Of a stretch of DNA of 64,000 nt, positions 1 to 64,000 are shown one piece after another. Both the position numbers and the translations under genes were made by a program. Below the pieces are notes generated by a model that saw only the letters and a list, made by a program, of their open reading frames with translations, ran no database searches and had not been told where the DNA came from. Each line of letters opens with the position of its first letter. The first letter of the stretch is position 1. Source of the stretch: Alphaproteobacteria bacterium (GTDB taxonomy: Bacteria; Pseudomonadota; Alphaproteobacteria; Caulobacterales; Hyphomonadaceae); the NCBI GenBank assembly GCA_016125405.1, contig WGLW01000003.1, positions 1 through 64,000 of the forward strand, written 5' to 3'.

Positions 1-78
1 CATCCGATCCGAACGACGATGCGGGGCTAACTCCCGGCGCGAATGCTTGCCGGCGTAGCCATCGAAACGTAGTCGTGA

Positions 79-225
79 TCAATCATCGAAACAGGAGAAA
101 TCCATGACGACCAAATCCAGAAAAGAGAATGCGGTTAAGAGCGCAAGATAAAACCCCAACGGTCGCGCGATCAGCGCAACAAGCGCAATAAATCCGAGGA
201 TCAACGTCCAGCCAGCCAGCGTCAT
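79..225 (-). pseudogene. kdpA: Truncated kdpA remnant (potassium-pump channel subunit)
   Basis: The first ~28 residues read MTLAGWTLILGFIALVALIA then RPLGFYLA, which matches the N-terminal first transmembrane segment of KdpA, the potassium-translocating subunit of the KdpFABC P-type ATPase. Its ATG overlaps the stop of kdpF (TGATG), the usual kdp arrangement. After about residue 28 the frame continues with unrelated sequence (LLTAFSFLDLVV...) and stops at residue 48, whereas KdpA is normally above 550 residues. No other KdpA-like reading was seen between here and the left edge. The gene therefore looks broken by deletion or rearrangement near position 140. Whether kdpB and kdpC lie further left cannot be seen. 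Confidence 0.65.
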
Positions 226-314
226 CAGAATTTCTCCGGCCGCAGAAGCGCGAAAAGGAAAAATGCAAACAAGCCGACGGCCATCGTGCCGCCGAGGATA
301 AGGTCAAGTGACAT
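225..314 (-). CDS. kdpF: KdpF small subunit of the Kdp potassium ATPase
   Basis: A 29-residue single-span membrane peptide, MSLDLILGGTMAVGLFAFFL followed by FALLRPEKF. The length and the ending ALLRPE(K/R)F are typical of KdpF, which stabilises the KdpABC complex in the inner membrane. It sits 3 bp downstream of a second tiny membrane ORF and overlaps the kdpA remnant start by one base. With kdpA truncated, this copy is probably a leftover of the operon. It is too short for most gene finders. Confidence 0.7.
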   Translation of the reverse strand: MSLDLILGGTMAVGLFAFFLFALLRPEKF

Positions 315-317
315 GGG

Positions 318-401
318 TTACAGCCGGTCGATGCCGGCGATCGCCGCGCCGATCGCGAGAAAGGCGCAGATCATGAAAGCTAGGGCCGCAAGATTAGCCA
401 T
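318..401 (-). CDS. 27-residue membrane peptide ahead of kdpF
   Basis: MANLAALAFMICAFLAIGAA followed by IAGIDRL: one hydrophobic span ending in a short polar tail, with a possible ribosome site (CAGGAG) about 8 bases upstream of the ATG. It is the first reading frame of the kdp remnant on the minus strand, and its stop is 3 bp from the kdpF start, so co-translation with kdpF is likely. The family is not recognised. It may be a Kdp accessory peptide or a chance ORF in a leader. Confidence 0.4.
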   Translation of the reverse strand: MANLAALAFMICAFLAIGAAIAGIDRL

Positions 402-442
402 GGCATCGCTCCTGTCAGAACGAGCGGGAAACTGACCGGGGC

Positions 443-483
443 GGCATTAAAGAGCGATAGGCGGCACCAGACGACGGCATTAA
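443..483. promoter_or_regulatory. Direct repeat upstream of the kdp remnant
   Basis: GGCATTAA occurs at 443-450 and again at 476-483, 33 bp (about three helical turns) apart. Both copies lie just upstream of the minus-strand kdp peptides. Spacing by whole turns is what a response regulator such as KdpE would need, but the sequence does not match a KdpE box known to me. Weak evidence. Confidence 0.2.
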
Positions 484-573
484 GGACGCATGAAGTTTTT
501 CATTATGACCAGTCACAATGGCTGCTCTCGGCGAGTTTCAGTCCCTCAATCGCTCTACTCCGAACGGAAAGTT

Positions 574-604
574 CGGCCCGAAGTCGTCACTCCAGTTCGG
601 GCCG
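574..604. terminator. Hairpin downstream of the GST gene
   Basis: CGGCCCGAA (574-582) and its exact reverse complement TTCGGGCCG (596-604) form a 9-bp stem with a 13-base loop, about 85 bp past the stop of the minus-strand GST gene. There is no strong U-tract. It could be a terminator or an mRNA-stabilising hairpin. The rest of 402-689 holds no convincing gene. Confidence 0.35.
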
Positions 605-689
605 CGGCCCCTCACGCCGTGTGCGCCTGTCAGATCAATGCCCCGGATAGAGCTTCGCCTTTCCGGCACGCCACCCAAGTCCGGAGACC

Positions 690-1337
690 TCAGCCGGCCT
701 TCGCGCGCTGTTTGTCCGCCGCTGCGAAATGCGCCAGTTGGGCGTCGCGGGCTTTCAGGAAAGCCGGGCGGCTGGTGATGCGTTTGACATAGGCTTCGGT
801 CGCGGGCCGGTCGCCATGCGCGCGCACGGTGGGAACGCGCAGCACATCCGCCATCAGCAGATCCGCCACGGTAAAGCGGCCCGCCGCCAGCCACTCGCGC
901 TGGCCCAGAACCGTCTCCATGTGGCCCAGCCGCGAGTCCATCCAGCCCGTGAGGCCGTTCTCCGTCGCGCCGGTCATGTTGAGGAACCACCACGGCACGC
1001 TGGCCATCTCCATTGAGTTGAGCGCGGCGACCACCCATTCCAGCACTTCGGCCTCGCCCACCGCATCGCGAGGCATCAGCGCCTCGCTCTTGCGCGCGAG
1101 GTACAAGAGGCAGGCGCCGCTTTCGAACAGGGTGACGTCGCCGTCCGTCAGGAAGGGAACCTGGCCGAAAGGCTGGCGGGCGAAATGCTCCGGCCCGCGA
1201 CCCTCGAACGGAACCGTGCGCACGTCATGCGCCAGGCCCGCTTCCTCGCACGCCCAGCGCAGCCGCAGGTCGCGCACGAAGCCACGGGGCATTTCGGGCA
1301 CCCAGTCATAGGTCCAGATTACCGGTTGCTGGCTCAT
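690..1337 (-). CDS. Glutathione S-transferase family protein
   Basis: A 215-residue protein of usual GST length. The N-terminal half is thioredoxin-like: it starts with a beta strand and a long helix, then has the cis-proline region QVPFLTDGD and the conserved ESGACLLYLARK, equivalent to the glutathione-binding E/S-x-A-I segment. The C-terminal half is helical with the typical capping motif around FTVADLLMADVL. The ATG is preceded by AGGAGG. GSTs conjugate glutathione to electrophiles or reduce peroxides in the cytoplasm; the substrate cannot be inferred. The DUF1801 gene lies immediately upstream on the same strand with 17 bp between, so the two probably form a transcript. Confidence 0.85.
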   Translation of the reverse strand: MSQQPVIWTYDWVPEMPRGFVRDLRLRWACEEAGLAHDVRTVPFEGRGPEHFARQPFGQVPFLTDGDVTLFESGACLLYLARKSEALMPRDAVGEAEVLEWVVAALNSMEMASVPWWFLNMTGATENGLTGWMDSRLGHMETVLGQREWLAAGRFTVADLLMADVLRVPTVRAHGDRPATEAYVKRITSRPAFLKARDAQLAHFAAADKQRAKAG

Positions 1338-1354
1338 CCCTTGCGTCCTCCTGT

Positions 1355-1786
1355 TTAGACCGCCTGACCCGTCGCCTCGACGCCATGGCGGATCGCCGCT
1401 TCAAGCACGTCGAGATTGATGTCATCGAGCGTCCTGAACTTGATGCAATATCCGCTGATGCTCGCCTTGCCGATGGTCTTTCCATAGACCGCGGCCAGGT
1501 GCTTCTTGTCCGCGAGGCCGATGATATAGACCGAAATCCCGGCCGTATTGGCGCTGAGGCCGATCTGGTAGAACTCCCGGGTTTTCCCGCCGGCATAGGT
1601 CAGCGTCTGAACGCCGTATCCGATGTTCGGGTTGGTGACGGTTTTCTCGCCGTCCTTTCCGTCAAGAAACGACAGCCGGCATTTGGGCATGACGCGCAGG
1701 ACAAGCCGGTGCAACGCGTCCATCTCGCCGCGCTTCGGCCCGGGCTGGCTGGCGATATACGTCGCGATCTGGTTCTTGACGGTCAT
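1355..1786 (-). CDS. DUF1801 family protein
   Basis: A 143-residue cytoplasmic protein resembling the DUF1801/YdhG-like fold: an N-terminal helix (QIATYIASQPGPKRGEMDAL), an RLVLRVMPKC segment, then alternating strands with GGKTREFYQIGLS. The start was placed at the ATG at 1786 because AGGGGGAT precedes it; a longer reading to 1942 has no support. The function of the family is not established. It is co-oriented with the downstream GST gene and divergent from the GFA gene. Confidence 0.6.
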   Translation of the reverse strand: MTVKNQIATYIASQPGPKRGEMDALHRLVLRVMPKCRLSFLDGKDGEKTVTNPNIGYGVQTLTYAGGKTREFYQIGLSANTAGISVYIIGLADKKHLAAVYGKTIGKASISGYCIKFRTLDDINLDVLEAAIRHGVEATGQAV

Positions 1787-1899
1787 GTGATCCCCCTGGC
1801 TTCTCACGGAACGACGAACCAGCTTGCCGGAAACCGACACCGGCCTGAAAAGATTCTTGTGGCCCCGCACCGCCCCGGGCGCCGGACAGGAGAGGAAGC

Positions 1900-2292
1900 A
1901 TGATTGAGGGAGCCTGCCTCTGCGGCGCGGTGCGCTGGACATTCAACGGAACGCCCGAAAGCGCCACCGCCTGCAACTGCACGGCCTGCCGCCGCTATGG
2001 CGCACTCTGGGCCTACGATTTTGACGGCGAAGGGATCACGGTTTCGGGCGAAACCCTATCCTACGTGCGCGGCCACAAGGTGCTCGGCTTCTATTTCTGT
2101 CCCACATGCGGGTGCATCGCGTACTGGCGCTCGCGCATGGACGAGCCGGGCGGGCGCCGCCGCATCGCGGTCAACCTGCGCTTCGCCGAACCGGACGCCG
2201 TGGCTCAGATCCCCATCACCCATTTCGACGGCCTCGGCGACCTCCGTCAGTCCTCGCGCGACGGCCGATGCGTGGCGGACTACTGGTTCTGA
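1900..2292 (+). CDS. GFA (CENP-V/formaldehyde-activating-like) family zinc protein
   Basis: A 130-residue protein with the full Cys set of the GFA fold: GACLCGAVRW at the N-terminus, CNCTACRRYG near residue 27, and FYFCPTCGCIAYW near residue 66. These cysteines bind zinc. The family is named after glutathione-dependent formaldehyde-activating enzyme, but most members have no proven reaction. The ribosome site GGAGAGGAAG lies just before the ATG. It is divergent from the DUF1801 gene with a 113-bp shared upstream region. Confidence 0.85.
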   Translation: MIEGACLCGAVRWTFNGTPESATACNCTACRRYGALWAYDFDGEGITVSGETLSYVRGHKVLGFYFCPTCGCIAYWRSRMDEPGGRRRIAVNLRFAEPDAVAQIPITHFDGLGDLRQSSRDGRCVADYWF

Positions 2293-2398
2293 AGGGGGCG
2301 CAGGCGGCCGCCGCGTGGCCTTATCCATGATGTTCGGCGAATGTTTACCTCGTTCGCCTAGCGTTGCCCGGGGACCAGATTCGAATGGAGCGCAGAGG

Positions 2399-2851
2399 AT
2401 GACCCAGCTTTCGGTCCATCGCCTGATCTATGTCAGCGCGGCGCGCGTGGAGGTGAGCCCCGGCGTGCTGGAGTCAATTCTCGCTGTGGCGCGTGCGAAC
2501 AACGAGCCGGCCGGCGTCACCGGCCTGCTGCTGTTCCACGACGGATCGTTCTTTCAGGTCCTCGAAGGCCCGAAGCCCGCCGTCGAGCGCATCTTCGCCG
2601 CCATCGAGGCCGACCCCCGGCATTCCCGCGTCCTCGTCCTGCAGTCCGGTGACGAAACCGCCCGGTCGTTCCCCAACTGGTCGATGGGCTATGTGGGCGG
2701 CCACGCGTTGGGGCCGGACCAGCAGGCGCACCTCATCGACTTGCGTCACCTGGTTGGTCAGGAAGAGCCCGCGAACCTGACGTCCTCGCCGGTCGTATCC
2801 GTCCAGATCAACGCGTTCCTGACCAGCTTCCGCGAATTCGCGCTGACCTGA
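2399..2851 (+). CDS. Stand-alone BLUF-domain blue-light receptor
   Basis: A 150-residue protein in which residues ~7-100 form a BLUF (FAD-binding blue-light) domain. Visible are RLIYVS with the photoactive Tyr11, Asn34/Asn35 before the VTGLL strand, Gln53 in SFFQVLEG, and a late Trp/Met pair in NWSMGYVG. Tyr, Asn and Gln correspond to the residues that hydrogen-bond the flavin and switch on illumination. The ~50-residue tail carries no known output domain, so this is a short single-domain BLUF that would act by binding a partner. No GGDEF/EAL or transcription-factor gene is adjacent. The start was chosen at the ATG after GCAGAGG. Confidence 0.9.
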   Translation: MTQLSVHRLIYVSAARVEVSPGVLESILAVARANNEPAGVTGLLLFHDGSFFQVLEGPKPAVERIFAAIEADPRHSRVLVLQSGDETARSFPNWSMGYVGGHALGPDQQAHLIDLRHLVGQEEPANLTSSPVVSVQINAFLTSFREFALT

Positions 2852-2884
2852 TCCCCGGCTCACGGTGCCACTCAGATGGTGGGA

Positions 2885-2911
2885 CCCGGATAACGCCCCC
2901 GCGTTTCCGGG
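2885..2911 (+). terminator. Hairpin after the BLUF gene
   Basis: CCCGGA-t-AACGC pairs with GCGTT-TCCGGG across a CCCC loop: an 11-bp stem with one bulged base, 34 bp past the BLUF stop. It is followed by a weak T-rich stretch (ATTGTCTGTT). It lies between convergent genes and may serve both. Confidence 0.5.
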
Positions 2912-3000
2912 ATTGTCTGTTGCAACGGGTGCATGATGGCTGCGGGGCCGGACGCAGCGAAGCGGAGAGCCAGGCGCATTTCAAAGAGGGCCTGCCTCAT

Positions 3001-3825
3001 TCAGTCCGTCACCTTGTAGGGCGGCGAAGCAGATACCGGACCGACTGACCAGCGACCGTCGAACCCTTCGGTTGGTTGGTCGAACAGCGTGATGCCGGGC
3101 GCCGTGGTCTGAGAAGGATCGCCAACCTTATGCACTCCGCATTGCGGCGCGCATTGCCATGCCTCTCCGGGGCCGTCCTGCGCCACCAGGGTGAGCGTCG
3201 AGCCGGACGGCAGGTGCATGGCCATCGGGTCGATGGGCGGAAAGCCGGCCATCGCAAACGTCTTGCGCCTTGCGTGCAGCGACCCCACCAGAACAAGCAC
3301 TCTTGTCGCCTGGCCGGCTTTCGAAGCCAACGTTGTGGCCAGCCCGATCTCGTAAGGCGTTTGGGAGCCGTCGGCCCCGTCTGGCGTGGAGTGCTGGAAA
3401 GGGATCACCCGAATGTCCGCCCCCGCGAGCTTCAGCGCCTGCAACCTGTCGAACAGGGCGAACATCGCCACGCTGGACCGGCCGTCCGGCGTCATCATCG
3501 GCGTCAACGCCTGATGGAAGTCTGCACGTGCAGCGGCGCTTCCATTCGAGGCCATGTAGCGCTCGAATACCGGAGCGAGCGCTTCGCTTTGCTCAAGGGC
3601 GACGACGACCGGACCCTGCCTGGCCGCCACACACGCGACTTCCCCGAATTGCGCCGGAGCTTGTTGCGTGCCGTGCTGTTCGCCGAAGATGACGTATCGT
3701 TCGGGGTGTTCGAGAACCGCCATGGTTCCCGGCGGTGGATCGCACGTAGCCAGCAGGTGGGAAGCGTGAGGCGCTGTATGGGCGCATGCTCCCGACAGCA
3801 GCAAAAGCGGTATCCATCTCAGCAT
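3001..3825 (-). CDS. ChaN/Tiki-like exported protein
   Basis: A 274-residue protein starting with an export signal (MLRWIPLLLLSGACAHTAP). The Cys after SGA could be a lipidation site, although the lipobox is not ideal. The mature part carries the GEQHGTQQAP signature and a VVVALEQSEALAPVFERYM segment resembling the ChaN/TraB/Tiki haem-binding or hydrolase superfamily, with a late VGSLHARRKTF segment supplying another His. The start at 3825 is preferred over a TTG at 3840 because GGGGGAA precedes the ATG. Members bind haem or act as metallo-hydrolases; which applies here is not known. Confidence 0.55.
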   Translation of the reverse strand: MLRWIPLLLLSGACAHTAPHASHLLATCDPPPGTMAVLEHPERYVIFGEQHGTQQAPAQFGEVACVAARQGPVVVALEQSEALAPVFERYMASNGSAAARADFHQALTPMMTPDGRSSVAMFALFDRLQALKLAGADIRVIPFQHSTPDGADGSQTPYEIGLATTLASKAGQATRVLVLVGSLHARRKTFAMAGFPPIDPMAMHLPSGSTLTLVAQDGPGEAWQCAPQCGVHKVGDPSQTTAPGITLFDQPTEGFDGRWSVGPVSASPPYKVTD

Positions 3826-4019
3826 ATGAATTTCCCCCAACTCGAGCCGTCAAGGTCTGGTCTTACGCCGATCCGATGTCCACCGCTGCAGGCATACAGA
3901 ACACCGCGTCCGCGGCGAAGGCCCGGGCCCAGTGACCACGAGCGTCTCGTCTGTCATCCCGTCAATCGGCTGCGTTTGACCTGCGAAGCGGAGCGCTGGG
4001 ACCTTACCCCTCGACCCGC

Positions 4020-4045
4020 CTCATCCGAGCCCGTCGAAGGATGAG
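4020..4045. repeat. Short hairpin repeat in the 3826-4159 gap
   Basis: CTCATCC (4020-4026) and GGATGAG (4039-4045) flank a 12-base loop, GAGCCCGTCGAA. It resembles the dispersed CTCATCCTTCGACA...GGATGAG extragenic palindromes common in alphaproteobacterial genomes. The surrounding 334-bp gap between the ChaN-like gene and the M14 peptidase gene holds no gene I can support. Confidence 0.45.
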
Positions 4046-4159
4046 CGAATTGGCTCGCAAACCTGTCATTCGTACGTTTGACATATGTGGCTGCAAGCCG
4101 TTCCACTCTGAGCGGCAAGTCTGATCTGAACTGGCCGTTCGACTTCAGGCTGCCGTCCC

Positions 4160-6832
4160 TCACTCCGTATGTGCGGGCCCCAGCAGCACGGCGTTCGCGA
4201 CCAGCAGGTCCAGCCCGCGCACATAGGCGCGTGTTGTTGGGCTCTGGGTGAAGCCGATGATCAGGCCTTTGCCTTTCTGCTCCAGCGTTGCGTAGGGCTT
4301 CAACGCCAGTTGCAGGCGGTTCTCCTTCCAGAGATAGCCGCTGGCCAGCAGCTTGTCGGCGGCGGCGAAGCGCAGGGCGGTTACGCCGTCGGCCGCGTTG
4401 AGCGGGGCGTAGATGTCGCTGCCGCCCACCGGCACGACGGCGCGGTCATAGCCCGCCGACAGCCAGCTGTAGGGATCGGCCACCGTCCAGCCCAGCGCGC
4501 CGGGCAGAACGTCCGGCGCCGCATCGCGGTCCTTTTCGGCGGCGGCGAGGTCGGCTGTCGAGGCCAGCCGCGTGCCGGGCACGGTCTCCTTCTTGTCGTC
4601 GGACTTGTCCGCCGCCTTGACGTCCGGGTCGATGAAGGCGCGCTCGCGGCGCAGGGACGAGAGCCCGGTCAGCGGCGTCGAGAGATAGCGCATCGCCGAG
4701 CCGAGCCCCACCAGCACGCCGCCATTGTCCACAAAGTCGCGCAGGGCGGCGGCGCCTTTCAGGCCCAGCGTGTCGTTGTAGTGGCCCTCCGGCAGGATCA
4801 GCACGTCATAGCGCGAGAGGTCGGCGTCGGTCAGCGTACCGGTGCGGATCGGCGCGACCGGCGCGCCGAAGCGGCGCTCCAGGATGAAGCGCGTCGCGCC
4901 GGCCGAGGTGGGCTCGACGCCTTCGTCCCACGCGATGGCGATGCGCGGCTGCTTCAGCGTATGCGCCTCGTCGCTGCCGAAATTGGAGCCGTCCTCGACC
5001 CAGCTGGTCGACATCGGAACCAGTTCGGCGCCGGTCTGCCGCGCCAGTTCGCGCAGGCGCGTGCGCATGTCGGGCGGATTGTGGCTGGCGGCGAACACCA
5101 CCGTGCCACGCGCGAAGGTGCGGCCGTTCGAGGTGAAGGGCAGGTCGAGCGAGCGGCCGGAGAGGCCGGATTCCAGCGCCGCGAACACCAGCCGCGCCTG
5201 CCCGGCGTCGGTCCACGGCACGGCGAAGCCGAAGCTGGCGTCGCCATCGTTGGGCGGGGCGGAGATCGGCGCGTCGGGGTCGATGGCGTGGCCGGTCGCC
5301 GCTGAGGCGCAGGTGGCGAGGGAGAGGCCGTCCATCAGCGGCAGCGACCAGGCGGTCACGTCGTATAGCTGGTGTGGCAGTCCCTCGGAGCGGCGGCGCT
5401 CCTGTTCGGCCATGAATGTTTCGTCCAGCGGCGTGGTGGGGGACAGCAGGGTTTCGAGGAGCGCGCGGTTGGGCTGGGCGCTGTCGATCACCAGGGCGCC
5501 GCTGGGGTAGGTGCGGCCGCACAGGTTCGCGCCGGGGCTGGCTTGCGTGACCGTAATGTCCTGCTGGGCGAGCGTGCGGGCGAGGTCCTCGGCCTGCCAG
5601 CGGTGGACGTTGAGATCTATGACGAAATACCGGTCCCTGGCCTTGCGGCCGTCGGCGACGGCCTGCGCGCGGTAGTCGGCGTAGCTCGTCAGGAACTGAA
5701 GTTTGTTGATGGAAACCGTTTTCGCTGTCGTGAACGTTGCAACGAAGTGGCGAAGCACCGCGTCGTAGTATGTCAGCGTTGTTCCGTCGCGCCGGTCGTA
5801 GCGAAGTCCGGACGGACCGCCCTGTTCGTACGTGAACGATATGGCCCCGTTCAGCGTCGGCCAGTTATCGCCGTAGCCGGGATAGAAAAGGTCGTACGTG
5901 TCGCGATTGAAGTAGTCGAATCCGTCGTCGTCGAACGCCTGCGCGTTGTTGCGCCCGATCAGCGTTTGAAGGTCGAGCTGTTGTTTCGTTACGTTCGGAT
6001 TGATGGGCTGTGCAACTGGCGGAAAGAAGTAACTTTCGTCGCCACCCATTTCATGCGCGTCGACGGATGCAATTGGTCGCCACGACAAGAAAGTTCGTAC
6101 GCGTCCAATCGTCTCCGGTTGCGTCAACGCGAACCAGTCGCGGTTCATGTCGAACAGATAGTGGTTGTATCGACCGCCGGGCCACGGTTGGTCGTGTTCG
6201 GCGGAATAGCGGTCGCCAATTGGCGACAGTCCGCGGGCGGCGTTGTACGCGTTCACGAAACGGTTGCGGCCGTCCGGGTTTTGCATCGGGTCGATGACGA
6301 TGACGGTGTTGCGCAATATCGTGGCGACGTCGGCGTCGTCCCGTGCGGCGACGAGTTTGTACGACAACGCGATGGCGGCGTCCGTCGACGAGATTTCGTC
6401 GCCATGAACGCCGTACGCCAACCACACAACGGCCGGCGTCGACGAAATCAATCGACGACGTTCGTCAACAGACAAACTTCCGGACGCCAGTTTCGCCATG
6501 TTGGCCTTGATTTCATCGATCCGCGCGATGTTCTCCGGCGAACTGATAGCGACCGTGACGAGATCGCGGCCTTCCCACGATTTCGCGTAGGGCGTCACCA
6601 CGACCCGATCCGGCGCCGCGGCGCTGAGGGCCGCAAACCAGCGCAGCGTTTCCGCCGGCGTGCTGATATCGGCCCCCGGAGCGTGGCCGGTGACGGACTC
6701 TATGGTCGGAATTGCGGGATCGAAGCTTCCCGTCAGCAGACGGACGGTTCCCGGACGGGTCTGGGCCTGGCTGGCGCTGACCGCAAGCAGTGTTGCGGCA
6801 AGCACGGTTGCGATGCAGCGCGCAAATGTCAT
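4160..6832 (-). CDS. Exported M14-family zinc carboxypeptidase-like protein
   Basis: An 890-residue protein with a cleavable signal peptide (MTFARCIATVLAATLLAVSA, SQAQ). Residues ~55-345 form an M14 domain with zinc ligands His143 and Glu146 (GVHGDE) and His260 (DAHEMGG), substrate residues Asn230/Arg231 (DMNRD), and catalytic Glu336 (TYEQGG), so it should be an active metallopeptidase. The C-terminal ~500 residues look like a glutamine-amidotransferase-like domain (VLILPEGHYNDTLG, DFVDNGGVLVGLGSA). It probably acts in the periplasm on peptides. Codon use changes inside the gene: the M14 part (about 5690-6530) uses TTG, ATA, AAA and ACA where the rest uses CTG/CTC and GC-ending codons. It is divergent from glpS with 283 bp between. 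Confidence 0.85.
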   Translation of the reverse strand: MTFARCIATVLAATLLAVSASQAQTRPGTVRLLTGSFDPAIPTIESVTGHAPGADISTPAETLRWFAALSAAAPDRVVVTPYAKSWEGRDLVTVAISSPENIARIDEIKANMAKLASGSLSVDERRRLISSTPAVVWLAYGVHGDEISSTDAAIALSYKLVAARDDADVATILRNTVIVIDPMQNPDGRNRFVNAYNAARGLSPIGDRYSAEHDQPWPGGRYNHYLFDMNRDWFALTQPETIGRVRTFLSWRPIASVDAHEMGGDESYFFPPVAQPINPNVTKQQLDLQTLIGRNNAQAFDDDGFDYFNRDTYDLFYPGYGDNWPTLNGAISFTYEQGGPSGLRYDRRDGTTLTYYDAVLRHFVATFTTAKTVSINKLQFLTSYADYRAQAVADGRKARDRYFVIDLNVHRWQAEDLARTLAQQDITVTQASPGANLCGRTYPSGALVIDSAQPNRALLETLLSPTTPLDETFMAEQERRRSEGLPHQLYDVTAWSLPLMDGLSLATCASAATGHAIDPDAPISAPPNDGDASFGFAVPWTDAGQARLVFAALESGLSGRSLDLPFTSNGRTFARGTVVFAASHNPPDMRTRLRELARQTGAELVPMSTSWVEDGSNFGSDEAHTLKQPRIAIAWDEGVEPTSAGATRFILERRFGAPVAPIRTGTLTDADLSRYDVLILPEGHYNDTLGLKGAAALRDFVDNGGVLVGLGSAMRYLSTPLTGLSSLRRERAFIDPDVKAADKSDDKKETVPGTRLASTADLAAAEKDRDAAPDVLPGALGWTVADPYSWLSAGYDRAVVPVGGSDIYAPLNAADGVTALRFAAADKLLASGYLWKENRLQLALKPYATLEQKGKGLIIGFTQSPTTRAYVRGLDLLVANAVLLGPAHTE

Positions 6833-7115
6833 GTCTGAAGTGTCCGCCAGTCCGCCAGTGATTCGTCACGCTTAGCGCACGGGCGAGGGGCAGGCACAAG
6901 GTTTCGCCTGATCCGTGCGGCTGGCAGGGATTTCCGCCCTGGTTTCGCCCGCCGCGCGCGGCGTCGCCAGGCCCTTGCGCGTGGCGTCGTCCGGGATGTG
7001 CGCCAAACCGAAACGAAATTAGCGCGCGGATTCGGTCGGGTTTGGTTTGACGATCCGGAATTTCACGTCCTAACTCGTGTCGCCGGCGAGTGTGGTCGGG
7101 AGGGTCACGCGTACG

Positions 7116-8186
7116 ATGCTCGAGTTGACGGAGGTAACCCGGCGCGTCGGCGGTGAGCTTCACCTCGATCGCATCTCCCTGCGTCTTGAGCGGGGCAGCC
7201 TCAACGTGCTGCTTGGCCCGACGCTGGCTGGCAAGACCAGCCTGATGCGCGTGATGGCGGGTCTCGATCCGCCGAGCAGCGGCACAGTGTCGTTCAATGA
7301 CGTTGACGTAACGGGACGACCGGTGCGCGAGCGAAACGTCGCCATGGTCTACCAGCAGTTCATCAATTACCCGGGGCTCAGCGTGCGCGAGAACATCGCC
7401 TCGCCGCTGCGCGTCCGCGGCGCCAACAAGCGCATGATAACCACCGAAGTGGCGCGGGCCGCCGCTCTGCTGCGGCTTGAACCCTATCTGGATCGCAAGC
7501 CGTCCGAACTATCCGGCGGCCAGCAGCAGCGCGTGGCGCTGGCCCGCGCCATCGTCAAGAAGGCCGATCTTGTCCTGCTCGACGAACCGCTGGCCAACCT
7601 CGACTACAAGCTGCGCGAGGAATTGCGGGAGGAGCTTCCGCGGTTGTTCGCAGACAGCGGCTCGGTGGTCGTCTACGCCACGACGGAGCCGACCGAAGCC
7701 CTTCTTCTCGGCGGCTCGACGGCGACCATGCGCGAGGGCGCCATCACACAGTTCGGCAAGACCATCGACGTGTTCCGCAAGCCGCAGGATCTGGTGACCG
7801 CGGTGACGTTCTCCGACCCGCCGCTGAACGTGCTGCCGGTGCGGGCGAGCGCCGGGAAGACCTGGCCAAGAAGCGGACCGGAAGCCAATTGCGCCCTGCG
7901 TCCGCTGCCGGACGGTCACTGGACGCTGGCGTTCCGTCCGCATCACCTGCGGCTGGGCGAGGGCGGGCCGCGCGCGCTGCGGTTCATGCTCAACGTTGTG
8001 TCGAGCGAAATCACCGGGTCGGAGAGCTATGTGCATCTTGCGTTCGGCGACCTGCGCTGGGTCATGCTTGCGCACGGCGTTCAGGTGCATCCCGCCGGCG
8101 CCACGCTGACGGCGCATGTCGAGCCCGAGCGTGTGATGACCTTCGATCAGGACGGTCTTGCCGTCACGCTGCGCGAGGCGGCGTAA
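7116..8186 (+). CDS. glpS: Glycerol ABC transporter ATPase GlpS
   Basis: A 356-residue ABC ATPase of the CUT1-like glycerol importer. Walker A is GPTLAGKTS (residues 34-42), the signature [14 protein letters not shown] is intact, and Walker B is LVLLDEP. The C-terminal ~120 residues form the regulatory TOBE-like domain. The H-loop position reads YATTEPTEA, with Thr instead of His. The unusual GPTLAGKT P-loop is characteristic of GlpS of the Rhizobium glpSTPQUV system. The start at 7116 follows GGGAGGG; a longer frame begins at 7077. It is the first gene of an operon in which most neighbours overlap or nearly touch. Confidence 0.88.
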
Positions 8187-8190
8187 CAGG

Positions 8191-9266
8191 ATGGCGACGA
8201 TTGAACTGAGCAGCGTCCGCCACACCTATGCGCCGAACCCGGACGGCGAAGCGGCCTACGCACTAAAACAGATCGACCATACGTTTGAGAACGGCGGCGC
8301 CTATGCGCTGCTGGGCCCATCGGGATGCGGCAAGACAACCTTGCTCAACATCATCTCCGGACTGGTTGCGCCGAGCGAGGGTCAGGTGCTGTTCGACGGC
8401 GACGACGTAACCCAACTTTCAACGGCGAAACGCAACATCGCGCAGGTGTTCCAGTTCCCGGTGATCTACGACACCATGACGGTGCGCGAGAACCTGGCCT
8501 TCCCCCTGCGCAATCGGCGCGTGAAGCGGCGGGATGCGCGCGCGCGCGTCGACGAGATGCTTGACGTGATCGGCCTCGGCGCCAAGGCCAACCGGCGCGC
8601 GCGCGGTCTCACCGCCGATGAAAAGCAGAAGATATCGCTCGGGCGCGGCCTCGTGCGGTCCGACGTCAACGCCATCCTGTTCGACGAGCCGCTGACGGTG
8701 ATCGACCCCCTGATGAAGTGGGAGCTGCGCGCCCAGCTGAAGGAAATGCACCGCCGGTTCGGCTACACCATGGTCTATGTGACCCACGACCAGACCGAGG
8801 CGCTGACCTTCGCCGACCAGGTGGTGGTGATGTACGAGGGCGAGGTGGTTCAGGTGGGCACGCCCGAGGATCTGTTCGAGCGGCCGAAGCACACATTCGT
8901 CGGCTATTTCATCGGCTCGCCGGGGATGAACGTCCTGCCCGTGATGGTCGACGGCGCGTCTGTACGGCTTGGCGAATACACGATCGACCTTCCCGGTTCG
9001 CCGAAGCCCTATCTCGCCAGGAAGCTTGAGCTGGGCATTCGCCCCGAACACGTGCGCCTTGGCGCCGAGGGGATTCCGGCGACCGTCCAGCGCGTCGAGG
9101 ATGCCGGCCGGTTGAAGATCGTCCGGATGAAGGCCGGTGGCCGGGACGTGGTGGCGGTGCTTCACGAGGGCGAGGAAGTTCCCGCCGATCCGAAAATCAC
9201 GTTCGATCCCGGCGGCATCAATCTCTACGCGGATTCCTGGCGCGTCGATCTCGCGGAGCCGGCGCC

Positions 9267-9270
<4 letters not shown>
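8191..9270 (+). CDS. glpT: Glycerol ABC transporter ATPase GlpT
   Basis: A 359-residue ABC ATPase, partner of GlpS. Walker A is GPSGCGKTT (42-50), Walker B is AILFDEP, and the H-loop YVTHDQTEA is intact, but the ABC signature is replaced by LTADEKQKISLGRGL, so the LSGGQ motif is missing. The C-terminal domain carries the usual GIRPEHVRLG segment. It starts 4 bp after glpS and its stop overlaps glpP (ATGA). Not to be confused with E. coli glpT, a glycerol-3-phosphate antiporter. It energises glycerol import at the inner membrane. Confidence 0.88.
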
Positions 9271-10150
<880 letters not shown>

Positions 10151-10154
<4 letters not shown>

Positions 10155-10969
10155 AGAATTTCCGCTTTTCCTGGCGCGTCTCGTGGATCGTGCCGACGCT
10201 CTACATCGTCTTCCTGCTGGCGCCGATCTACTGGCTCATCAACATGAGCTTCAAGACCAATGTGGAGATCACGTCCGGCGTTTCGCTGTGGCCGCAACAT
10301 CCGACGCTGGCCAACTATGCGGTGATCTTCACCGATCCCAACTGGTACAATGGCTACATCAACTCGATCATCTATGTGTTGTTGAACACGGTGATTTCGG
10401 TCGGCGCCGCGCTGCCAGCCGCCTACGCCTTTTCGCGCTACCGTTTCTTTGGCGACAAGCACCTGTTCTTCTGGCTGCTCACCAATCGCATGGCGCCCGC
10501 CGCCGTGTTTGCGCTGCCGTTCTTCCAGCTCTATTCGGCGTTCGGCCTGATCGACACGCATATCGCCGTGGCGCTGGCGCACTGCCTGTTCAACGTGCCG
10601 CTGGCGGTGTGGATTCTCGAAGGGTTCATGTCCGGCGTACCGCGCGAGATCGACGAGACGGCGTTCATCGACGGCTATTCGTTCCCGCATTTCTTCGTGA
10701 AGATCTTCCTGCCGCTGGTGGCGAGCGGCATCGGCGTCGCGGCGTTCTTCTGCTTCATGTTTTCATGGGTGGAACTGCTGATCGCGCGCACGCTCACCGT
10801 CACCAACGCCAAGCCGATCGCAGCGGTGATGACGCGCACGGTTTCAGCGGCGGGGATGGACTGGGGCGTGCTGGCGGCCGCCGGCGTGCTGACGATCATT
10901 CCCGGCGCCATCGTGATCTGGTTCGTCCGCAACTATATCGCCAAGGGCTTCGCGCTGGGCCGCGTGTGA
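10151..10969 (+). CDS. glpQ: Glycerol ABC transporter permease GlpQ
   Basis: A 272-residue MalG-type permease with about six transmembrane segments. The EAA-like loop is near REIDETAFIDGYSFPHFFVK. It starts at a GTG overlapping the glpP stop (GTGA). It is distinct from the glycerophosphodiester phosphodiesterase also named GlpQ in E. coli. In the Rhizobium system the next gene is glpU; here two unrelated genes come first. Confidence 0.88.
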
Positions 10970-11063
10970 CGCGGTGTACGTGCGGGCAAATCTTATGTTA
11001 ACTGGCCTGCAGTCGTACTGCGGCTGAACGATTCAATCCAGACACGCAACGGGAGGGACGCCC

Positions 11064-12080
11064 GTGAAGACTTATCAGACGGCCGGTATCGCCGGCCTCA
11101 TCGCGTTTGCATTGTGCGCCACGGCTTCATCGCAGACTTCGGACATCCCCACCACGGTTCGCCCTCCGGCGCCGGTCTATCCCAAGTCGGCGCTGGATCA
11201 TGGCGTGACCGGATGCTGCCGGATAGTGACGCAGCTCGATGCGGACGGCGCGCCGGTGGATTCCATGGTGTTCTGTACGAACCGCGTCTTTGCATCCGTA
11301 GCGCGGAGCGCGATGAACAAGGCCCGGTTCGCGCCCAGGACGCCGGACGGGAAATCGGTGGAGGGGATGCGCCTCGAGATGCCGATGCAGTTCGCGGCGA
11401 ACGGCAAGCCGGCGCCGTCGTGTCCGTCGGAAGCGACGATCAGCAAGTTCATCGACCTGACGGAGAAGTTCGAGAACAACCCCGGCGATCCGGAAGATGT
11501 GATCAATGCGCGCGAAGAGGCGAGCCGGACGTGGTATCTCGACTTCAACGGCAATTGCGCGAGCGAACCGCGACGTCCGTCCGGCAGTCCTGCCGACGTG
11601 TCGTCGATGTCGCGTTCGGAGTGGAATGACGCCAACAGCGCTATCGAGGCCTATGCGGACTGGTACAACTGCCGGCAGGGCGTGTTCAACGACCACGTCG
11701 CCTACCTCAAGCAGCTGCTCGATGATTCCGCCAGCAACGATCACGCCTCGCCGACGTACTGGATGTTCCGCTCGGTCAACACGCAGGTCGCGCACGAGCG
11801 GCCGGAAATCGAGCAGCGCCGGGCCATGCTGACCGCCTACGACAAGGCCCTCAACACCCGGCGCAGCCAGCTGGAGAGCAGTTCCCGAAGGCCGGACAGC
11901 TACGCCTCGACCAACCGCTCGCGGCGCAGCCGTGACGATGACGGCCCCTCCGAAGCGGATCGCTTCTTCTACGAGCGGGGCCCCGGCCCGCATCAGGCCT
12001 GTCTCGCCAACGCAACGACCTACGCCGAGCAGCAAGCCTGCATGAACAACTGGCTCGGCGTTGACCCGTCAGGCAACTAG
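11064..12080 (+). CDS. Exported protein with an N-terminal TonB-like domain
   Basis: A 338-residue protein with a signal peptide (MKTYQTAGIAGLIAFALCAT, ASSQ), then about 75 residues resembling the TonB C-terminal domain (RPPAPVYPKSALDHGVTGCC, then a strand-rich KARFAPRTPDG segment). The remaining ~220 residues are a helical, charged and Cys-containing region I do not recognise (WYLDFNGNC, WYNCRQGVFNDH, QACLANATTYAEQQACMNNW). It starts at a GTG after GGGAGGG. It has no membrane anchor or proline-rich spacer before the TonB-like part, so it is not a classical energy transducer. It lies inside the glp operon, 94 bp after glpQ, with no clear terminator between. A role in glycerol uptake is only an inference from position. 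Confidence 0.6.
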   Translation: MKTYQTAGIAGLIAFALCATASSQTSDIPTTVRPPAPVYPKSALDHGVTGCCRIVTQLDADGAPVDSMVFCTNRVFASVARSAMNKARFAPRTPDGKSVEGMRLEMPMQFAANGKPAPSCPSEATISKFIDLTEKFENNPGDPEDVINAREEASRTWYLDFNGNCASEPRRPSGSPADVSSMSRSEWNDANSAIEAYADWYNCRQGVFNDHVAYLKQLLDDSASNDHASPTYWMFRSVNTQVAHERPEIEQRRAMLTAYDKALNTRRSQLESSSRRPDSYASTNRSRRSRDDDGPSEADRFFYERGPGPHQACLANATTYAEQQACMNNWLGVDPSGN

Positions 12081-12151
12081 CAGAGCGTTGATGCCGGCGA
12101 AGGGATGAGCCACACTGATCAAGCCGGTCTGGGGCCGGCTGGAGACTCGCC

Positions 12152-12412
12152 ATGGCCGAAAGTTCCTATGCGCCGCCTGAACTGGACGCCGCCCGCAAGC
12201 GCGCGAGCGGCCAGAAGCTGTTCGTGTTCGGCGTCATCGCCGCCGGGATCGGCTGTGTCGGAACCCTGCTCAGCGTCGTCCTGAAGGTCGTCTGGCTCGG
12301 CATTCTCGGCGGCCCAATCGGCGCGTTGTCGGGGCTGGCGCTTCTGGCGGGCATCGTCTGCATGGCGATCGGGTTTTTCCAGATCAAATCGGCGCGCCGC
12401 GGCGGCCTCTAG
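12152..12412 (+). CDS. Small two-span membrane protein in the glp operon
   Basis: An 86-residue protein with a charged N-terminus (MAESSYAPPELDAARKRASG) and two hydrophobic stretches (about residues 24-46 and 52-76), ending in KSARRGGL. The ATG follows CTGGAGACTCGCC. I do not recognise the family. It sits 15 bp before glpU, so it is probably co-transcribed with the glycerol transporter; its role is unknown. Confidence 0.55.
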   Translation: MAESSYAPPELDAARKRASGQKLFVFGVIAAGIGCVGTLLSVVLKVVWLGILGGPIGALSGLALLAGIVCMAIGFFQIKSARRGGL

Positions 12413-12427
12413 CGGATCGGGGTCGCC

Positions 12428-12715
12428 ATGAGCTTTTCCTGGATGGCCTGGACGGTTCCAACCGCGCTGTTCTTCGCCGGCATCGCGCTGCTGCTGGTGC
12501 TGATGGGGTGGTGGCAACGGGCCGATCCGAAAAACCCGCCGCGCGTCGGCATTCTCGGCATCGCCACCCAGCGCGGCGACCGCCTCTTCCTCAGCCTGCT
12601 TGGCGCCGCTTTCATCCACCTTGCGTGGCTGGGCCTCGCCCCGGCGACGCTGCCTCTGTGGATCGCTTCCCTTGCATCGCTGGTTTACGCGGCCCTCGTT
12701 TTCCGGTTTGTTTGA
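12428..12715 (+). CDS. glpU: DUF2160 small membrane protein GlpU
   Basis: A 95-residue integral membrane protein with three hydrophobic segments and the DUF2160 hallmarks: MAWTVPTALFF at the start, IATQRGDRLFLSLLG in the middle, and FIHLAWLGLAP. DUF2160 proteins occur almost only beside glycerol ABC transporter genes (glpU of Rhizobium); their exact role is unproven. It is positioned 59 bp before the binding-protein gene, as in the known operon. Confidence 0.85.
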   Translation: MSFSWMAWTVPTALFFAGIALLLVLMGWWQRADPKNPPRVGILGIATQRGDRLFLSLLGAAFIHLAWLGLAPATLPLWIASLASLVYAALVFRFV

Positions 12716-12774
12716 GCGGAAACGGATTCCGGGGTGGCCAACGTAAGCCAGCCCCGATGAGGGAGTGAAACGAC

Positions 12775-14559
12775 ATGCGTCTTCAGACGTTGCGCGCGCG
12801 CGTGGCCTTGCTGGCCTGCGCCTCGATCCTGGCTTTGGGCGCGACTGCGTGCGGCAACAAGGGGCCGGCGGATCAGCAGACGGCTGGCGCCGGGGCGGGA
12901 ACGGTGAACCCCAACGCCGACGCCGCCATCAAGACCTTCCTCGACAACGAGATCGCCGGCATGTCGACCCTGTCGCGCGCCGACCAGGAAGCCGAGATGA
13001 AGTGGTTCGCCCAGGCGGCGGCGCCCTATCGCGGCATGGAGATCAAGGTCGTCTCGGAAAGCCTGACGACGCACGACTACGAATCGAAGGTGCTGGCCAA
13101 GGCCTTCACCGACATCACCGGCATCAAGGTTGCGCACGATGTGATCCAGGAAGGCGATCTGGTCGAGAAGATCCAGACGCAGATGCAGACCAACCAGAAC
13201 ATCTACGACGCCTACGTGAACGACAGCGACCTGATCGGAACGCACTGGCGCTACCAGCAGGTGCGCAACCTGACGGACTGGATGGCCGGGGAGGGCAAGG
13301 ACGTCACCAGCCCGACGCTCGACATCAACGACTTCATCGGCATCAGCTTCACCACCGGGCCGGACAAGAAGATCTATCAGCTGCCCGACCAGCAGTTCGC
13401 GAACCTCTACTGGTTCCGCTACGACTGGTTCACCGATCCGAAGAACAAGGCCGACTTCAAGGCCAAGTACGGCTACGACCTTGGCGTTCCGGTCAACTGG
13501 TCGGCCTACGAGGACATCGCGGAATTCTTCACCGGCCGCATGGAGGACGGGAAGAAGGTCTATGGCCACATGGATTACGGCAAGAAGGACCCGTCGCTTG
13601 GCTGGCGCTTCACCGACGCGTGGCTGTCGATGGCGGGCGAGGGCGACAAGGGTGAGCCCAACGGCCTGCCGGTCGACGAATGGGGCATACGGGTCAACGA
13701 GAAATCCCAGCCGGTCGGCTCCTGCGTGGCGCGCGGCGGGGCGACAAACGGCCCGGCGGCCGTCTATGCGCTTGAGAAATATCTCGAATGGCTGCGGAAA
13801 TACGCCCCGCCGGCGGCGCAGGGCATGACCTTCTCCGAAGCCGGCCCCGTTCCGGGCCAGGGCGAGGTGGCGCAACAGATCTTCTGGTACACCAACTCGA
13901 CGGCGTCGCTGGTTGAGCCCGGGCTTCCGGTGGTCAATGCGGACGGCACGCCGAAATGGCGCGTCGCGCCTTCGCCGCACGGCGCCTACTGGCAGGAAGG
14001 CCAGAAGCTCGGCTACCAGGACGCCGGGTCATGGACGCTGATGAAATCGACGCCCGTCGACCGCGCCAAGGCGGCCTGGCTCTACGCCCAGTTCGTCACC
14101 TCCAAGACGGTCGACCTCAAGAAGTCGCAGGTCGGCCTCACATTCATCCGGCAGTCGACGATCGACGACAAGTCGTTCACCGAGCGCGCGCCGAAGCTGG
14201 GCGGCCTGATCGAATTCTACCGCTCGCCCGCGCGCGTGCAGTGGTCGCCGACCGGCACGAACGTTCCGGACTATCCCAAGCTCTCGCAGCTCTGGTGGCA
14301 GAACATCAGCGACGCGATCTCGGGCGCCAAGACGCCGCAACAGGCGATGGATTCGCTCTGCGCGGCGCAGGAATCGGTGATGGAGCGCATCGAGAAGTCC
14401 GGCGTGCAGGGCGACAAGGGACCGGTGCTCAATCCGCCGGAAGACCCGCAGGTCTGGCTGTCTCGCCCCGGCGCGCCCAAGCCGAAGCTCGCCAACGAAA
14501 AGCCGAAAGGCGAGACGGTCGATTACGACACGCTGATCAAGAGCTGGCAGTCGCAATAG
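12775..14559 (+). CDS. glpV: Glycerol ABC transporter substrate-binding protein GlpV
   Basis: A 594-residue extracellular solute-binding protein. Its N-terminus MRLQTLRARVALLACASILA leads to LGATAC, so Cys26 is a probable lipidation site. The body is a type I periplasmic binding fold of the CUT1 kind (YDAYVNDSDLIGTHWRYQQV, WFRYDWFTDPKNKADF), longer than sugar-binding relatives, as is typical of GlpV. GAGGGAGT precedes the ATG. It captures glycerol in the periplasm for the GlpPQ/GlpST importer. It is the last clear gene of the transporter operon. Confidence 0.88.
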   Translation: MRLQTLRARVALLACASILALGATACGNKGPADQQTAGAGAGTVNPNADAAIKTFLDNEIAGMSTLSRADQEAEMKWFAQAAAPYRGMEIKVVSESLTTHDYESKVLAKAFTDITGIKVAHDVIQEGDLVEKIQTQMQTNQNIYDAYVNDSDLIGTHWRYQQVRNLTDWMAGEGKDVTSPTLDINDFIGISFTTGPDKKIYQLPDQQFANLYWFRYDWFTDPKNKADFKAKYGYDLGVPVNWSAYEDIAEFFTGRMEDGKKVYGHMDYGKKDPSLGWRFTDAWLSMAGEGDKGEPNGLPVDEWGIRVNEKSQPVGSCVARGGATNGPAAVYALEKYLEWLRKYAPPAAQGMTFSEAGPVPGQGEVAQQIFWYTNSTASLVEPGLPVVNADGTPKWRVAPSPHGAYWQEGQKLGYQDAGSWTLMKSTPVDRAKAAWLYAQFVTSKTVDLKKSQVGLTFIRQSTIDDKSFTERAPKLGGLIEFYRSPARVQWSPTGTNVPDYPKLSQLWWQNISDAISGAKTPQQAMDSLCAAQESVMERIEKSGVQGDKGPVLNPPEDPQVWLSRPGAPKPKLANEKPKGETVDYDTLIKSWQSQ

Positions 14560-14611
14560 GCGTGCGGCCAGCTGCACGGGGACGGGGCGAGGATCGGGAG
14601 GAGGATCCGCG

Positions 14612-16123
14612 ATGGGATTTCTGCGTACAGCCGTGGCCGGCGCCTTGCTGGCGCTTGCGCCTTTCATCGCCATGACGGCGTCGGCGCAATCCTCCTCCAT
14701 TCTCGTCATCGGTCCGCTGGCGCAGACGGCCGAGTCGCACGCCTTCGGCGGCGCGGCCTGGACGCAAAAGCCGGAAGATCTCGGCAAGGGGGGCTATACC
14801 GAGCAGGAGTACATCGTCTCGGGCAAGGCCAATGTCTACGACTGGCCGGCGAGCGGCGGCGGCGCGGTGGTGAAGAGCCCGAAGGCGCCTTACACCACGC
14901 GCGTTCTCGTCCGGCGGCCGGCGTCGGCGAAGAAATTCTCCGGCCGCATCATCGTCGAGATGCTCAACCCGTCGAACCTGTTCGACCTCAACCTCGCCTG
15001 GGCGATCCAGCACGACGAGATCATCCGCTCGGGCGACGCCTGGGTGGGGATCACGGCCAAGCCGGTCGCCGTCCAGACGCTGAAGACCTTCGATCCGCAG
15101 CGCTACGCCTCGCTCTCCTGGGCGAACCCCCTGCCGTTGTCCGATCCCGGCAACTGCCAGAAGGTTGCGGCTGACAGCGCGCGCGAAACCGAGAACGGCC
15201 TCGTGTGGGACATGTACACCGACGTCGCCCAGTGGCTGCGCTCGCGCGATCCGACCAATCCCTTCCTGTACGACACGGAAGCGGGCAAGCCGCATCCGGT
15301 GAAGCGCCTCTACGGCTGGGGCTATTCGCAGACCGGCGGCTTCCTTTTCACCTACATCAACGCCATCCAGCCGCTGGTCTGGGCCAGCACCGGGCGCGCG
15401 CCGTTCGACGGCTATATCGTCGCCATGCTGACCGGCCCCTCGCCGATCAATCAGTGCGCCGAACGGCTGCCGGCGGGCGATCCGCGCCGCGAGCTGCGCA
15501 ACGCCGGCGTGCCGGTGATCCACGTAATGAGCCAGTCGGATTATCTCGGCTGGGCGCCGCTGCGCCGCGAGGACGGAAACACCGCCGGGGACCTTTACCG
15601 TCACTACGACATCGCCGGGGCCGGTCACGCGACACCGGACGAGCTGTGGTACGCGGCGAGTTCGGCCGACATCATCAAGGGCGGCCGCACGCCGCCGGCG
15701 GTCAATTGCGACCAGGGCCCGCGCAGCCGCTTTCCCAGCTGGGTCGCGTTCAATGCGATCTATCACAACCTGAAGGACTGGGTGGAGCACGGCGTTGCGC
15801 CGCCGCCGTCCCAGAACATCGAGGTCGCGGACGGCAAGGGCGTTCTGGATGCGAACGGCAATGTGAAGGGCGGCGTGCGCTCGCCGCTGCTGGATGTGCC
15901 GACCAGCGTCTGGATGGGCAATTCCACCGGCCAGTCCTTCTGCCGCATCGCGGGGCATGAAATCCCGTTCGATGAAGCGAAGCTGAAAACGCTCTACAAG
16001 AGCCAGGGCGCCTACGAGAAAGCGTACAAGAAAGACGTCGACCGGCTGGTGAAGCAGCGTTTCATCACGAAGGACGACGGCAAGACGCTGAAGAAGCACG
16101 CCGGAAACACGAAGGTGCGCTGA
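14612..16123 (+). CDS. Exported alpha/beta-hydrolase-domain protein
   Basis: A 503-residue protein with a signal peptide (MGFLRTAVAGALLALAPFIA, MTASAQ) and an alpha/beta-hydrolase domain of the Abhydrolase_10 type. The nucleophile elbow is GWGYSQTGG with Ser239, and a late GAGHATPDE supplies the likely catalytic His. FSGRIIVEMLNPSN is typical of the family, which is thought to hydrolyse esters or amides; the substrate is unknown. It starts 52 bp after glpV and may be read through from the glp operon. A hairpin follows the stop. Confidence 0.75.
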   Translation: MGFLRTAVAGALLALAPFIAMTASAQSSSILVIGPLAQTAESHAFGGAAWTQKPEDLGKGGYTEQEYIVSGKANVYDWPASGGGAVVKSPKAPYTTRVLVRRPASAKKFSGRIIVEMLNPSNLFDLNLAWAIQHDEIIRSGDAWVGITAKPVAVQTLKTFDPQRYASLSWANPLPLSDPGNCQKVAADSARETENGLVWDMYTDVAQWLRSRDPTNPFLYDTEAGKPHPVKRLYGWGYSQTGGFLFTYINAIQPLVWASTGRAPFDGYIVAMLTGPSPINQCAERLPAGDPRRELRNAGVPVIHVMSQSDYLGWAPLRREDGNTAGDLYRHYDIAGAGHATPDELWYAASSADIIKGGRTPPAVNCDQGPRSRFPSWVAFNAIYHNLKDWVEHGVAPPPSQNIEVADGKGVLDANGNVKGGVRSPLLDVPTSVWMGNSTGQSFCRIAGHEIPFDEAKLKTLYKSQGAYEKAYKKDVDRLVKQRFITKDDGKTLKKHAGNTKVR

Positions 16124-16125
16124 AG

Positions 16126-16143
16126 GCGGCGCTTAGCCGCTTT
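16126..16143 (+). terminator. Hairpin with short T-tract after the hydrolase gene
   Basis: GCGGC (16126-16130) and GCCGC (16136-16140) pair around GCTTA and are followed by TTT. It lies directly after the hydrolase stop, so it plausibly ends the glp-hydrolase transcript. Confidence 0.45.
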
Positions 16144-16302
16144 CGTATCGGGGTCATCTGGAAACCGGCGCGCGATTTTACGGTCGCGCACGTTGCTGAC
16201 GTCGCGGCGCCGACCGCCGCCTCTGGACAAGCGGCTTCAACAGGCATTGGCTAGGGCAGCGCAAGACAGCGAGGCCGCGATGACTGCTGGAGCTCGACAC
16301 GC

Positions 16303-16767
16303 ATGACAACGCTCACGATCAACGGCAAGCCGGTGACGGTTGATGCCGAGGACGACACCCCGCTCCTCTGGGTGATCCGCGACGAGGTGGGTCTTACCGG
16401 GACGAAGTTCGGCTGCGGCATAGGTTTGTGCGGCGCCTGTACGGTGCATATCGACGGCAAGGCCGCGCGATCGTGCATCACGCCCGTCAGCGCGGCGAAG
16501 GGCGTCTCGATCACAACGATCGAGGGGCTCGATCCTGCCGGTGCGCATCCGTTGCAGGCGGCCTGGAAGGAATTGCAGGTGCCGCAATGCGGCTACTGCC
16601 AGTCCGGCCAGATCATGCAGGCCGCGTCCCTCTTGAAAGACCACCCCAAACCCACGGACGCAGACATCGACTCCGCAATGTCAGGCAATCTCTGCCGCTG
16701 CATGACGTATGGCCGCATCCGCGCCGCGATCAAGCACGCTGCGGCGAGCCCGAGGAGCAAGACATAA
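16303..16767 (+). CDS. [2Fe-2S] subunit of a molybdenum hydroxylase (IorA-like)
   Basis: A 154-residue protein with the two [2Fe-2S] clusters of xanthine-oxidase-family small subunits. The plant-type ferredoxin cluster is CGIGLCGAC plus a later Cys (SCITP); the second is CGYCQSG with CRC ([12 protein letters not shown]). It passes electrons from the molybdenum centre of the next gene product. It ends 1 bp before the large-subunit start. Isoquinoline 1-oxidoreductase alpha is the closest named relative, but related aldehyde and N-heterocycle hydroxylases look the same. Confidence 0.85.
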
Positions 16768-16768
16768 C

Positions 16769-19075
16769 ATGGTCACGCTTCGCAATCGCAACGACGTCAA
16801 ATCCGCCCTCAGCCGCCGCAACTTCCTGGTGGTCACGGCCGGCGCCGGCCTTGCCTTCGGTTTCCTTCCGGCCGCGCAGGCGGCCATGGATCCCGCCGCC
16901 AAGGGCGGCGTGCCGCCGAAACTGTCCGGTCCGACATTCGATCCGACGATCTGGTACTCGATGGGCGCCGACGGAATGGTCAGCGTCAACATCATCCGCG
17001 CGGAAATGGGCCAGCATGTCGGCACGGCGCTGGCGCGCATTCTCGCCGACGAACTGGAAGTGCCCTGGAGCAAGGTGCAGATCGTTCACGTCGACACCGA
17101 TCCGAAATGGGGCCTCATGGTCACCGGCGGGTCGTGGTCGGTGTGGCAGACGTGGCCGATCTTCAGCCGCGCGGGAGCGGCGGGACGCACGGCCCTGATC
17201 GAGGCGGGCGCCAAGCTGCTTGGCGTTCCGGCGTCCAGCTGCAAGGCCCGCAACGGCGCGGTGGTGTCCGGCAAGAAGTCGATCTCCTATGCCGACATCA
17301 TCAAGCGCGCCAAACCGACGAAGACCTTCACGCCGGAAGAGCTCGACAAGCTGCCGATCAAGCCCGTCGCCCAGCGGCGGCTGGTGGGCAAGCCGGTCAA
17401 GGCGCTGGACATTCCGGCCAAGACGAACGGCTCGGCGCTGTTCGGCATCGACGCCAGGGTTCCGGGCATGGTCTATGCCCGCCCGGTGATGCCGCCGACG
17501 CGCAACAGTTCGAAGGTCAACTCGGTCGACGACAGCGCGGCGAAAAATGTGAAGGGCTACGTTCGGGCGCTGGTGCTCGACGATCCGTCCGGCACGGTTC
17601 CGGGCTGGGTGCTGGCGATCGCGGAAACCTATCCGGCGGCGATCAAGGCGGCGGACCTCATCAAGGTCGACTGGACCTCCGGGCCCGCAGCGAAGGTGTC
17701 CGAAAAGGACATCCAGGACCACGCCGCGCAGCTGATCGCGAAGCCCGATGTCGGCGCCATCCTCGATACCGGCGGCGGCGACACGGCGGCGGCGTTCAGC
17801 GCGGCCAAGTCGACGCTGGAGCAGACCTATACGACGTCCACCGTGCTTCACTTCCAGATGGAGCCGGTCAACGCGCTCGCGTTCGAAAAGGACGGCGTCT
17901 TTGAAATCCACACCGGCAACCAGTGGCAAAGCCTGATCCTGCCCACCCTGGCCAAGGCGCTCGACCGTCCGGAAACAAGCATCGTCCTGCGCACCTACAT
18001 GCTGGGCGGCGGCTTCGGGCGGCGCCTCAATGGCGATTACGCCGTTCCGGCGGCGCTGGCGTCCAAGGCGCTCGGCAAGCCGGTCAAGCTTGTGCTCACA
18101 CGCGCCGACGATGCGCACTTCGACAGTGTTCGCTCTCCTTCAGTGCAGACGCTGCGAATGGCGTTCGACGGTTCGGGCAAGGTCACCGGCATGGAGCACC
18201 ATGCCTGCGCCGGTTGGCCAACGCTGATCCTGGCGCCGGGCTTCATGCCAAAGGGAACCAATGGCGTCGCCTATGACCCGTTCGCCATCTCCGGCGCGGA
18301 TCACTGGTACACGGTCGGCGCCCAGAAGGTGCGGGCCATCTCCAATGATCTCGCCAACGACACGTTCCGTCCGGGTTGGTTGCGCTCGGTCGGCCCCGGC
18401 TGGACCAACTGGGCGCTGGAAAGCTTCATCGACGAGGCTGCCCAACAGCTCAAGATGGATCCCGTGGCGTTCCGGCTGAAGCTGCTCACCGCTGAAGGCC
18501 GCAACGCCGGAGGCACCGTTCCCACCGACACGGGCGGCGCGAAGCGCATGGCCGAAGTGGTGCGCCGTGCGGCGAAGGCCGGCGGCTGGGGCGGGAAGAT
18601 GCCGGCGGATACCGGCCTCGGCCTCGCGACGACCTTCGGCCAGGAACGCGACATGCCGACATGGGTCTCCTGTGTGGCCCGCGTGCATGTCGACCGCGCC
18701 ACCGGCAAGGTGAAGGTCGAGAAGCTGACGCTGGTGGTCGATTGCGGCGCTGTGGTCGACCCGGACGGCGCCCGCTCGCAGATGGAGGGAGCTTCGCTCT
18801 GGGGCGTCAGCATGGCGCTGCACGAGGGCACGGAGTTCGTGAACGGGCAGGTAAAGGACACCAACCTGAATTCCTACACGCCCCTGCGGATGCGCGACGC
18901 TCCTGCGCTCGACATTTCGTTTGTCGAAAGCGACCAGCCGCCGGTGGGCCTCGGAGAACCCGCAACCACCGTTGTGGGCCCGGCTATCGGCAATGCGATC
19001 TACAACGCGGTCGGCGTCCGCCTGCGGCATATCCCGATCACGCCCGCGGCGGTGAAGGCGGCCTTGCAAGCCTGA
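16769..19075 (+). CDS. Molybdopterin-binding hydroxylase large subunit (IorB-like)
   Basis: A 768-residue protein with a twin-arginine export signal (SRRNFLVVTAGAGLAFGFLP), so the folded holoenzyme is sent to the periplasm. It has the aldehyde-oxidase/xanthine-dehydrogenase molybdopterin-binding organisation (MLGGGFGRRLNGDY, GPGWTNWALESFIDE, and a C-terminal GLGEPATTVVGPAIGNAIYN that contains the catalytic Glu). The start at 16769 gives the Tat signal and follows the small subunit by one base. No FAD subunit or cytochrome gene is adjacent, as in two-subunit isoquinoline-type oxidoreductases. The substrate is probably an aldehyde or N-heterocycle. Confidence 0.85.
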   Translation: MVTLRNRNDVKSALSRRNFLVVTAGAGLAFGFLPAAQAAMDPAAKGGVPPKLSGPTFDPTIWYSMGADGMVSVNIIRAEMGQHVGTALARILADELEVPWSKVQIVHVDTDPKWGLMVTGGSWSVWQTWPIFSRAGAAGRTALIEAGAKLLGVPASSCKARNGAVVSGKKSISYADIIKRAKPTKTFTPEELDKLPIKPVAQRRLVGKPVKALDIPAKTNGSALFGIDARVPGMVYARPVMPPTRNSSKVNSVDDSAAKNVKGYVRALVLDDPSGTVPGWVLAIAETYPAAIKAADLIKVDWTSGPAAKVSEKDIQDHAAQLIAKPDVGAILDTGGGDTAAAFSAAKSTLEQTYTTSTVLHFQMEPVNALAFEKDGVFEIHTGNQWQSLILPTLAKALDRPETSIVLRTYMLGGGFGRRLNGDYAVPAALASKALGKPVKLVLTRADDAHFDSVRSPSVQTLRMAFDGSGKVTGMEHHACAGWPTLILAPGFMPKGTNGVAYDPFAISGADHWYTVGAQKVRAISNDLANDTFRPGWLRSVGPGWTNWALESFIDEAAQQLKMDPVAFRLKLLTAEGRNAGGTVPTDTGGAKRMAEVVRRAAKAGGWGGKMPADTGLGLATTFGQERDMPTWVSCVARVHVDRATGKVKVEKLTLVVDCGAVVDPDGARSQMEGASLWGVSMALHEGTEFVNGQVKDTNLNSYTPLRMRDAPALDISFVESDQPPVGLGEPATTVVGPAIGNAIYNAVGVRLRHIPITPAAVKAALQA

Positions 19076-19142
19076 AGCGGCGGGCCGCCGCGCCGGCGGG
19101 TGTTCAGAAATATCTGGCTGGATTCCGCGTGTTAGGCGGCGC

Positions 19143-19232
19143 TGGCGGAGAGAGAGGGATTCGAACCCTCGAAGGGGTTGCCCCCTTACGCCCTTAGCAG
19201 GGGCGCGCCTTCGACCACTCGGCCATCTCTCC
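19143..19232 (-). tRNA. tRNA-Ser (anticodon GCT)
   Basis: Read on the minus strand, a 7-bp acceptor stem (GGAGAGA/TCTCTCC), D-arm, an anticodon loop CTGCTAA with anticodon GCT, a long variable arm typical of serine tRNA, and T-arm GAGGGTTCGAATCCCTC. The discriminator is G and the 3' CCA is encoded (19143-19145). Length 90 nt. It decodes AGC/AGU. Confidence 0.95.
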
Positions 19233-19507
19233 CAGGGCGCCGTTTCAAGCGAAGCGGCAGTCCTAGCGAGATTTGCCGTGGGCGCAAGCCTGAAGGGCGG
19301 CGGCGCCGGCCGGAATTGACCTTGCGACGGGCGCGAGTATGGCGCGACGTCATCCGGAGTTTTTGTCCTCCGCGCCTTGAACCCCGGGCCGTCGGGACGC
19401 ACGATGGGCCTGCCCGGGCCGTGGAACGGCCCTGACGGCAATGCTTCTTTCGTGTCCGCCCGGACCCGCCCGCGGCCCTTCACCCCATGTTGTGAAGGAC
19501 AAAGACA

Positions 19508-21550
19508 ATGACCGGAGGAAAGGCGGCGACCGCGCGTGCGGTCGCCCTGACTGGACCCTGCGGGTCCGGAAAAACCACCCTGATGGAAGCCATGCTGCAC
19601 GCCTCTGGCGCGATCACGCGCAAGGGGTCGGTGGCGTCTGGCTCGTCGGTAGGCGATGCGAGCGAGGAGGCGAGGGCGCGGCAGCTTTCGACCGAACTCA
19701 ATGTCGCCGGCTTCGATTATCTGGGCGATCACTACACGGTTCTGGATTGTCCCGGTTCGGTCGATTTTGCTGCTGAAGCCGACGCCGTGCTGCCCGCGGT
19801 CGATCTCGCCATCGTCGTCGCCGAACCCGATCCCGCCCGCGCCATCCTTCTTCAGCCGATCCTGAAGCGGCTGGACGATCTCGGCGTGCCGCACATGATC
19901 TTCGTCAACAAGATCGACAAGGCGCGGGGCCGCCTGCGCGACCTGATCGAGGCGCTTCAGCGCTACAGCAGCACCCCGCTGGTGGCGCGGCAGATTCCGA
20001 TCTGGAAGAGCGACGCCGCCGCCGGCTGCATCGATCTCGCAATGGAGCGCGCCTTTCTCTACCAGTCCGGCAAGCCTTCGCAGCTCATCGAGATTCCCAA
20101 GGCCGACGCCGAGCGTGAGGCGGATGCGCGCTTCCACATGCTGGAGCAGGTGGCGGATTTCGACGACCGGCTGCTGGAGCAGCTGATCAGCGACCATGAA
20201 CCCGACCGCGACCACGTGCTCGCAGACCTTACGGAGGAACTCGGCCAGGCCGTGATTGCGCCGGTCTTCCTCGGTTCGGCGGAAAACGGCTCGGGCGTGC
20301 GCCGCCTGCTCAAGGCGCTGCGCCATGAAACGCCGCCGCTTGAGGCCGCGGCGGGTCGCGTGGGCGCCGATGGTCGCTCCGCGTGGGTGCTCAAGACGCG
20401 CTATGCCGGGCAAGCGGGCCGGCAGACGCTGGTGCGCGTCATGAGCGGCGAGTTGCGCGACGGTGAAACGCTCACCGCGCCTGACGGTTCGGCGGAACGC
20501 ATCGCGGGCGTGTTCGACGTGCAGGGCGAAACCCTGTCGAAGCAGGACATCGCGCGCGAGGGCGCGGTGGTGAGCCTTGGCCGGCTGGAAAAAGTGCGGC
20601 GCGGCGATCTTCTCGGCGCGGACGGCCAGAAACAGAAGACGCGGCCGACGATGCCATCCCGCCCGTCCGTCTACGCCTTCGCGGTCGAAACCCGCAACCG
20701 GCAGGACGACGTGAAGCTGACGGCCGCAATGGCGAAGCTGGTCGATGAAGACCCTTCGCTGGACTTCGGGCCGGACGCGGAGACGCATGAATTCCGTCTC
20801 TCGGGACAGGGCGAGATGCACCTCGCCGCCTCGCTGGATCGCCTCAAGCGCAAGTTCGGCGTCAGCATTACCTCCCGGCGGCCTCAGACCGGCTATCGCG
20901 AAACCATCCGGGCCTCGGCGACCCAGCGCGGGCGGCACAAGAAGCAGTCCGGCGGCCATGGCCAGTTTGGCGATGTGGTGATCGAGATCCGTCCGGGGTC
21001 GCGCGGATCGGGCTTTGCGTTCGACCAGAAGATTCACGGCGGCGTGGTTCCGAAACAGTATTTCGGCGCCATCGAAAATGGCGTGAGGGACGCGCTCGCG
21101 CGCGGGCCGCTTGGCTTTGAAGTCGTCGATGTCGAGGCGACCCTGCTCGATGGATCGTTCCACACGGTGGACAGTTCGGAGATCGCGTTCCGCACTGCTG
21201 CGCGCATTGCGGCATCCGAGGGGTTGGCGCAGTGCAACCCGGTCCTGCTTGAGCCGGTCTGCGATGTCACCATCCATGCGCCGTCCGATGCGCTCGCCCG
21301 CATCACGGCGATGATACCGGTCCGTCGCGGACAGATCCTTGGCTTCGCGCCGCGCGAGGGCTGGACCGGCTGGGAAAGCATCCGCGCCTACATGCCGGGA
21401 GACGAGTTGCACGACGCCATCCTGGAAATCCGCTCGGCGACGCAGGGGCTGGGCGAACTGGCCTTCGCATTCGACCACATGGCCGAACTCGCGGGCCGGA
21501 CCGCGGACCGGGTGGTCGAGGACCACCAGCACGCCATATCGGCCGCCTGA
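19508..21550 (+). CDS. Elongation factor G-like GTPase
   Basis: A 680-residue translational GTPase with EF-G domain order. G1 is GPCGSGKTT (16-24), G4 is NKID (134-137), and domains II-V follow, including the domain IV region (GGVVPKQYFGAIENGVRDAL) and a C-terminal IRSATQGLGELAFAFDHM. The switch II motif is DCPGS (80-84) where canonical EF-G has DTPGH, so the catalytic His position is Ser. This matches the second EF-G-like family of alphaproteobacteria, whose role is not settled, rather than the essential fusA beside rpsL/rpsG. No ribosomal protein genes are nearby. Confidence 0.85.
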   Translation: MTGGKAATARAVALTGPCGSGKTTLMEAMLHASGAITRKGSVASGSSVGDASEEARARQLSTELNVAGFDYLGDHYTVLDCPGSVDFAAEADAVLPAVDLAIVVAEPDPARAILLQPILKRLDDLGVPHMIFVNKIDKARGRLRDLIEALQRYSSTPLVARQIPIWKSDAAAGCIDLAMERAFLYQSGKPSQLIEIPKADAEREADARFHMLEQVADFDDRLLEQLISDHEPDRDHVLADLTEELGQAVIAPVFLGSAENGSGVRRLLKALRHETPPLEAAAGRVGADGRSAWVLKTRYAGQAGRQTLVRVMSGELRDGETLTAPDGSAERIAGVFDVQGETLSKQDIAREGAVVSLGRLEKVRRGDLLGADGQKQKTRPTMPSRPSVYAFAVETRNRQDDVKLTAAMAKLVDEDPSLDFGPDAETHEFRLSGQGEMHLAASLDRLKRKFGVSITSRRPQTGYRETIRASATQRGRHKKQSGGHGQFGDVVIEIRPGSRGSGFAFDQKIHGGVVPKQYFGAIENGVRDALARGPLGFEVVDVEATLLDGSFHTVDSSEIAFRTAARIAASEGLAQCNPVLLEPVCDVTIHAPSDALARITAMIPVRRGQILGFAPREGWTGWESIRAYMPGDELHDAILEIRSATQGLGELAFAFDHMAELAGRTADRVVEDHQHAISAA

Positions 21551-21660
21551 CCCGGATCCGGGGGTGCAGCTTGCGGCGACCGGCGGGATTGCCTCGACAA
21601 GGCTTCTGCCGGCGCCCTAGGCTGTCTGGAACAACAATGACCGGAATGCGGAGGACACCC

Positions 21661-22407
21661 ATGCGTACGCTTGCCCTTGTGCTTCTTGTTGGCGTCGCCG
21701 CCTGTGCCCACGATCCGGCCGCCAGGGCGGCGCCGCCGGCTGCAACGGCCGCCATCAATGCGGCGGTTGCGGATTCCGCGCGGCCCCAGGCGGACAAGGA
21801 CCTCGATCCGGAACGCAAGCCGGCCGAAATGCTGGCTTTCGCCGACGTGAAGCCCGGCGAAAAGATCGGCGAGCTGATCCCCGGCGGCGGCTATTTCAGT
21901 CGCATCTTCTCCAAGGCCGTGGGCCCGACCGGCAAGGTCTACGCCATCTCGTCCGAAAAACAGCTCGGCCGCTTCAAGGCGATCTCCGACGACAAGGCGA
22001 ATTATCCGAATGTCGGGGTTATCGATGTGAACGGGGACAAGTTCACCTCGCCCGAGCCGCTGGACATGATCTGGACCAGCCAGAACTACCACGACCTGAA
22101 GAACATCCCGGCGCCATTCGATATCAACGCCTATAACGCCAGCGTCTATCGCGCGCTGAAGCCGGGCGGCCTTTACATCGTGCTGGATCATGCCGCCAAG
22201 GAAGATGCGCCGGCCGACGTCACCGGCACCTTGCACCGCATCCAGCAGAGCGTGGTGAAGAAGGAGGTGCTCGCCGCCGGCTTCGAATATGTCGGCGAGA
22301 GCAACGCCGTGCGCAATCCGGACGATCCGCGTGACCAGAAGGTGTTCGATCCGTCGATCCGCCACAAGACGGATCAGTTCGTGATGAAATTCCGCAAGCC
22401 GAAATAG
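21661..22407 (+). CDS. Methyltransferase-like lipoprotein
   Basis: A 248-residue protein with a lipoprotein signal (MRTLALVLLVGVAACAHDPA; Cys15). The body has a Rossmann methyltransferase pattern: motif I-like IGELIPGGGYFSRIFSKAVG, then GKVYAISSE, VIDVNGDKF, MIWTSQNYHDL and LKPGGLYIVLDH. This is the predicted class I methyltransferase family that is exported in many proteobacteria; whether it binds SAM outside the cytoplasm is unproven. The start follows GGAGG. It is convergent with the dehydratase gene that opens the biosynthetic cluster. Confidence 0.75.
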   Translation: MRTLALVLLVGVAACAHDPAARAAPPAATAAINAAVADSARPQADKDLDPERKPAEMLAFADVKPGEKIGELIPGGGYFSRIFSKAVGPTGKVYAISSEKQLGRFKAISDDKANYPNVGVIDVNGDKFTSPEPLDMIWTSQNYHDLKNIPAPFDINAYNASVYRALKPGGLYIVLDHAAKEDAPADVTGTLHRIQQSVVKKEVLAAGFEYVGESNAVRNPDDPRDQKVFDPSIRHKTDQFVMKFRKPK

Positions 22408-22421
22408 GCGGCTCGGCCGCC
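22407..22421. terminator. Hairpin between convergent genes
   Basis: GGCGGC-TCG-GCCGCC begins at the last base of the methyltransferase stop codon and ends just before the stop of the minus-strand dehydratase. It could terminate both genes. There is no T-tract. Confidence 0.35.
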
Positions 22422-22422
22422 G

Positions 22423-22881
22423 TCAGGTCTCGGCTTCCAGCGACAGGGTCAGCGTGCCTGTTACCTGAACGCCGGGTCCGGCGCTGAGGTCGAACGCGTA
22501 TTGCGCGCCAAGGCCGGTCGAAGCGAGGCGCGTGGCGCGGATCTCCATTGTGCTGTCGCCCTGGTCCAGCCGGTCCGCCGTCCATGCGACGCCCGAGGCG
22601 ACGACCAGGAAGCCGCGCCGGGGCGGACCGCCGCGCGACAGCGCCGCATGAACCGCCATGGCCTGGGCGGCGTACTCGATCGCCGCAGAGGCGGGCAGGG
22701 CGCCGTTCACCCGCAGCGGATTGTCCGGCGACAGATGGGTGCGGGTGGTGCAGACCACCTCCTCGCCGGCCGCCGACACGACCTGATCGATCAGTCGCAT
22801 GGCGCCTGAATGTGGGATCAGGGCCGCCACGCCGTCCGGGCCGATGGGCAGGGCGTCGATAGAAGGGTCGCTCGGTGTCAT
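22423..22881 (-). CDS. ApeP-like hotdog 3-hydroxyacyl-ACP dehydratase
   Basis: A 152-residue hotdog protein. IPHSGAMRLIDQV carries the His of the FabZ/ApeP active site, and ASAAIEYAAQAMAVHAAL carries the acidic partner on the long hotdog helix. ApeP-type dehydratases remove water from 3-hydroxyacyl-ACP during aryl polyene assembly. The start at ATG 22881 is chosen; a TTG at 22896 is an alternative. It is divergent from the second hotdog gene with a 63-bp shared upstream region, so it belongs with the cluster that follows. Confidence 0.75.
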   Translation of the reverse strand: MTPSDPSIDALPIGPDGVAALIPHSGAMRLIDQVVSAAGEEVVCTTRTHLSPDNPLRVNGALPASAAIEYAAQAMAVHAALSRGGPPRRGFLVVASGVAWTADRLDQGDSTMEIRATRLASTGLGAQYAFDLSAGPGVQVTGTLTLSLEAET

Positions 22882-22944
22882 GACGTTCCGATACAACAGA
22901 CGTGCGCCCTTGCCACCAGCGCCCGCCGCGCGGCATCAACAGCC

Positions 22945-23247
22945 ATGCCCGAATCATTTCGAATCAGTGCGGATCATCCGGCCATGCCGGGCCACTTCCC
23001 CGGACGTCCGGTGGTGCCTGGCGCGGTTATCCTGCAGTGTGTCCTCGATGCCGCAGCCGCGGCGAATCCCGACAGCGCCATCGGCGGCGTCAGGCGGGTA
23101 AAATTCCTGCGCGTGCTGTCGCCGGAAGAGGCGTTTTCAATCGAATTCGAGCCGCCGGGGGCTTCCGGCCTGAAGTTTCGCGTGCGATCAGCGGACGCGC
23201 CGGTCGCCGACGGTCAGCTGATGTTCAGGCGCGGCGACGGAAGCTAG
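22945..23247 (+). CDS. ApeI-like hotdog dehydratase/thioesterase
   Basis: A 100-residue hotdog protein with the FabA/FabZ-like signature GHFPGRPVVPGAVIL, including the His of the HFPxxPxxPG motif, after ISADHPAMP. It is short, as ApeI-type partners are. It probably works with the divergent ApeP-like protein to dehydrate growing polyene intermediates; hydrolysis of the thioester is an alternative. It is the first gene of the plus-strand arm of the cluster. The ribosome site is weak. Confidence 0.7.
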   Translation: MPESFRISADHPAMPGHFPGRPVVPGAVILQCVLDAAAAANPDSAIGGVRRVKFLRVLSPEEAFSIEFEPPGASGLKFRVRSADAPVADGQLMFRRGDGS

Positions 23248-23380
23248 ACTTGCATGTGGGACAGGCGTTGGGGACAGCCGTCCGGACTGCGCCAAGGCGT
23301 CCCATGGCGGCGGGTTGACACCTAGGGTGGGTAGCGACAATGGACGTGTTCAAACGGGGCGGGTTGGAGATCGCACTTCG

Positions 23381-24331
23381 ATGAAAAAGGTGCTGATCAT
23401 CCACTATTCCCAGACGGGACAGCTGACCGACATCCTGAAGTCGATCGCCGGGCCGCTGGAGAAAAATCCCGAAATTTCCGTGACGTTCGCCAACATCGCG
23501 CCGAAGACGCCGTTTCCGTTCCCGTGGGGGTTCTGGCGGTTCTTCAACACCTTCCCGGAAACCGTCTACGAGGATGCCGGCCCTGTGGATATCGTCGGGG
23601 CTGATCCCGCCGGCGATTACGATCTGGTGATCCTGGGCTACACGGTCTGGTTCCTGTCGCCTTCGCTGCCCACCACGGCGTTCCTCAACACCGCCGAGGG
23701 TCAGGCGCTGCTCAAGGGCAAGCAGGTGATCACGGTGATCGGCTGCCGCAACATGTGGCTGCAGGCGCAGGAGCGTATGAAACAGCGCCTCGCCGATATC
23801 GGTGCGCGGCTGACGGACAATGTGGTTCTGATCGACAGCGTGCATTCGGCCGCCTCGTTCTATTCGACGCCGATGTGGATGGTGTTCGGCAACAAGGGCC
23901 CGTATTTCGGCGGCAAGATTCCCGAAGCCGGCATCTCGAAGGACGACATCGCGCGCGCCTCGCGGTTCGGCGAGGCCATCGCCGCCCAGTTGCCGGATCG
24001 CCCGGCGCAATCCACCGCGCCGATGCTGGCGGGGCTGGGCGCGGTCAAGATCAACGACAAGCTGATCGCCTCGGAAAAGGTCGCCAAGCGCAGCTTCATG
24101 CTGTGGGGCAAGCTGCTTCGCGCCATCGGCAAGCCGTCCAATCCGATCCGGGTGGCGGTGATCGGGCTCTACTTCCTGTTCCTGCTGACCCTCATCCTCA
24201 CGGTTGTTCCGCTGCTGGCGATCATCAAGAAGCTGATCGAGCCGCTGACGCGCGCCAAGATCGCCGCCGAGCATGCCTATTTCGCCGCGCCATCGGGGGA
24301 ATCGCGCGCCCAGCTGGACCAGGGTGCATGA
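23381..24331 (+). CDS. darA: Dialkylresorcinol condensing enzyme DarA
   Basis: A 316-residue protein with a flavodoxin-like N-terminus (KKVLIIHYSQTGQLTDIL), the segment FPFPWGFWRFFNTFPETVYE, and a C-terminal hydrophobic hairpin (VIGLYFLFLLTLILTVVPLL) that would tie it to the membrane. This architecture is that of DarA, which acts with DarB to build the cyclohexanedione/resorcinol ring from two beta-ketoacyl chains. The start is at the ATG preceding KKVLI, after GGAGA. Its stop overlaps the darB start (ATGA). Confidence 0.82.
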   Translation: MKKVLIIHYSQTGQLTDILKSIAGPLEKNPEISVTFANIAPKTPFPFPWGFWRFFNTFPETVYEDAGPVDIVGADPAGDYDLVILGYTVWFLSPSLPTTAFLNTAEGQALLKGKQVITVIGCRNMWLQAQERMKQRLADIGARLTDNVVLIDSVHSAASFYSTPMWMVFGNKGPYFGGKIPEAGISKDDIARASRFGEAIAAQLPDRPAQSTAPMLAGLGAVKINDKLIASEKVAKRSFMLWGKLLRAIGKPSNPIRVAVIGLYFLFLLTLILTVVPLLAIIKKLIEPLTRAKIAAEHAYFAAPSGESRAQLDQGA

Positions 24332-25467
24332 CCAGGCACGCATACATTACCCAGACCGCCGCCTTTCTGCCCAACGCGCCTGTTGGCAATGAGGACATGG
24401 AACGCGTCATCGGCCAGTCCGGCGATCGGCCCTCGCGCGCGCGCCGCATGGTGCTGCGCTCGAACGGAATCGTATCGCGTCACTACGCCATCGACCCGGA
24501 CACGCTGAAGCCCAGCCATTCCAACGCGCAGATGACGGCCGAGGCTGTGCGCGCGCTGGGTGCGGACCTGGATGCGGTCGGCTGCATGGCCTGCGGCACG
24601 TCCACGCCGGACCAGCTGATGCCCAACCACGCCGTGATGACGCAGGGCGAACTGAAGATGCACGCGGCGGAAGTCATCGCCACCAGCGGCATCTGCCTCT
24701 CGGGCGCGACCGCCATGAAATACGCCTGGATGGCGGTGACCAGCGGCCAGCACGACGCGGCAGTCGCCACCGGATCGGATCTCGCAACCGCACTGACCCA
24801 GGCCAACAATTTCAGCGCCGAGTCCGACGACAAGATCGACGCCCTGGCGAAGCGCCCCGAGATCGCCTTTGAAAAAGACTTCCTGCGCTGGATGCTTTCG
24901 GACGGCGCCGGCGCCGTGCTGCTGGAAGCAGAGCCGCGCAAGGACGCGCTCAACCTTCGCGTCGACTGGATAGACATCGCCAGCCACGCCGGCGACATGG
25001 AAACCTGCATGTATGCCGGCGCTGTCAAGAACGACGACGGCACGGTCACCTCGTGGACCCGCATGGACCGCGATGAACGCGACCGCCAGTCCGCTCTCGC
25101 CATCAAGCAGGACGTCAAACTGCTGAACGAGGAAGTGATCCGCTACACGCTGGAGAAAACGCTGCAGCCGATCGTTGTGAAGCGTGGTCTCAAGGTCGAG
25201 GACATCGACCACTTCCTGCCGCACTATTCCTCGAACTTCTTCCGCGACCGCGTGAAGGCCGGGCTCGACAATGTCGGCTTCCCGATCCCGCAGGACCGCT
25301 GGTTCTCCAACCTCAACCAGCGCGGCAACACCGGCGCGGCCTCGATCTACATCATGATCGACGAACTGATCCGCTCGGGCCGGGTGGAGCGCGGCCAGCG
25401 CCTGCTGTGCTGGGTGCCGGAAAGCGGCCGCTTCAGCGCCGGCTTCATTCACCTTACGGCAGTCTAG
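24328..25467 (+). CDS. darB: DarB-type ketosynthase III
   Basis: A 379-residue KAS III-family enzyme. The thiolase-fold triad is visible: Cys123 in SGICLSG, His299 in DHFLPHYSSNF and Asn334 in NQRGNTG. DarB joins two beta-keto thioesters and, with DarA, closes the ring of dialkylresorcinols and of the flexirubin alkyl-resorcinol half. It is coupled to darA by an ATGA overlap. This pair is the best diagnostic in the window for a resorcinol-type pathway. Confidence 0.82.
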   Translation: MTRHAYITQTAAFLPNAPVGNEDMERVIGQSGDRPSRARRMVLRSNGIVSRHYAIDPDTLKPSHSNAQMTAEAVRALGADLDAVGCMACGTSTPDQLMPNHAVMTQGELKMHAAEVIATSGICLSGATAMKYAWMAVTSGQHDAAVATGSDLATALTQANNFSAESDDKIDALAKRPEIAFEKDFLRWMLSDGAGAVLLEAEPRKDALNLRVDWIDIASHAGDMETCMYAGAVKNDDGTVTSWTRMDRDERDRQSALAIKQDVKLLNEEVIRYTLEKTLQPIVVKRGLKVEDIDHFLPHYSSNFFRDRVKAGLDNVGFPIPQDRWFSNLNQRGNTGAASIYIMIDELIRSGRVERGQRLLCWVPESGRFSAGFIHLTAV

Positions 25468-25606
25468 GCGTTAGCTGCGCCCGTCAGCGCGGTTATCACA
25501 AACGATCACGAGGATATTCGCGATCGCTCGTTGCCTGAGCCGCCAACGCTTGGCATGGGGTTTGGGCCCGATGCAGTCCCAGGGCGTCAGGCGAGAAAGC
25601 TTCCCC

Positions 25607-26560
25607 ATGCGGCTTCCGAAATTTACGCGCGCCGCAGCCTGTGGGCTTTCTGCGATCGTCCTTGCCGCTGTTGCAGCTTCCAGCGCCGCCGCGCAATCGG
25701 CCGGCCAGCCGGTGATTCCCAGAAGCGCCGACGGACATCCGGACCTTCAGGGAATCTGGTCCAGCCAGTGGCTGACGCCGGTTGAGCGGCCCGCGAGCGT
25801 CAAGGCGCTGGTCCTCGACGAGGCGCAGGCCAGAAAGCTCACGTCTGAAATCCTGACGCGCGCGGACGAGGGCAATCCGCTCGATCCGGAACTCTCGAAC
25901 CCGGACGCGAAATCCCTCGCGATCGTTCGCGGTCAGTATCGCAGCTCGCAGATCATCGATCCGCCCGACGGCAAGCTTCCGCTCAACGACGCCGGACGCG
26001 CTGCGATGCGCGGCTATATCGGCGGCCTCGACGGGCCCGAACAACGCATGACCACGGAGCGCTGCATTGGCGGCGTCGGCTGGGCCCCGTTGCAGATCCG
26101 CAGCGCGAACATGCTCCACCGCATTGTTCAGACGCCGAACTATGTGGTGCTCCATACGGAAGCCTATGACGATCTGCGGATCATCCCGGTGGGCGTCCCC
26201 CACATGCCGCGCGCCGTCAGTCCGCCCGGCGGCGATTCAACCGCCCGCTGGGACGGCGACGTGCTCGAGGTCGAAACCCGGAATTTCGCGCCGGACCTCT
26301 CCACCCACGGGATCGTAACCGTGCTGAGTCCCAAGGCGGTCATTGTCGAGCGCTTCGAACTCGTCAGCCCTGACGAGTTGATCTACCGCTACACGGTCAA
26401 CGATCCCGAATACTATTCATCGCCCTGGACGGCCGAGTATTCGTTGGCCCGCACCAGGGACCAGATGTACGAATACGCCTGCCACGAAGGCAATTATTCA
26501 CTGCGCGGCATGCTCTGGGGCGCGCGCCGCCAGCAGCGCGAGGCAGGCGGCGGCAAGTAG
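25607..26560 (+). CDS. Exported protein of unknown function (PDLQGIW family)
   Basis: A 317-residue protein with a signal peptide (MRLPKFTRAAACGLSAIVLA, then AVAASSAAAQ). The mature part starts with RSADGHPDLQGIWSSQWLTP and ends in a beta-rich region (STARWDGDVLEVETRNF, ELIYRYTVNDPEYY). This start pattern is frequent among exported proteins of Caulobacter-like and acidobacterial genomes, without known function. It is set off by a 139-bp gap from darB and 99 bp from the next gene and has no link to polyketide chemistry, so it looks inserted in the cluster. The start is at the ATG that begins the signal peptide; a longer frame begins at 25550. Confidence 0.6.
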   Translation: MRLPKFTRAAACGLSAIVLAAVAASSAAAQSAGQPVIPRSADGHPDLQGIWSSQWLTPVERPASVKALVLDEAQARKLTSEILTRADEGNPLDPELSNPDAKSLAIVRGQYRSSQIIDPPDGKLPLNDAGRAAMRGYIGGLDGPEQRMTTERCIGGVGWAPLQIRSANMLHRIVQTPNYVVLHTEAYDDLRIIPVGVPHMPRAVSPPGGDSTARWDGDVLEVETRNFAPDLSTHGIVTVLSPKAVIVERFELVSPDELIYRYTVNDPEYYSSPWTAEYSLARTRDQMYEYACHEGNYSLRGMLWGARRQQREAGGGK

Positions 26561-26659
26561 CCGGATCCCGGGCCGAAGTCTGATCCCGGCGGCTGCCGGT
26601 GGATGACGGCGGCGAGTGGCCCCGCTAGTCTCTGCGTCATCGAATCTTGGACAGGCGCT

Positions 26660-27061
26660 GTGAAGAAAGAAGACGTTCCCCAGGACAAGGCGGCCGCGCT
26701 CGGCGGACAGCGCAAGCTGCTCTATGCGGTCGACGACAAGGGCGAGTACACCGGCGTCGCCTCGGTGGGCTGGGAGCCGGAGGACTACGCCACCACCACC
26801 GCCGTGAAAGAGATCGACCGCCTGCGCGACGATGCGCTGGCGCGCGCCCGCAAGGGGACAACCGCGCCGCTGGAATATCACATGTACGCCCGCCGCATGG
26901 AGCCCGCGACCCTGTCGCAGACCACCGGCTGGCCAGAATGGCGCGTGCGCCGGCATTTTCGTCCGGGGGTGTTTGCAAAGCTTCCGGCGAGGATGATCGC
27001 GCGCTATGTCGACGCGCTCGGCCTCACCGCCGAGGAGTTGCATGGGCTGCCGCCGGAATGA
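26660..27061 (+). CDS. Small conserved protein of the resorcinol cluster
   Basis: A 133-residue soluble protein starting at a GTG (KKEDVPQDKAAALGGQRKLL). The C-terminal ~60 residues have the look of a helix-turn-helix: TLSQTTGWPEWRVRRHFRP then FAKLPARMIARYVDALGLTA. I recall similar unannotated proteins starting K(K/R)xDVPQDK next to flexirubin/dialkylresorcinol genes of Bacteroidetes; this should be verified. Its stop overlaps the BtrH-like gene (ATGA). It could be a cluster regulator or an enzyme-associated factor. Confidence 0.6.
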   Translation: MKKEDVPQDKAAALGGQRKLLYAVDDKGEYTGVASVGWEPEDYATTTAVKEIDRLRDDALARARKGTTAPLEYHMYARRMEPATLSQTTGWPEWRVRRHFRPGVFAKLPARMIARYVDALGLTAEELHGLPPE

Positions 27062-28047
27062 TTGAGTTTCAGCACCGCCAGTCGGCGCATTGCGAGACGG
27101 GCGTCGTCTCCAACCTGCTGACCCACAACGGCCTCGCGATGAGCGAGCCGATGGCGTTCGGCCTCTCGTCCTCGATGACCTTCGCCTACATCCCGATGGT
27201 GAAGATGGCCGGCATGCCGCTGATCGGATACCGCCACCTTCCGGGCAGCGTCATCTCGGGCGTGGCTAAGCGCCTGAAAATGAAATGGGACAAGCGGACC
27301 TTTTCCAGTCCCGATGACGGCATGAAGGCGCTCGACGCCCATCTGGAATCGGGCAGGGCGGTCGGCATGCAGACCAGCGTTTACTGGCTGCCCTATTTCC
27401 CGCCGGACATGCGCTTCCATTTCAACGCCCACAATCTCGTCGCCTATGGCCGCGAGGGCGATGATTATCTGGTCAGCGATCCGGTATTCGAACAGCCCAA
27501 CCGGTGCGACGCCGCATCGATGCGCAAGGCGCGCTTCGCCAAGGGCGCGATGGCCGCGAAGGGCATGCTCTACTACCCGGTCGATACGCCGAGCGAGATC
27601 GATTACGCGGAGGCGGTGCCCACAGCCATCCGCTGGAACCGCAAGACGATGACCAAGGCGCCGATCCCCATCGTCGGCATTCGGGGCATTCGCTATCTCG
27701 GCCGCAAGATCAGCCGGCTGGGCAAGGGCGCCGAGCGCGAGAAATATCTGCCGCTCTATCTCGGTCACATCGTCCGCATGCAGGAAGAGATCGGCACGGG
27801 CGGCGCGGGTTTCCGCTTCATCTATGCGGCGTTCCTGCAGGAGTCCGCCGCGAAGCTGAACAATCCGCTGCTCAAGGACGCCGCCGTGAAGCTTACGGAC
27901 GCGGGCGATGAATGGCGCCGGTTCGCGCTGCAGGCCACCAAGATGTGCCGCGGCCGCATGAAGATGGACACCGACGTCCTCGAAGGCCAGCTCAACAAGA
28001 TCGCCGACCAGGAGCGCGACTTCTGGAAAATGCTGGTCGAGGTCTAG
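27058..28047 (+). CDS. BtrH N-terminal/DUF4872-type transferase
   Basis: A 329-residue protein. The N-terminal half has the BtrH papain-like pattern: SAHCETGVVSNLL with Cys12 as nucleophile, later FHFNAHNLVAYG with a catalytic-type His, and DYLVSDP supplying an acidic residue. The C-terminal half is helical, in line with DUF4872. BtrH moves an acyl group from an ACP to an amine in butirosin synthesis; relatives occur in aryl polyene and flexirubin clusters, so acyl transfer from the cluster ACP is the natural guess. It overlaps the preceding small gene by 4 bp and is convergent with the KS-like gene, sharing the bases CTAG at their stops. Confidence 0.7.
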   Translation: MIEFQHRQSAHCETGVVSNLLTHNGLAMSEPMAFGLSSSMTFAYIPMVKMAGMPLIGYRHLPGSVISGVAKRLKMKWDKRTFSSPDDGMKALDAHLESGRAVGMQTSVYWLPYFPPDMRFHFNAHNLVAYGREGDDYLVSDPVFEQPNRCDAASMRKARFAKGAMAAKGMLYYPVDTPSEIDYAEAVPTAIRWNRKTMTKAPIPIVGIRGIRYLGRKISRLGKGAEREKYLPLYLGHIVRMQEEIGTGGAGFRFIYAAFLQESAAKLNNPLLKDAAVKLTDAGDEWRRFALQATKMCRGRMKMDTDVLEGQLNKIADQERDFWKMLVEV

Positions 28048-28934
28048 AACCGCACGGCGAACGCTGCGAACCGCCCCTCGGCGTCCCGGTTCACATGCAG
28101 CAATGTGGTGACGCCCTCCGGCCGTTGCGCGAGGAAGGCGGAAACTGCGGCTCCGCTCTGGCTGTCGTAGTACGCGCGGCCGTCGCGATAATCGAATGTC
28201 GGTGTCACGCCGGCTCTCGCGGCGATCGCGGCAGTTTCAGTCGCATCGCCGAACTGCCCGACGGATAGCGCCGTCCCGGCGCCCCGCGCGTGCCTGGCGA
28301 TCCATGTTTCCAGCGCCGCGCCGTCGGCCAGCACCTCCACGGATGTCAGTTTCGCGCCTTCGTCCGCCGCGTCGCCAGCCTCGAGCCACAGCCAGTGCGA
28401 GCCTTCGGCAACGGGCGTTCCCTCCGCCAGCCTCAGACGCTTGCGATGCACGTCCAGCGGCGCCAGCACGATGTCCGTCGACCCTACAAGCGCCGATGTG
28501 GAAACGCCTGCCTCCATGTCCAGCATGGCAAGCTGCAGCGCAGACTCGAAGCTGAAATACCGGTTGCACACGAACGCCGACCGTCCGCGCAGCCCAAACT
28601 GCTTGGCGATGTAGAAGCACGCCGAATTGCTGACCGTGTTGATGAAGCTCAGCGGCCGTGGCGCCTGTCCATCGCGAAAGAGCTGCTCCATCACATCCGC
28701 CGTCACCTCCATGTCGCCGCGGCCGGAGGTGAGGTAGACGCCGGTTGTGGCCGGCAGCTGGCGCTGACCCACACAGCGCGCCGCGCCGATCAGGGCGAGT
28801 TGCACAAAGCGTCCGACGCGGCGCACCTGCGCGCCCAGCGTCTGCTTCACCAGCGGCCCGAGTTCCGGGAGCGCCTCGTCTGCCTGAGCGTAATAATCGC
28901 CCGCGGCGCGGATGAAGATGGCGCGCTCAGCCAT
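28044..28934 (-). CDS. Ketosynthase-like partner lacking the active Cys (CLF-like)
   Basis: A 296-residue protein with a thiolase-like core but shorter than a full ketosynthase. The stretch that should hold the nucleophile reads CNRYFSFESAL (123-133): neither Phe127 nor Ser128, the candidate equivalents, is Cys, and the downstream His motifs of KAS I/II are absent. It overlaps the end of the active ketosynthase gene by 8 bp. By analogy with chain-length factors and the KS-like partners of aryl polyene systems, it would form a heterodimer with the adjacent ketosynthase and set chain length. Confidence 0.65.
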   Translation of the reverse strand: MAERAIFIRAAGDYYAQADEALPELGPLVKQTLGAQVRRVGRFVQLALIGAARCVGQRQLPATTGVYLTSGRGDMEVTADVMEQLFRDGQAPRPLSFINTVSNSACFYIAKQFGLRGRSAFVCNRYFSFESALQLAMLDMEAGVSTSALVGSTDIVLAPLDVHRKRLRLAEGTPVAEGSHWLWLEAGDAADEGAKLTSVEVLADGAALETWIARHARGAGTALSVGQFGDATETAAIAARAGVTPTFDYRDGRAYYDSQSGAAVSAFLAQRPEGVTTLLHVNRDAEGRFAAFAVRF

Positions 28935-30075
28935 TCGACATCACCAGCGCGGTGTTGTTGCCGCCAAAGCCAAAGTAGTTGAGCAGGAAGTCGCCGCGTC
29001 CAACCGGCGTCGGGCCCTGCGTCAGCGATACGCCCAGATCCGACGGATCGGCGCCGACGCCCGGCGTTCCCGGAACAAAGCCGGCGCTGGCGGCGCCCAG
29101 CAGCATCACCAGCTCTGCAAGGCCGCAGGCGCCGAAAGCGTGTCCGATGAACGGCTTCAGCGCGCACAGCGGCGGCAACCCGTCGCCGAACACCTGCCGA
29201 AGCCCAGCCGCCTCGGCCTCATCGTTCAGCAGGCTTGCTGTGCCGTGGGATTTTACGGCTGCGACATCGCCCGGCGCCACACCGGCGGCGCCCAGCGCCT
29301 CGCGCATCACCGCTGCGACCGTTGATCCATCCGGGTTGGCGGCCGAAATGCCGTGCGTGTCGCAGAGATTGGCGGAGCCCGTCAGGCGGAAGGCGCCTTC
29401 CCGTCTTTCAGGTCCAACCACCACGGCGGCGCAGGCCTCGCCCAGAACGATACCGCGCCTGTTTTTGTCGAAGGGCCGCATTCCGTCCGGCGCCAGCAGG
29501 TCCAGGCTGCGAAAGCCGAGCGCCGTGGTGCGGTTGAACAGTTCCGTGCCGAGGATCAGCGCATGGCTGGCCCGCCTCGTGCGCACCAGCATGTCGCCAT
29601 AGACCAGCGCATTGGCGCTGGCGGTGCAGGCCGTGTTGATGGTGAGGTCCATGCCGCCCACGCCCAGCCGTTTCGCCAGCACGCGCCCCATCTCGCCCAT
29701 GCTGGAATTCGACATCAGCGGATATGCCTCGCCGCCCGATGCAAGATCGCGCGCGTAGGCTGCTTCGGTCATCGAAATGTCCAGCGAAGACGTGCCGAGC
29801 AGCAGCGCGGTAGTCTTCAACTCGTCGGGACCAAGCTCCGCTTCTGCGATCGCCTCGCGTGCCGCGCCTTCGACAAGGCGATAGAGGCGGTTTTCGGGAT
29901 CTTCCTCGACCGCGCCGGCCATGCCGAGACTCGGCACGACTTCAACGCCTGCGCCAAGCGGTACGTCCAGCATGCGCGGCGCGGATGGCGGACGGCGCAG
30001 CACCTCCACCGTCGCAGCGACGCTATCTCCCAGCGCGCTGCGAATCCCCGCCCCGACAAGCCAGGCGTCTGTCAT
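28927..30075 (-). CDS. Beta-ketoacyl-ACP synthase (KAS I/II type)
   Basis: A 382-residue ketosynthase with a complete C-H-H triad: Cys150 in NTACTASANAL, His277 in KSHGTASLLND and His312 in KPFIGHAFGACG. It should catalyse decarboxylative Claisen condensation of malonyl-ACP with the growing chain. Its start overlaps the ACP gene by 4 bp and its end overlaps the CLF-like gene, as expected for a KS/ACP/CLF set assembling the polyene or alkyl chain. Confidence 0.85.
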   Translation of the reverse strand: MTDAWLVGAGIRSALGDSVAATVEVLRRPPSAPRMLDVPLGAGVEVVPSLGMAGAVEEDPENRLYRLVEGAAREAIAEAELGPDELKTTALLLGTSSLDISMTEAAYARDLASGGEAYPLMSNSSMGEMGRVLAKRLGVGGMDLTINTACTASANALVYGDMLVRTRRASHALILGTELFNRTTALGFRSLDLLAPDGMRPFDKNRRGIVLGEACAAVVVGPERREGAFRLTGSANLCDTHGISAANPDGSTVAAVMREALGAAGVAPGDVAAVKSHGTASLLNDEAEAAGLRQVFGDGLPPLCALKPFIGHAFGACGLAELVMLLGAASAGFVPGTPGVGADPSDLGVSLTQGPTPVGRGDFLLNYFGFGGNNTALVMSNG

Positions 30076-30350
30076 GCGGCGGCGGTTCTCGCATCAATGA
30101 TGAAGTCGGCGAGCGCGGCGGTGGAGGCGAAGGCCCGGCGCGCATCCGGCCCGCCCTCGATCCGCACGCCGTAGCGCTCCTTCACGGCGAGGCTGATCTG
30201 CAGGGCGTCGAGGCTGTCGAGCTCCAGCCCGTCGGCGATCAGCGCCATGTCATCCGGAATGCTGTCCGCGTCGCGGTCGAGGTCGCATTCCGCAAGGATC
30301 ATCTCCTTGAGGCCGGCGATCAGCGTTTCGCGGTTGGGTAGAGCAGTCAT
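30072..30350 (-). CDS. Acyl carrier protein
   Basis: A 92-residue acidic four-helix carrier. DGLELDSLDALQ includes Ser46, the phosphopantetheine attachment site, followed by a typical helix III region. The start lies just after the ABC permease stop, and its stop overlaps the ketosynthase start. It is a dedicated carrier for the cluster rather than the housekeeping AcpP, which normally lies in a fab operon. Confidence 0.85.
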   Translation of the reverse strand: MTALPNRETLIAGLKEMILAECDLDRDADSIPDDMALIADGLELDSLDALQISLAVKERYGVRIEGGPDARRAFASTAALADFIIDARTAAA

Positions 30351-30356
30351 GCCTGG

Positions 30357-31607
30357 CTATTCCTGACGCCTGTGGAGGCCGAGTGCGATGACGATCGCCA
30401 CCGTGCCCAGCGCCCCCAGTTTCAACACTTCGGGGACTATATCGCGAACCCCGCCGCCATGCAGCAGGAGTTCGAGGAATCCGTCGAGTCCCCATGCCAT
30501 CGGGGAATAGCCCGACAGGGCGCGCATCGCCTCGGGCATGACGAAGCGCGGCACCATGATTCCCCCGAAGGCGCCGAGGATAATATTTCCCAGCGCGCTC
30601 ATCATGCTGGCCTGCTCGCTGGTTCGCGCAATGGCGGCGATCAGCAGCGCCAGGCCAAGCGCCGCGAAGCTCACCGAGACGCCCATCAGCACCAGCGCCA
30701 CCGGATCGCCGCGAAGCTGCAGCGCTTCCCCGCCCAGCAGCGGCACAATGAAAATGCCGACGCAGAACATCAGCACCACCTGCACCTGGTTCACCCCGTA
30801 ATAGGGCAGCAGCTTGCCGAAGATCTGGCTGGAGGACGCAAGGTTGGTGGTGCGCAGGCGCCTCTGCGTGCCGAGGTCGCGCTCGCGGATGAAGGTCTGG
30901 GCGAAGGGTATGGCGACGAAGAAGATCGAGAACACCAGCCACGCAGGAACGTTCTGCTGCACGGCGCTGGGCGATGCGCCGCTCTTTGCGGCGTCGTAGG
31001 TGTAGGTCACGGTCACCGGGTCCACATCGGCCTTCGGCTCGGGCGCTGGCTCTCCATCGGCCCGCGGCGGGGCGAAGCGCGACAGCGCCGTGTCCACGCG
31101 CTGGCGTCCCATCGCATTGCGCAGCGCGGCGAGAAAGATCAGCTCGCTGCGCTTTTCCGCATCCGGCGCCACGAGCACCTCGACGCCCGGAGGCGCCGTC
31201 TCCGGCGTTGATGCGCGTAACGCGGCCGGCGTCGCGGACTTCGCCAGCTGCTCGCCATACCCTTTTGGGATGATCACGCCGAAGGTCTGGTCGCCCGCCT
31301 TCACCGTCGCCATCATGTCGTCGCGTGACCGGTTCGCGCCGGTCGTCCAGCCGAACGCCTTCACCGTTTCAAGCCGCGCCGTCAGGTCGCGCGAGGCGTC
31401 GCTCTGGTCGAAATCCGACAGCTCGACCTTGATCGCCGTCGCCGGGCGCGGCGCGCCCGAGCGCGCGGCGAACACATCCTGCAGCGCCAGCGACATCACC
31501 AGGATGAAGATTGTCGGCATGAGAAAGAGCAGGGCGAGCGCGTGCGTGTCGCGCATCAGCAGCCGCGTTTCCTTGACGACAGACGCGATGAACCCGGACC
31601 GCTTCAC
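30357..31607 (-). CDS. ABC-2 type exporter permease
   Basis: A 416-residue membrane protein: one N-terminal span (ALALLFLMPTIFILVMSLAL), a ~190-residue periplasmic domain, then about five C-terminal spans (WLVFSIFFVAIPFAQTF onward). This is the ABC2_membrane_3 architecture. The soluble motif TFIRERDLGTQRRLR is the usual coupling segment. Its start overlaps the ATPase stop. The pair probably exports or flips the lipid-like cluster product to the cell envelope, as ABC exporters in flexirubin clusters are thought to do. Confidence 0.85.
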   Translation of the reverse strand: MKRSGFIASVVKETRLLMRDTHALALLFLMPTIFILVMSLALQDVFAARSGAPRPATAIKVELSDFDQSDASRDLTARLETVKAFGWTTGANRSRDDMMATVKAGDQTFGVIIPKGYGEQLAKSATPAALRASTPETAPPGVEVLVAPDAEKRSELIFLAALRNAMGRQRVDTALSRFAPPRADGEPAPEPKADVDPVTVTYTYDAAKSGASPSAVQQNVPAWLVFSIFFVAIPFAQTFIRERDLGTQRRLRTTNLASSSQIFGKLLPYYGVNQVQVVLMFCVGIFIVPLLGGEALQLRGDPVALVLMGVSVSFAALGLALLIAAIARTSEQASMMSALGNIILGAFGGIMVPRFVMPEAMRALSGYSPMAWGLDGFLELLLHGGGVRDIVPEVLKLGALGTVAIVIALGLHRRQE

Positions 31608-32578
31608 GCCGCCTCACCATCGTCCGCGTTGTCGCTGATCAGGTCGATATAGACCTTCTCCAGCCGGCTCTCGCCATAGCGCACCTGTGCGGCCTCAAGG
31701 CCCAGTGCGCCCAGCGTCTCCAACCATTCGCCCATCTTCAGGGTCGACCCGGCCGGCGCATCGAAGCGCCGGTCATCGCTCCATTGCGCGCCCATCGCGA
31801 AGAGTTTCTCGCGTTCGCCCGCATCCGGCGCCCGGGCGAGCCGGATGTGAACATGGCCGGGATCGCCCGCCTGCTGGTAGTCGGCGATCGGTCCGCGCGA
31901 AACGATCCTGCCATTGTTGACGATGCAGATCTCGTCGCACAGCGCCTCGACCTCTTCCATGTAGTGCGAGGTGTAGACGATGGTGGTTCCGGTGCGCCGG
32001 ATGGCGGCTACGGCGTCCGTGATGGTGCGCCGCGAGCGCGCATCGATGCCGACGGTTGGCTCGTCGAGATAAAGCACGGCAGGCTTGTTCAGCAGCGCGA
32101 TGGCGAGGTTGAGCCGGCGCTTCAATCCGCCTGAATAGGCTTCCGCGCGCTTGTTCATGTGATCGCCCAGCTGGCAGATTTCGACGGCCTCGGCCATGCG
32201 GTCTTTCCAGCTTGCCTTGTCGAGGGCGTAGGCTCCGGCGAAGAAGTCGAGATTCTCGAAACCGGTGAGCGCCGGATAGAAGGCGAAGTCCTGAGGCGCC
32301 AGCCCGCTGAGGGCGCGCACCTGCGCCAGGCTGGTGCGGGCCGAGTGTCCCATCACGGTAATCTCGCCCTGCCTGGGGCGCCTGATTCCGGACAACAGGG
32401 AAAACAGCGTGCTCTTTCCGGCGCCGTTGGGGCCGAGGAGGCCGAAGCACGACCCCTTGCGAACGGTGAAGCTGATGTCCGACAGGGCCGGGCGGCTGGC
32501 CCGGGGATAACGCCATGTCAGGTGCGAAACCTCGATGGCCGGGGCGGTTTTCCCGCCGGTTTCCGCCGGTTCCGTCAT
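31604..32578 (-). CDS. ABC exporter ATP-binding protein
   Basis: A 324-residue ATPase: Walker A GPNGAGKST, signature AYSGGLKRRLNLA, Walker B LYLDEPTVGID, H-loop VYTSHYMEE. The C-terminal ~80 residues form an accessory domain. It is the first gene of the five-gene minus-strand operon (ATPase, permease, ACP, KS, CLF-like), all overlapping or nearly so. The promoter must lie in the 181-bp gap shared with the divergent M23 peptidase gene. Confidence 0.88.
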   Translation of the reverse strand: MTEPAETGGKTAPAIEVSHLTWRYPRASRPALSDISFTVRKGSCFGLLGPNGAGKSTLFSLLSGIRRPRQGEITVMGHSARTSLAQVRALSGLAPQDFAFYPALTGFENLDFFAGAYALDKASWKDRMAEAVEICQLGDHMNKRAEAYSGGLKRRLNLAIALLNKPAVLYLDEPTVGIDARSRRTITDAVAAIRRTGTTIVYTSHYMEEVEALCDEICIVNNGRIVSRGPIADYQQAGDPGHVHIRLARAPDAGEREKLFAMGAQWSDDRRFDAPAGSTLKMGEWLETLGALGLEAAQVRYGESRLEKVYIDLISDNADDGEAA

Positions 32579-32759
32579 GTCGCGGCCGCTTGGCCTCCCT
32601 CCCGCCGTTTCTGCGATTTCTGCAGGTTGGCCTCCGCGTACACGGTTTGCATGGGGACCTCAATCTGGCGGCCCGCCCGGGGAAAGGCGTCGTCTTCAGC
32701 GGGTGTTCATCACCTTCGTGGCAGGCTGGACGAGCTGAGGGGCCTACGGGATTGTCATC

Positions 32760-33452
32760 ATGCGCAAGCTGCTGCCAGTCATCCTGACCTTCCTGGCCCT
32801 GGCGGGGTGCGCCACGGCGACCCGGGCCCCCGTGGTATATGGCGCCTCAAGCGCCACTGCAGCACCGGACGCCGCCACTGTGGCGCGCTACGACGCGGCG
32901 CCGCGCGCGACGGTCTTCGGCGATCTCTTCCTCTGTTCAGGGTCGACCGTCTCGAATTCCGGGCCGGTCGGCGACCGCGGCGAGTCGCTGGTCTATACAC
33001 CTTACATCATTGCTCCCTCGGGCGTGCTGTTGCGCGCGCCTGTCGAGGGCGGCTGCCTGTCCTCCGGTTATGGCGTTCGCGGCGCGGCGACCGGCGGCGG
33101 CCGCTGGCACACCGGCATCGACATCGCCAACCCTGGGGGCGGCTTCGTCTTCGCCGCGGGCGATGGGCGCGTCGCCGCGACCGGATGGCGTGGCGACTAT
33201 GGCCTCACGCTCGAACTCGATCATGGCGCGGGCGTGCACACGCTCTATGCCCACCTGTCGCAAATCGATCCAAGATTGCGGCCCGGCGTCAGCGTCGCTT
33301 CGGGAACCGCCATCGCCCGCATGGGCGCCACAGGCAACGCCACAGGCGTTCATCTCCACTACGAAGTCATCGTCGACGGCGAAAAGGTGAACCCGCTGTC
33401 CTTCGGCGCCCGCCAACAGGAAACTCCGGAGACCGCGGCGCTGACGCGATAG
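32760..33452 (+). CDS. M23-family metallopeptidase lipoprotein
   Basis: A 230-residue protein with a clear lipobox (LAGC, Cys17). The LytM/M23 domain has WHTGIDIA with zinc ligands His and Asp, and VHLHYEV with the final HxH. It probably cleaves peptidoglycan crosslinks or, if a ligand were impaired, activates amidases; the core zinc-binding residues are present. It is divergent from the ABC exporter operon and not obviously part of it. Confidence 0.85.
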   Translation: MRKLLPVILTFLALAGCATATRAPVVYGASSATAAPDAATVARYDAAPRATVFGDLFLCSGSTVSNSGPVGDRGESLVYTPYIIAPSGVLLRAPVEGGCLSSGYGVRGAATGGGRWHTGIDIANPGGGFVFAAGDGRVAATGWRGDYGLTLELDHGAGVHTLYAHLSQIDPRLRPGVSVASGTAIARMGATGNATGVHLHYEVIVDGEKVNPLSFGARQQETPETAALTR

Positions 33453-33563
33453 GGCGGCGCTCCCAATGGCGCAGTGGGCGCTCAAACGGTCATCACGTGA
33501 TGACGCTGAAGGTGTCAGTATCTCGCCGATTGCCGACATTCGCTAGGCAGCGAGCAGCGCCGC

Positions 33564-34376
33564 CTACCGAGCCCATCCATGCATATCGGTCGTGACCGCG
33601 CCGCTAAGTAGGAAGCGGGGTGCTGACCCGTTGTTCGGAGCGGCGACGTGCAACGTCAACGGGTGCAAAAGCATGACATCCCCAGCCGCACCTCTGTTTT
33701 CCACCACCTGTAGCGGGATGTCGTCCACCACTTCGACCCGATTCATGAACCGCTCAATTCTGGCTTGGCTATCACCCTCGGTGTGCAGGTCGCGGATATA
33801 GGGATGCGACTGCAATGAAAGGCGCATGTCAGCGCTGCGAGCGCCGGATGGCTGCGGATGATCCTTGAACCAATTGTGGATCAGCCGATGTGAGCCAGAC
33901 AGGATTTGGCTCGCGCCACTGCGAGGCGCGACATCCCCAAAAGGAGCGTGGACCTGCACGCCCTTTGGCGGCGACAGCTGGCTCGTGTAGTTGGCATCGA
34001 TGTGCCAGCCGTTTGCCGGAATCCCCCACGCCTCCTTGCTCGGGAACGCCACAAAAATGGCGCCCCACCTTTTCGGCTTCTCATACGTCGCGACCTCCAA
34101 AACGGCGTCGACGGCCGCGAGCAGCCGTGCGCTCCCAACGGCATTGAAGGCAGGATGGTCTTTCAGTTTTTGAAGCTTCGTCGGTCTTTCGATGGTCCAG
34201 GTCTTCGGCGCCTCTCGCCTTAGGCCCGCTTCAGCAAGGCCGTCCCAGACGACGTCCCGCATCGCCGAGGCCTCGGCTTTGCTGAATACCTCGGACACCC
34301 GCATCCAGCCGTGAACGCGGAAATGCTCGATTGTCCCGTCAGATGGTGAGATGAGAGATTTCGAATTGGGGCCCAT
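33564..34376 (-). CDS. Phytanoyl-CoA dioxygenase-like Fe(II)/2-oxoglutarate oxygenase
   Basis: A 270-residue PhyH-type protein. The iron triad is His125/Asp127 (WHIDANY) and His243 (LHVAAPN), and Arg254 eleven residues later would bind 2-oxoglutarate. SGASQILSGSHRL is typical of the family. The reaction is likely hydroxylation of a small molecule; the substrate is unknown. It is isolated, with >100 bp on each side, in an accessory-looking stretch. Confidence 0.75.
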   Translation of the reverse strand: MGPNSKSLISPSDGTIEHFRVHGWMRVSEVFSKAEASAMRDVVWDGLAEAGLRREAPKTWTIERPTKLQKLKDHPAFNAVGSARLLAAVDAVLEVATYEKPKRWGAIFVAFPSKEAWGIPANGWHIDANYTSQLSPPKGVQVHAPFGDVAPRSGASQILSGSHRLIHNWFKDHPQPSGARSADMRLSLQSHPYIRDLHTEGDSQARIERFMNRVEVVDDIPLQVVENRGAAGDVMLLHPLTLHVAAPNNGSAPRFLLSGAVTTDMHGWAR

Positions 34377-34712
34377 GAAGTCCGCCCTGAATTAGCGGCG
34401 CCCCGCAGCAGATCATCCGCATCGGCAGAAGGCCGAGGCGTCCGATCCACCGCAGGGCGGTACCCCACGGCTCACCGCGAGGCGCGGTGAACGATGTCCT
34501 CAGATTGCCATAGCTCGCGTCGGCACTCAACCGAAGCGGAGCGCGCGTCTCCTTGGTCGCGAATGACTGCGATGGGCCAGACCGCGCCCTTCCCCAGGCT
34601 TTCCGTAAGCGGCCGAACCTCGCCGATGGCGGACATAATCTTGCTGCTCCGGCCCAGTGATCGTTGGAACGTTTGCAACGGGCGGCAACGCGCCATGCGT
34701 GGTCTGGAAGCC
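34377..34712. other. Intergenic stretch without a supported gene
   Basis: No ORF here looks real. A minus-strand frame from 34636 starts MSAIGE and shares its first ~20 bases loosely with another frame at 33539 (also MSAIGE). This type of short relic is common in alphaproteobacterial repeats. Both look like decayed dispersed sequence rather than genes. Confidence 0.3.
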
Positions 34713-35591
34713 TCAAAGCTGAAGCTGCAGTGCGCCGATCCTTTGGGGGTCCGCGATCAGGCTTATCTCCACGATCCGGTCACCTTCGACAACGATATCG
34801 ATCACCATTCTCGCTGTCCCCCCAGGTGCGATCACCAGTCCCGCATCGCCCTCGACCAAAGCCAACTGAGCCATCCTGAGCCGGCCCTGGAACCGTTTGG
34901 CCACCTCGGGCCGACCGTGAATTTCTGGCGCAAGTTCGGGGGTATCCGCCAATCGGGCCGCACTGGCCGCGACGGCGAATGCGTCGGCCTTCAGCACAAC
35001 GGCTGGATCAAGGACAGCGAGAAGGGCTGAGAAATCGCCTTCGCGTGAAGCAGCCAGGAAAGCGGTGACGACCTCGCGCTGCCGCTCGCGGTCCGCATCC
35101 GCACTGGCTGGCGCACCCTGCACCCGCCGCCGGGCCCGGCTCGCCAACTGTCGGGCGGCTATTGGAGAGCGGTTCACGATCGGGGCGATGTCGTCGAACG
35201 AGAGGCTGAAAATGTCGTGCAGCACGAACGCGACACGCTCGGCCGGCGACAATGTCTGCAGCACCACAAGCATCGCGAGGCCAACCGAGTCCGCAACCTC
35301 CAGGTCGCGCGAGACATGATCGCCGACCGCCATCGCATCTGCGGCCGCGATCGGTTCCTCTCGACGGGACTTGCGGTTGCGTAGAATGTCCAGACAGACG
35401 CGTGCGACGACCGTCGTCATCCAGGCGCGAAAGTTCTCGACTGCGGACGCGTCGGCCGGCGCGAGATGTAGCCAGGCTTCCTGAACAGCGTCCTCGGCTT
35501 CACTTTGCGAGCCGAGCATCCGATAGGCCACGGCCAGCAAGTGTCCGCGGTCCGCTGCGAAACGCTCGGCCAGGAACATCTTTCCGCCCAT
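34713..35591 (-). CDS. ECF41-like RNA polymerase sigma factor with SnoaL-like tail
   Basis: A 292-residue sigma-70 family protein. Sigma region 2 is at ~10-75 (RMLGSQSEAEDAVQEAWL, FRAWMTTVVARVCLDILR) and sigma region 4 at ~108-158 (LSPAERVAFVLHDIFSLSFD, then NRSPIAARQLASRARRRV). A C-terminal SnoaL/NTF2-like domain of ~125 residues (VVTAFLAASREGDFSALLAV) follows, as in ECF41/SigJ-type factors, where it controls activity in place of an anti-sigma factor. The DGGGR motif typical of ECF41 tails is degenerate. The start follows GGAAGGA. A promoter-like element matching the ECF41 consensus lies 37-63 bp upstream. Confidence 0.8.
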   Translation of the reverse strand: MGGKMFLAERFAADRGHLLAVAYRMLGSQSEAEDAVQEAWLHLAPADASAVENFRAWMTTVVARVCLDILRNRKSRREEPIAAADAMAVGDHVSRDLEVADSVGLAMLVVLQTLSPAERVAFVLHDIFSLSFDDIAPIVNRSPIAARQLASRARRRVQGAPASADADRERQREVVTAFLAASREGDFSALLAVLDPAVVLKADAFAVAASAARLADTPELAPEIHGRPEVAKRFQGRLRMAQLALVEGDAGLVIAPGGTARMVIDIVVEGDRIVEISLIADPQRIGALQLQL

Positions 35592-35615
35592 CGGTCACAT
35601 TCCTTCCATTTGATC

Positions 35616-35631
35616 CGTCTTATGTAAGACG
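35616..35631. repeat. Perfect palindrome upstream of the sigma-factor gene
   Basis: CGTCTTA-TG-TAAGACG, a 7-bp inverted repeat with a 2-bp centre, 25-40 bp upstream of the sigma start codon. On the minus strand its first half contains the CGTC of the proposed -10 element. It is a plausible operator for a dimeric regulator. Confidence 0.4.
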
Positions 35632-35654
35632 AACGAGCCCCAGACGATGTGACG
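35628..35654 (-). promoter_or_regulatory. Candidate ECF41-type promoter (autoregulation)
   Basis: On the minus strand CGTCACA (35654-35648) and CGTC (35631-35628) are separated by exactly 16 bases. The published ECF41 consensus, as I recall it, is TGTCACA, about 16 bases, CGTC: six of seven and four of four positions match. Transcription would start near 35620, about 30 bases before the sigma factor ATG at 35591. Confidence 0.5.
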
Positions 35655-35757
35655 ACGCCCAGCGTCCGAAGCCGGCCCAGACCGTTCCCATCGACTAGGG
35701 CGCTCGCGTCCAACAAGAGAAGGCCGGACCACGGTCAGGACGAGGACTAGACCAGAC

Positions 35758-35911
35758 ATGATGCGCGTTTCCTCCCTTTTTCCTTCTGGCTGCGGCTCTA
35801 GCGCTCTCCTCCCCGGCGCTCGCCACGATCTCGATCCGAGACGCATGCAAGAACGCCAATGACAGGTCTAACGGACCGGCCCGGGGCCAGGTCCAGAAAG
35901 CAGAGGTATGA
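35758..35911 (+). pseudogene. Frameshifted small secreted ORF
   Basis: ATGs at 35758 and 35761 open a frame that begins like a signal peptide (MRVSSLF). The hydrophobic continuation (LLAAALALSSPALA, then TISIRDACKNANDRSNGPAR) is in the next frame, from a T/C run near 35775-35785 to a stop at 35909-35911. A one-base change in that run would join them into a protein of about 50 residues with a signal peptide. It is either a broken gene or a chance match. It ends 4 bp before the next gene. Confidence 0.3.
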
Positions 35912-35914
35912 ACC

Positions 35915-36319
35915 ATGAGAGGCGGCAATTTGAGTGAGTGGGACCGGCGAAGGCTCGCTACCGGTATCGGCGTTGCAGTTCTGGCGGTGCAATGCTTGCC
36001 TGCTTTTGCGCAAACCTCCGGATCTCCGAGCGAGAAAAGCCCTGCCGCAGAGAACCTGCTGATCCATTCGAGCCCGGGTTTCGGCGGCCACACGCATAAC
36101 CTCTTGATCCCCTACTCGGTTCTCGATGAGCCGCCCCTACAGGGTATAAGGCTGGAGTCCACTACGAGCCTGTTTCACACCCACTCTGTGGCGCTAACCA
36201 GAGAGCAGCTTGTCAAAGTGCGCCACGGAGAAGTTGTCGCCGTCAAGGCAAGTAGCCACACGTTCTCGATCGCACTAACCGACCCCCGCTCGCCGCACGA
36301 GCATCGGGTTTCCGGGTAA
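35915..36319 (+). CDS. Small exported protein with repeated His motifs
   Basis: A 134-residue protein with a charged N-terminus, a hydrophobic signal (LATGIGVAVLAVQCLPAFAQ), and a mature part that repeats a His pattern: GGHTHNLLIPYSVL (58-71), LFHTHSVALTREQLVKVRHG (87-106) and SSHTFSIALT (113-122). The layout suggests beta repeats with metal-binding His residues, as in small exported proteins carrying GHTHTVTLT-type repeats. The function is unknown. CAGAGG precedes the ATG. The neighbours are the ECF41-like factor and a GST, so a stress role is possible but unproven. Confidence 0.55.
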   Translation: MRGGNLSEWDRRRLATGIGVAVLAVQCLPAFAQTSGSPSEKSPAAENLLIHSSPGFGGHTHNLLIPYSVLDEPPLQGIRLESTTSLFHTHSVALTREQLVKVRHGEVVAVKASSHTFSIALTDPRSPHEHRVSG

Positions 36320-36391
36320 CGCCTGAAACCGACCCGACTTGATATTGCCGACTACAGACATTGACCCGTCTGGCGATTTACGTCGCCCGAA

Positions 36392-37015
36392 TTAGATCGC
36401 CATTTCTTCAGCAAGTGCATGTTTGACGCTTTCTCTGCTGAGCATGCGTTCGCGGTGTTCCGCTACGCGTGGAACGAGCGAAGGATCAACACCATCGGCT
36501 TCGAGCCACTGCGCAAGCGTGAACAGGTAGGGATCCGCGATGGTGTAGGCGTCACCCATTACCCATGGTCCTCGCAGTATGTGGCGATCGATCAATTCGA
36601 AACAGGCGCCGACCGACTCCGGAACTTTCTTTTGCATGGCGGTGATTGCGCCTGCATCGTCGGCCCAGCGATAGCCGCGCATTCTGTGTGCGTGAGCCAC
36701 GTGGACGGTCGAACAGAGGTAGCTGTTGAACGCTTGAATTTCGGCAAACCTGAAGGGATCGTCGAACGGAGTAAGGGCCGCTTCAGGATAGCTATGGGCA
36801 ACAAACGCAAGCATCGCCGGCGTCTCGGTGAGGACGCCACGCGGAGTAAGCAGAGCTGGCACCCGAGCCTTTGGGTTGATTCTCAGGAACTCTGGCGACC
36901 GCTGTTCCGTCTTGCTGAAATCAATACGGCGGAGCGCATATGCTGCCCGCGCATCCACAAGCGCGATGTGCGTCGCTAGAGAACAAGTGTGCGGCGTGTA
37001 GAAGAGTTGAAACAT
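36392..37015 (-). CDS. Glutathione S-transferase family protein
   Basis: A 207-residue GST. MFQLFYTPHTCSLATHIAL is the N-terminal thioredoxin-like strand/helix with the catalytic-type Ser/Cys region, PKARVPALLTPRGVLTETPA is the glutathione-binding loop, and the C-terminal helical domain contains WVMGDAYTIADPYLFTLAQW. It is close to the beta-class and related bacterial GSTs. The start at 37015 was selected because GAGGGGA precedes the ATG; upstream codons have no support. It is unrelated in close detail to the GST gene at the left end. Confidence 0.82.
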   Translation of the reverse strand: MFQLFYTPHTCSLATHIALVDARAAYALRRIDFSKTEQRSPEFLRINPKARVPALLTPRGVLTETPAMLAFVAHSYPEAALTPFDDPFRFAEIQAFNSYLCSTVHVAHAHRMRGYRWADDAGAITAMQKKVPESVGACFELIDRHILRGPWVMGDAYTIADPYLFTLAQWLEADGVDPSLVPRVAEHRERMLSRESVKHALAEEMAI

Positions 37016-37131
37016 GTGGCGTCCCCTCAATGGGCTCCGTCGTATACCACCTGTCAGCGGCTGAAAAAGGCCGTGCTCTACCCACTCGACGCTCTTCCGG
37101 TCTAGACGAAGAGCGGTGAACGACCGCAATG

Positions 37132-37298
37132 GGCCGAGGCTGTGTGAAAACGCCGGCACGACGCAAAGCTGCGAAATGAAATTGCGCGCGCAAAGTCTAG
37201 TTGAACGAAGCCATTCGCACGTAAGTATTGATGGCGCGGTCGGCGCCAGTTCCGACCTCTCAAAATCGGCGCTGGAGCGTTTTCACACAGCCTCGGCC
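37132..37298. mobile_element. MITE-like element with 22-bp perfect terminal inverted repeats
   Basis: The ends 37132-37153 and 37277-37298 are exact reverse complements over 22 bp and contain the core GGCTGTGTGAAAACG, which I recall from ends of some proteobacterial insertion sequences. The 167-bp interior has no transposase. No target-site duplication is obvious. It is a non-autonomous element or an IS remnant. Confidence 0.6.
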
Positions 37299-37870
37299 AA
37301 ATCCGGCCTTCGAGTCCAGCTGTTACGAATGACTGGGTCCAGCCTGCGCGGACATCCAGGGTCTATCCTCCCCACACTCCCGGAAATCTCCCGCCGCCAT
37401 CGGCGACATGAAGAAAGTAATCCGACCGGCTTGCCGCGCGCCTACCTTTCCGGGGTCGCGCCTCACGATGGGCGGTCCGGACCGGCCAGGCCGGAGGCGC
37501 GATACGGCGGGCGTTTCAAGGCGCGCAGGGGCAACGCACCTGCAAGCCAAGGACGGCGTCCAGACCAAGGGACATCCGCGTCATGCGGGAGTGGAAGGCT
37601 CCACTAAGCGCGGCTGGGGTAGAGGTATTGGCCCCGTAAGCCAGGCGATGCAGCCAAGGCTGCAGGACGCTGCGGGTCCCGCGTTCGCGAAATCGCCGTG
37701 CGGGGCGTGGCTTTGGCCCGCCCATTCATTCGCCGGACGACTCGACCGGCACACGGACTGAAGCTGCGCCCCGCGCCTTTCATCTCGTGACGCGCCCACC
37801 CCATCCCTCCAGGCGCACACGCGTCGTGGAGCTTTCGGTGCTTGCGGGGTCTGGCGGCCAGAGACTGTCG
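37299..37870. other. Intergenic stretch without a supported gene
   Basis: About 570 bp between the MITE-like element and the GMC oxidoreductase gene. The open frames on both strands have unnatural composition (Arg/Pro/Gly-rich, no domains) and no ribosome sites. I see nothing that can be called. Together with 37016-37131 it makes 37016-37870 the longest gene-free stretch of the window. Confidence 0.4.
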
Positions 37871-39505
37871 TCAGACGCCCAGCCGTTCCTTCAGGTGATC
37901 GCCAACCCGCCAGGCGTTGGCGACAATCGTCAGCGTCGGGTTCACCGCCGCTGAAGAGCAGAAGACGCTGGCGTCGGTGATGTAGAGATTGTCGAGCTCG
38001 TGCGCCTTGCAGTTGGCGTCCACCACGCTCGATTTCGGATCATCGCCCATCCGCGTCGTGCCGCACATGTGCGCCGTACCGTAGAGCGGCAGCATCTGCG
38101 AAACCTGGAAGTGGTGGCGCAGGATCGATCCGTGCACGCCATCCTCGTTGAAATTGTCCATGGCGTGGTCGAGCTTCTGAACCAGCCGCTTGTGCCCGTC
38201 GAGATTGCCATGCGTGTAGTCGAGGTGGATGCGGCCATCCTTCAGACGCACGCGATTGTCGGGGCTCGGCAGGTCTTCCGAGATGCAGAGGAAAGCCAGC
38301 ATCCGCTCGGCGGCGGCGCCCGAGAGGAAATCCGGTATCGCGAACGGCGGAATGCCTTCTTCCTCCACCTGACCCTCGAGCACATGTCCGTCCATGTGCT
38401 CCAGCAACTGGATATGCCCCATCGGGTGGTCGAAACCGCCGGCGGGATCGTTCCAGTAGAAATCGTTGACATACATCGTCTTGGGGAAGGGTGCATTGAA
38501 CCGCGTCGGCGTGATCGAGACCATCGCCGACATGGTGTGGAACATGTAGTTGCGGCCCACCTGGTCCGATCCGTTGGCGAGGCCGTTTTCGTGTTCTGGC
38601 TGCGCGGATGCGAGCAGGATCGCCGCCGTGTTCACCGCGCCCGCCGCCAGCACCACGATGTCGCCAGAGAATTCCTCCGGCCCGTCTGGGCCGTCGACCA
38701 GGATGCGTCTGATCTCCTTGCCCGAGGGTCCGGTCTCCAGCCGCCGCACCTTGCGGTTGGGCAGAAGGGTGATGTTGGACCTGGGCAGGATCGGATCGAT
38801 GGCGATGGTGCGCGCATCCGCCTTGGCGCTGAGGAGGCAGGGATAGCCGCCACAGGTGAGGCAACGGATGCACTTGGAAAGTTCCGGATTGGCGTCGTCG
38901 CGCAGGATGCCGACCGGCAGGGCCGCGGGCTTCCATCCGAGCGATTTAAAATAGGTTTCGAGATTGGCGATCGTCGGATCGTGCTTCAGCGCCGGATAGA
39001 AGTAATCCGGTTCATTGCCCGGCTCGGTGGGATCGACGCCGCGTTTGCCGTGCACGTGCCAGAGCTTCTCGGCGTTGAGGTAATAGGGCGCCAGGTCGGT
39101 GTAGCTGATCGGCCACGCTGGCGAGACGCCGCCGCCCGCATGGGGCCGCGCGTCGAAGTCGCCGGGCCGCAGACGGAACAGCGCGGCGCCGTAGAAGGTC
39201 GTGTTGCCGCCGACCCAGTAATGCGTGTTGGGATGAAAGGGCTTGTTGGCCTTGTCGTACCAGAGCTCCTTGGTGCGATAGGCGCGATCCACGAACACGT
39301 AGGTGGAATTCCAGTTGTTCGGCCCGCGCTCAAGATACGGCCCGCGCTCAAGGATCAGGATCTTCTTGCCGGTCCCGGCCAGACTCTGCGCCAGCGATGC
39401 GCCGCCTGCACCCGAGCCGATCACCACCACATCGTAATGCGACGCGGCCGCGGCTTCCGAGGACTGACTCGGTTTCGTTTTTGATTTCGTCCCGGCTCTC
39501 GCCAT
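37871..39505 (-). CDS. GMC-family FAD oxidoreductase
   Basis: A 544-residue flavoprotein. The dinucleotide-binding motif is VVVIGSGAGGASLAQSLAG, with ILERGPYLERGPN and a THYWVGGNTTFYGAALFR substrate loop. The C-terminal GMC signature is around AHMCGTTRMGDDPKSSVVD and NPTLTIVANAWRVGDHL. A CIRCLTCGGYPC cluster of four Cys in the middle is found in a subset of GMC enzymes. It probably oxidises an alcohol or polyol with an external acceptor. The start after GGGAG at 39505 leaves 16 bp to the SDR stop, so the two are co-transcribed. Confidence 0.85.
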   Translation of the reverse strand: MARAGTKSKTKPSQSSEAAAASHYDVVVIGSGAGGASLAQSLAGTGKKILILERGPYLERGPNNWNSTYVFVDRAYRTKELWYDKANKPFHPNTHYWVGGNTTFYGAALFRLRPGDFDARPHAGGGVSPAWPISYTDLAPYYLNAEKLWHVHGKRGVDPTEPGNEPDYFYPALKHDPTIANLETYFKSLGWKPAALPVGILRDDANPELSKCIRCLTCGGYPCLLSAKADARTIAIDPILPRSNITLLPNRKVRRLETGPSGKEIRRILVDGPDGPEEFSGDIVVLAAGAVNTAAILLASAQPEHENGLANGSDQVGRNYMFHTMSAMVSITPTRFNAPFPKTMYVNDFYWNDPAGGFDHPMGHIQLLEHMDGHVLEGQVEEEGIPPFAIPDFLSGAAAERMLAFLCISEDLPSPDNRVRLKDGRIHLDYTHGNLDGHKRLVQKLDHAMDNFNEDGVHGSILRHHFQVSQMLPLYGTAHMCGTTRMGDDPKSSVVDANCKAHELDNLYITDASVFCSSAAVNPTLTIVANAWRVGDHLKERLGV

Positions 39506-39521
39506 GCCCAGTCGTCTCCCG

Positions 39522-40340
39522 TCAATCCTCGACGCGATACTTCTCGGCCGCCCCGCGTATGATAGCCGCAACCAGAGAGTCGGGAAGGTATTTCATGAGC
39601 CCTGCGGCAAACTGGTTGATCAGGCCGGGAATGACGACGGTGCGGCCTTTGTCGTTCGCCTTGAGCGTCGCCTCGACCACTGATTCGGCCGTCATGCGGT
39701 ATTTGCGGCCGGCCTCGTCCATCAATTCCTTCGTCCCGTTGGCGATGGCGAATTCGCTCTCGACAAATCCCGGAACGAGGCAGGTCACGCGCACGCCTTT
39801 CTTCCGGACTTCGGCGTCGAGCGACAGCGAGAACTTCAGCACGAAACTTTTGGCCGCCGGGTAGAGCGTGTGTCCGGCGGCGCCGGGCGACAGCGCGGCC
39901 ATGGAGCTAACATTGATGATTGATCCCCTGCGTCGCGCGATCATGCCGGCCAGCACCGCGTGCGTGAGGCCTGCGACCGCCACCACCAGCGTCATCGTGA
40001 AATCGCGCTGCTCCGCCCAGGTCGTCGCCGCGAACGTCTTCGGGATCGAATAACCGGCATTGTTGACCAGCATGTCGATCGTCCGCCCGCGCGCCTCGAC
40101 AGCTTCCATGACCGGAACATGCGCCTCGACGATGGACAGGTCGGCCTGGATGGCGAAGGCTTCGCACCCGTGCTGCGTCCGCAGTTGTTCAGCCAGCGCC
40201 TCCAGCCTGTCGAGGCGGCGCGCGACCAGGGCGAGATCGTAGCCGCGCGCGGCCAACGCACGGCTGAACGCCTCGCCAATGCCCGACGATGCGCCCGTTA
40301 CCAGCGCCAGCGGACGCTGCTTTTCCGGGGCGGGCGTCAC
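39522..40340 (-). CDS. Short-chain dehydrogenase/reductase
   Basis: A 272-residue classical [11 protein letters not shown] cofactor motif near the N-terminus, NNAG ([10 protein letters not shown]), catalytic Ser in INVSSMAAL, and YPAAK with Tyr and Lys. The long C-terminus ([20 protein letters not shown]) is hydrophobic and may bind the membrane. The start is set at a GTG (40340) that overlaps the oxoprolinase stop as GTGA; a GTG at 40367 is possible but would overlap further. An oxidation/reduction role alongside the GMC enzyme is likely. Confidence 0.82.
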
Positions 40341-43300
40341 GTTTCGATTCCCGGTTTGCGGCCCCACCCGCCGCCACCGGGCGTTTCGATGACAATGGCG
40401 TCGCCGGGCGCCAGCTCCGCCTGCGCCACGCCGCCGAGCGGTTCAATCGTCCCGTCTGCGCGTTCGATCCATTCGCGTCCGCATGCTCCATCCTTGCCGC
40501 CGCTGAGGCCAAACGGGGCGACCGTCCGGCGCGAGGAGACAATCGACACGCTGGATCGCGCCAGAGCGCGAATCTTCCGGATGGCGCCGTCGCCGCCCAG
40601 ATATTCACCGTCGCCGCCCGATCCCCTTCGGACCGAAAACTGCTCGACCCGTACAGGCAGGCGCAACTCCATGATCTCAGGGTCCGTGATGCGCGTGTTG
40701 GTCATGTGCGTGTGCACGGCGGATGCTCCGTCGAAGCCCGGCCCGGCGCCTGCACCACCGCAGATCGTTTCGTAATACTGGAATGTGTCGTTGCCGATAA
40801 GGAGGTTGTTCATCGTCCCCTGACTGGCCGCGCTTGCCCCAAGCGCGCCAAGCAGCGCGTTGCAGATGGCCTGGCTGACCTCGGTGTTGCCCGCGACCAC
40901 GGCGCAGCCGGGCGCCGGTGACAGGAACGTTCCCTCCGGCACAATGATGCGAAGCGGCTTGAGGCAGCCTTCATTGAGCGGCAGGTCGTCCTCGATCAGG
41001 CAGCGGAAAACGTAAAGCACGGCCGCACGCGTCACCGCCGGCGGCGCGTTGAAATTTCCAGGCCGCTGGCCATCTGTTCCGGTAAAATCGATCACGGCTT
41101 CGCGGGCTGCATGGTCGACGGTGATCCTCACCCGCAGGTGTGAGCCATCGTCCATTTCATAGTCGAACGATCCGTCGATCAGCCAGTCGATTACGCGCCG
41201 CACGCTTTCTTCCGCGTTGGCCATGACGTGGCCCATGTAGGTCTCGACCGTTGGCCAGCCATAGCGCGCGACCAGCGCGCCAAGCTCGCGAATGCCCGCT
41301 TCGTTGGCGGCGATCTGGGCCTTGATGTCCGAGACATTGGTGTCCGGGTTGCGCGCCGGATATTCCGCATCGGCCAGCAGCCGGCGAAAGGCGTCCTCGC
41401 GGAACTCGCCTCCCTGTCGCAGCAAGAAGTTGTCGATCACGACGCCTTCCTCCGGTAGCCGGGTGGAATCCGGCGGCGTCGAGCCCGGCGTTCCGCCGCC
41501 AATGTCTGCGTGGTGGCCGCGATTGCCGACGAAGAACCGGATCGTTTGTCCCGTTTCGTCGAATACCGGAGCGATCACCGTCACGTCGGGCAGGTGCGTG
41601 CCGCCGTTGAACGGGTTGTTGAGTGCGATCATGTCGCCCGGTTTCAGTGTGTCGCGGCGGCTCGCGAGGACGGCGCGCACGCTTTCGCCCATGGCGCCGA
41701 GATGCACCGGCACATGCGGGGCGTTGGCGATCAATCCGCCGCTGGCGTCGAATAGGGCGCAGGAAAAATCCAGGCGCTCCTTGATGTTGACGCTGGTCGA
41801 GGTGTTTCGCAGCACGGCGCCCATGCGCTCCGCGGCGGCCATGAAGAGATTGTTGAACAGTTCGAGCCGCACCGGGTCGGGCGTTCCCGGGCTCTCCGTC
41901 GCAGGACGGGCGCGCGGCGTTGTCCGCTTCAGAAGCAGGTCGCCATGGAGCGCCGTCTCCGCGAGCCATCCCGGTTCGACCACGGTTGTCGCGATCGTCT
42001 CGCGGATCAGCGCCGGTCCCTCGATCCGATCTCCTGCGCGGAGCGCGGCGCGATCGTACACAGGCGCGTCGTGCGCGCGTCCACCGCTCCATATCGTAAC
42101 GGTTTCGAGCGCGGCTGGCGCCTCGCCGTCGCTTTCTGGCAGGGCAGGTTGCGACACGGCCTCGCCCGCGACGCTGGCTTCGACGTGCACCGCTTCAATG
42201 ATGAGCGCGCGTTCGGGTGTGGCGAAGCCGAAGCGGCGGCGGTGCGTTTCGTCAAACGCCGCGCGCATGGCGGGAAGTTCCGCGAAGTTCACTGGAAGGG
42301 AGGTGTCGGCGCCCTGGTAGCGAAGGTCGAGGGTGAAGGCGAGCCCCAGATCGGCTTGCGCCGTCATGGATTGCGCGAGCGTCGCCACCGCCTCCTGCGC
42401 CAGCGCGACGAGCGCACGTTCAGCCGCCGCGGCGCCGTCCTCGTCCAGCGGCAACTCGATGCCGCGCTGGCGAATCAGGCTCTGGTCGGCAAGGCCCATC
42501 CCATAGGCCGACAGAACGCCGGCCATGGGATGGATCAGAACGGACGACACGCCCAGTTCATCGGCGACGAGGCAGGCGTGCTGCCCACCTGCGCCGCCGA
42601 ATGACTGCAGCGCGAAGGATGCTGCATCGTGACCCTTTTCCAGCGACACCTGCTTCACCGCCTGCGCCATGTTGGCGACCGCAATGCGCAACAAACCTTC
42701 GGCAATGTCCCGTGGGTCGCGCCTGAGGCCGGTCGCGCGTTCGACTTCGGCCGCCAGCGCCGCGAATTTCTCCTCGACCACGGTGACATCGATCGGCTGA
42801 TCGCCGCTGGGGCCGAAGATCGAGGGAAAATGCGATGGCTGGATCTTCCCGGCCAGCACGTTGGCGTCGGTAACAGTGAGGGGTCCGCCGCGGCGATAGC
42901 AGGCAGGGCCGGGATCGGCGCCCGCGCTGTCTGGGCCCACCCTGAACCGTGCGCCGTCGAAATGCAGGATCGAACCGCCGCCTGCCGCCACGGTGTGGAT
43001 CGCCATCATCGGCGTGCGCAGCGCGACGCCGGCGACCTCCGAGTCGAAGGTACGTTCCAGCTGCCCGGCATAAAGGCAGACGTCCGTTGATGTGCCGCCC
43101 ATGTCGAAGCCGATGACGCCCGGGAAGCCCGCCGCCTCGCCCGTCCGCGCCGCGCCGACCATGCCGCCTGCGGGTCCGGACAGGATGGCGTCCTTCCCCT
43201 GGAAGGCGGCGGCGTCGGCAAGCCCGCCGTTGGACTGCATGAAGCGCAGCTTCGTGTCGCCCAGTTCGCCCGCAAGCCGGTCGACATAGCGGCGCAAGAC

Positions 43301-43951
43301 GGGAGAGAGATAGGCGTCCGCCACTGTGGTCTGCGCGCGCGGCAGCAGGCCGGCGAGCGGGCTGGCGACATGGCTCGTCGTCAGCTGGCCGAACCCGGCC
43401 TCCCGCGCCAGCAGGGCGACATGCCTTTCGGTTTGTGGATGCTTCCATGCGTGCATCAGGGCGATGGCGCAGGCCTCAAACCCGTCTTCGACGGCGCGCT
43501 TGAAGATCGCGCGCACGGCGGTTTCGTCCAGCGGCGCCAGTTCCCGGCCTTCAGGATCGACGCGGGCAGAGATTTCCTCCACGCGTTCGTAAAGGGGCGC
43601 CAGCTTGCGGATGTCGAGGTCGAACAGTTTCGGCCGCGCCTGATGGCCGATCTCCAGCAGGTCCGCGAACCCGGCGGTGATGACCAGCAATGTCCGCGCG
43701 CCCTTGCGCTCCAGCAGCGCGTTGGTGGCGACTGTCGTACCCATGCGGATTTCGTCGATTTGCCCGACAGGCAGCGGCGCATCGAGCGCAAGACCCAGCG
43801 CCATGCGAATGCCGGCGAGAGCCGCGTCCGGGTAACGCTCGGGGTGTTCGCTCAGCAGTTTCACGGTGCGGAAGGCGCCGTCCGGCTGGCGGGCGACTAC
43901 GTCCGTGAATGTGCCTCCGCGGTCAATCCAGAACCGCCAACCTGCCGTCAT
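40337..43951 (-). CDS. 5-oxoprolinase / hydantoinase A-B fusion
   Basis: A 1204-residue enzyme. The N-terminal ~690 residues are hydantoinase A-like with an actin-like ATPase start ([18 protein letters not shown]), [13 protein letters not shown] and [17 protein letters not shown]. The C-terminal ~500 residues are hydantoinase B-like ([44 protein letters not shown] at the end). The single-chain A-B order and length are those of ATP-dependent 5-oxoprolinase, which opens pyroglutamate to glutamate in glutathione turnover. N-methylhydantoinase-type substrates cannot be excluded. First gene of the oxoprolinase-SDR-GMC operon. Confidence 0.88.
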
Positions 43952-44129
43952 ATGCGTCCATCTCCATCAGCCTGACGGCGGGGAATTTTGTGAGGCCATC
44001 CCTTTCACGCATCAGGAGTCTTGAAAAGGGACGCCCGCGCCGGCTGCGCAGCTCCAGATGTGGGTTTGTGGAAATCCGGCGCGACCTCTAGAGTTGGCGT
44101 CCAGGTTGCCTTGCAACGGAGTTGTCAGG

Positions 44130-45818
44130 ATGAGCCAGCTTTCGAAGGTCGCAGGCGCCACCGTACCGGCGCTGCTCGAGCACACCATCGGCGAGGCGCT
44201 TGATCGCGCTGTACGAAGCTGGCCCAAATCCGAAGCGCTGGTTTCGGTTCATCAGGACATCCGGTGGTCCTGGGCCGAGTTTGGCCAGCGCGTCGAAGCT
44301 GTCGCGGCGGGCCTGCTGTCCCTTGGCCTCAATCCCGGCGACCGCGTCGGCGTGTGGGCGCCCAACTGCGCCGAGTGGACGCTTGTGCAGTTTGCAACGG
44401 CAAAGGCCGGGCTGATCCAGGTCAACATCAATCCCGCCTACCGCCTCAGCGAAATCGAATACACGCTGAAGAAGGTGGGCGTGAAGGTTCTCGTCTCGGC
44501 CGAGCGGTTCAAGTCGAGCGACTACGCCGGGATGATCGAGACGCTCGCGCCGGAGATACCGACGTCGAAGCCAGGCGAGTTGAAATCGGCGCGGTTGCCG
44601 GACCTGAGGGGCGTGGTGCTGATCGGCGAGGGCGGGCGCGCGGGATGGGTGGCGTTCGACGAGTTGCCCATGCGAACCACCGGCCGCGATCTCGCTCGCA
44701 TCGCGGAGATCGGCGAGACGCTCGACCGCAACGATGCGATCAACATCCAGTTCACCTCGGGCACCACCGGCCTGCCCAAGGGTGCGACGCTCTCTCATCG
44801 CAATATTCTCAACAATGCGTACTTCGTCGGCGCAGCCATGGGCCTCGGAGAAGGCGACCGGCTGTGCATCCCCGTGCCGCTCTATCACTGTTTCGGCATG
44901 GTGATGGCCAACCTGGCCTGTGTCGTCCATGGCGCCACGATGATCTACGCTTCGGAAGGGTTTGAACCCTACGCCGTTCTCAGAGCCGTCGAGGAGGAGC
45001 GGTGCACCGGCCTGCACGGCGTGCCGACCATGTTCATCGCCGAACTGGAGCACCCCGACTTCGCGGGCTTCGACCTGAGTTCGCTGCGCACCGGCATCAT
45101 GGCTGGCTCACCCTGTCCGATCGAGGTGATGCGCAAGGTGATCGACCGGATGAACATGTCCGAGGTGGGCATCGCCTATGGCATGACGGAGACCAGTCCG
45201 GTCTCGTTCCAGACCGCGCGGAACGATCCGCTCGAGCGGCGCGTCTCGACGGTCGGCCGCGTTCAGCCGCATCTCGAGGTCAAGGTGATCGACGCCGAGG
45301 GCATGATCGTGCCGCGCGGAGAACCTGGAGAACTGTGCACGCGCGGTTATTCGGTGATGATCGGCTACTGGAACGATCCGGAACGGACGGCTGAAGTCCT
45401 CGACGACGAAGGCTGGATGCATACCGGCGACATCGGTGTGCTCGACGAGGAGGGCTATTGCAACATCGTCGGCCGCATCAAGGACATGGTGATCCGCGGC
45501 GGCGAGAACATCTACCCGCGCGAGGTCGAGGAATTTCTCTTTCGTCATCCCAAGGTGGAGGACGTGACGGTGGTTGGGATTCCCTGTCCGAAATACGGCG
45601 AGCAGCTATGCGCCTGGATCCGCTTGCGCGCGGGCGAAACCGCCGACCCGGCCGAGATCACCGATTTCTGCAAGGGCCAGATCGCGCATTTCAAGATTCC
45701 AGCCGTAATCCGGTTTGTCGATAGTTTCCCGATGACGGTGACGGGCAAGATCCAGAAGTTCGAAATCCGCAAGGCGATGATCGCCGAACTGGGCCTGGTG
45801 GAGGAGAAAACCGCTTGA
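44130..45818 (+). CDS. Medium/long-chain acyl-CoA synthetase
   Basis: A 562-residue adenylate-forming enzyme. The P-loop-like motif is [16 protein letters not shown], the A5 motif is [12 protein letters not shown], the A7 region is HTGDIG, the hinge is [16 protein letters not shown], and the C-terminal catalytic Lys is in [12 protein letters not shown]. It activates a carboxylic acid with ATP and CoA. It is close to the FadD/AcsA-like AMP-binding proteins used in fatty acid degradation. The start at 44130 follows TCAGGA. It is divergent from the oxoprolinase gene. Confidence 0.88.
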
Positions 45819-45891
45819 GTGACCGCGCGGCGCCCCTCGCGCGAGGCTGGCTGGCGTCTTACATAGGGGACAGGTCAAGAGGGAAAGGCGC

Positions 45892-47214
45892 ATGACGACC
45901 GACGCCCCGACTTTCCGCCGCAAACGCGTGGTGATTGTCGGCGCCGGATTCGCAGGTCTCTGGGCTGCTCGGTCCCTGAGACGTGCGCCTGTCGATATAA
46001 CGCTGATTGACCGCCGTAATCATCATCTCTTCCAGCCCCTGCTTTATCAGGTCGCAACCGCCGGTCTTGCGCCAACCCAGATCGCCACGCCGATCCGCGC
46101 CATTGTCCGGCGGCAGAAGAATGTCGAAGTGCTGATGGCCGAGGTCACCGGCGTCGATGCCGACTTCAACGAAGTGATCCTCGGCGAACAGCGTGTTGGC
46201 TACGACTACCTCGTACTCGCCACTGGCGCGCGTCATGCTTATTTCGGGCACGACGAATGGGAGCCGTTCGCGCCGGGTCTCAAGACGCTGGAGGACGCAA
46301 CCGCTTTGCGGGCTCGCATCCTTCTGGCGTTCGAACGCGCGGAGGTCGAGCCAGACCCTGCCGAGCGCGCGCGGCTGATGACCTTCGTGCTGATCGGCGG
46401 CGGCCCCACGGGCGTCGAGATGGCTGGCGCTATCGCGGAGCTGGCGAAGAAGGCGCTGGCCCGCAACTATCGCCACATCGATCCCGGCGCGTCGCGCATC
46501 GTGCTGGTGGAGGCTGGTCCGAGATTGCTGGCGCAGTTCCCGAAGGACCTTTCGGAGAGCGCCAGGAAAGCGCTGGAAAAGCTGGGCGTCGAGGTCCGCC
46601 TCGGCGCTGCCGTTACGTCATGCGACGCCGACGGCGTTTCGATGGGCGATGTGCGGCTGGAGTCGCGATGCGTGATCTGGGCGGCTGGCGTCCAGTCCTC
46701 GCCGGCCGCACGCTGGCTCAACGCGCCGCAGGACCGGGCAGGACGCGCCCTGGTCGGCGCCGACCTGCGCACCGATTGCCACGACAACGTTTTCATTGTC
46801 GGCGATTGCGCGCTGGTCAGCGGCAAGGGCGGCAAGCCTGTTCCGGGCCTTGCCTCTGTCGCCAAGCAGGAAGGCAAGCACGCGGGACGCGCCATCCTGT
46901 CCATGCTGAACGGACAGCCAATCGAGCCCTTCGCCTATACCAACTATGGCGAACTCGCGACCGTTGGGCGCAAGGCGGCGGTCGCCGACTTTCACGGGCT
47001 CCACCTCAAGGGCTTCATTGGCTGGCTCGTCTGGAGCCTCGCGCACATCTACTTCCTGATCGGCTTCCGCAATCGGATCGCCGTGGCGCTGGACTGGACG
47101 TGGTCCTACCTGACCTTCGAGCGCGGCGCGCGGTTGATCACGGGAGAGGCTGCCGGACTGTCCGTCCGCAAGCACGCCAGAAGCGAGGCCGCAACCGACC
47201 GGGCAGCCGAGTAG
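45892..47214 (+). CDS. ndh: Type II NADH dehydrogenase
   Basis: A 440-residue flavoprotein with two Rossmann motifs (VVIVGAGFAGLWAA for FAD; VLIGGGPTGVEMAGAIAE for NADH), LLYQVATAGLAP near the flavin, FIVGDCA, and a C-terminal amphipathic/hydrophobic region (FIGWLVWSLAHIYFLIGFRN) that anchors NDH-2 on the inner membrane. It passes electrons from NADH to quinone without proton pumping. It follows the acyl-CoA synthetase gene by 73 bp on the same strand. Confidence 0.88.
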   Translation: MTTDAPTFRRKRVVIVGAGFAGLWAARSLRRAPVDITLIDRRNHHLFQPLLYQVATAGLAPTQIATPIRAIVRRQKNVEVLMAEVTGVDADFNEVILGEQRVGYDYLVLATGARHAYFGHDEWEPFAPGLKTLEDATALRARILLAFERAEVEPDPAERARLMTFVLIGGGPTGVEMAGAIAELAKKALARNYRHIDPGASRIVLVEAGPRLLAQFPKDLSESARKALEKLGVEVRLGAAVTSCDADGVSMGDVRLESRCVIWAAGVQSSPAARWLNAPQDRAGRALVGADLRTDCHDNVFIVGDCALVSGKGGKPVPGLASVAKQEGKHAGRAILSMLNGQPIEPFAYTNYGELATVGRKAAVADFHGLHLKGFIGWLVWSLAHIYFLIGFRNRIAVALDWTWSYLTFERGARLITGEAAGLSVRKHARSEAATDRAAE

Positions 47215-47225
47215 GCAGAGGGACC

Positions 47226-47251
47226 GCCATCCCGGTCAGAACCGGGATGGC
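47226..47251. terminator. Strong hairpin between convergent ndh and carboxylesterase genes
   Basis: GCCATCCCGGT and ACCGGGATGGC form a perfect 11-bp stem with a CAGA loop, located between the two stop codons. A bidirectional terminator is the simplest reading; no long T-tract follows. Confidence 0.6.
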
Positions 47252-47265
47252 CAATGTCTCTGCAG

Positions 47266-48969
47266 TTAGGTGGCCGCCTGATGCTCGGCAAAATACGTTC
47301 GCTGTTCACCGCGCGGGTCGTTCTCCACGCGAGTGTCGCTGTTGAACAGCATGGTCGACCGCGTTTTGGCGTCGTAGGCCGGCCAGTGCGGGATCTTGTC
47401 GTTGTTCGGATTGCCGGTCTTGGCGAAGGTCGACCACGTCGTGGCGAACATGTCCGCCATACGGCGGCCTTCCGGATCGCCGCCGCCGCATGGATTGTTG
47501 CGATAGTTGTTGAACGAGGCGTCGACGTCGAGACCATGCACCGCGCCGAACTTGCCGCCGAAGGTCGGCGACACCCATTCCCAGATGTACATGTAAGCCG
47601 GCGCCCCGCCGAGCGCGGACTTGAGCTCGGCCTGCTTGATGGCGTTCGCGCGTGCGCGGATGTCCGTCAGGAATTGCGCCTGGATAAGATACGGCGTCTT
47701 CGTCGGACCCTGGAAGCGATACATGTCCAGGATCTCGTTCGCCTTTCCGGGATAGCGCGTCTCGACCACCTTACGGAGACCGGCTTCGTCGAGGTCCCAG
47801 TTGGTCAGGCTGAGCGCAGCGTCCTCAAGCGCCGTAGAGATGATGACCGGGACATCGCGGCTTTCTGTCGGCGCCGTGGGATCGAAGGAATGATGCGGCA
47901 GATATTTGCCGTCCATCACGGGCGAGAAGTTGGCCCCACGAAGCGTCGACTGGGCTTCGAGGATCTGCTCCCACGAAACCTTCTGCAGGTCGCGCATGTT
48001 CTTCTTCGTGATGTTCAGCGCCTTGAGCAGCATCTCCGCCGAACGCGCCGCCTGTTCCTCTGTCTGGAAGCGTAAGGACGAGCCGGATTGCACCGCGGCG
48101 CGATGGAACAGGCCCTTCGCTGCAGGCGTTCCCAGCAGGCATGACGTCTTTGACCCGCCGCCGGACTGCCCGAATACCATCACACGACCGGGGTCGCCGC
48201 CGAAATTCGCGATGTTGTCGCGCACCCACTCGAGCGATGCGACCATGTCCATCACGCCCACATTGCCGGCGTGCGAAAAATCAGATGGCGCGCCGGCTCC
48301 TGTGAGATGAGTATAGCCGAGGCTCGCGAGGCGGTGGTTGACGGTGACGACCACCACGTCGCCGAGTTTCGCCAGCTGCGCTCCGTCGTACATCGGGCCG
48401 TTGCCGGACCCGGTGGCCCAGCCGCCGCCATGATAGGAAACCATCACGGCGCGCTTGCCATTGTCATTCACGCCTGGCGACCAGACGTTGAGGTTCAGAA
48501 CGTCCTCGCTCATGCCGCCGCCACCGACATGGCGATCCCACATGATCATCTGGCCGTAGTCGCCCGTGATCGGGGAGGGCGTCTGAGGTGAAATCGGCGC
48601 GTAGCCGATGCAGTTGCGCACGCCCTTCCACGAGGCGGGCGGTTTGGGCGGCATGAAGCGGTTCTTGCCGCCCGTATCGGCTCCGTAGGGAATGCCGCGG
48701 AAGCATTTCACGCCGGCGTTCGCGATACCCTGCACCTTGCCGTGCTTCGTCTCGACAATGTGGAAGATATCGGAGCCTTCACTGGCTCCACCCAGCACGC
48801 CCGGGCTGCGCGTGCGCGCTTCCTGCGCCTCGGCTGGCTGGGCGCCCAGCGCCGCAGCGGTCGCGCCGGCGACCGCGACCGCCAGGGATCCGGCACGCAG
48901 CATATCGCGGCGGCTGATGGCCGGCGTCTCGGACTTCGAGACCAGTTGTTTTGTTTGTTGTGTCGTCAT
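47266..48969 (-). CDS. Tat-exported type B carboxylesterase
   Basis: A 567-residue esterase with a twin-arginine signal (ISRRDMLRAGSLAVAVAGAT). The type-B carboxylesterase landmarks are GGGWATGSG as oxyanion region (180-188), FGQSGGG with nucleophile Ser269, and a GAVHGLD segment late in the chain for the catalytic His. It hydrolyses carboxylic esters in the periplasm; the substrate is unknown. A TetR regulator gene lies upstream, the first candidate for its control. Confidence 0.85.
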   Translation of the reverse strand: MTTQQTKQLVSKSETPAISRRDMLRAGSLAVAVAGATAAALGAQPAEAQEARTRSPGVLGGASEGSDIFHIVETKHGKVQGIANAGVKCFRGIPYGADTGGKNRFMPPKPPASWKGVRNCIGYAPISPQTPSPITGDYGQMIMWDRHVGGGGMSEDVLNLNVWSPGVNDNGKRAVMVSYHGGGWATGSGNGPMYDGAQLAKLGDVVVVTVNHRLASLGYTHLTGAGAPSDFSHAGNVGVMDMVASLEWVRDNIANFGGDPGRVMVFGQSGGGSKTSCLLGTPAAKGLFHRAAVQSGSSLRFQTEEQAARSAEMLLKALNITKKNMRDLQKVSWEQILEAQSTLRGANFSPVMDGKYLPHHSFDPTAPTESRDVPVIISTALEDAALSLTNWDLDEAGLRKVVETRYPGKANEILDMYRFQGPTKTPYLIQAQFLTDIRARANAIKQAELKSALGGAPAYMYIWEWVSPTFGGKFGAVHGLDVDASFNNYRNNPCGGGDPEGRRMADMFATTWSTFAKTGNPNNDKIPHWPAYDAKTRSTMLFNSDTRVENDPRGEQRTYFAEHQAAT

Positions 48970-49161
48970 GTCGTACTCCCCGAGGCGTTGTGTCTGGACG
49001 CACGTGTCGTCAGCGACGAAGGGGAGGCCGCGGCGATTATGGTCGCCTGTCGGAACCGTCTGCGGCGTCTTTATTCAGCAATCGATCCCGCTTCACAAGT
49101 CACAGCAAGGCGAGGGAGACGCGCCCACGTCCTCTAACCGACGCGCATGGCGTCGTGCATC

Positions 49162-49836
49162 TCAAGCGTCGGATGCGGCGCTGGAAGCGAGTTGTCGCTT
49201 GATGATGTCCTCCATCTGCGCGTGCAGGCAGTCGAGGACGTTCCCGACCATTTCCGGACTCGGAAAGGTGAAGCGGTCGATGGCGAGTGCGCGCACGGCC
49301 ATTGCGGTCGTCGACATGAGGCCGACAAGTTCCTTGTCCGGCGTCAACCCGGCCGCGCGAACATGGCGGCCGATGAATCGGGCGTAATCGTCCGCGATCC
49401 GCCGCATCATTGGCGTCACGGCGTCGGCGATTTCCGGGTCGCTGCGCGATCCAACCCGGATTTCGTTGAGCGCCAGCCCCTCGGGCATCCGCGATGTATC
49501 CCAGGCCAGGTTGATCAACGCTCGAACCCGCGGCAAGCCCGGCTCCACTTTCGCAAGTTCCGCCCGTCTGTGCTCGCTCAGCTTTTCGTAGGCGTACTCC
49601 ACCGTGGCCACGAGCATCGCCTGGCGGGTGGGGAAGTGATACATCATCGCGCCCCGGCTTACGCCGGCGGCTTCCGCGACGCGGATGTTGGTGACGGCGC
49701 CATAACCCTTTTTCCAGAGACACCGGATCGTGGCTTCCAGTATCTGGCGCCGCGTGGTTGTCGAACGGTCGACATTTCTCCGCCGCTCCGAGGGCGGCTT
49801 GAGCTTCGCTGGCGACGGGCGGGTGCTGTCAGCCAT
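49162..49836 (-). CDS. TetR-family transcriptional regulator
   Basis: A 224-residue regulator: an N-terminal basic tail, the TetR helix-turn-helix at ~30-75 (TRRQILEATIRCLWKKGYGA, then RVAEAAGVSRGAMMYHFPTR), and a helical ligand domain. The start was chosen at the ATG 49836; an in-frame ATG at 49878 is possible. It may control the esterase gene downstream on the same strand or the serine hydrolase/MFS genes; no operator can be proven. Confidence 0.82.
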   Translation of the reverse strand: MADSTRPSPAKLKPPSERRRNVDRSTTTRRQILEATIRCLWKKGYGAVTNIRVAEAAGVSRGAMMYHFPTRQAMLVATVEYAYEKLSEHRRAELAKVEPGLPRVRALINLAWDTSRMPEGLALNEIRVGSRSDPEIADAVTPMMRRIADDYARFIGRHVRAAGLTPDKELVGLMSTTAMAVRALAIDRFTFPSPEMVGNVLDCLHAQMEDIIKRQLASSAASDA

Positions 49837-50232
49837 GGTCCGGTCCAAAAGTCGCTCCCCCAACTTTCGATATGGCATTTTGCATAACGCAGCGGCGCTC
49901 GACCGCAAAGGGACGACATTTCGGCATCGGAAGGCGCCGCTTTCAAAACAAGCCGGTCAGCCGGTATTGTAGTTCCGCCTTTGTCGATGCTAGTCGCAGC
50001 AGTCAGGTTCCAGCCCGGCGGCGTCACGCACCACCGCCGGGGCAGTTTTGATCCTCGCCGCTGTATGGCCCGGATCGTCAAAATCGGCTCCGGATTTTGC
50101 GTCGGACGCCGATACCCCGAGAGACTGCCTCCGGATCGCATGATCCGGAGGCTGTTTCAGGCTCGGCGCTCCACGCCTAGCCTTGTCCGGGCCCTGTGGC
50201 ATAAGCGGAAGGGGGGACCGAGGAGAACCGAC
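49837..50232. other. 396-bp divergent regulatory gap
   Basis: Between the TetR regulator gene and the serine hydrolase gene, which diverge. No gene is seen here. The only strong structure is the palindrome described at 50127-50152. Any promoter of either gene must lie here. Confidence 0.4.
50127..50152. repeat. 11-bp perfect inverted repeat before the serine hydrolase gene
   Basis: GCCTCCGGATC and GATCCGGAGGC with a GCAT centre, 80 bp upstream of the serine hydrolase ATG. It may be a TetR operator or an RNA hairpin; a short TGTTT follows. Confidence 0.45.
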
Positions 50233-51468
50233 ATGAGCGCGATCGAGATTTGCGATCCTTCCGAGGTGGGCCTGAACGCCGAGCGGCTGGGGCGCATCCC
50301 ACGCTACTTCCAGTCCTACATCGACCAGAAGAAGCTGCCCTGCGCGACTGTTCTCGTCGCCCGTGGCGGGCACGTCGCGCATCTCTCGTTCCAGGGGGCG
50401 ACGGAAATGGGCGGGGCCAGGCCAGTCGACGCCGACACGATCTATCGCATCTATTCGATGACCAAGCCGGTCACGTCAGTCGCCGCGATGATCCTGTTCG
50501 AGGAAGGATTGCTGAGACTCGATCACGAGGTCTCGCGCTACATTCCGGAATTCGCCGAGACGATGGTCTTTGCCGGCGGAACCGCGGAAAAACCGGAGCT
50601 GCGCAAGCCGGACCGGCCGATCATGATCAAGGATCTTTTCCTGCACACGTCGGGCCTTACCTACGCGTTTCTGCAGCAGGGCCCTGTCGACGCCATCTAC
50701 CGTGCGCGCAAGATCGACTACAGCGGCCACAAGGGCGACCTTAAATCCTTCTGCGAGCTGCTGGCGACCGCGCCGCTGGTTTTCTCGCCGGGCGAGCGCT
50801 GGAACTACTCGAACTCGACGGATGTGCTGGGGCGTGTGGTCGAAGTCGCTTCGGGCATGTCGCTGGACCGGTTTTTCGAAAGCCGCATCTTCAAGCCACT
50901 GGGCATGGTCGACACGGGCTTTCACGTTCCGGCTGACAAGATCGAACGGTTGATGGCCTGCTACGCGCGCCATTCTGTCACCGGCGAAATCACGCGGAAC
51001 GATCCGGGCGGGGCGGAGAGCCCGTACGCCCGGATGCCGAACGTGCTGTCAGGCGGCGGCGGACTTGCATCGACCGTTGGCGACTATCTGAAATTCTGCC
51101 TGATGCTGAGCCAGGGCGGGGAATACGCCGGCGCGCGCATCCTGTCGCCCAAGACACTCGAGTTCATGACCATGAACCACCTGCCGGGGGACGGGACGAT
51201 CGCCCAGATGGGCGACAAGACCTTCTCCGAAACGCGTATGGACGGCTCCGGCTTCGGCCTTGGCTGGGCGGTTACCACCGACGTGATCGCCACCACCCAG
51301 CCGGGATCGGCGGGCACGTTTTCCTGGGGCGGCATGGCGTCCACCTTCTTCTGGATTGATCCGGTCGAAGATCTGATCGCGATCCAGATGACGCAGCTTA
51401 TGCCGTCGGGTTCCTACCCGATCCGGCCGCAGCTGCAGCAGCTCGTCTACGCGGCGATCGAGGAATAG
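50233..51468 (+). CDS. Beta-lactamase-fold serine hydrolase
   Basis: A 411-residue class C-like serine hydrolase. The nucleophile motif is SMTK (75-78), the second motif is Tyr in WNYSNSTD, and a WGGMAST segment replaces the usual KTG box. SPGERWNYSNSTDVLG and PLGMVDTGF are typical of the EstB/beta-lactamase-related esterases. No signal peptide is seen, so it is probably cytoplasmic and acts as an esterase rather than a beta-lactamase. The ATG follows GAGGAGAACC. It is convergent with the MFS gene, 20 bp apart. Confidence 0.82.
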   Translation: MSAIEICDPSEVGLNAERLGRIPRYFQSYIDQKKLPCATVLVARGGHVAHLSFQGATEMGGARPVDADTIYRIYSMTKPVTSVAAMILFEEGLLRLDHEVSRYIPEFAETMVFAGGTAEKPELRKPDRPIMIKDLFLHTSGLTYAFLQQGPVDAIYRARKIDYSGHKGDLKSFCELLATAPLVFSPGERWNYSNSTDVLGRVVEVASGMSLDRFFESRIFKPLGMVDTGFHVPADKIERLMACYARHSVTGEITRNDPGGAESPYARMPNVLSGGGGLASTVGDYLKFCLMLSQGGEYAGARILSPKTLEFMTMNHLPGDGTIAQMGDKTFSETRMDGSGFGLGWAVTTDVIATTQPGSAGTFSWGGMASTFFWIDPVEDLIAIQMTQLMPSGSYPIRPQLQQLVYAAIEE

Positions 51469-51488
51469 CGGGGCCCGCTTCCCCCAGC

Positions 51489-52910
51489 CTAGATGGCCGG
51501 GCCGGTCCGCGCCGGATCGCCTTCGACGAGCGCCTCGCCAGCCGCATTCTTCGCGTCGTCGTCCTTCGGCAGGGCCCGGGCGCCAAGATGCCAGAGAATG
51601 CAGAGCGGATAGGTCAGCAGAACCGCGCTCGACATCGCCCAGCGCAGGGAATTCTGACCCAGGCTGGTGTCGGTGCTGAGATAGTCGCTGATGTGGCCGA
51701 CCACGAGCGGACCAAAGCCGAGACCGAGAAGGTTGAGGATGAAGAACAGCACAGCGCTCGACATTGCCCGCATTGTCGGCGGCACGAGCGAATGCGTGAT
51801 CGCCAGTGACGGCCCGAGATAGGCGGAAGCGGTGACGATGCCGCCAGCGTAGCCGAGCAGGGCGAGTTCGGCGGTGGGGGCGAGGAGCCCCGCAATGAAG
51901 ATGGGTCCGCCTATCAGCTTGCCCCACATCGGAACCCACAGGAACCAGCGCTTGTCCTTGCGGCCCAGCCGGTCGGCGATGTAGCCGCCGCCAATCGTAC
52001 CAATTGCGCCAAAGATGCCGGCGGTCAGGCCATAGAACAAACCGATTTCCGTCCGGTCCATCTCCACGCACGCCTGAAAGGTTTCGGTCGAACAGCGCCC
52101 GACAAGCTGCTGGAAATGCGGCAGCGACCATTCACCGTGCGAGCGCGCGAGAAACGGCGCCATCCAGTTGCCGATGCCGTAGGTCACGAACGTGCCGGCG
52201 CCGGTCGCGATGGAATAATAGCGGAACGCCTTCAGCTTCCAGAGATGCTTGAAGGATTCGAGGAAGGTGGTGCGTTCCTTCGGAATCGTGGTTCCGGACA
52301 GTCCGCGGATGGGTTCCCGCAATGTTAGCTGCATCAGAACGGCCAGCAGAACGCCTGGGAGTCCGACCACGAAAAAGGCTTCGCGCCAGCTGAAGGTTTC
52401 CGAGAGCCAGCCGCCAGCCACGTTGCCGAGCATCGTGCCGATGTAGATGCCGGAGGAATAGATCGCGAGCGCCCGGCCGCGCTTCACCGGCTCATAGAGA
52501 TCGGAGATCATGGCGTGGGCCGGCGGGCTCCCGCCAGCCTCGCCGACGCCGACGCCAAGTCGGGCGCCCAGAAGATGCCAGTAATTGAGGGCGAGACCGG
52601 AAAGGGCGGTAAATCCGCTCCAGATGGCGAGCGATGCGCCAACGACCGTCTTGCGGCTGGTGGCGTCGGCGAGACGCCCGACGCCGATGCCAACGGTTAT
52701 GTAGACCAGGGTAAAGGAAAACCCGGTCAGCAGGCCCAGTTCGGTGTCCGAAAGATGGAGCTCATGTTTGATCGGCTCCTGAAGGATGTTGAGAATCTGC
52801 CGGTCGATGAAGTTGAAGGCGTAGACGATCATCAGGATGCCGAGCGCGTATTTGCGGTGCGCCCGGGCGTCTTCCATGGTGGTGATCTTGCCTGGCGACA
52901 GCAGACCCAT
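51489..52910 (-). CDS. MFS transporter
   Basis: A 473-residue major facilitator with about 12 transmembrane segments. The loop 2-3 motif is VGRLADATSRKTV and the first span is ILMIVYAFNFIDRQILNILQ, typical of the spinster-like/anion-cation symporter group common in alphaproteobacteria, whose substrates are often organic acids or aromatic compounds. A soluble insert of ~45 residues follows span 7 (HFQQLVGRCSTETFQACVEM). AGGAGGAA precedes the ATG at 52910. Confidence 0.85.
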   Translation of the reverse strand: MGLLSPGKITTMEDARAHRKYALGILMIVYAFNFIDRQILNILQEPIKHELHLSDTELGLLTGFSFTLVYITVGIGVGRLADATSRKTVVGASLAIWSGFTALSGLALNYWHLLGARLGVGVGEAGGSPPAHAMISDLYEPVKRGRALAIYSSGIYIGTMLGNVAGGWLSETFSWREAFFVVGLPGVLLAVLMQLTLREPIRGLSGTTIPKERTTFLESFKHLWKLKAFRYYSIATGAGTFVTYGIGNWMAPFLARSHGEWSLPHFQQLVGRCSTETFQACVEMDRTEIGLFYGLTAGIFGAIGTIGGGYIADRLGRKDKRWFLWVPMWGKLIGGPIFIAGLLAPTAELALLGYAGGIVTASAYLGPSLAITHSLVPPTMRAMSSAVLFFILNLLGLGFGPLVVGHISDYLSTDTSLGQNSLRWAMSSAVLLTYPLCILWHLGARALPKDDDAKNAAGEALVEGDPARTGPAI

Positions 52911-53133
52911 GAGCAAATTCCTCCTGGGCCGATGTTTCCATCGTTGTGTCGTCTCTTGGCCGGCCCGGGCAAACCTTCCACGATCCGGGTGCGGCATGTC
53001 CAACAAAAATGGGCAGTTCAGGGCCAAAAACTCACAGCCGACGGTCATTTCTGGCCGGCAAGCCCCTTGAGACGGGCGCTTGACGCGGAAATCTGCGCGC
53101 GTCATGTACCCGTTCCCATTTCGCATGGGTCCC

Positions 53134-53208
53134 GGGCGATTAGCTCAGCGGGAGAGCACGTCGTTCACACCGACGGGGTCGCTGGTTCAATCCCAGCATC
53201 GCCCACCA
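53134..53208 (+). tRNA. tRNA-Val (anticodon CAC)
   Basis: A complete cloverleaf: acceptor GGGCGAT/ATCGCCC, D-arm GCTC...GAGC, anticodon stem CGTCG/CGACG with loop TTCACAC (anticodon CAC), T-arm GCTGG TTCAATC CCAGC, discriminator A and encoded CCA. It decodes GTG. No integrase or attachment-site repeat was noticed after it. Confidence 0.95.
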
Positions 53209-53492
53209 TTCGTTCCGGCCGATTCGCCGACTTTGGGCCGACTTTCGGAACGCTTCGCGGCCAACCCCGTTTTCTGTCCGTGAGGGCGGCGGTTTTTCAC
53301 ATTACGGCCCCGTAAGGTTCGGATTGAAACGCAATTGATCCAGAAAATACCTCAATTGTTTCATGCTGCGCCTCAACTGCATTCCTAGATTGACAGTGCG
53401 CCTGACACCGCGATTGCGGGCGGCGCATGACCGAGGGACTTGGTCAGGCGGATCGAAACACTACCGGCCCGCCACGTGTCTGGAGCGAACAA

Positions 53493-53735
53493 ATGAACGG
53501 CGATTTCTGCAACCAGGATGGCGCCCGCAAGCTGAAGGCGAAGATCGAGGAGTATTGGACGGAGCGCGGTTTCGACGTCTCCATCAATCTTGTCGAAGCT
53601 GGCTTCGTGCCTGCCATGCGGTCGGCGCGGACCGACGTGCGGAGCAACATGGTGAATGGCATGCCGCCTCGGAAGAAGTCCGACCAGCGCGCACAGCCGG
53701 GGAAATCCTCGACCTATCTCAGGGGGGTTGGCTGA
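53493..53735 (+). CDS. Small conserved alphaproteobacterial protein
   Basis: An 80-residue soluble protein, MNGDFCNQDGARKLKAKIEE followed by a YWTERGFDVSINLVEAGF strand-helix and RSARTDVRSNMVNGMPPRK. I recall similar small proteins in sphingomonads and relatives, without known function. The start follows TGGAG at a good distance. Its end overlaps the gph 3' end by 22 bp in convergent orientation. Confidence 0.6.
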   Translation: MNGDFCNQDGARKLKAKIEEYWTERGFDVSINLVEAGFVPAMRSARTDVRSNMVNGMPPRKKSDQRAQPGKSSTYLRGVG

Positions 53736-54418
53736 TCTGATTTGAGTAGCCGGACTGCGAGGTCCGGAAGTTCATCGAAGTGACCAAACACCGCGTCGGC
53801 GCCGAGCAGCTCCGGCGCGGTGTCCGTATAACCGAATGACACGATTGCCACCGGCGCACCGGCCGCGCGGGCGGTTCCGACGTCGGCCGCGCTGTCGCCC
53901 ACCATGACGGCGTGCGCCGGATTCCCCCCGGCGAGGCGAACGGCAGTGAGAAAGTTGTCCGGGTGGGGCTTTCGGCGTCCAACCGTATCGGCGCCGACGA
54001 TTGCGGCGAACCAGTGCGAAAGTCTTACTGCGTCGAGGAGTTGAATCGACAGGTCGGTCCGCTTGTTGGTGCAGACACTGAGTGTGGCGCCAAGTCTGGT
54101 CAGTTTGTCGAGCGCAGCTTCGACGCCCGGAAATGGCCGCGTGTGAGCGGCGATATCGAGGGCGTAAACGGCGGTGAACTCTTCCGTGAGGCGATCAAGT
54201 TTCGTGTCGTCGTGCACAATGCCGTGGGCGGCCGAAGCGCGCATGATCAGCACTCGCGCGCCCTGCCCGATGAACCGCCGCATATCCTCCAGCGTCACCG
54301 GCGGCAGGCCTTCGGCGGCCATCACCTGATTCAGCGCCCTGTGGAGATCCGGCGCGCTGTCGACCAGCGTTCCGTCCAGGTCGAAAGCGATCGTGGCGCC
54401 TGAAAGGTCAACAGACAT
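53714..54418 (-). CDS. gph: Phosphoglycolate phosphatase-like HAD hydrolase
   Basis: A 234-residue HAD hydrolase of subfamily IA. Motif I is FDLDGTLVDS with both catalytic Asp, motif II is in LSVCTNKR, motif III is the Lys in GRRKPHPDNF, and motif IV is VGDSAADVGTA. The helical cap lies between motifs I and II. It dephosphorylates phosphoglycolate from oxidised DNA ends or metabolism; pyrophosphatase-type activity is an alternative. It is divergent from glmU, 113 bp apart. Confidence 0.85.
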   Translation of the reverse strand: MSVDLSGATIAFDLDGTLVDSAPDLHRALNQVMAAEGLPPVTLEDMRRFIGQGARVLIMRASAAHGIVHDDTKLDRLTEEFTAVYALDIAAHTRPFPGVEAALDKLTRLGATLSVCTNKRTDLSIQLLDAVRLSHWFAAIVGADTVGRRKPHPDNFLTAVRLAGGNPAHAVMVGDSAADVGTARAAGAPVAIVSFGYTDTAPELLGADAVFGHFDELPDLAVRLLKSDQPTPLR

Positions 54419-54531
54419 GCCGTCTCCGGTGTCCGTCGACGCGGCGCTGGCTGGCGGGGGTTGCGGACATGAGCATTGCAGATGTCGGCTTTCTGGCCGA
54501 AATTCCCCACGATTCCTGATAGGGACGAAAC

Positions 54532-55902
54532 ATGGCCGATCGTTTCGCAGTCATTCTGGCGGCGGGCAAGGGCACGCGGATGAAGTCGCCGCGCGCCAAG
54601 GTTCTGCATGAAGTGGGTGGGCGGACGCTGTTGGCGTGGTCCGTGGCGCTGGCTGCCGAACTTGGCTGCAAGCGCACGATCGTCGTGGTCGCCTCCGATG
54701 CGCCCGACACGACGGCGGCCGCGCGCAAGCTGGTCGGGCCGGACAATGTTGTGATCCAGCGCCAACCGCTGGGGACCGCGAATGCGGTAGACGCGGCGCG
54801 CGAGGCGCTGGATGGCGCCGACGGCCAGGTCATCGTTCTTTATGCAGACACGCCGCTGGTTCCGCCCTCTGCCTGTGAGCAGGCGTTCGCGGCGCTGGAT
54901 GGCGGCGCCTCCATCTGCGTGCTCGGGTTTTCCGCCACGCTGCCCAACCGGTATGGCCGCCTGATCCTCGAGGATGACGGCGCGCTGCAGGCGATCGTCG
55001 AGGCTGGCGAGGCAACGCCTGACCAGCTTCAGGTAGATTTCTGCAATTCCGGCGTGATGGCGGCGCCGGTCAAGCTCATGTTCGAGTTGTTGCGCGAGGT
55101 GAACAACCAGAACGCAAAGAACGAGTACTATCTGACCGACCTGGTCGGGCTGGCCCGCAGGCGCGGGTTGCGCGCGGCCGCGGCCCGTTGCGAGGAACGC
55201 GACGTTCAGGGCGTCAACAGCCAGATTGAGCTTGCAGCGGCCGAGCGCGCCTTTCAGGAGCGCGCCCGGGAAGCGGTGATGACAAACGGCGTGACCATGA
55301 CGGCGCCGGAGACGGTGTTCCTGAGCTGGGACACGAAACTCGCGCCCGGCGTGACCGTGGAGCCCTACGTGGTCTTTGGCCTTGGGGTCAGCATCGAAAG
55401 CGGCGCAACCATCAAATCCTTCTCGCATTTCACCAGCGCAAAGATTGCGCAGGGCGCTGAGGTGGGCCCCTTCACCCGGTTGCGGCCGGGCGCGTCGATC
55501 GGGCGAAACGCGCACATCGGCAATTTTGTCGAGGTGAAGAATGTGGCGGTGGGGGAAGGAGCAAAGGCAAACCACCTGTCCTATCTCGGGGACGGCGAGG
55601 TTGGCGCGGGATCGAACATCGGCGCAGGCACGATCTTCTGCAACTACGACGGGTTCTTCAAATACCGCACGGTGATCGGGAAAAACGTTTTCGTCGGCTC
55701 CAATTCTGCGCTGGTTGCGCCGATCACGATCTCGGACGGCGCCTATATCGGAGCCGCGTCGGTCATCACCGAGGATGTTCAGCCGGATGCGCTGGCGCTG
55801 GCGCGCGGGCGGCAATCGGCCAAATCCGGCTGGGCCAAGGGGTTTCGCGAAAAGCAGTCTGCTGCGAAGAAGGCAGGGAAGAAGCCGAAGGGGGCTGTCT
55901 GA
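54532..55902 (+). CDS. glmU: Bifunctional GlmU (UDP-GlcNAc synthesis)
   Basis: A 456-residue protein of the expected length. The N-terminal uridyltransferase starts ILAAGKGTRMKSPRAKVLHE, and the C-terminal left-handed beta-helix acetyltransferase shows hexapeptide repeats (RLRPGASIGRNAHIGNFVEV) and NIGAGTIFCNYDG. It makes UDP-N-acetylglucosamine for peptidoglycan and LPS. The basic Lys-rich tail (SAAKKAGKKPKG) is usual. Confidence 0.95.
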   Translation: MADRFAVILAAGKGTRMKSPRAKVLHEVGGRTLLAWSVALAAELGCKRTIVVVASDAPDTTAAARKLVGPDNVVIQRQPLGTANAVDAAREALDGADGQVIVLYADTPLVPPSACEQAFAALDGGASICVLGFSATLPNRYGRLILEDDGALQAIVEAGEATPDQLQVDFCNSGVMAAPVKLMFELLREVNNQNAKNEYYLTDLVGLARRRGLRAAAARCEERDVQGVNSQIELAAAERAFQERAREAVMTNGVTMTAPETVFLSWDTKLAPGVTVEPYVVFGLGVSIESGATIKSFSHFTSAKIAQGAEVGPFTRLRPGASIGRNAHIGNFVEVKNVAVGEGAKANHLSYLGDGEVGAGSNIGAGTIFCNYDGFFKYRTVIGKNVFVGSNSALVAPITISDGAYIGAASVITEDVQPDALALARGRQSAKSGWAKGFREKQSAAKKAGKKPKGAV

Positions 55903-55925
55903 CCATCATGCGGGGCTGAAGGATC

Positions 55926-56192
55926 ATGACCATGAAATTGAACATCACGGTGGACTGCACGCCGGAAGAAGCGCGGGCGTTTCTGGGCCTCCCGAACATT
56001 GAATCGATCAACGAGACGCTGGTCGCCGCGATCAAGCAACGGCTGGAGCAGAACATCGAGATGGTTTCCCCGGAATTTTACCTGAAGCAGTGGTATTCAA
56101 TGGGCGGGCAGGCCAGCGAGCAGTTCATGCAGATGATGTCCGCCGGAGCGAGGGCGGCGACTGGAGGCGCGACACCCTCCGGCAAGAAATAG
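55926..56192 (+). CDS. DUF6489 family protein
   Basis: An 88-residue protein, NITVDCTPEEARAFLGLPNI followed by a helix and FYLKQWYSMGGQASEQFMQM. This matches DUF6489, a family of alphaproteobacterial unknowns. The ATG at 55932 (MKLNIT) has the better ribosome-site spacing and may be the true start. It lies 23 bp after glmU and 9 bp before rpiA, so it is co-transcribed with both. Confidence 0.75.
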   Translation: MTMKLNITVDCTPEEARAFLGLPNIESINETLVAAIKQRLEQNIEMVSPEFYLKQWYSMGGQASEQFMQMMSAGARAATGGATPSGKK

Positions 56193-56201
56193 CGCTGCAC
56201 C

Positions 56202-56906
56202 ATGTCTGACGTTGCAAAGCAAAACGCCGCCGCGGAGGCGCTGAAGCTGGTCGAGCCCGGAATGGTTCTCGGCCTCGGCACGGGGTCCACGGCTGCGATC
56301 TTCGTGCGACTGCTCGCGGAAAAGGTGAAGGCAGGTCTCGACGTTGTGGGCACGCCGACGTCCGAGGCGACCGATCGCCTGGCGAGAAGTCTCGGGGTGC
56401 GCATTGTCGATCCCGGCGAGCTGTCCGGGATCGACCTCACGATCGACGGCGCCGACGAATTCGATCCGCAACTCAACCTGATAAAGGGCGGCGGCGCGGC
56501 GCTGCTTCGGGAGAAGATCATCGCTGACGCTTCGGCGAGGATGGTGGTGATCGCCGATGCCGGAAAAGAAGTGAGGCAGCTGGGGCGATTTCCATTGCCG
56601 GTGGAGGTGAACCCGTTCGCAGCCGAACTCACGCGCCGCGAGGTGCTGGCGCATCTTGAGTATGTCGGCCTCGGCGGTATCGAGGCGTCATGGAGAATGG
56701 CGACTGGAGAGGCGATGCTCCGTACCGATGGCGGGCATCTGATTCTCGACCTCAAGTGCAACGCAATACCTGACGTTGAAGCGCTTGGAGCTGTGCTCGA
56801 CCGTATCCCCGGCGTCGTCGAACACGGCTTGTTCATCGGCATGGCCGAGCGCGTGATCGTTGGTGAGGAAGCCGGCGCACGCGTTATCGTCCGCCCCGGG
56901 GACTGA
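56202..56906 (+). CDS. rpiA: Ribose-5-phosphate isomerase A
   Basis: A 234-residue enzyme. The phosphate-binding loop is [12 protein letters not shown], catalytic acids sit in [13 protein letters not shown] and [11 protein letters not shown], and VIADAGKEV and [13 protein letters not shown] follow. It interconverts ribose 5-phosphate and ribulose 5-phosphate in the pentose phosphate pathway. It follows the DUF6489 gene closely. Confidence 0.95.
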
Positions 56907-57003
56907 CTGGCGCGCTTGCCGGAATCAGGCGCAGAACTAGCTCTCAAGTCGATCTGACGCAGGTCATGGATCTGAAGATCCAGCGCGGATCAAGGAGATG
57001 AAC

Positions 57004-57366
57004 ATGCGGATTGTTGCTGGACTGATGGCGGCCGGGGCGCTGGCGCTTGCGGGCGCGGCATGGGCGACGCCTCCCGGGGTGACTTCCAAGGATGGCGCCT
57101 GGATCGCGCCGGACGGCAAGCCGCTCTACACCTTCGCCAAGGACACCATGCCCGGTATGTCGATGTGCAGCGGCAAGTGCGCCGCCGCCTGGCCTCCGCT
57201 GGCCGCCGCGGCCGACGCCAAGAATGACGGTGACTGGACCGTGATCGCGCGGGAGGACGGCAAACAGTGGGCCTACAAGGGCAAGCCGCTCTACACGTTC
57301 GCGCGCGATTCCGCGGGCGAGCCGGCGACCGGCGTTTCCGCAGCCTGGCCGCTCGCCAAGCAGTAA
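57004..57366 (+). CDS. Exported secreted-repeat (COG4315-like) protein
   Basis: A 120-residue protein with a signal peptide (MRIVAGLMAAGALALAGAAW, AT) and two copies of the short repeat GKPLYTFAKDT / GKPLYTFARDS, with a SMCSGKCAAAWPPL Cys pair between them. This is the secreted-repeat family, often near haem or redox proteins; its function is unknown. The start at 57004 is chosen because AAGGAG is too close to an ATG at 56998. Confidence 0.75.
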   Translation: MRIVAGLMAAGALALAGAAWATPPGVTSKDGAWIAPDGKPLYTFAKDTMPGMSMCSGKCAAAWPPLAAAADAKNDGDWTVIAREDGKQWAYKGKPLYTFARDSAGEPATGVSAAWPLAKQ

Positions 57367-57418
57367 CGCGCAACCGCTCTCCCGACGGGGGAGCCTGCCT
57401 GATGCGACAGATTAGCGT

Positions 57419-57454
57419 CGGCCTCGGGGACCCACCCCGGGGCCGGTCTTTTTC
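57419..57454 (+). terminator. Rho-independent terminator
   Basis: CGGCCTCGGGG pairs with CCCCGGGGCCG (11 bp, one T-G wobble) around ACCCA and is followed by GTCTTTTT. It closes the glmU-rpiA-secreted-repeat stretch, 53 bp after the last stop. A second hairpin, GCTCTCCC/GGGGGAGC, lies just upstream. Confidence 0.85.
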
Positions 57455-57591
57455 CGGGCTGGGCGGCTGCCTAGATACGCGTTAGTGCGGCGCTGACCCA
57501 CGTGATTGCAGCCCTGCACGGCATTGCGCTGTTCGCGCAGCGCTCGCTGTCGTAGAGAGGGCGCAATTCCTGACCGGAGGGCCGAGCGTTC

Positions 57592-58974
57592 ATGGCATAC
57601 GACTACGATCTGTTCACCATCGGCGCCGGTTCGGGCGGCGTGCGCGCTTCCAGGCTGGTCGCGATGACCGGCGCGAAAGTCGGCGTCGCCGAGGAATACC
57701 GGCCGGGCGGCACCTGTGTCGTGCGTGGCTGTATCCCGAAAAAGTACATGGTTTACGCGTCCGAATTCGGCCGCGCCATCAAGCACATGGAGGGCTATGG
57801 CTGGAGCGTCGAAAATCCTCGCTACGACCACGGCGCTTTCATGGACAGGCTGCATCGCGAGGTGGATCGCCTCTCTGGCATTTATGCGCGCAACCTTCGC
57901 AACGCCGGCGCCGAGCTGATCGATGACCGGGCAGAGTTTGTCGACGCGCATACCCTGCGCCTGGTGAAGTCGAACCGGACCGTAACGGCCAAGAAGATCC
58001 TGATCGCCGTTGGCGCCGCGCCCGCCTTTCCCGGCGAGGTCGAGGGCGCCGAGTTGGCGATTTCCTCGAACGAGATTTTCCACCTCGAAACGCTGCCGAA
58101 GCACATCGCCATCTTTGGCGGCGGCTACATCGCGGTTGAATTCGCGGCCATCATGAACGGCCTTGGCGTCAACACCTGCCTGGTCTACCGGGGCGAAACG
58201 GTGCTGCGCGGTTTCGACGACGACGTACGCACGCATGTCCACGACGAGCTCAAGCGCAAGGGCGTGAAGGTCGTAACCCACGCAAGTCCGACGAAACTCG
58301 AGAAGATTGCCGATGGTCGGACCAGGGTTTCGCTCGACAACGGCGAGTCGGTGACGGCCGATGTGGTGATGCTGGCGACCGGGCGTGATCCCGCAACGAA
58401 AGGGCTAGGGCTTGAAAAGGCCGGCGTGAACGTGAACAGCAAGGGCGCGGTGATCGTCGATGATTACTCCCGCTCCAGCGTCGAGCATATCTTCGCGGTC
58501 GGCGACGTGACGGACCGGCTTAACCTGACGCCGGTGGCGATCCGCGAGGGGCAGGCCTTCGCGATGACCGAGTTCATGGATCAGCCTACCGCCTTCGATC
58601 ATACCGATGTGCCAACCGCAGTTTTCGTCCAGCCCCCCGTAGGCGTCGTTGGACTCACCGAAGCCGAGGCCCGCAAGAAATTCGGCAAGATCGACGTCTA
58701 CAAGGTGAATTTCCGGCCGATGAAGGATATGCTGACCGGAGACGAGGAACGCGTGCTGATGAAGATCGTCGTGCGCGCGGAAGACGAACGCGTGCTCGGC
58801 GTTCACATCGTGGGTCCGGAGGCTCACGAAATCATTCAGGCGGTTGCAATCGCCGTGAAGATGGGTGCAACCAAGAAGGACTTCGACAACACCTGCGCGC
58901 TGCATCCGTCAATTGCGGAGGAGCTGGTGACGATAAAGGAGAAGTGGACGCCGCCGGAACTGAGCGAAGGTTAG
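57592..58974 (+). CDS. gor: Glutathione-disulfide reductase
   Basis: A 460-residue pyridine nucleotide-disulfide oxidoreductase. FAD motif FTIGAGSGGVRASR, redox pair Cys42/Cys47 in GGTCVVRGCIPKK, NADPH motif IFGGGYIAVEFA, and C-terminal HPSIAEELVTI with the catalytic His. GGTCVVRGCIPKK is the glutathione reductase form rather than lipoamide dehydrogenase. It regenerates glutathione, which fits with the two GSTs and the oxoprolinase of the window. Confidence 0.92.
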   Translation: MAYDYDLFTIGAGSGGVRASRLVAMTGAKVGVAEEYRPGGTCVVRGCIPKKYMVYASEFGRAIKHMEGYGWSVENPRYDHGAFMDRLHREVDRLSGIYARNLRNAGAELIDDRAEFVDAHTLRLVKSNRTVTAKKILIAVGAAPAFPGEVEGAELAISSNEIFHLETLPKHIAIFGGGYIAVEFAAIMNGLGVNTCLVYRGETVLRGFDDDVRTHVHDELKRKGVKVVTHASPTKLEKIADGRTRVSLDNGESVTADVVMLATGRDPATKGLGLEKAGVNVNSKGAVIVDDYSRSSVEHIFAVGDVTDRLNLTPVAIREGQAFAMTEFMDQPTAFDHTDVPTAVFVQPPVGVVGLTEAEARKKFGKIDVYKVNFRPMKDMLTGDEERVLMKIVVRAEDERVLGVHIVGPEAHEIIQAVAIAVKMGATKKDFDNTCALHPSIAEELVTIKEKWTPPELSEG

Positions 58975-58989
58975 GAGACGACACCAGAC

Positions 58990-59301
58990 ATGAGATGGAC
59001 CTGGAAATTCTTCGACGCGCTGCTCGTTGTCGGAGCCGTCGTGCTTGGCTTGGGAATCTGGCTGATACCGAACTGGACCGAGTCGCCGACGTTCAAGAAG
59101 ATGGAAGCGGCTGTCATGGAGCGCCGCGATGCCCGTCTGGCTCGCGAGGCGGAGCAGGCCCGGATCAAGGCAATCAACGACGCGCACAAGAAGAAGGACG
59201 AAGAAGAGGGCATTGTCTATTTCGGGCCCGGCGGCACGCTTCTTCCTCCTGATGATCCCGGAAAGCCGGCCAAACCGGCTGGAAAGTCTGACCAGAAGTA
59301 G
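58990..59301 (+). CDS. Small membrane-anchored protein
   Basis: A 103-residue protein: one N-terminal span (FDALLVVGAVVLGLGIWLI), a charged helix (MERRDARLAREAEQARIKAI) likely to be coiled, then a Pro/Lys tail. GGAGACG precedes the ATG. It follows gor by 15 bp. The family is not recognised. Confidence 0.6.
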   Translation: MRWTWKFFDALLVVGAVVLGLGIWLIPNWTESPTFKKMEAAVMERRDARLAREAEQARIKAINDAHKKKDEEEGIVYFGPGGTLLPPDDPGKPAKPAGKSDQK

Positions 59302-59404
59302 GCGCTAGGCTATCCACAGATCGCCTTGACCTCGGGCGCAAACCCGCCGACCTCTCGGGACCCGAACTGTATCATTCCGCCTAGCCCAGCTGTGGAGTAC
59401 GCCG

Positions 59405-60262
59405 GTGGTCCCGCGCACCGTTTCCGTCGTGAACATGAAGGGCGGTGTGGGTAAATCCACGACGGTGGCGTGTCTGGCCGAGGCGCTCTCGTCCGAGGGT
59501 CAACTACGTGTTCTGGTGATCGATCTCGATCCCCAGTCCAACGTGTCCATGATGCTCGCCGGGCCGGACCGCTGGGCCGAACTGCGCAATAGCGCACGGA
59601 CAATCGATGAATACTTCAATCAATACGTCTACGGCGGGCAGCCGCGCTTTTTTCGCGAGTTCATCGCCAGCCAAGTTAGCGACATAGCCGGCGACCCGCC
59701 GCTCGACCTTCTGATCTCGACGCCCGAGTTTCGCTACATCGAGCGGCACGCGCTCGAGAAATGGGTCAGTCAGGGGTTCGACATCCGCCAGCTCAACACG
59801 CGCTTCGGGCGCCTGACGCAATCGGCGATCGAGAACGTGGGCGACAGCTACGACCTTGTCCTGTTCGACTGTCCGCCGGGAATCTCGATGTTTGCCGAGG
59901 CGGCGATCGAGCTTTCCGAGTTCATCATAATTCCGACCATCCCCGATTATGTCTCGCGGCTCGGCATTTTTGCATTCCGCAAGCGGGCCATCCGCTCGAT
60001 GGAGCAGCGCCGCTTCACCGAGGACCGCATCTGGACGTTGATCACCAAATACGAGGAGTCAAATACGCTTCACCAGAGCGAGGCGGCGTTGCTGAAGGAT
60101 CAGTTCAACGTATTCGATACAGTTGTGCCGCAGGCGGAGACAATCGCCCGGGCAGCGGAATGGTCGGATGCGCGTCGCACGCTGGATCAGAAATACGGTG
60201 AGGCGGCGAATGTCGTGCGGCGCCTCGCGGCGGAGTTCCGCGAGCGGGTCGGGCTGATATGA
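59405..60262 (+). CDS. ParA-family ATPase
   Basis: A 285-residue ATPase with the deviant Walker A of ParA/MinD (KGGVGKST, 12-19), VIDLDPQSNVS and LVLFDCPPGISMF. A GTG starts it after TGTGGAG. The length and lack of an N-terminal HTH suggest a small Type Ib/cargo-positioning ParA, distinct from the chromosomal parAB pair, and there is no ParB gene adjacent. Its stop overlaps the next gene (ATGA), so that product is the best candidate partner. Confidence 0.85.
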   Translation: MVPRTVSVVNMKGGVGKSTTVACLAEALSSEGQLRVLVIDLDPQSNVSMMLAGPDRWAELRNSARTIDEYFNQYVYGGQPRFFREFIASQVSDIAGDPPLDLLISTPEFRYIERHALEKWVSQGFDIRQLNTRFGRLTQSAIENVGDSYDLVLFDCPPGISMFAEAAIELSEFIIIPTIPDYVSRLGIFAFRKRAIRSMEQRRFTEDRIWTLITKYEESNTLHQSEAALLKDQFNVFDTVVPQAETIARAAEWSDARRTLDQKYGEAANVVRRLAAEFRERVGLI

Positions 60263-60627
60263 TCGACAAGGCGCTTTCCGGCCTGTTCAAGGTGGTGACC
60301 GAGGAAGCGGCCGCGAACCCCACCTTCGCCCGGCGCCTGGAAGACTCGCTGGCCAAGTTCGCCGAGGATCATGCTGCCGCCCGAAGAGCGGGCGCGCGCA
60401 TTGCTGATTTTCATCCTCACATCGAATACCCGAAGGCTACGCCCGAGGCGTTCCGAAAGCGTCTGGGCGGATTCGACGCAACCGAACTGCGCATGATCGT
60501 CGCAAAGCACCGCCTCGATCCTGCTGGCACGCTGAAACCAAGGGCGTCGAAGAAAGTACTGGTCGAACACGTGTTTAATGCGGCGCAGAAACGTGCCGAG
60601 CGCGACGCGAAGCTGTTCGAGTACTGA
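60259..60627 (+). CDS. Unknown partner coupled to the ParA-like gene
   Basis: A 122-residue, mostly helical basic protein. It begins MIDKALSGLFKVVTEEAAAN, has FAEDHAAARRAGARIADFHP in the middle, and ends in GGFDATELRMIVAKHRLDP with KASKKVLVEHVFNAA-like helices, which faintly resemble a SAP-type helix-hairpin. No recognised family. The 4-bp overlap with the ParA-like gene implies coordinated synthesis. It could be a DNA or cargo adaptor that stimulates the ATPase. Confidence 0.6.
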   Translation: MIDKALSGLFKVVTEEAAANPTFARRLEDSLAKFAEDHAAARRAGARIADFHPHIEYPKATPEAFRKRLGGFDATELRMIVAKHRLDPAGTLKPRASKKVLVEHVFNAAQKRAERDAKLFEY

Positions 60628-60631
60628 ACGA

Positions 60632-61363
60632 CTATCCCAACCGGCGACGGAACAGCGACAGCACGCGTTCCCAGTGCTGTTCGGCGGCGGCCTTGTTGTA
60701 CGCCTTGCGCTGGGGGAAGGCGAAGCCGTGCTCCACACCAGGATACATTTCGACTTCGCCATTCGCGTCTTTCAGTTCGCGCATGAGCTGCTCGATCATC
60801 TCGGGCGGAATCCAGTGGTCGGTCTCGGCGCAGGCGAAATAGAACTCCGCAGGTGATGTCTTCGCAACCAGATGCGGGCTGTCCTCGCGATCGGTCACCA
60901 GTCGCACGCCATAAATCGAAGCGGTGGCCTTGACGCGTTCGGGCCGGTGTCCGGCGGCGCAGACGGCGAAGCGGCCGCTCATGCAGTATCCCACCGTGCC
61001 AACCACACCGGCACGGGCGGCCTTGTCGCCATCGGCGTAGGCCAGCATGGCGTCGAGATCATCCATGACCTGCGAAATGCCCAGCCCCATCATGAGGTCG
61101 CTCATCTGCTTGCGCTCCGGCGTGTCCGGCAGCAGCGCCTGCGGTCCCAGCTCCATCACACCAGCGCGGTAATACAGGTTGGGCAGCATCACGTAGTAGC
61201 CGGACGTCGCATATCGGCGCGCCATGTCGCGCAGTTCCTCGCGGATGGCGGGGGCGTCCATCAGGAAGACAATCACGGGATGTGGCCCGTTGCGATCCGG
61301 ATGGACGATGAACGTGGACGTCTTTCCGTCGCGTGTCGGGATGTCCGTCTGATGTTCGATCAT
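60632..61363 (-). CDS. Dienelactone hydrolase family protein
   Basis: A 243-residue alpha/beta hydrolase with a Cys nucleophile: Cys127 in GYCMSGRFA, Asp182 in AETDHWI and His212 in GVEHGFAFP, the DLH triad. The start at 61363 follows GGGGAGAG. It is convergent with the ParA partner gene, 4 bp apart. Dienelactone hydrolase opens the dienelactone of chlorocatechol routes, but many homologues have unknown substrates. Confidence 0.85.
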   Translation of the reverse strand: MIEHQTDIPTRDGKTSTFIVHPDRNGPHPVIVFLMDAPAIREELRDMARRYATSGYYVMLPNLYYRAGVMELGPQALLPDTPERKQMSDLMMGLGISQVMDDLDAMLAYADGDKAARAGVVGTVGYCMSGRFAVCAAGHRPERVKATASIYGVRLVTDREDSPHLVAKTSPAEFYFACAETDHWIPPEMIEQLMRELKDANGEVEMYPGVEHGFAFPQRKAYNKAAAEQHWERVLSLFRRRLG

Positions 61364-61490
61364 GGTCGCTCTCCCCGACAATTCGTCTTTTCCCGGGAGC
61401 CTATCGCCCGGCCCGGTTTTAACAAGCAGGCTGCCTGCGCAGCTTGTGCGCGGCGCGCATCTGGTGAAAGTGTGAGTGAGGAGGAGCGTC

Positions 61491-62330
61491 ATGAAAGCTG
61501 AAGCTGCGGTTTTCGCTGCGATGACCCTCGCCCTGACGGTTGCCGCCTGTGTCGGTGGCGGCACCCAGACGCCTGTTGCTGCGGACAAGCCGCCACCCGG
61601 GCGAGTGGTCGGGTATCTCAGTCCGGAAACGACTCCGGATGCTACATCCATCATCCCCCCTGCGCCGAAGGAGGGCGATCCGCGCAACGCCGCCGATTGG
61701 GATATCTTCCGGCAGACGCGGGCGCTGGAGGGATCGGAACGCTGGGCGTTGGCGCAGAACGACAACAGCTACGCCGCAGCCGACATCCTGAAGGACTACA
61801 GCTGCGCGGTCGGTGTCCTCATGACGCCTGAGACCGTTCCCGCCCTGTCGCGCGTGCTCTCCCGAGCCGCAACAGACTCCGCCAACGCCGCAAGCCGCGC
61901 CAAGAATGTATATCAGCGCACCCGGCCATTCCTGCACAATCCAGGCGACATTTGCATCGAGCGCAGCGACGCTCTTGCGAAAAGCTATGATTATCCATCG
62001 GGTCACGCCTCCCTGAGCTGGATGCAGGGGCTTGTGCTTGCCGAGCTTGCGCCAGATCGCTCCGGCGCGATTCTCGCCCGCGCGCGCGCTTATGGCGAAA
62101 GCCGCGTCGTTTGCGGCGTTCACAACTGGAGCGCTGTTGAAGGTGGTCGCACAAACGCGGCCGGCGTATTTGCGGCGCTGCAGGGGGCCACGGAGTTCCG
62201 CGCTGACATGGAGAGGGCCAAAAAGGAACTTGATAAGGCGCGGGCCACGAGCGCCAGGCCGGATGCCGCCAGTTGCGCGGCCGAAGCCCGGCTGACGCGA
62301 TCGCTGTTCTCCGAGCCGGAGGCGGAGTAG
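61491..62330 (+). CDS. PAP2-type acid phosphatase lipoprotein
   Basis: A 279-residue protein with a lipobox (LTVAAC, Cys20) and a PAP2 domain similar to class A acid phosphatases: KNVYQRTRPF, SYDYPSGHASLSW and GESRVVCGVHNWSAVEGG give the three phosphatase motifs with catalytic His residues. It removes phosphate from small molecules in the periplasm. GAGGAG precedes the ATG. Confidence 0.85.
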   Translation: MKAEAAVFAAMTLALTVAACVGGGTQTPVAADKPPPGRVVGYLSPETTPDATSIIPPAPKEGDPRNAADWDIFRQTRALEGSERWALAQNDNSYAAADILKDYSCAVGVLMTPETVPALSRVLSRAATDSANAASRAKNVYQRTRPFLHNPGDICIERSDALAKSYDYPSGHASLSWMQGLVLAELAPDRSGAILARARAYGESRVVCGVHNWSAVEGGRTNAAGVFAALQGATEFRADMERAKKELDKARATSARPDAASCAAEARLTRSLFSEPEAE

Positions 62331-62561
62331 CGCGGCGGGCTGGCCCCGCATGAGGCCCGTTGACGCCGTTGCGGCTGCAACGTAAAAGGCCCGCCCATGA
62401 AATGTTCGTTTGGCAAGCGCTATTGGACGACCATTCTGCCCGTGGGGCGGATGGCTCGGATGCTTGCGAACGCAGGCTAGAGCCACCCAAAGCCCCGCCG
62501 GCGGACCGGACGGGGCAGGCTGGCAAGCCCCCCGTCTCCGCCACCAGAAGGAGACGACGAC

Positions 62562-63611
62562 GTGACCCAGGTTAAGCAGGCCAACCGCGCAACCCCCGGC
62601 AAATCCGCCGCCAGCAAGACGGTGGCCGTGGTCGGCGCGACAGGGGCCGTGGGCGGCGAGATGTTGCGCTGCCTGGAGCGCAGCGCCTTTCCGACCGGGA
62701 CTGTGAGGGCATTCGCCTCCGAGCGCTCGGTGGGCAAGCGGCTGGCCTTCCGAAACGGCGAAATCGAACTTCAGGCCCTGACGCCCGCCGCCTTCGAAGG
62801 CGTTGACGTAGCGCTGTTCGCATCCGAGTCCGACATCTCGAAGGAGTACGCGCCCATCGCCGTGAAGGCAGGCGCGGTCGCCATCGACAATTCGTCCGCC
62901 TTCCGCATGGATCCGAAAGTGCCGCTCGTGGTGCCCGAGGTGAATGGCGACCAGGTGACGGCCGAGCAACGCATCTACGCCAACCCAAACTGTGTGGCGG
63001 CGATCATGGCGGTCGCGCTCTGGCCGCTGCATCGCGCAGGCAAGATCAAGCGGATCATCGCGGCGACCTACCAGTCGGCTTCCGGCGCCGGGGCTGCGGC
63101 CATGGAGGAGCTTGAGGTTTCGACCCGCGCCTACCTGAAGGGCGAGGCTTACGAGCCCAAAGTGCTGCCGCACCCCTACGCCTTCAACCTGTTCAACCAC
63201 AACACCACGATCGGCGCGGACGGCTACAATGGCGAGGAAACCAAGGTGATCGCCGAGATGCGCAAGATATTCGGCTTGCCGGACTTGCGCGTTGGCGTGA
63301 CGTGCGTGCGCGTGCCCGTGCTGCGGGCGCACTCGATGGCGATTACGGCCGAGTTCGCTGACAAGGTGTCGGTGGAGCAGGCCCGCGAAATTCTGTCGAA
63401 AGCCCCGGGCGTTCAGGTGGTCGATAACCGCGCGGCCAACCACTTCCCGATGCCGGTTGAGGTTTCGGGCAAGGATGATGTGCTGGTCGGCCGCATTCGC
63501 GAAGACCTGTCGGATCCCTCGGGCCACACGCTCGCCCTGTTCATTTGCGGCGACCAGCTTCTGAAAGGGGCGGCGCTCAACGCTGTCCAGATCGCCGAGC
63601 TGCTGCCATGA
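62562..63611 (+). CDS. asd: Aspartate-semialdehyde dehydrogenase
   Basis: A 349-residue enzyme. [10 protein letters not shown] is the NADP motif, NPNCVAA carries the catalytic Cys, and a late [12 protein letters not shown] supplies the catalytic His. It reduces aspartyl phosphate to aspartate semialdehyde for lysine, diaminopimelate, threonine and methionine. It starts at a GTG after AAGGAG. The upstream gap of 231 bp has no other gene. Confidence 0.92.
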
Positions 63612-63709
63612 ACGACAGCGAGCGGATCGACACGCGAATTGACGCGGGCTTCGGTGAGGACCTAGATCGCGCGGGCGGCCAGGCCGAGACGATCGGGAAC
63701 GAGGAAACG

Positions 63710-64000
63710 ATGCCGAAGGACGACACTCTCGCAACCTGGGCGCCGGCCTCGTGGCGGGATCGGCCCGCGCAGCATATTCCGCGCGACTATCCCGACCTGG
63801 AGAAGCTGGGCGCGGTCGAAAGCCAGCTCGCGACCTATCCGCCGCTGGTTTTTGCCGGTGAAGCCCGCACGCTCATGGCGCGGCTTGGCGAGGTTGCGCA
63901 GGGCAAGGCTTTCCTGTTGCAGGGCGGTGATTGCGCCGAGAGTTTCAAGGAATTCCACCCCAACAACATCCGCGACACATTCCGGTTGATGCTGCAGATG
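63710..64000 (+). CDS. Class II DAHP synthase, N-terminal part
   Basis: The visible 97 residues read [55 protein letters not shown], and [13 protein letters not shown] at the window edge: a class II 3-deoxy-D-arabino-heptulosonate 7-phosphate synthase, the first step of the shikimate pathway. The gene is cut by the window end. The start is set at the ATG at 63710 because GAGGAAACG precedes it and the family begins here; an in-frame ATG at 63608 overlaps the asd stop (ATGA) and would add 34 residues. Confidence 0.85.

Follow-up and report, generated by a model that had tools for sequence, protein, structure and literature searches.

A dar gene cluster in a Hyphomonadaceae genome, probably the resorcinol half of a hybrid pigment pathway

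Introduction

In Azoarcus sp. BH72, the genes azo0283-0293 (darA, B, D, E, F, I, C, J and K) have been described as the dialkylresorcinol (DAR) half of arcuflavin; the DAR proteins of this strain produced DAR in E. coli, the polyene genes lie at separate loci, and the ester partner proposed for the resorcinol is a xanthomonadin-like polyene (PMC3949708, in part). Free DARs also exist (PMC3949708, in part). Flexirubin clusters obtain their starter from a TAL and a 4-coumarate ligase (PMC3992019, in part), and the aryl polyene (APE) clusters of Acinetobacter encode ApeI and ApeH as one fused protein (PMC8041823, in part).

The window considered here comprises 64,000 nucleotides of an alphaproteobacterial genome (Caulobacterales, Hyphomonadaceae; GCA_016125405.1, contig WGLW01000003.1, positions 1 to 64,000). 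A preliminary description, made from the sequence alone, had recognized a DAR/aryl-polyene-type cluster at 22423-32578, an assignment supported by family matches and by agreement with the published Azoarcus BH72 gene list. As matching aryl-polyene genes occur elsewhere in the genome, the locus is most likely a dar cluster that supplies the resorcinol moiety of a hybrid pigment of the arcuflavin/flexirubin type. Among the open-access papers listed in literature searches, none describes such a cluster in Caulobacterales, judging by title or abstract opening.

Gene content and organization of the locus

The span carries DarA and DarB, two hotdog proteins, a ketosynthase (KS) with a Cys-less partner, an acyl carrier protein (ACP) and an ABC-2 exporter, all as open frames:

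22423-22881, minus strand: DHa, ApeP-like hotdog dehydratase subunit (first ATG at 22881; a TTG start at 22896 is possible)
22945-23247, plus strand: DHb, ApeI-like hotdog dehydratase subunit with an HFPG motif (profile and FabA Pfam matches)
23381-24331, plus strand: DarA, probable aromatase, a flavodoxin-fold domain with C-terminal helices (fold and place beside DarB)
24328-25467, plus strand: DarB, StlD/DarB-family ketosynthase/cyclase (NF005293)
25607-26560, plus strand: 317-aa protein, probably secreted, between darB and darG (signal-peptide-like N-terminus, by eye)
26603-27061, plus strand: DarG-family small protein, corresponding in position to the Azoarcus DarD (NF053536)
27058-28047, plus strand: DarH, BtrH-related likely acyltransferase, DarE in the Azoarcus naming (NF053550)
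28044-28934, minus strand: Cys-less ketosynthase-like partner (CLF), in the place of DarK (ketoacyl-synt)
28927-30075, minus strand: KS, cf. DarJ (Ketoacyl-synt N and C; top PDB match 6qsp)
30072-30350, minus strand: ACP, cf. DarC (PP-binding, 22.1 bits)
30357-31607, minus strand: ABC-2 type permease, cf. DarI (ABC2_membrane_3, 98.8 bits, above cut-off)
31604-32578, minus strand: ABC transporter ATPase, cf. DarF (ABC_tran, 104.4 bits, above cut-off)

The products listed in the preliminary description were all recovered, as was the convergence of darH with the CLF gene through a 4-bp overlap (28044-28047), while its layout of ten genes in two operons must be revised: the exporter consists of two genes and the 317-aa gene had been missed, giving a total of 12, and DHa is divergent from DHb, so that at least three transcription units are present. 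The DarA/DarB, DarG/DarH and minus-strand junctions show overlaps of 4-8 bp or spacing of 6 bp; a promoter and terminator scan gave no signal above shuffled sequence.

The naming of DarB was borne out by its profile, with 568.9 bits against the StlD/DarB model NF005293 (cut-off 450), a top PDB match to StlD (5gk0; 434.9 bits, 2.6e-129) and a Cys-His-Asn set (C123/H299/N328) kept in 79 of 80 aligned rows with one gap; the exception-level NCBIfam model resorcinol_DarB gave 459.5 bits, below its curated cut-off of 550. That of DarA was not, no NCBIfam or Pfam model matching at 0.01, and PDB sequence searches with DarA or DarH returned nothing useful. Its AlphaFold model (pLDDT 90) nevertheless matches WrbA/flavodoxin in Foldseek (E 8e-7), and DarA hits were obtained in 75 of 80 relatives; the identification as DarA is probable on this predicted fold and its place beside DarB.

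DarG (150.4 bits against DarG_fam, cut-off 70) is weakly predicted to contain an XRE-like helix-turn-helix (best Foldseek E 0.0055). DarH reaches 479.8 bits against DarH_acyl (cut-off 300) and retains C12/H121/H125/D141 in all 82 rows; its function as an acyltransferase is likely, judging from the model name and the resemblance to BtrH. The KS residues C150/H277/K307/H312 are kept in 56/56 rows and the ACP serine, S46, in 63/64 (one gap). The CLF, at 19.1 bits, falls below the ketoacyl-synt cut-off of 20.8 and has Tyr at the nucleophile position, where Cys occurs in only 1 of 51 rows (window counted, 4 gaps) of a loose alignment. Searches with the 317-aa protein gave nothing in Pfam and NCBIfam (threshold 0.01), in PDB sequences (threshold 1) or, by tblastn, in 80 relatives, and in most relatives listed darB and darG are separated by almost nothing; its gene probably lies outside the pathway.

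DHa is the only protein of the genome matched at E<=5 by a profile built on seven of the 16 ApeP proteins from polyene clusters (3.3e-11), although it falls below the cut-off of the Pfam ApeP-like model (16.8 bits against 27); H24, E69 and Q73, numbered from ATG 22881, are at least 95% conserved among 19 aligned rows, six of which (L037 and five Pseudomonas) are not near darA. DHb is the top match in the genome to a profile of 5 of 15 ApeI domains (3.2e-7), passes the FabA Pfam cut-off (25.3 bits against 23) and carries H17, numbered from ATG 22945, in 20/20 rows, with no conserved Glu. By these profile searches, DHa and DHb are the only ApeP/ApeI-like pair found in the genome.

The aryl-polyene cluster and the ammonia-lyase

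The preliminary description had found it odd that starter, reduction and export genes were missing from the cluster, and had offered as one of two possibilities that these functions come from elsewhere. They are indeed absent, and counterparts occur in the same genome on two contigs (C17 and C14), not adjacent to dar; the absence ceases to be odd because the locus is a stand-alone DAR subcluster. DarC, also reported missing, is the ACP in the Azoarcus naming (PMC3949708, in part), and is present at 30072-30350.

Contig C17 carries a nearly complete aryl-polyene cluster, with a reductase, a ligase, LolA-like and MMPL proteins, two KSs, a CLF and two ACPs; among the core steps, only the dehydratase is missing. 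ApeP and ApeI were not found within it: the ApeP slot is occupied by a DUF1428 protein, and the ligase, whose top match is 4-coumarate ligase (105 bits against a cut-off of 334.7), has no ApeI domain. Among the other polyene clusters, ApeP is kept in 16/16 and ApeI in all 15 that could be tested; lacking both of its own, the polyene arm may therefore be impaired.

The genome's one aromatic ammonia-lyase (PF00221) lies on C14 and shares 64-75% identity with lyases located within or next to the polyene clusters of relatives. Inspection by eye places a Gln at motif 2, and the tyrosine-lyase and histidine-lyase models fit it about equally (399 and 393 bits), all scores being below cut-off, so that models alone do not tell the two substrates apart. 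An ordinary HutH was considered and dropped, since 380 bits fall short of the HutH cut-off of 539 and close kin lie inside polyene clusters.

Distribution and co-occurrence

Across 398 genomes of the order, a polyene KS is present in all nine with DarB above cut-off and in 8 of the 389 others (Fisher 4e-14; by genus, 4e-7), in a sample whose members are related, three of the nine belonging to one genus. Co-occurrence is not biochemical coupling; still, the 9/9 figure makes a polyene-resorcinol hybrid likelier than the simpler alkyl- or polyenyl-resorcinol once suggested. A simple alkylresorcinol from a partnerless cluster is also disfavored by the presence of the C17 cluster. One further genome (G056) has a DarB-like gene below cut-off (329 bits) and no polyene KS.

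The DAR core recurs across many genera, with the order DarA-B-G-H repeated in relatives; among 80 of these, several on cut contigs, matches were obtained for DarB in 78, DarG in 79, the ATPase in 66, the permease in 65, the ACP in 63, the KS in 55 and the CLF in 52. In the class at large, DarH was found at 1e-30 in 2 of 385 genomes, one hit being a contig-end fragment. In a DarH tree drawn from 79 of the 80 loci, the alphaproteobacterial rows, nine with the window included, group in a single branch (100/97) whose neighbors are two gammaproteobacterial rows, which disfavors a recent lone transfer into this strain and points to an older acquisition. Loss in genus-mates, none of which has DarB at 1e-60 (0/14), is as likely.

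Proposed pathway and alternatives

Enzymes of the StlD/DarB family join a beta-ketoacyl and a 2-enoyl thioester. Beside the computed family memberships, the conserved catalytic residues of dar, the second cluster and the co-occurrence, we infer a product, an ester and an order of steps, with flavin use by DarA and roles for DarG, DarH, KS-CLF and the exporter. DarB would condense two such fatty-acid-type thioesters to a cyclohexanedione, which DarA, with its flavodoxin fold, would oxidize to a 2,5-dialkylresorcinol. The acyl substrates would be supplied by the dedicated KS-CLF-ACP set and the DHa/DHb dehydratase, with keto-reduction by FabG or the C17 reductase. The aryl polyene would come from the separate C17 cluster on a probably cinnamoyl-type starter provided through the C14 lyase; DarH is the likely enzyme for the polyene-resorcinol ester, and the ABC pair may export the product or an intermediate.

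A single DHa/DHb pair may serve both loci, or else the polyene arm may be decaying. Tentatively, and with somewhat less than even confidence, we suggest that the C17 cluster lost ApeP and ApeI and that the DHa/DHb paralogues took over, serving both pigment arms through a composite site (His from DHb, Glu from DHa) and tying together the inheritance of the two loci. Mere relocation of the polyene dehydratase into the dar locus is weakened because the other eight DarB-positive genomes have both pairs.

Decay of the whole pathway, with the polyene dehydratase lost, the lyase elsewhere, an unrelated gene in the dar operon and no hybrid pigment made, is unlikely. The DUF1428 gene in the ApeP slot, the ligase devoid of an ApeI domain, the insertion at 25607-26560 and the genus-mates without DarB would fit it, but the genes checked at both loci are open frames, the dar enzymes (the set covered by the residue check) retain their catalytic residues, and an ApeP/ApeI-like pair persists in the dar cluster. 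Slightly less probable is a free DAR, acting as a signal or antimicrobial and exported by the ABC pair, with the polyene cluster separate: free DARs are on record, three Streptomyces plasmid records carry adjacent DarA/DarB homologues, and eight genomes of the order, genus-mate G010 included, have a polyene KS and no DarB; yet no DarB above cut-off occurs without a polyene KS, the two are at most 15 kb apart in G586 and G740, and the cluster contains a BtrH-like acyltransferase. Least probable is that KS-CLF-ACP-DHa-DHb, grouped as a dedicated set with DarH, works independently of C17 and builds a polyenoyl or acyl chain of non-aryl type, to be joined to the resorcinol by DarH in an ester bond, given the polyene KS in every DarB-positive genome of the order and an Azoarcus dar cluster that also has a KS and an ACP and for which the xanthomonadin-like partner was proposed.

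Significance

The hybrid-pigment reading would explain dar clusters that look incomplete. Within this one order no resorcinol arm was found unaccompanied by the polyene arm, and the two are often non-adjacent, so that genome mining confined to single clusters would arrive at a wrong product; the pattern points to the order as a clade in which hybrid pigments occur. The genome also offers a natural gene-loss case in which to ask whether dehydratases of the ApeP/ApeI type are interchangeable between pathways.

Comparison with known systems

In kind the cluster is already known, since the set without the hotdog genes matches azo0283-0293 of Azoarcus BH72. On the published gene list, both have DarA, DarB and the complete accessory set: the small conserved protein (DarD/DarG), the BtrH-like protein, the ABC ATPase and permease, the ACP and the KS. 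Where Azoarcus has the hypothetical gene darK, the present locus has the Cys-less KS partner; it adds DHa/DHb and a foreign-looking gene and, by the same list, is without the PilT/prevent-host-death pair. The starter is assigned to a XanB2-type chorismatase in Azoarcus (PMC3949708, in part) and to a candidate lyase here.

DarA/DarB and aryl polyene genes are shared with the flexirubin clusters of Chitinophaga pinensis and Flavobacterium johnsoniae, but the dar genes of F. johnsoniae lie inside a 37-kb cluster (PMC3992019, in part), whereas here the dar genes, the polyene genes and the lyase gene occupy separate places, and DarB, DarG and the C14 lyase fall below the resorcinol/flexirubin-specific NCBIfam cut-offs. 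Relative to the APE clusters of E. coli CFT073 and Acinetobacter (PMC8253772, in part), C17 has counterparts by family or place of ApeC, D, E, F, H, K, L, M, N, O, Q and R, as well as a glycosyltransferase and an acyltransferase (J), with G recognized by place alone, in the absence of a Pfam match. No methyltransferase (ApeB) was seen on C17. The fusion of ApeI to ApeH in Acinetobacter is found likewise in relatives of the source genome. What appears unusual is that the dar locus holds the only ApeP/ApeI-like dehydratase pair found, while the polyene half seems to have lost its own.

Organization and Distribution of the dar Cluster

The dar cluster (22423-32578) is an ordinary, well-formed locus in an under-described host clade, and is most likely one half of a split pathway to a hybrid pigment, in which an aryl polyene is joined to a dialkylresorcinol (DAR). 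Within the window (G+C, 64.6%), its genes run in the following order:

22423-22881, minus strand: DHa, ApeP-like hotdog dehydratase subunit
22945-23247, plus strand: DHb, ApeI-like hotdog dehydratase subunit
plus strand: DarA, then DarB
25607-26560, plus strand: extra, probably secreted 317-aa protein, family unassigned, N-terminus signal-peptide-like by eye
26603-27061, plus strand: DarG
plus strand: DarH
minus strand: Cys-less KS partner (CLF), KS, ACP, ABC-2 permease and ABC ATPase

The convergence with a 4-bp overlap claimed in the preliminary description is borne out, DarH meeting CLF; the accompanying picture of two converging operons is valid only starting at DHb, since DHa lies on the minus strand and diverges from it.

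A genome scan with DarH returned 305 relatives; the best 80, a list ranked by similarity and not a survey, comprise Caulobacterales, many Gammaproteobacteria (including Pseudomonas), Desulfobulbales-type bacteria, Campylobacterota, and single contigs from three other phyla. The order DarA-DarB-DarG-DarH recurs across these relatives (darA-darB is inverted in locus L033), with matches per 80 loci of 79 for DarG, 78 for DarB, 75 for DarA, 66 for the ATPase, 65 for the permease, 63 for the ACP, 55 for the KS, 52 for CLF, 23 for DHa, and 19 for DHb. With the ACP as marker, the second half lies on the strand opposite to the first in 43 loci, shares the first half's strand in 20, and was not seen in 17, some contigs being cut. 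DHb falls within 2.5 kb of darA in 18 of its 19 loci and DHa in 14 of its 23, one of these 14 (L069) being an ApeP that belongs to a linked set of polyene genes; eight of the nine remoter DHa matches are on Pseudomonas contigs, mostly adjoining polyene genes. All nine alphaproteobacterial rows of the 80-row DarH tree share one branch (support 100/97), and DarB was found at 1e-60 in none of 14 genus-mates. The two halves look separable, as CLF-KS-ACP-ABC matches are absent near darH in L023 (Hirschia sp. SP140) and ~8 kb separates darH from the CLF gene in L154 (genome G471).

The extra gene, which the preliminary description did not include, fills a darB-darG spacing of 1135 bp that is ~0 in most relatives listed (largest exceptions, 418 bp in L014 and 841 bp in L030), as measured on longest reading frames, which overstates overlaps; its product has no match in the 80 relative loci. 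On three Streptomyces plasmids (NZ_CP109562.1, 115427-117398; NZ_CP108465.1, 21302-23273; NZ_CP108315.1, 26675-28646), a DarA-like gene adjoins a DarB-like gene, the DarA-like proteins being annotated as hypothetical (34-35% identity); judged from these gene pairs, the arrangement suggests DAR-type chemistry in Streptomyces.

Predicted Folds of DarA and DarG

The DarA model (pLDDT 90) consists of a flavodoxin-fold domain followed by C-terminal helices with a hydrophobic run. WrbA-type folds match at ~1e-6 with a TM to the query below 0.4, probably low because they cover one domain; helical receptors also listed (~1e-5) were read as chance matches of the C-terminal helices. Flavin-dependent aromatization, with putative FMN binding, would agree with the name "DAR-aromatase" (PMC3949708). 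The C-terminal half of DarG resembles XRE/Cro helix-turn-helix domains, so that this protein, whose family is named as biosynthetic, may be a regulator; this is a lead only, because the Foldseek E-values are 0.0055 or worse and some matches are enzymes containing such a domain.

The Probable Polyene Half of the Pathway

Among 61 genomes (our own and 60 relatives), DarB exceeded its cut-off in four and a polyene-type KS (at least 391 bits; FabF-type, at most 260) occurred in eight, including all four with DarB; G056 carries a DarB-like gene below the cut-off (329 bits), and polyene KS is absent there. Across 398 genomes of the order, with DarB over cut-off and polyene KS at E<=1e-100 (two scans taken as one set from their identical number and handles), the counts were nine and 17, respectively. 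Polyene KS was present in 9/9 DarB genomes vs 8/389 others (Fisher, 4e-14), or, counted by genus, the only control for kinship, in 7/7 vs 3/52 (4e-7). The two genes lie at most 15 kb apart in two of the nine genomes (G586 and G740), 0.4 and 1.8 Mb apart on one contig in G471 and G019, and on different contigs in five.

The functions absent from the dar cluster probably come from elsewhere, one of the two options raised in the preliminary description: in this genome, assembled in 56 contigs and 99.99% complete, polyene-type genes lie on contig C17 and the sole PF00221 lyase on C14. C17 encodes a KS (PRK09185, 405 bits; cut-off, 407), a second KS, CLF (Ketoacyl-synt_2), two ACPs, an acyltransferase, a PlsC acyltransferase, a thioesterase, a reductase, LolA_3, MMPL, MipA, GT2, DUF3261, DUF1428, a halogenase-like flavoprotein, a PPTase-like protein scoring under cut-off, a membrane-protein-like product without a Pfam match, and an AMP ligase best matched by the 4-coumarate ligase model (105 bits; cut-off, 334.7). 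C17 and C23 are separate contigs whose loci lie at least ~30 kb apart even with nearest ends joined, so "separate" here means not adjacent.

A 550-aa stretch of the C14 lyase scores under cut-off with every model (tyrosine-lyase BagA, 399 bits; histidine-lyase models, 393 and 380; flexirubin FlxA, 337), and a shorter stretch scores similarly. At the residue reported to distinguish HAL (Glu) from TAL/PAL (Gln) (Schöner et al.; PMC3992019), it has Gln, as read by eye; the other motif is ambiguous. Identity between the C14 lyase and those within or next to the other polyene clusters (present at 15 of 16) is 64-75%. In the genus-mate G010, a lyase gene was absent within the 50 kb read at the polyene cluster (G010:C21; L132, L127, and L133), which resembles C17 in this respect.

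The Sole ApeP/ApeI-Like Pair Detected

The one real oddity is that the genome's sole detected ApeP/ApeI-like dehydratase pair sits in the resorcinol half. Throughout the 16 other polyene-KS genomes of the 398-genome set, ApeP lies between KS and reductase (16/16) and an ApeI domain lies at the ligase (15/15 testable, the short contig of G565 having no ligase in the stretch), fused in a single frame in all five read out. In our genome, the ApeP slot is taken by the DUF1428 gene (G000:C17, L100:5940-6317), and the ligase stops before the ApeI domain. Genome-wide searches with profiles of the relatives' ApeP (A1, seven rows) and ApeI (A2, five rows) recovered DHa (3.3e-11) and DHb (3.2e-7), respectively; A2 gives one further, marginal match, to a FabA-like gene on C14 (0.004), and a general FabA or FabZ could act as substitute dehydratase. 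All eight other DarB-positive genomes carry both dehydratase pairs; in those genomes the dar pair therefore has a role of its own.

In alignments of the window with 18 of 24 DHa loci and 19 of 20 DHb loci (those dropped matched weakly or gave no clean frame), DHa keeps a Glu in 19/19 rows, and DHb has the HFP His in 20/20 rows and lacks a conserved Glu. This conservation fits the report that ApeI and ApeP form a heterodimer that has one active site (PMC8041823).

Comparison With Azoarcus BH72

A close parallel is Azoarcus BH72, whose DAR proteins yielded a DAR in E. coli, whose polyene is made by unlinked arc loci, and for which the authors proposed an ester named arcuflavin (PMC3949708). The dar set listed there is the same as that of the window without the hotdog dehydratases.
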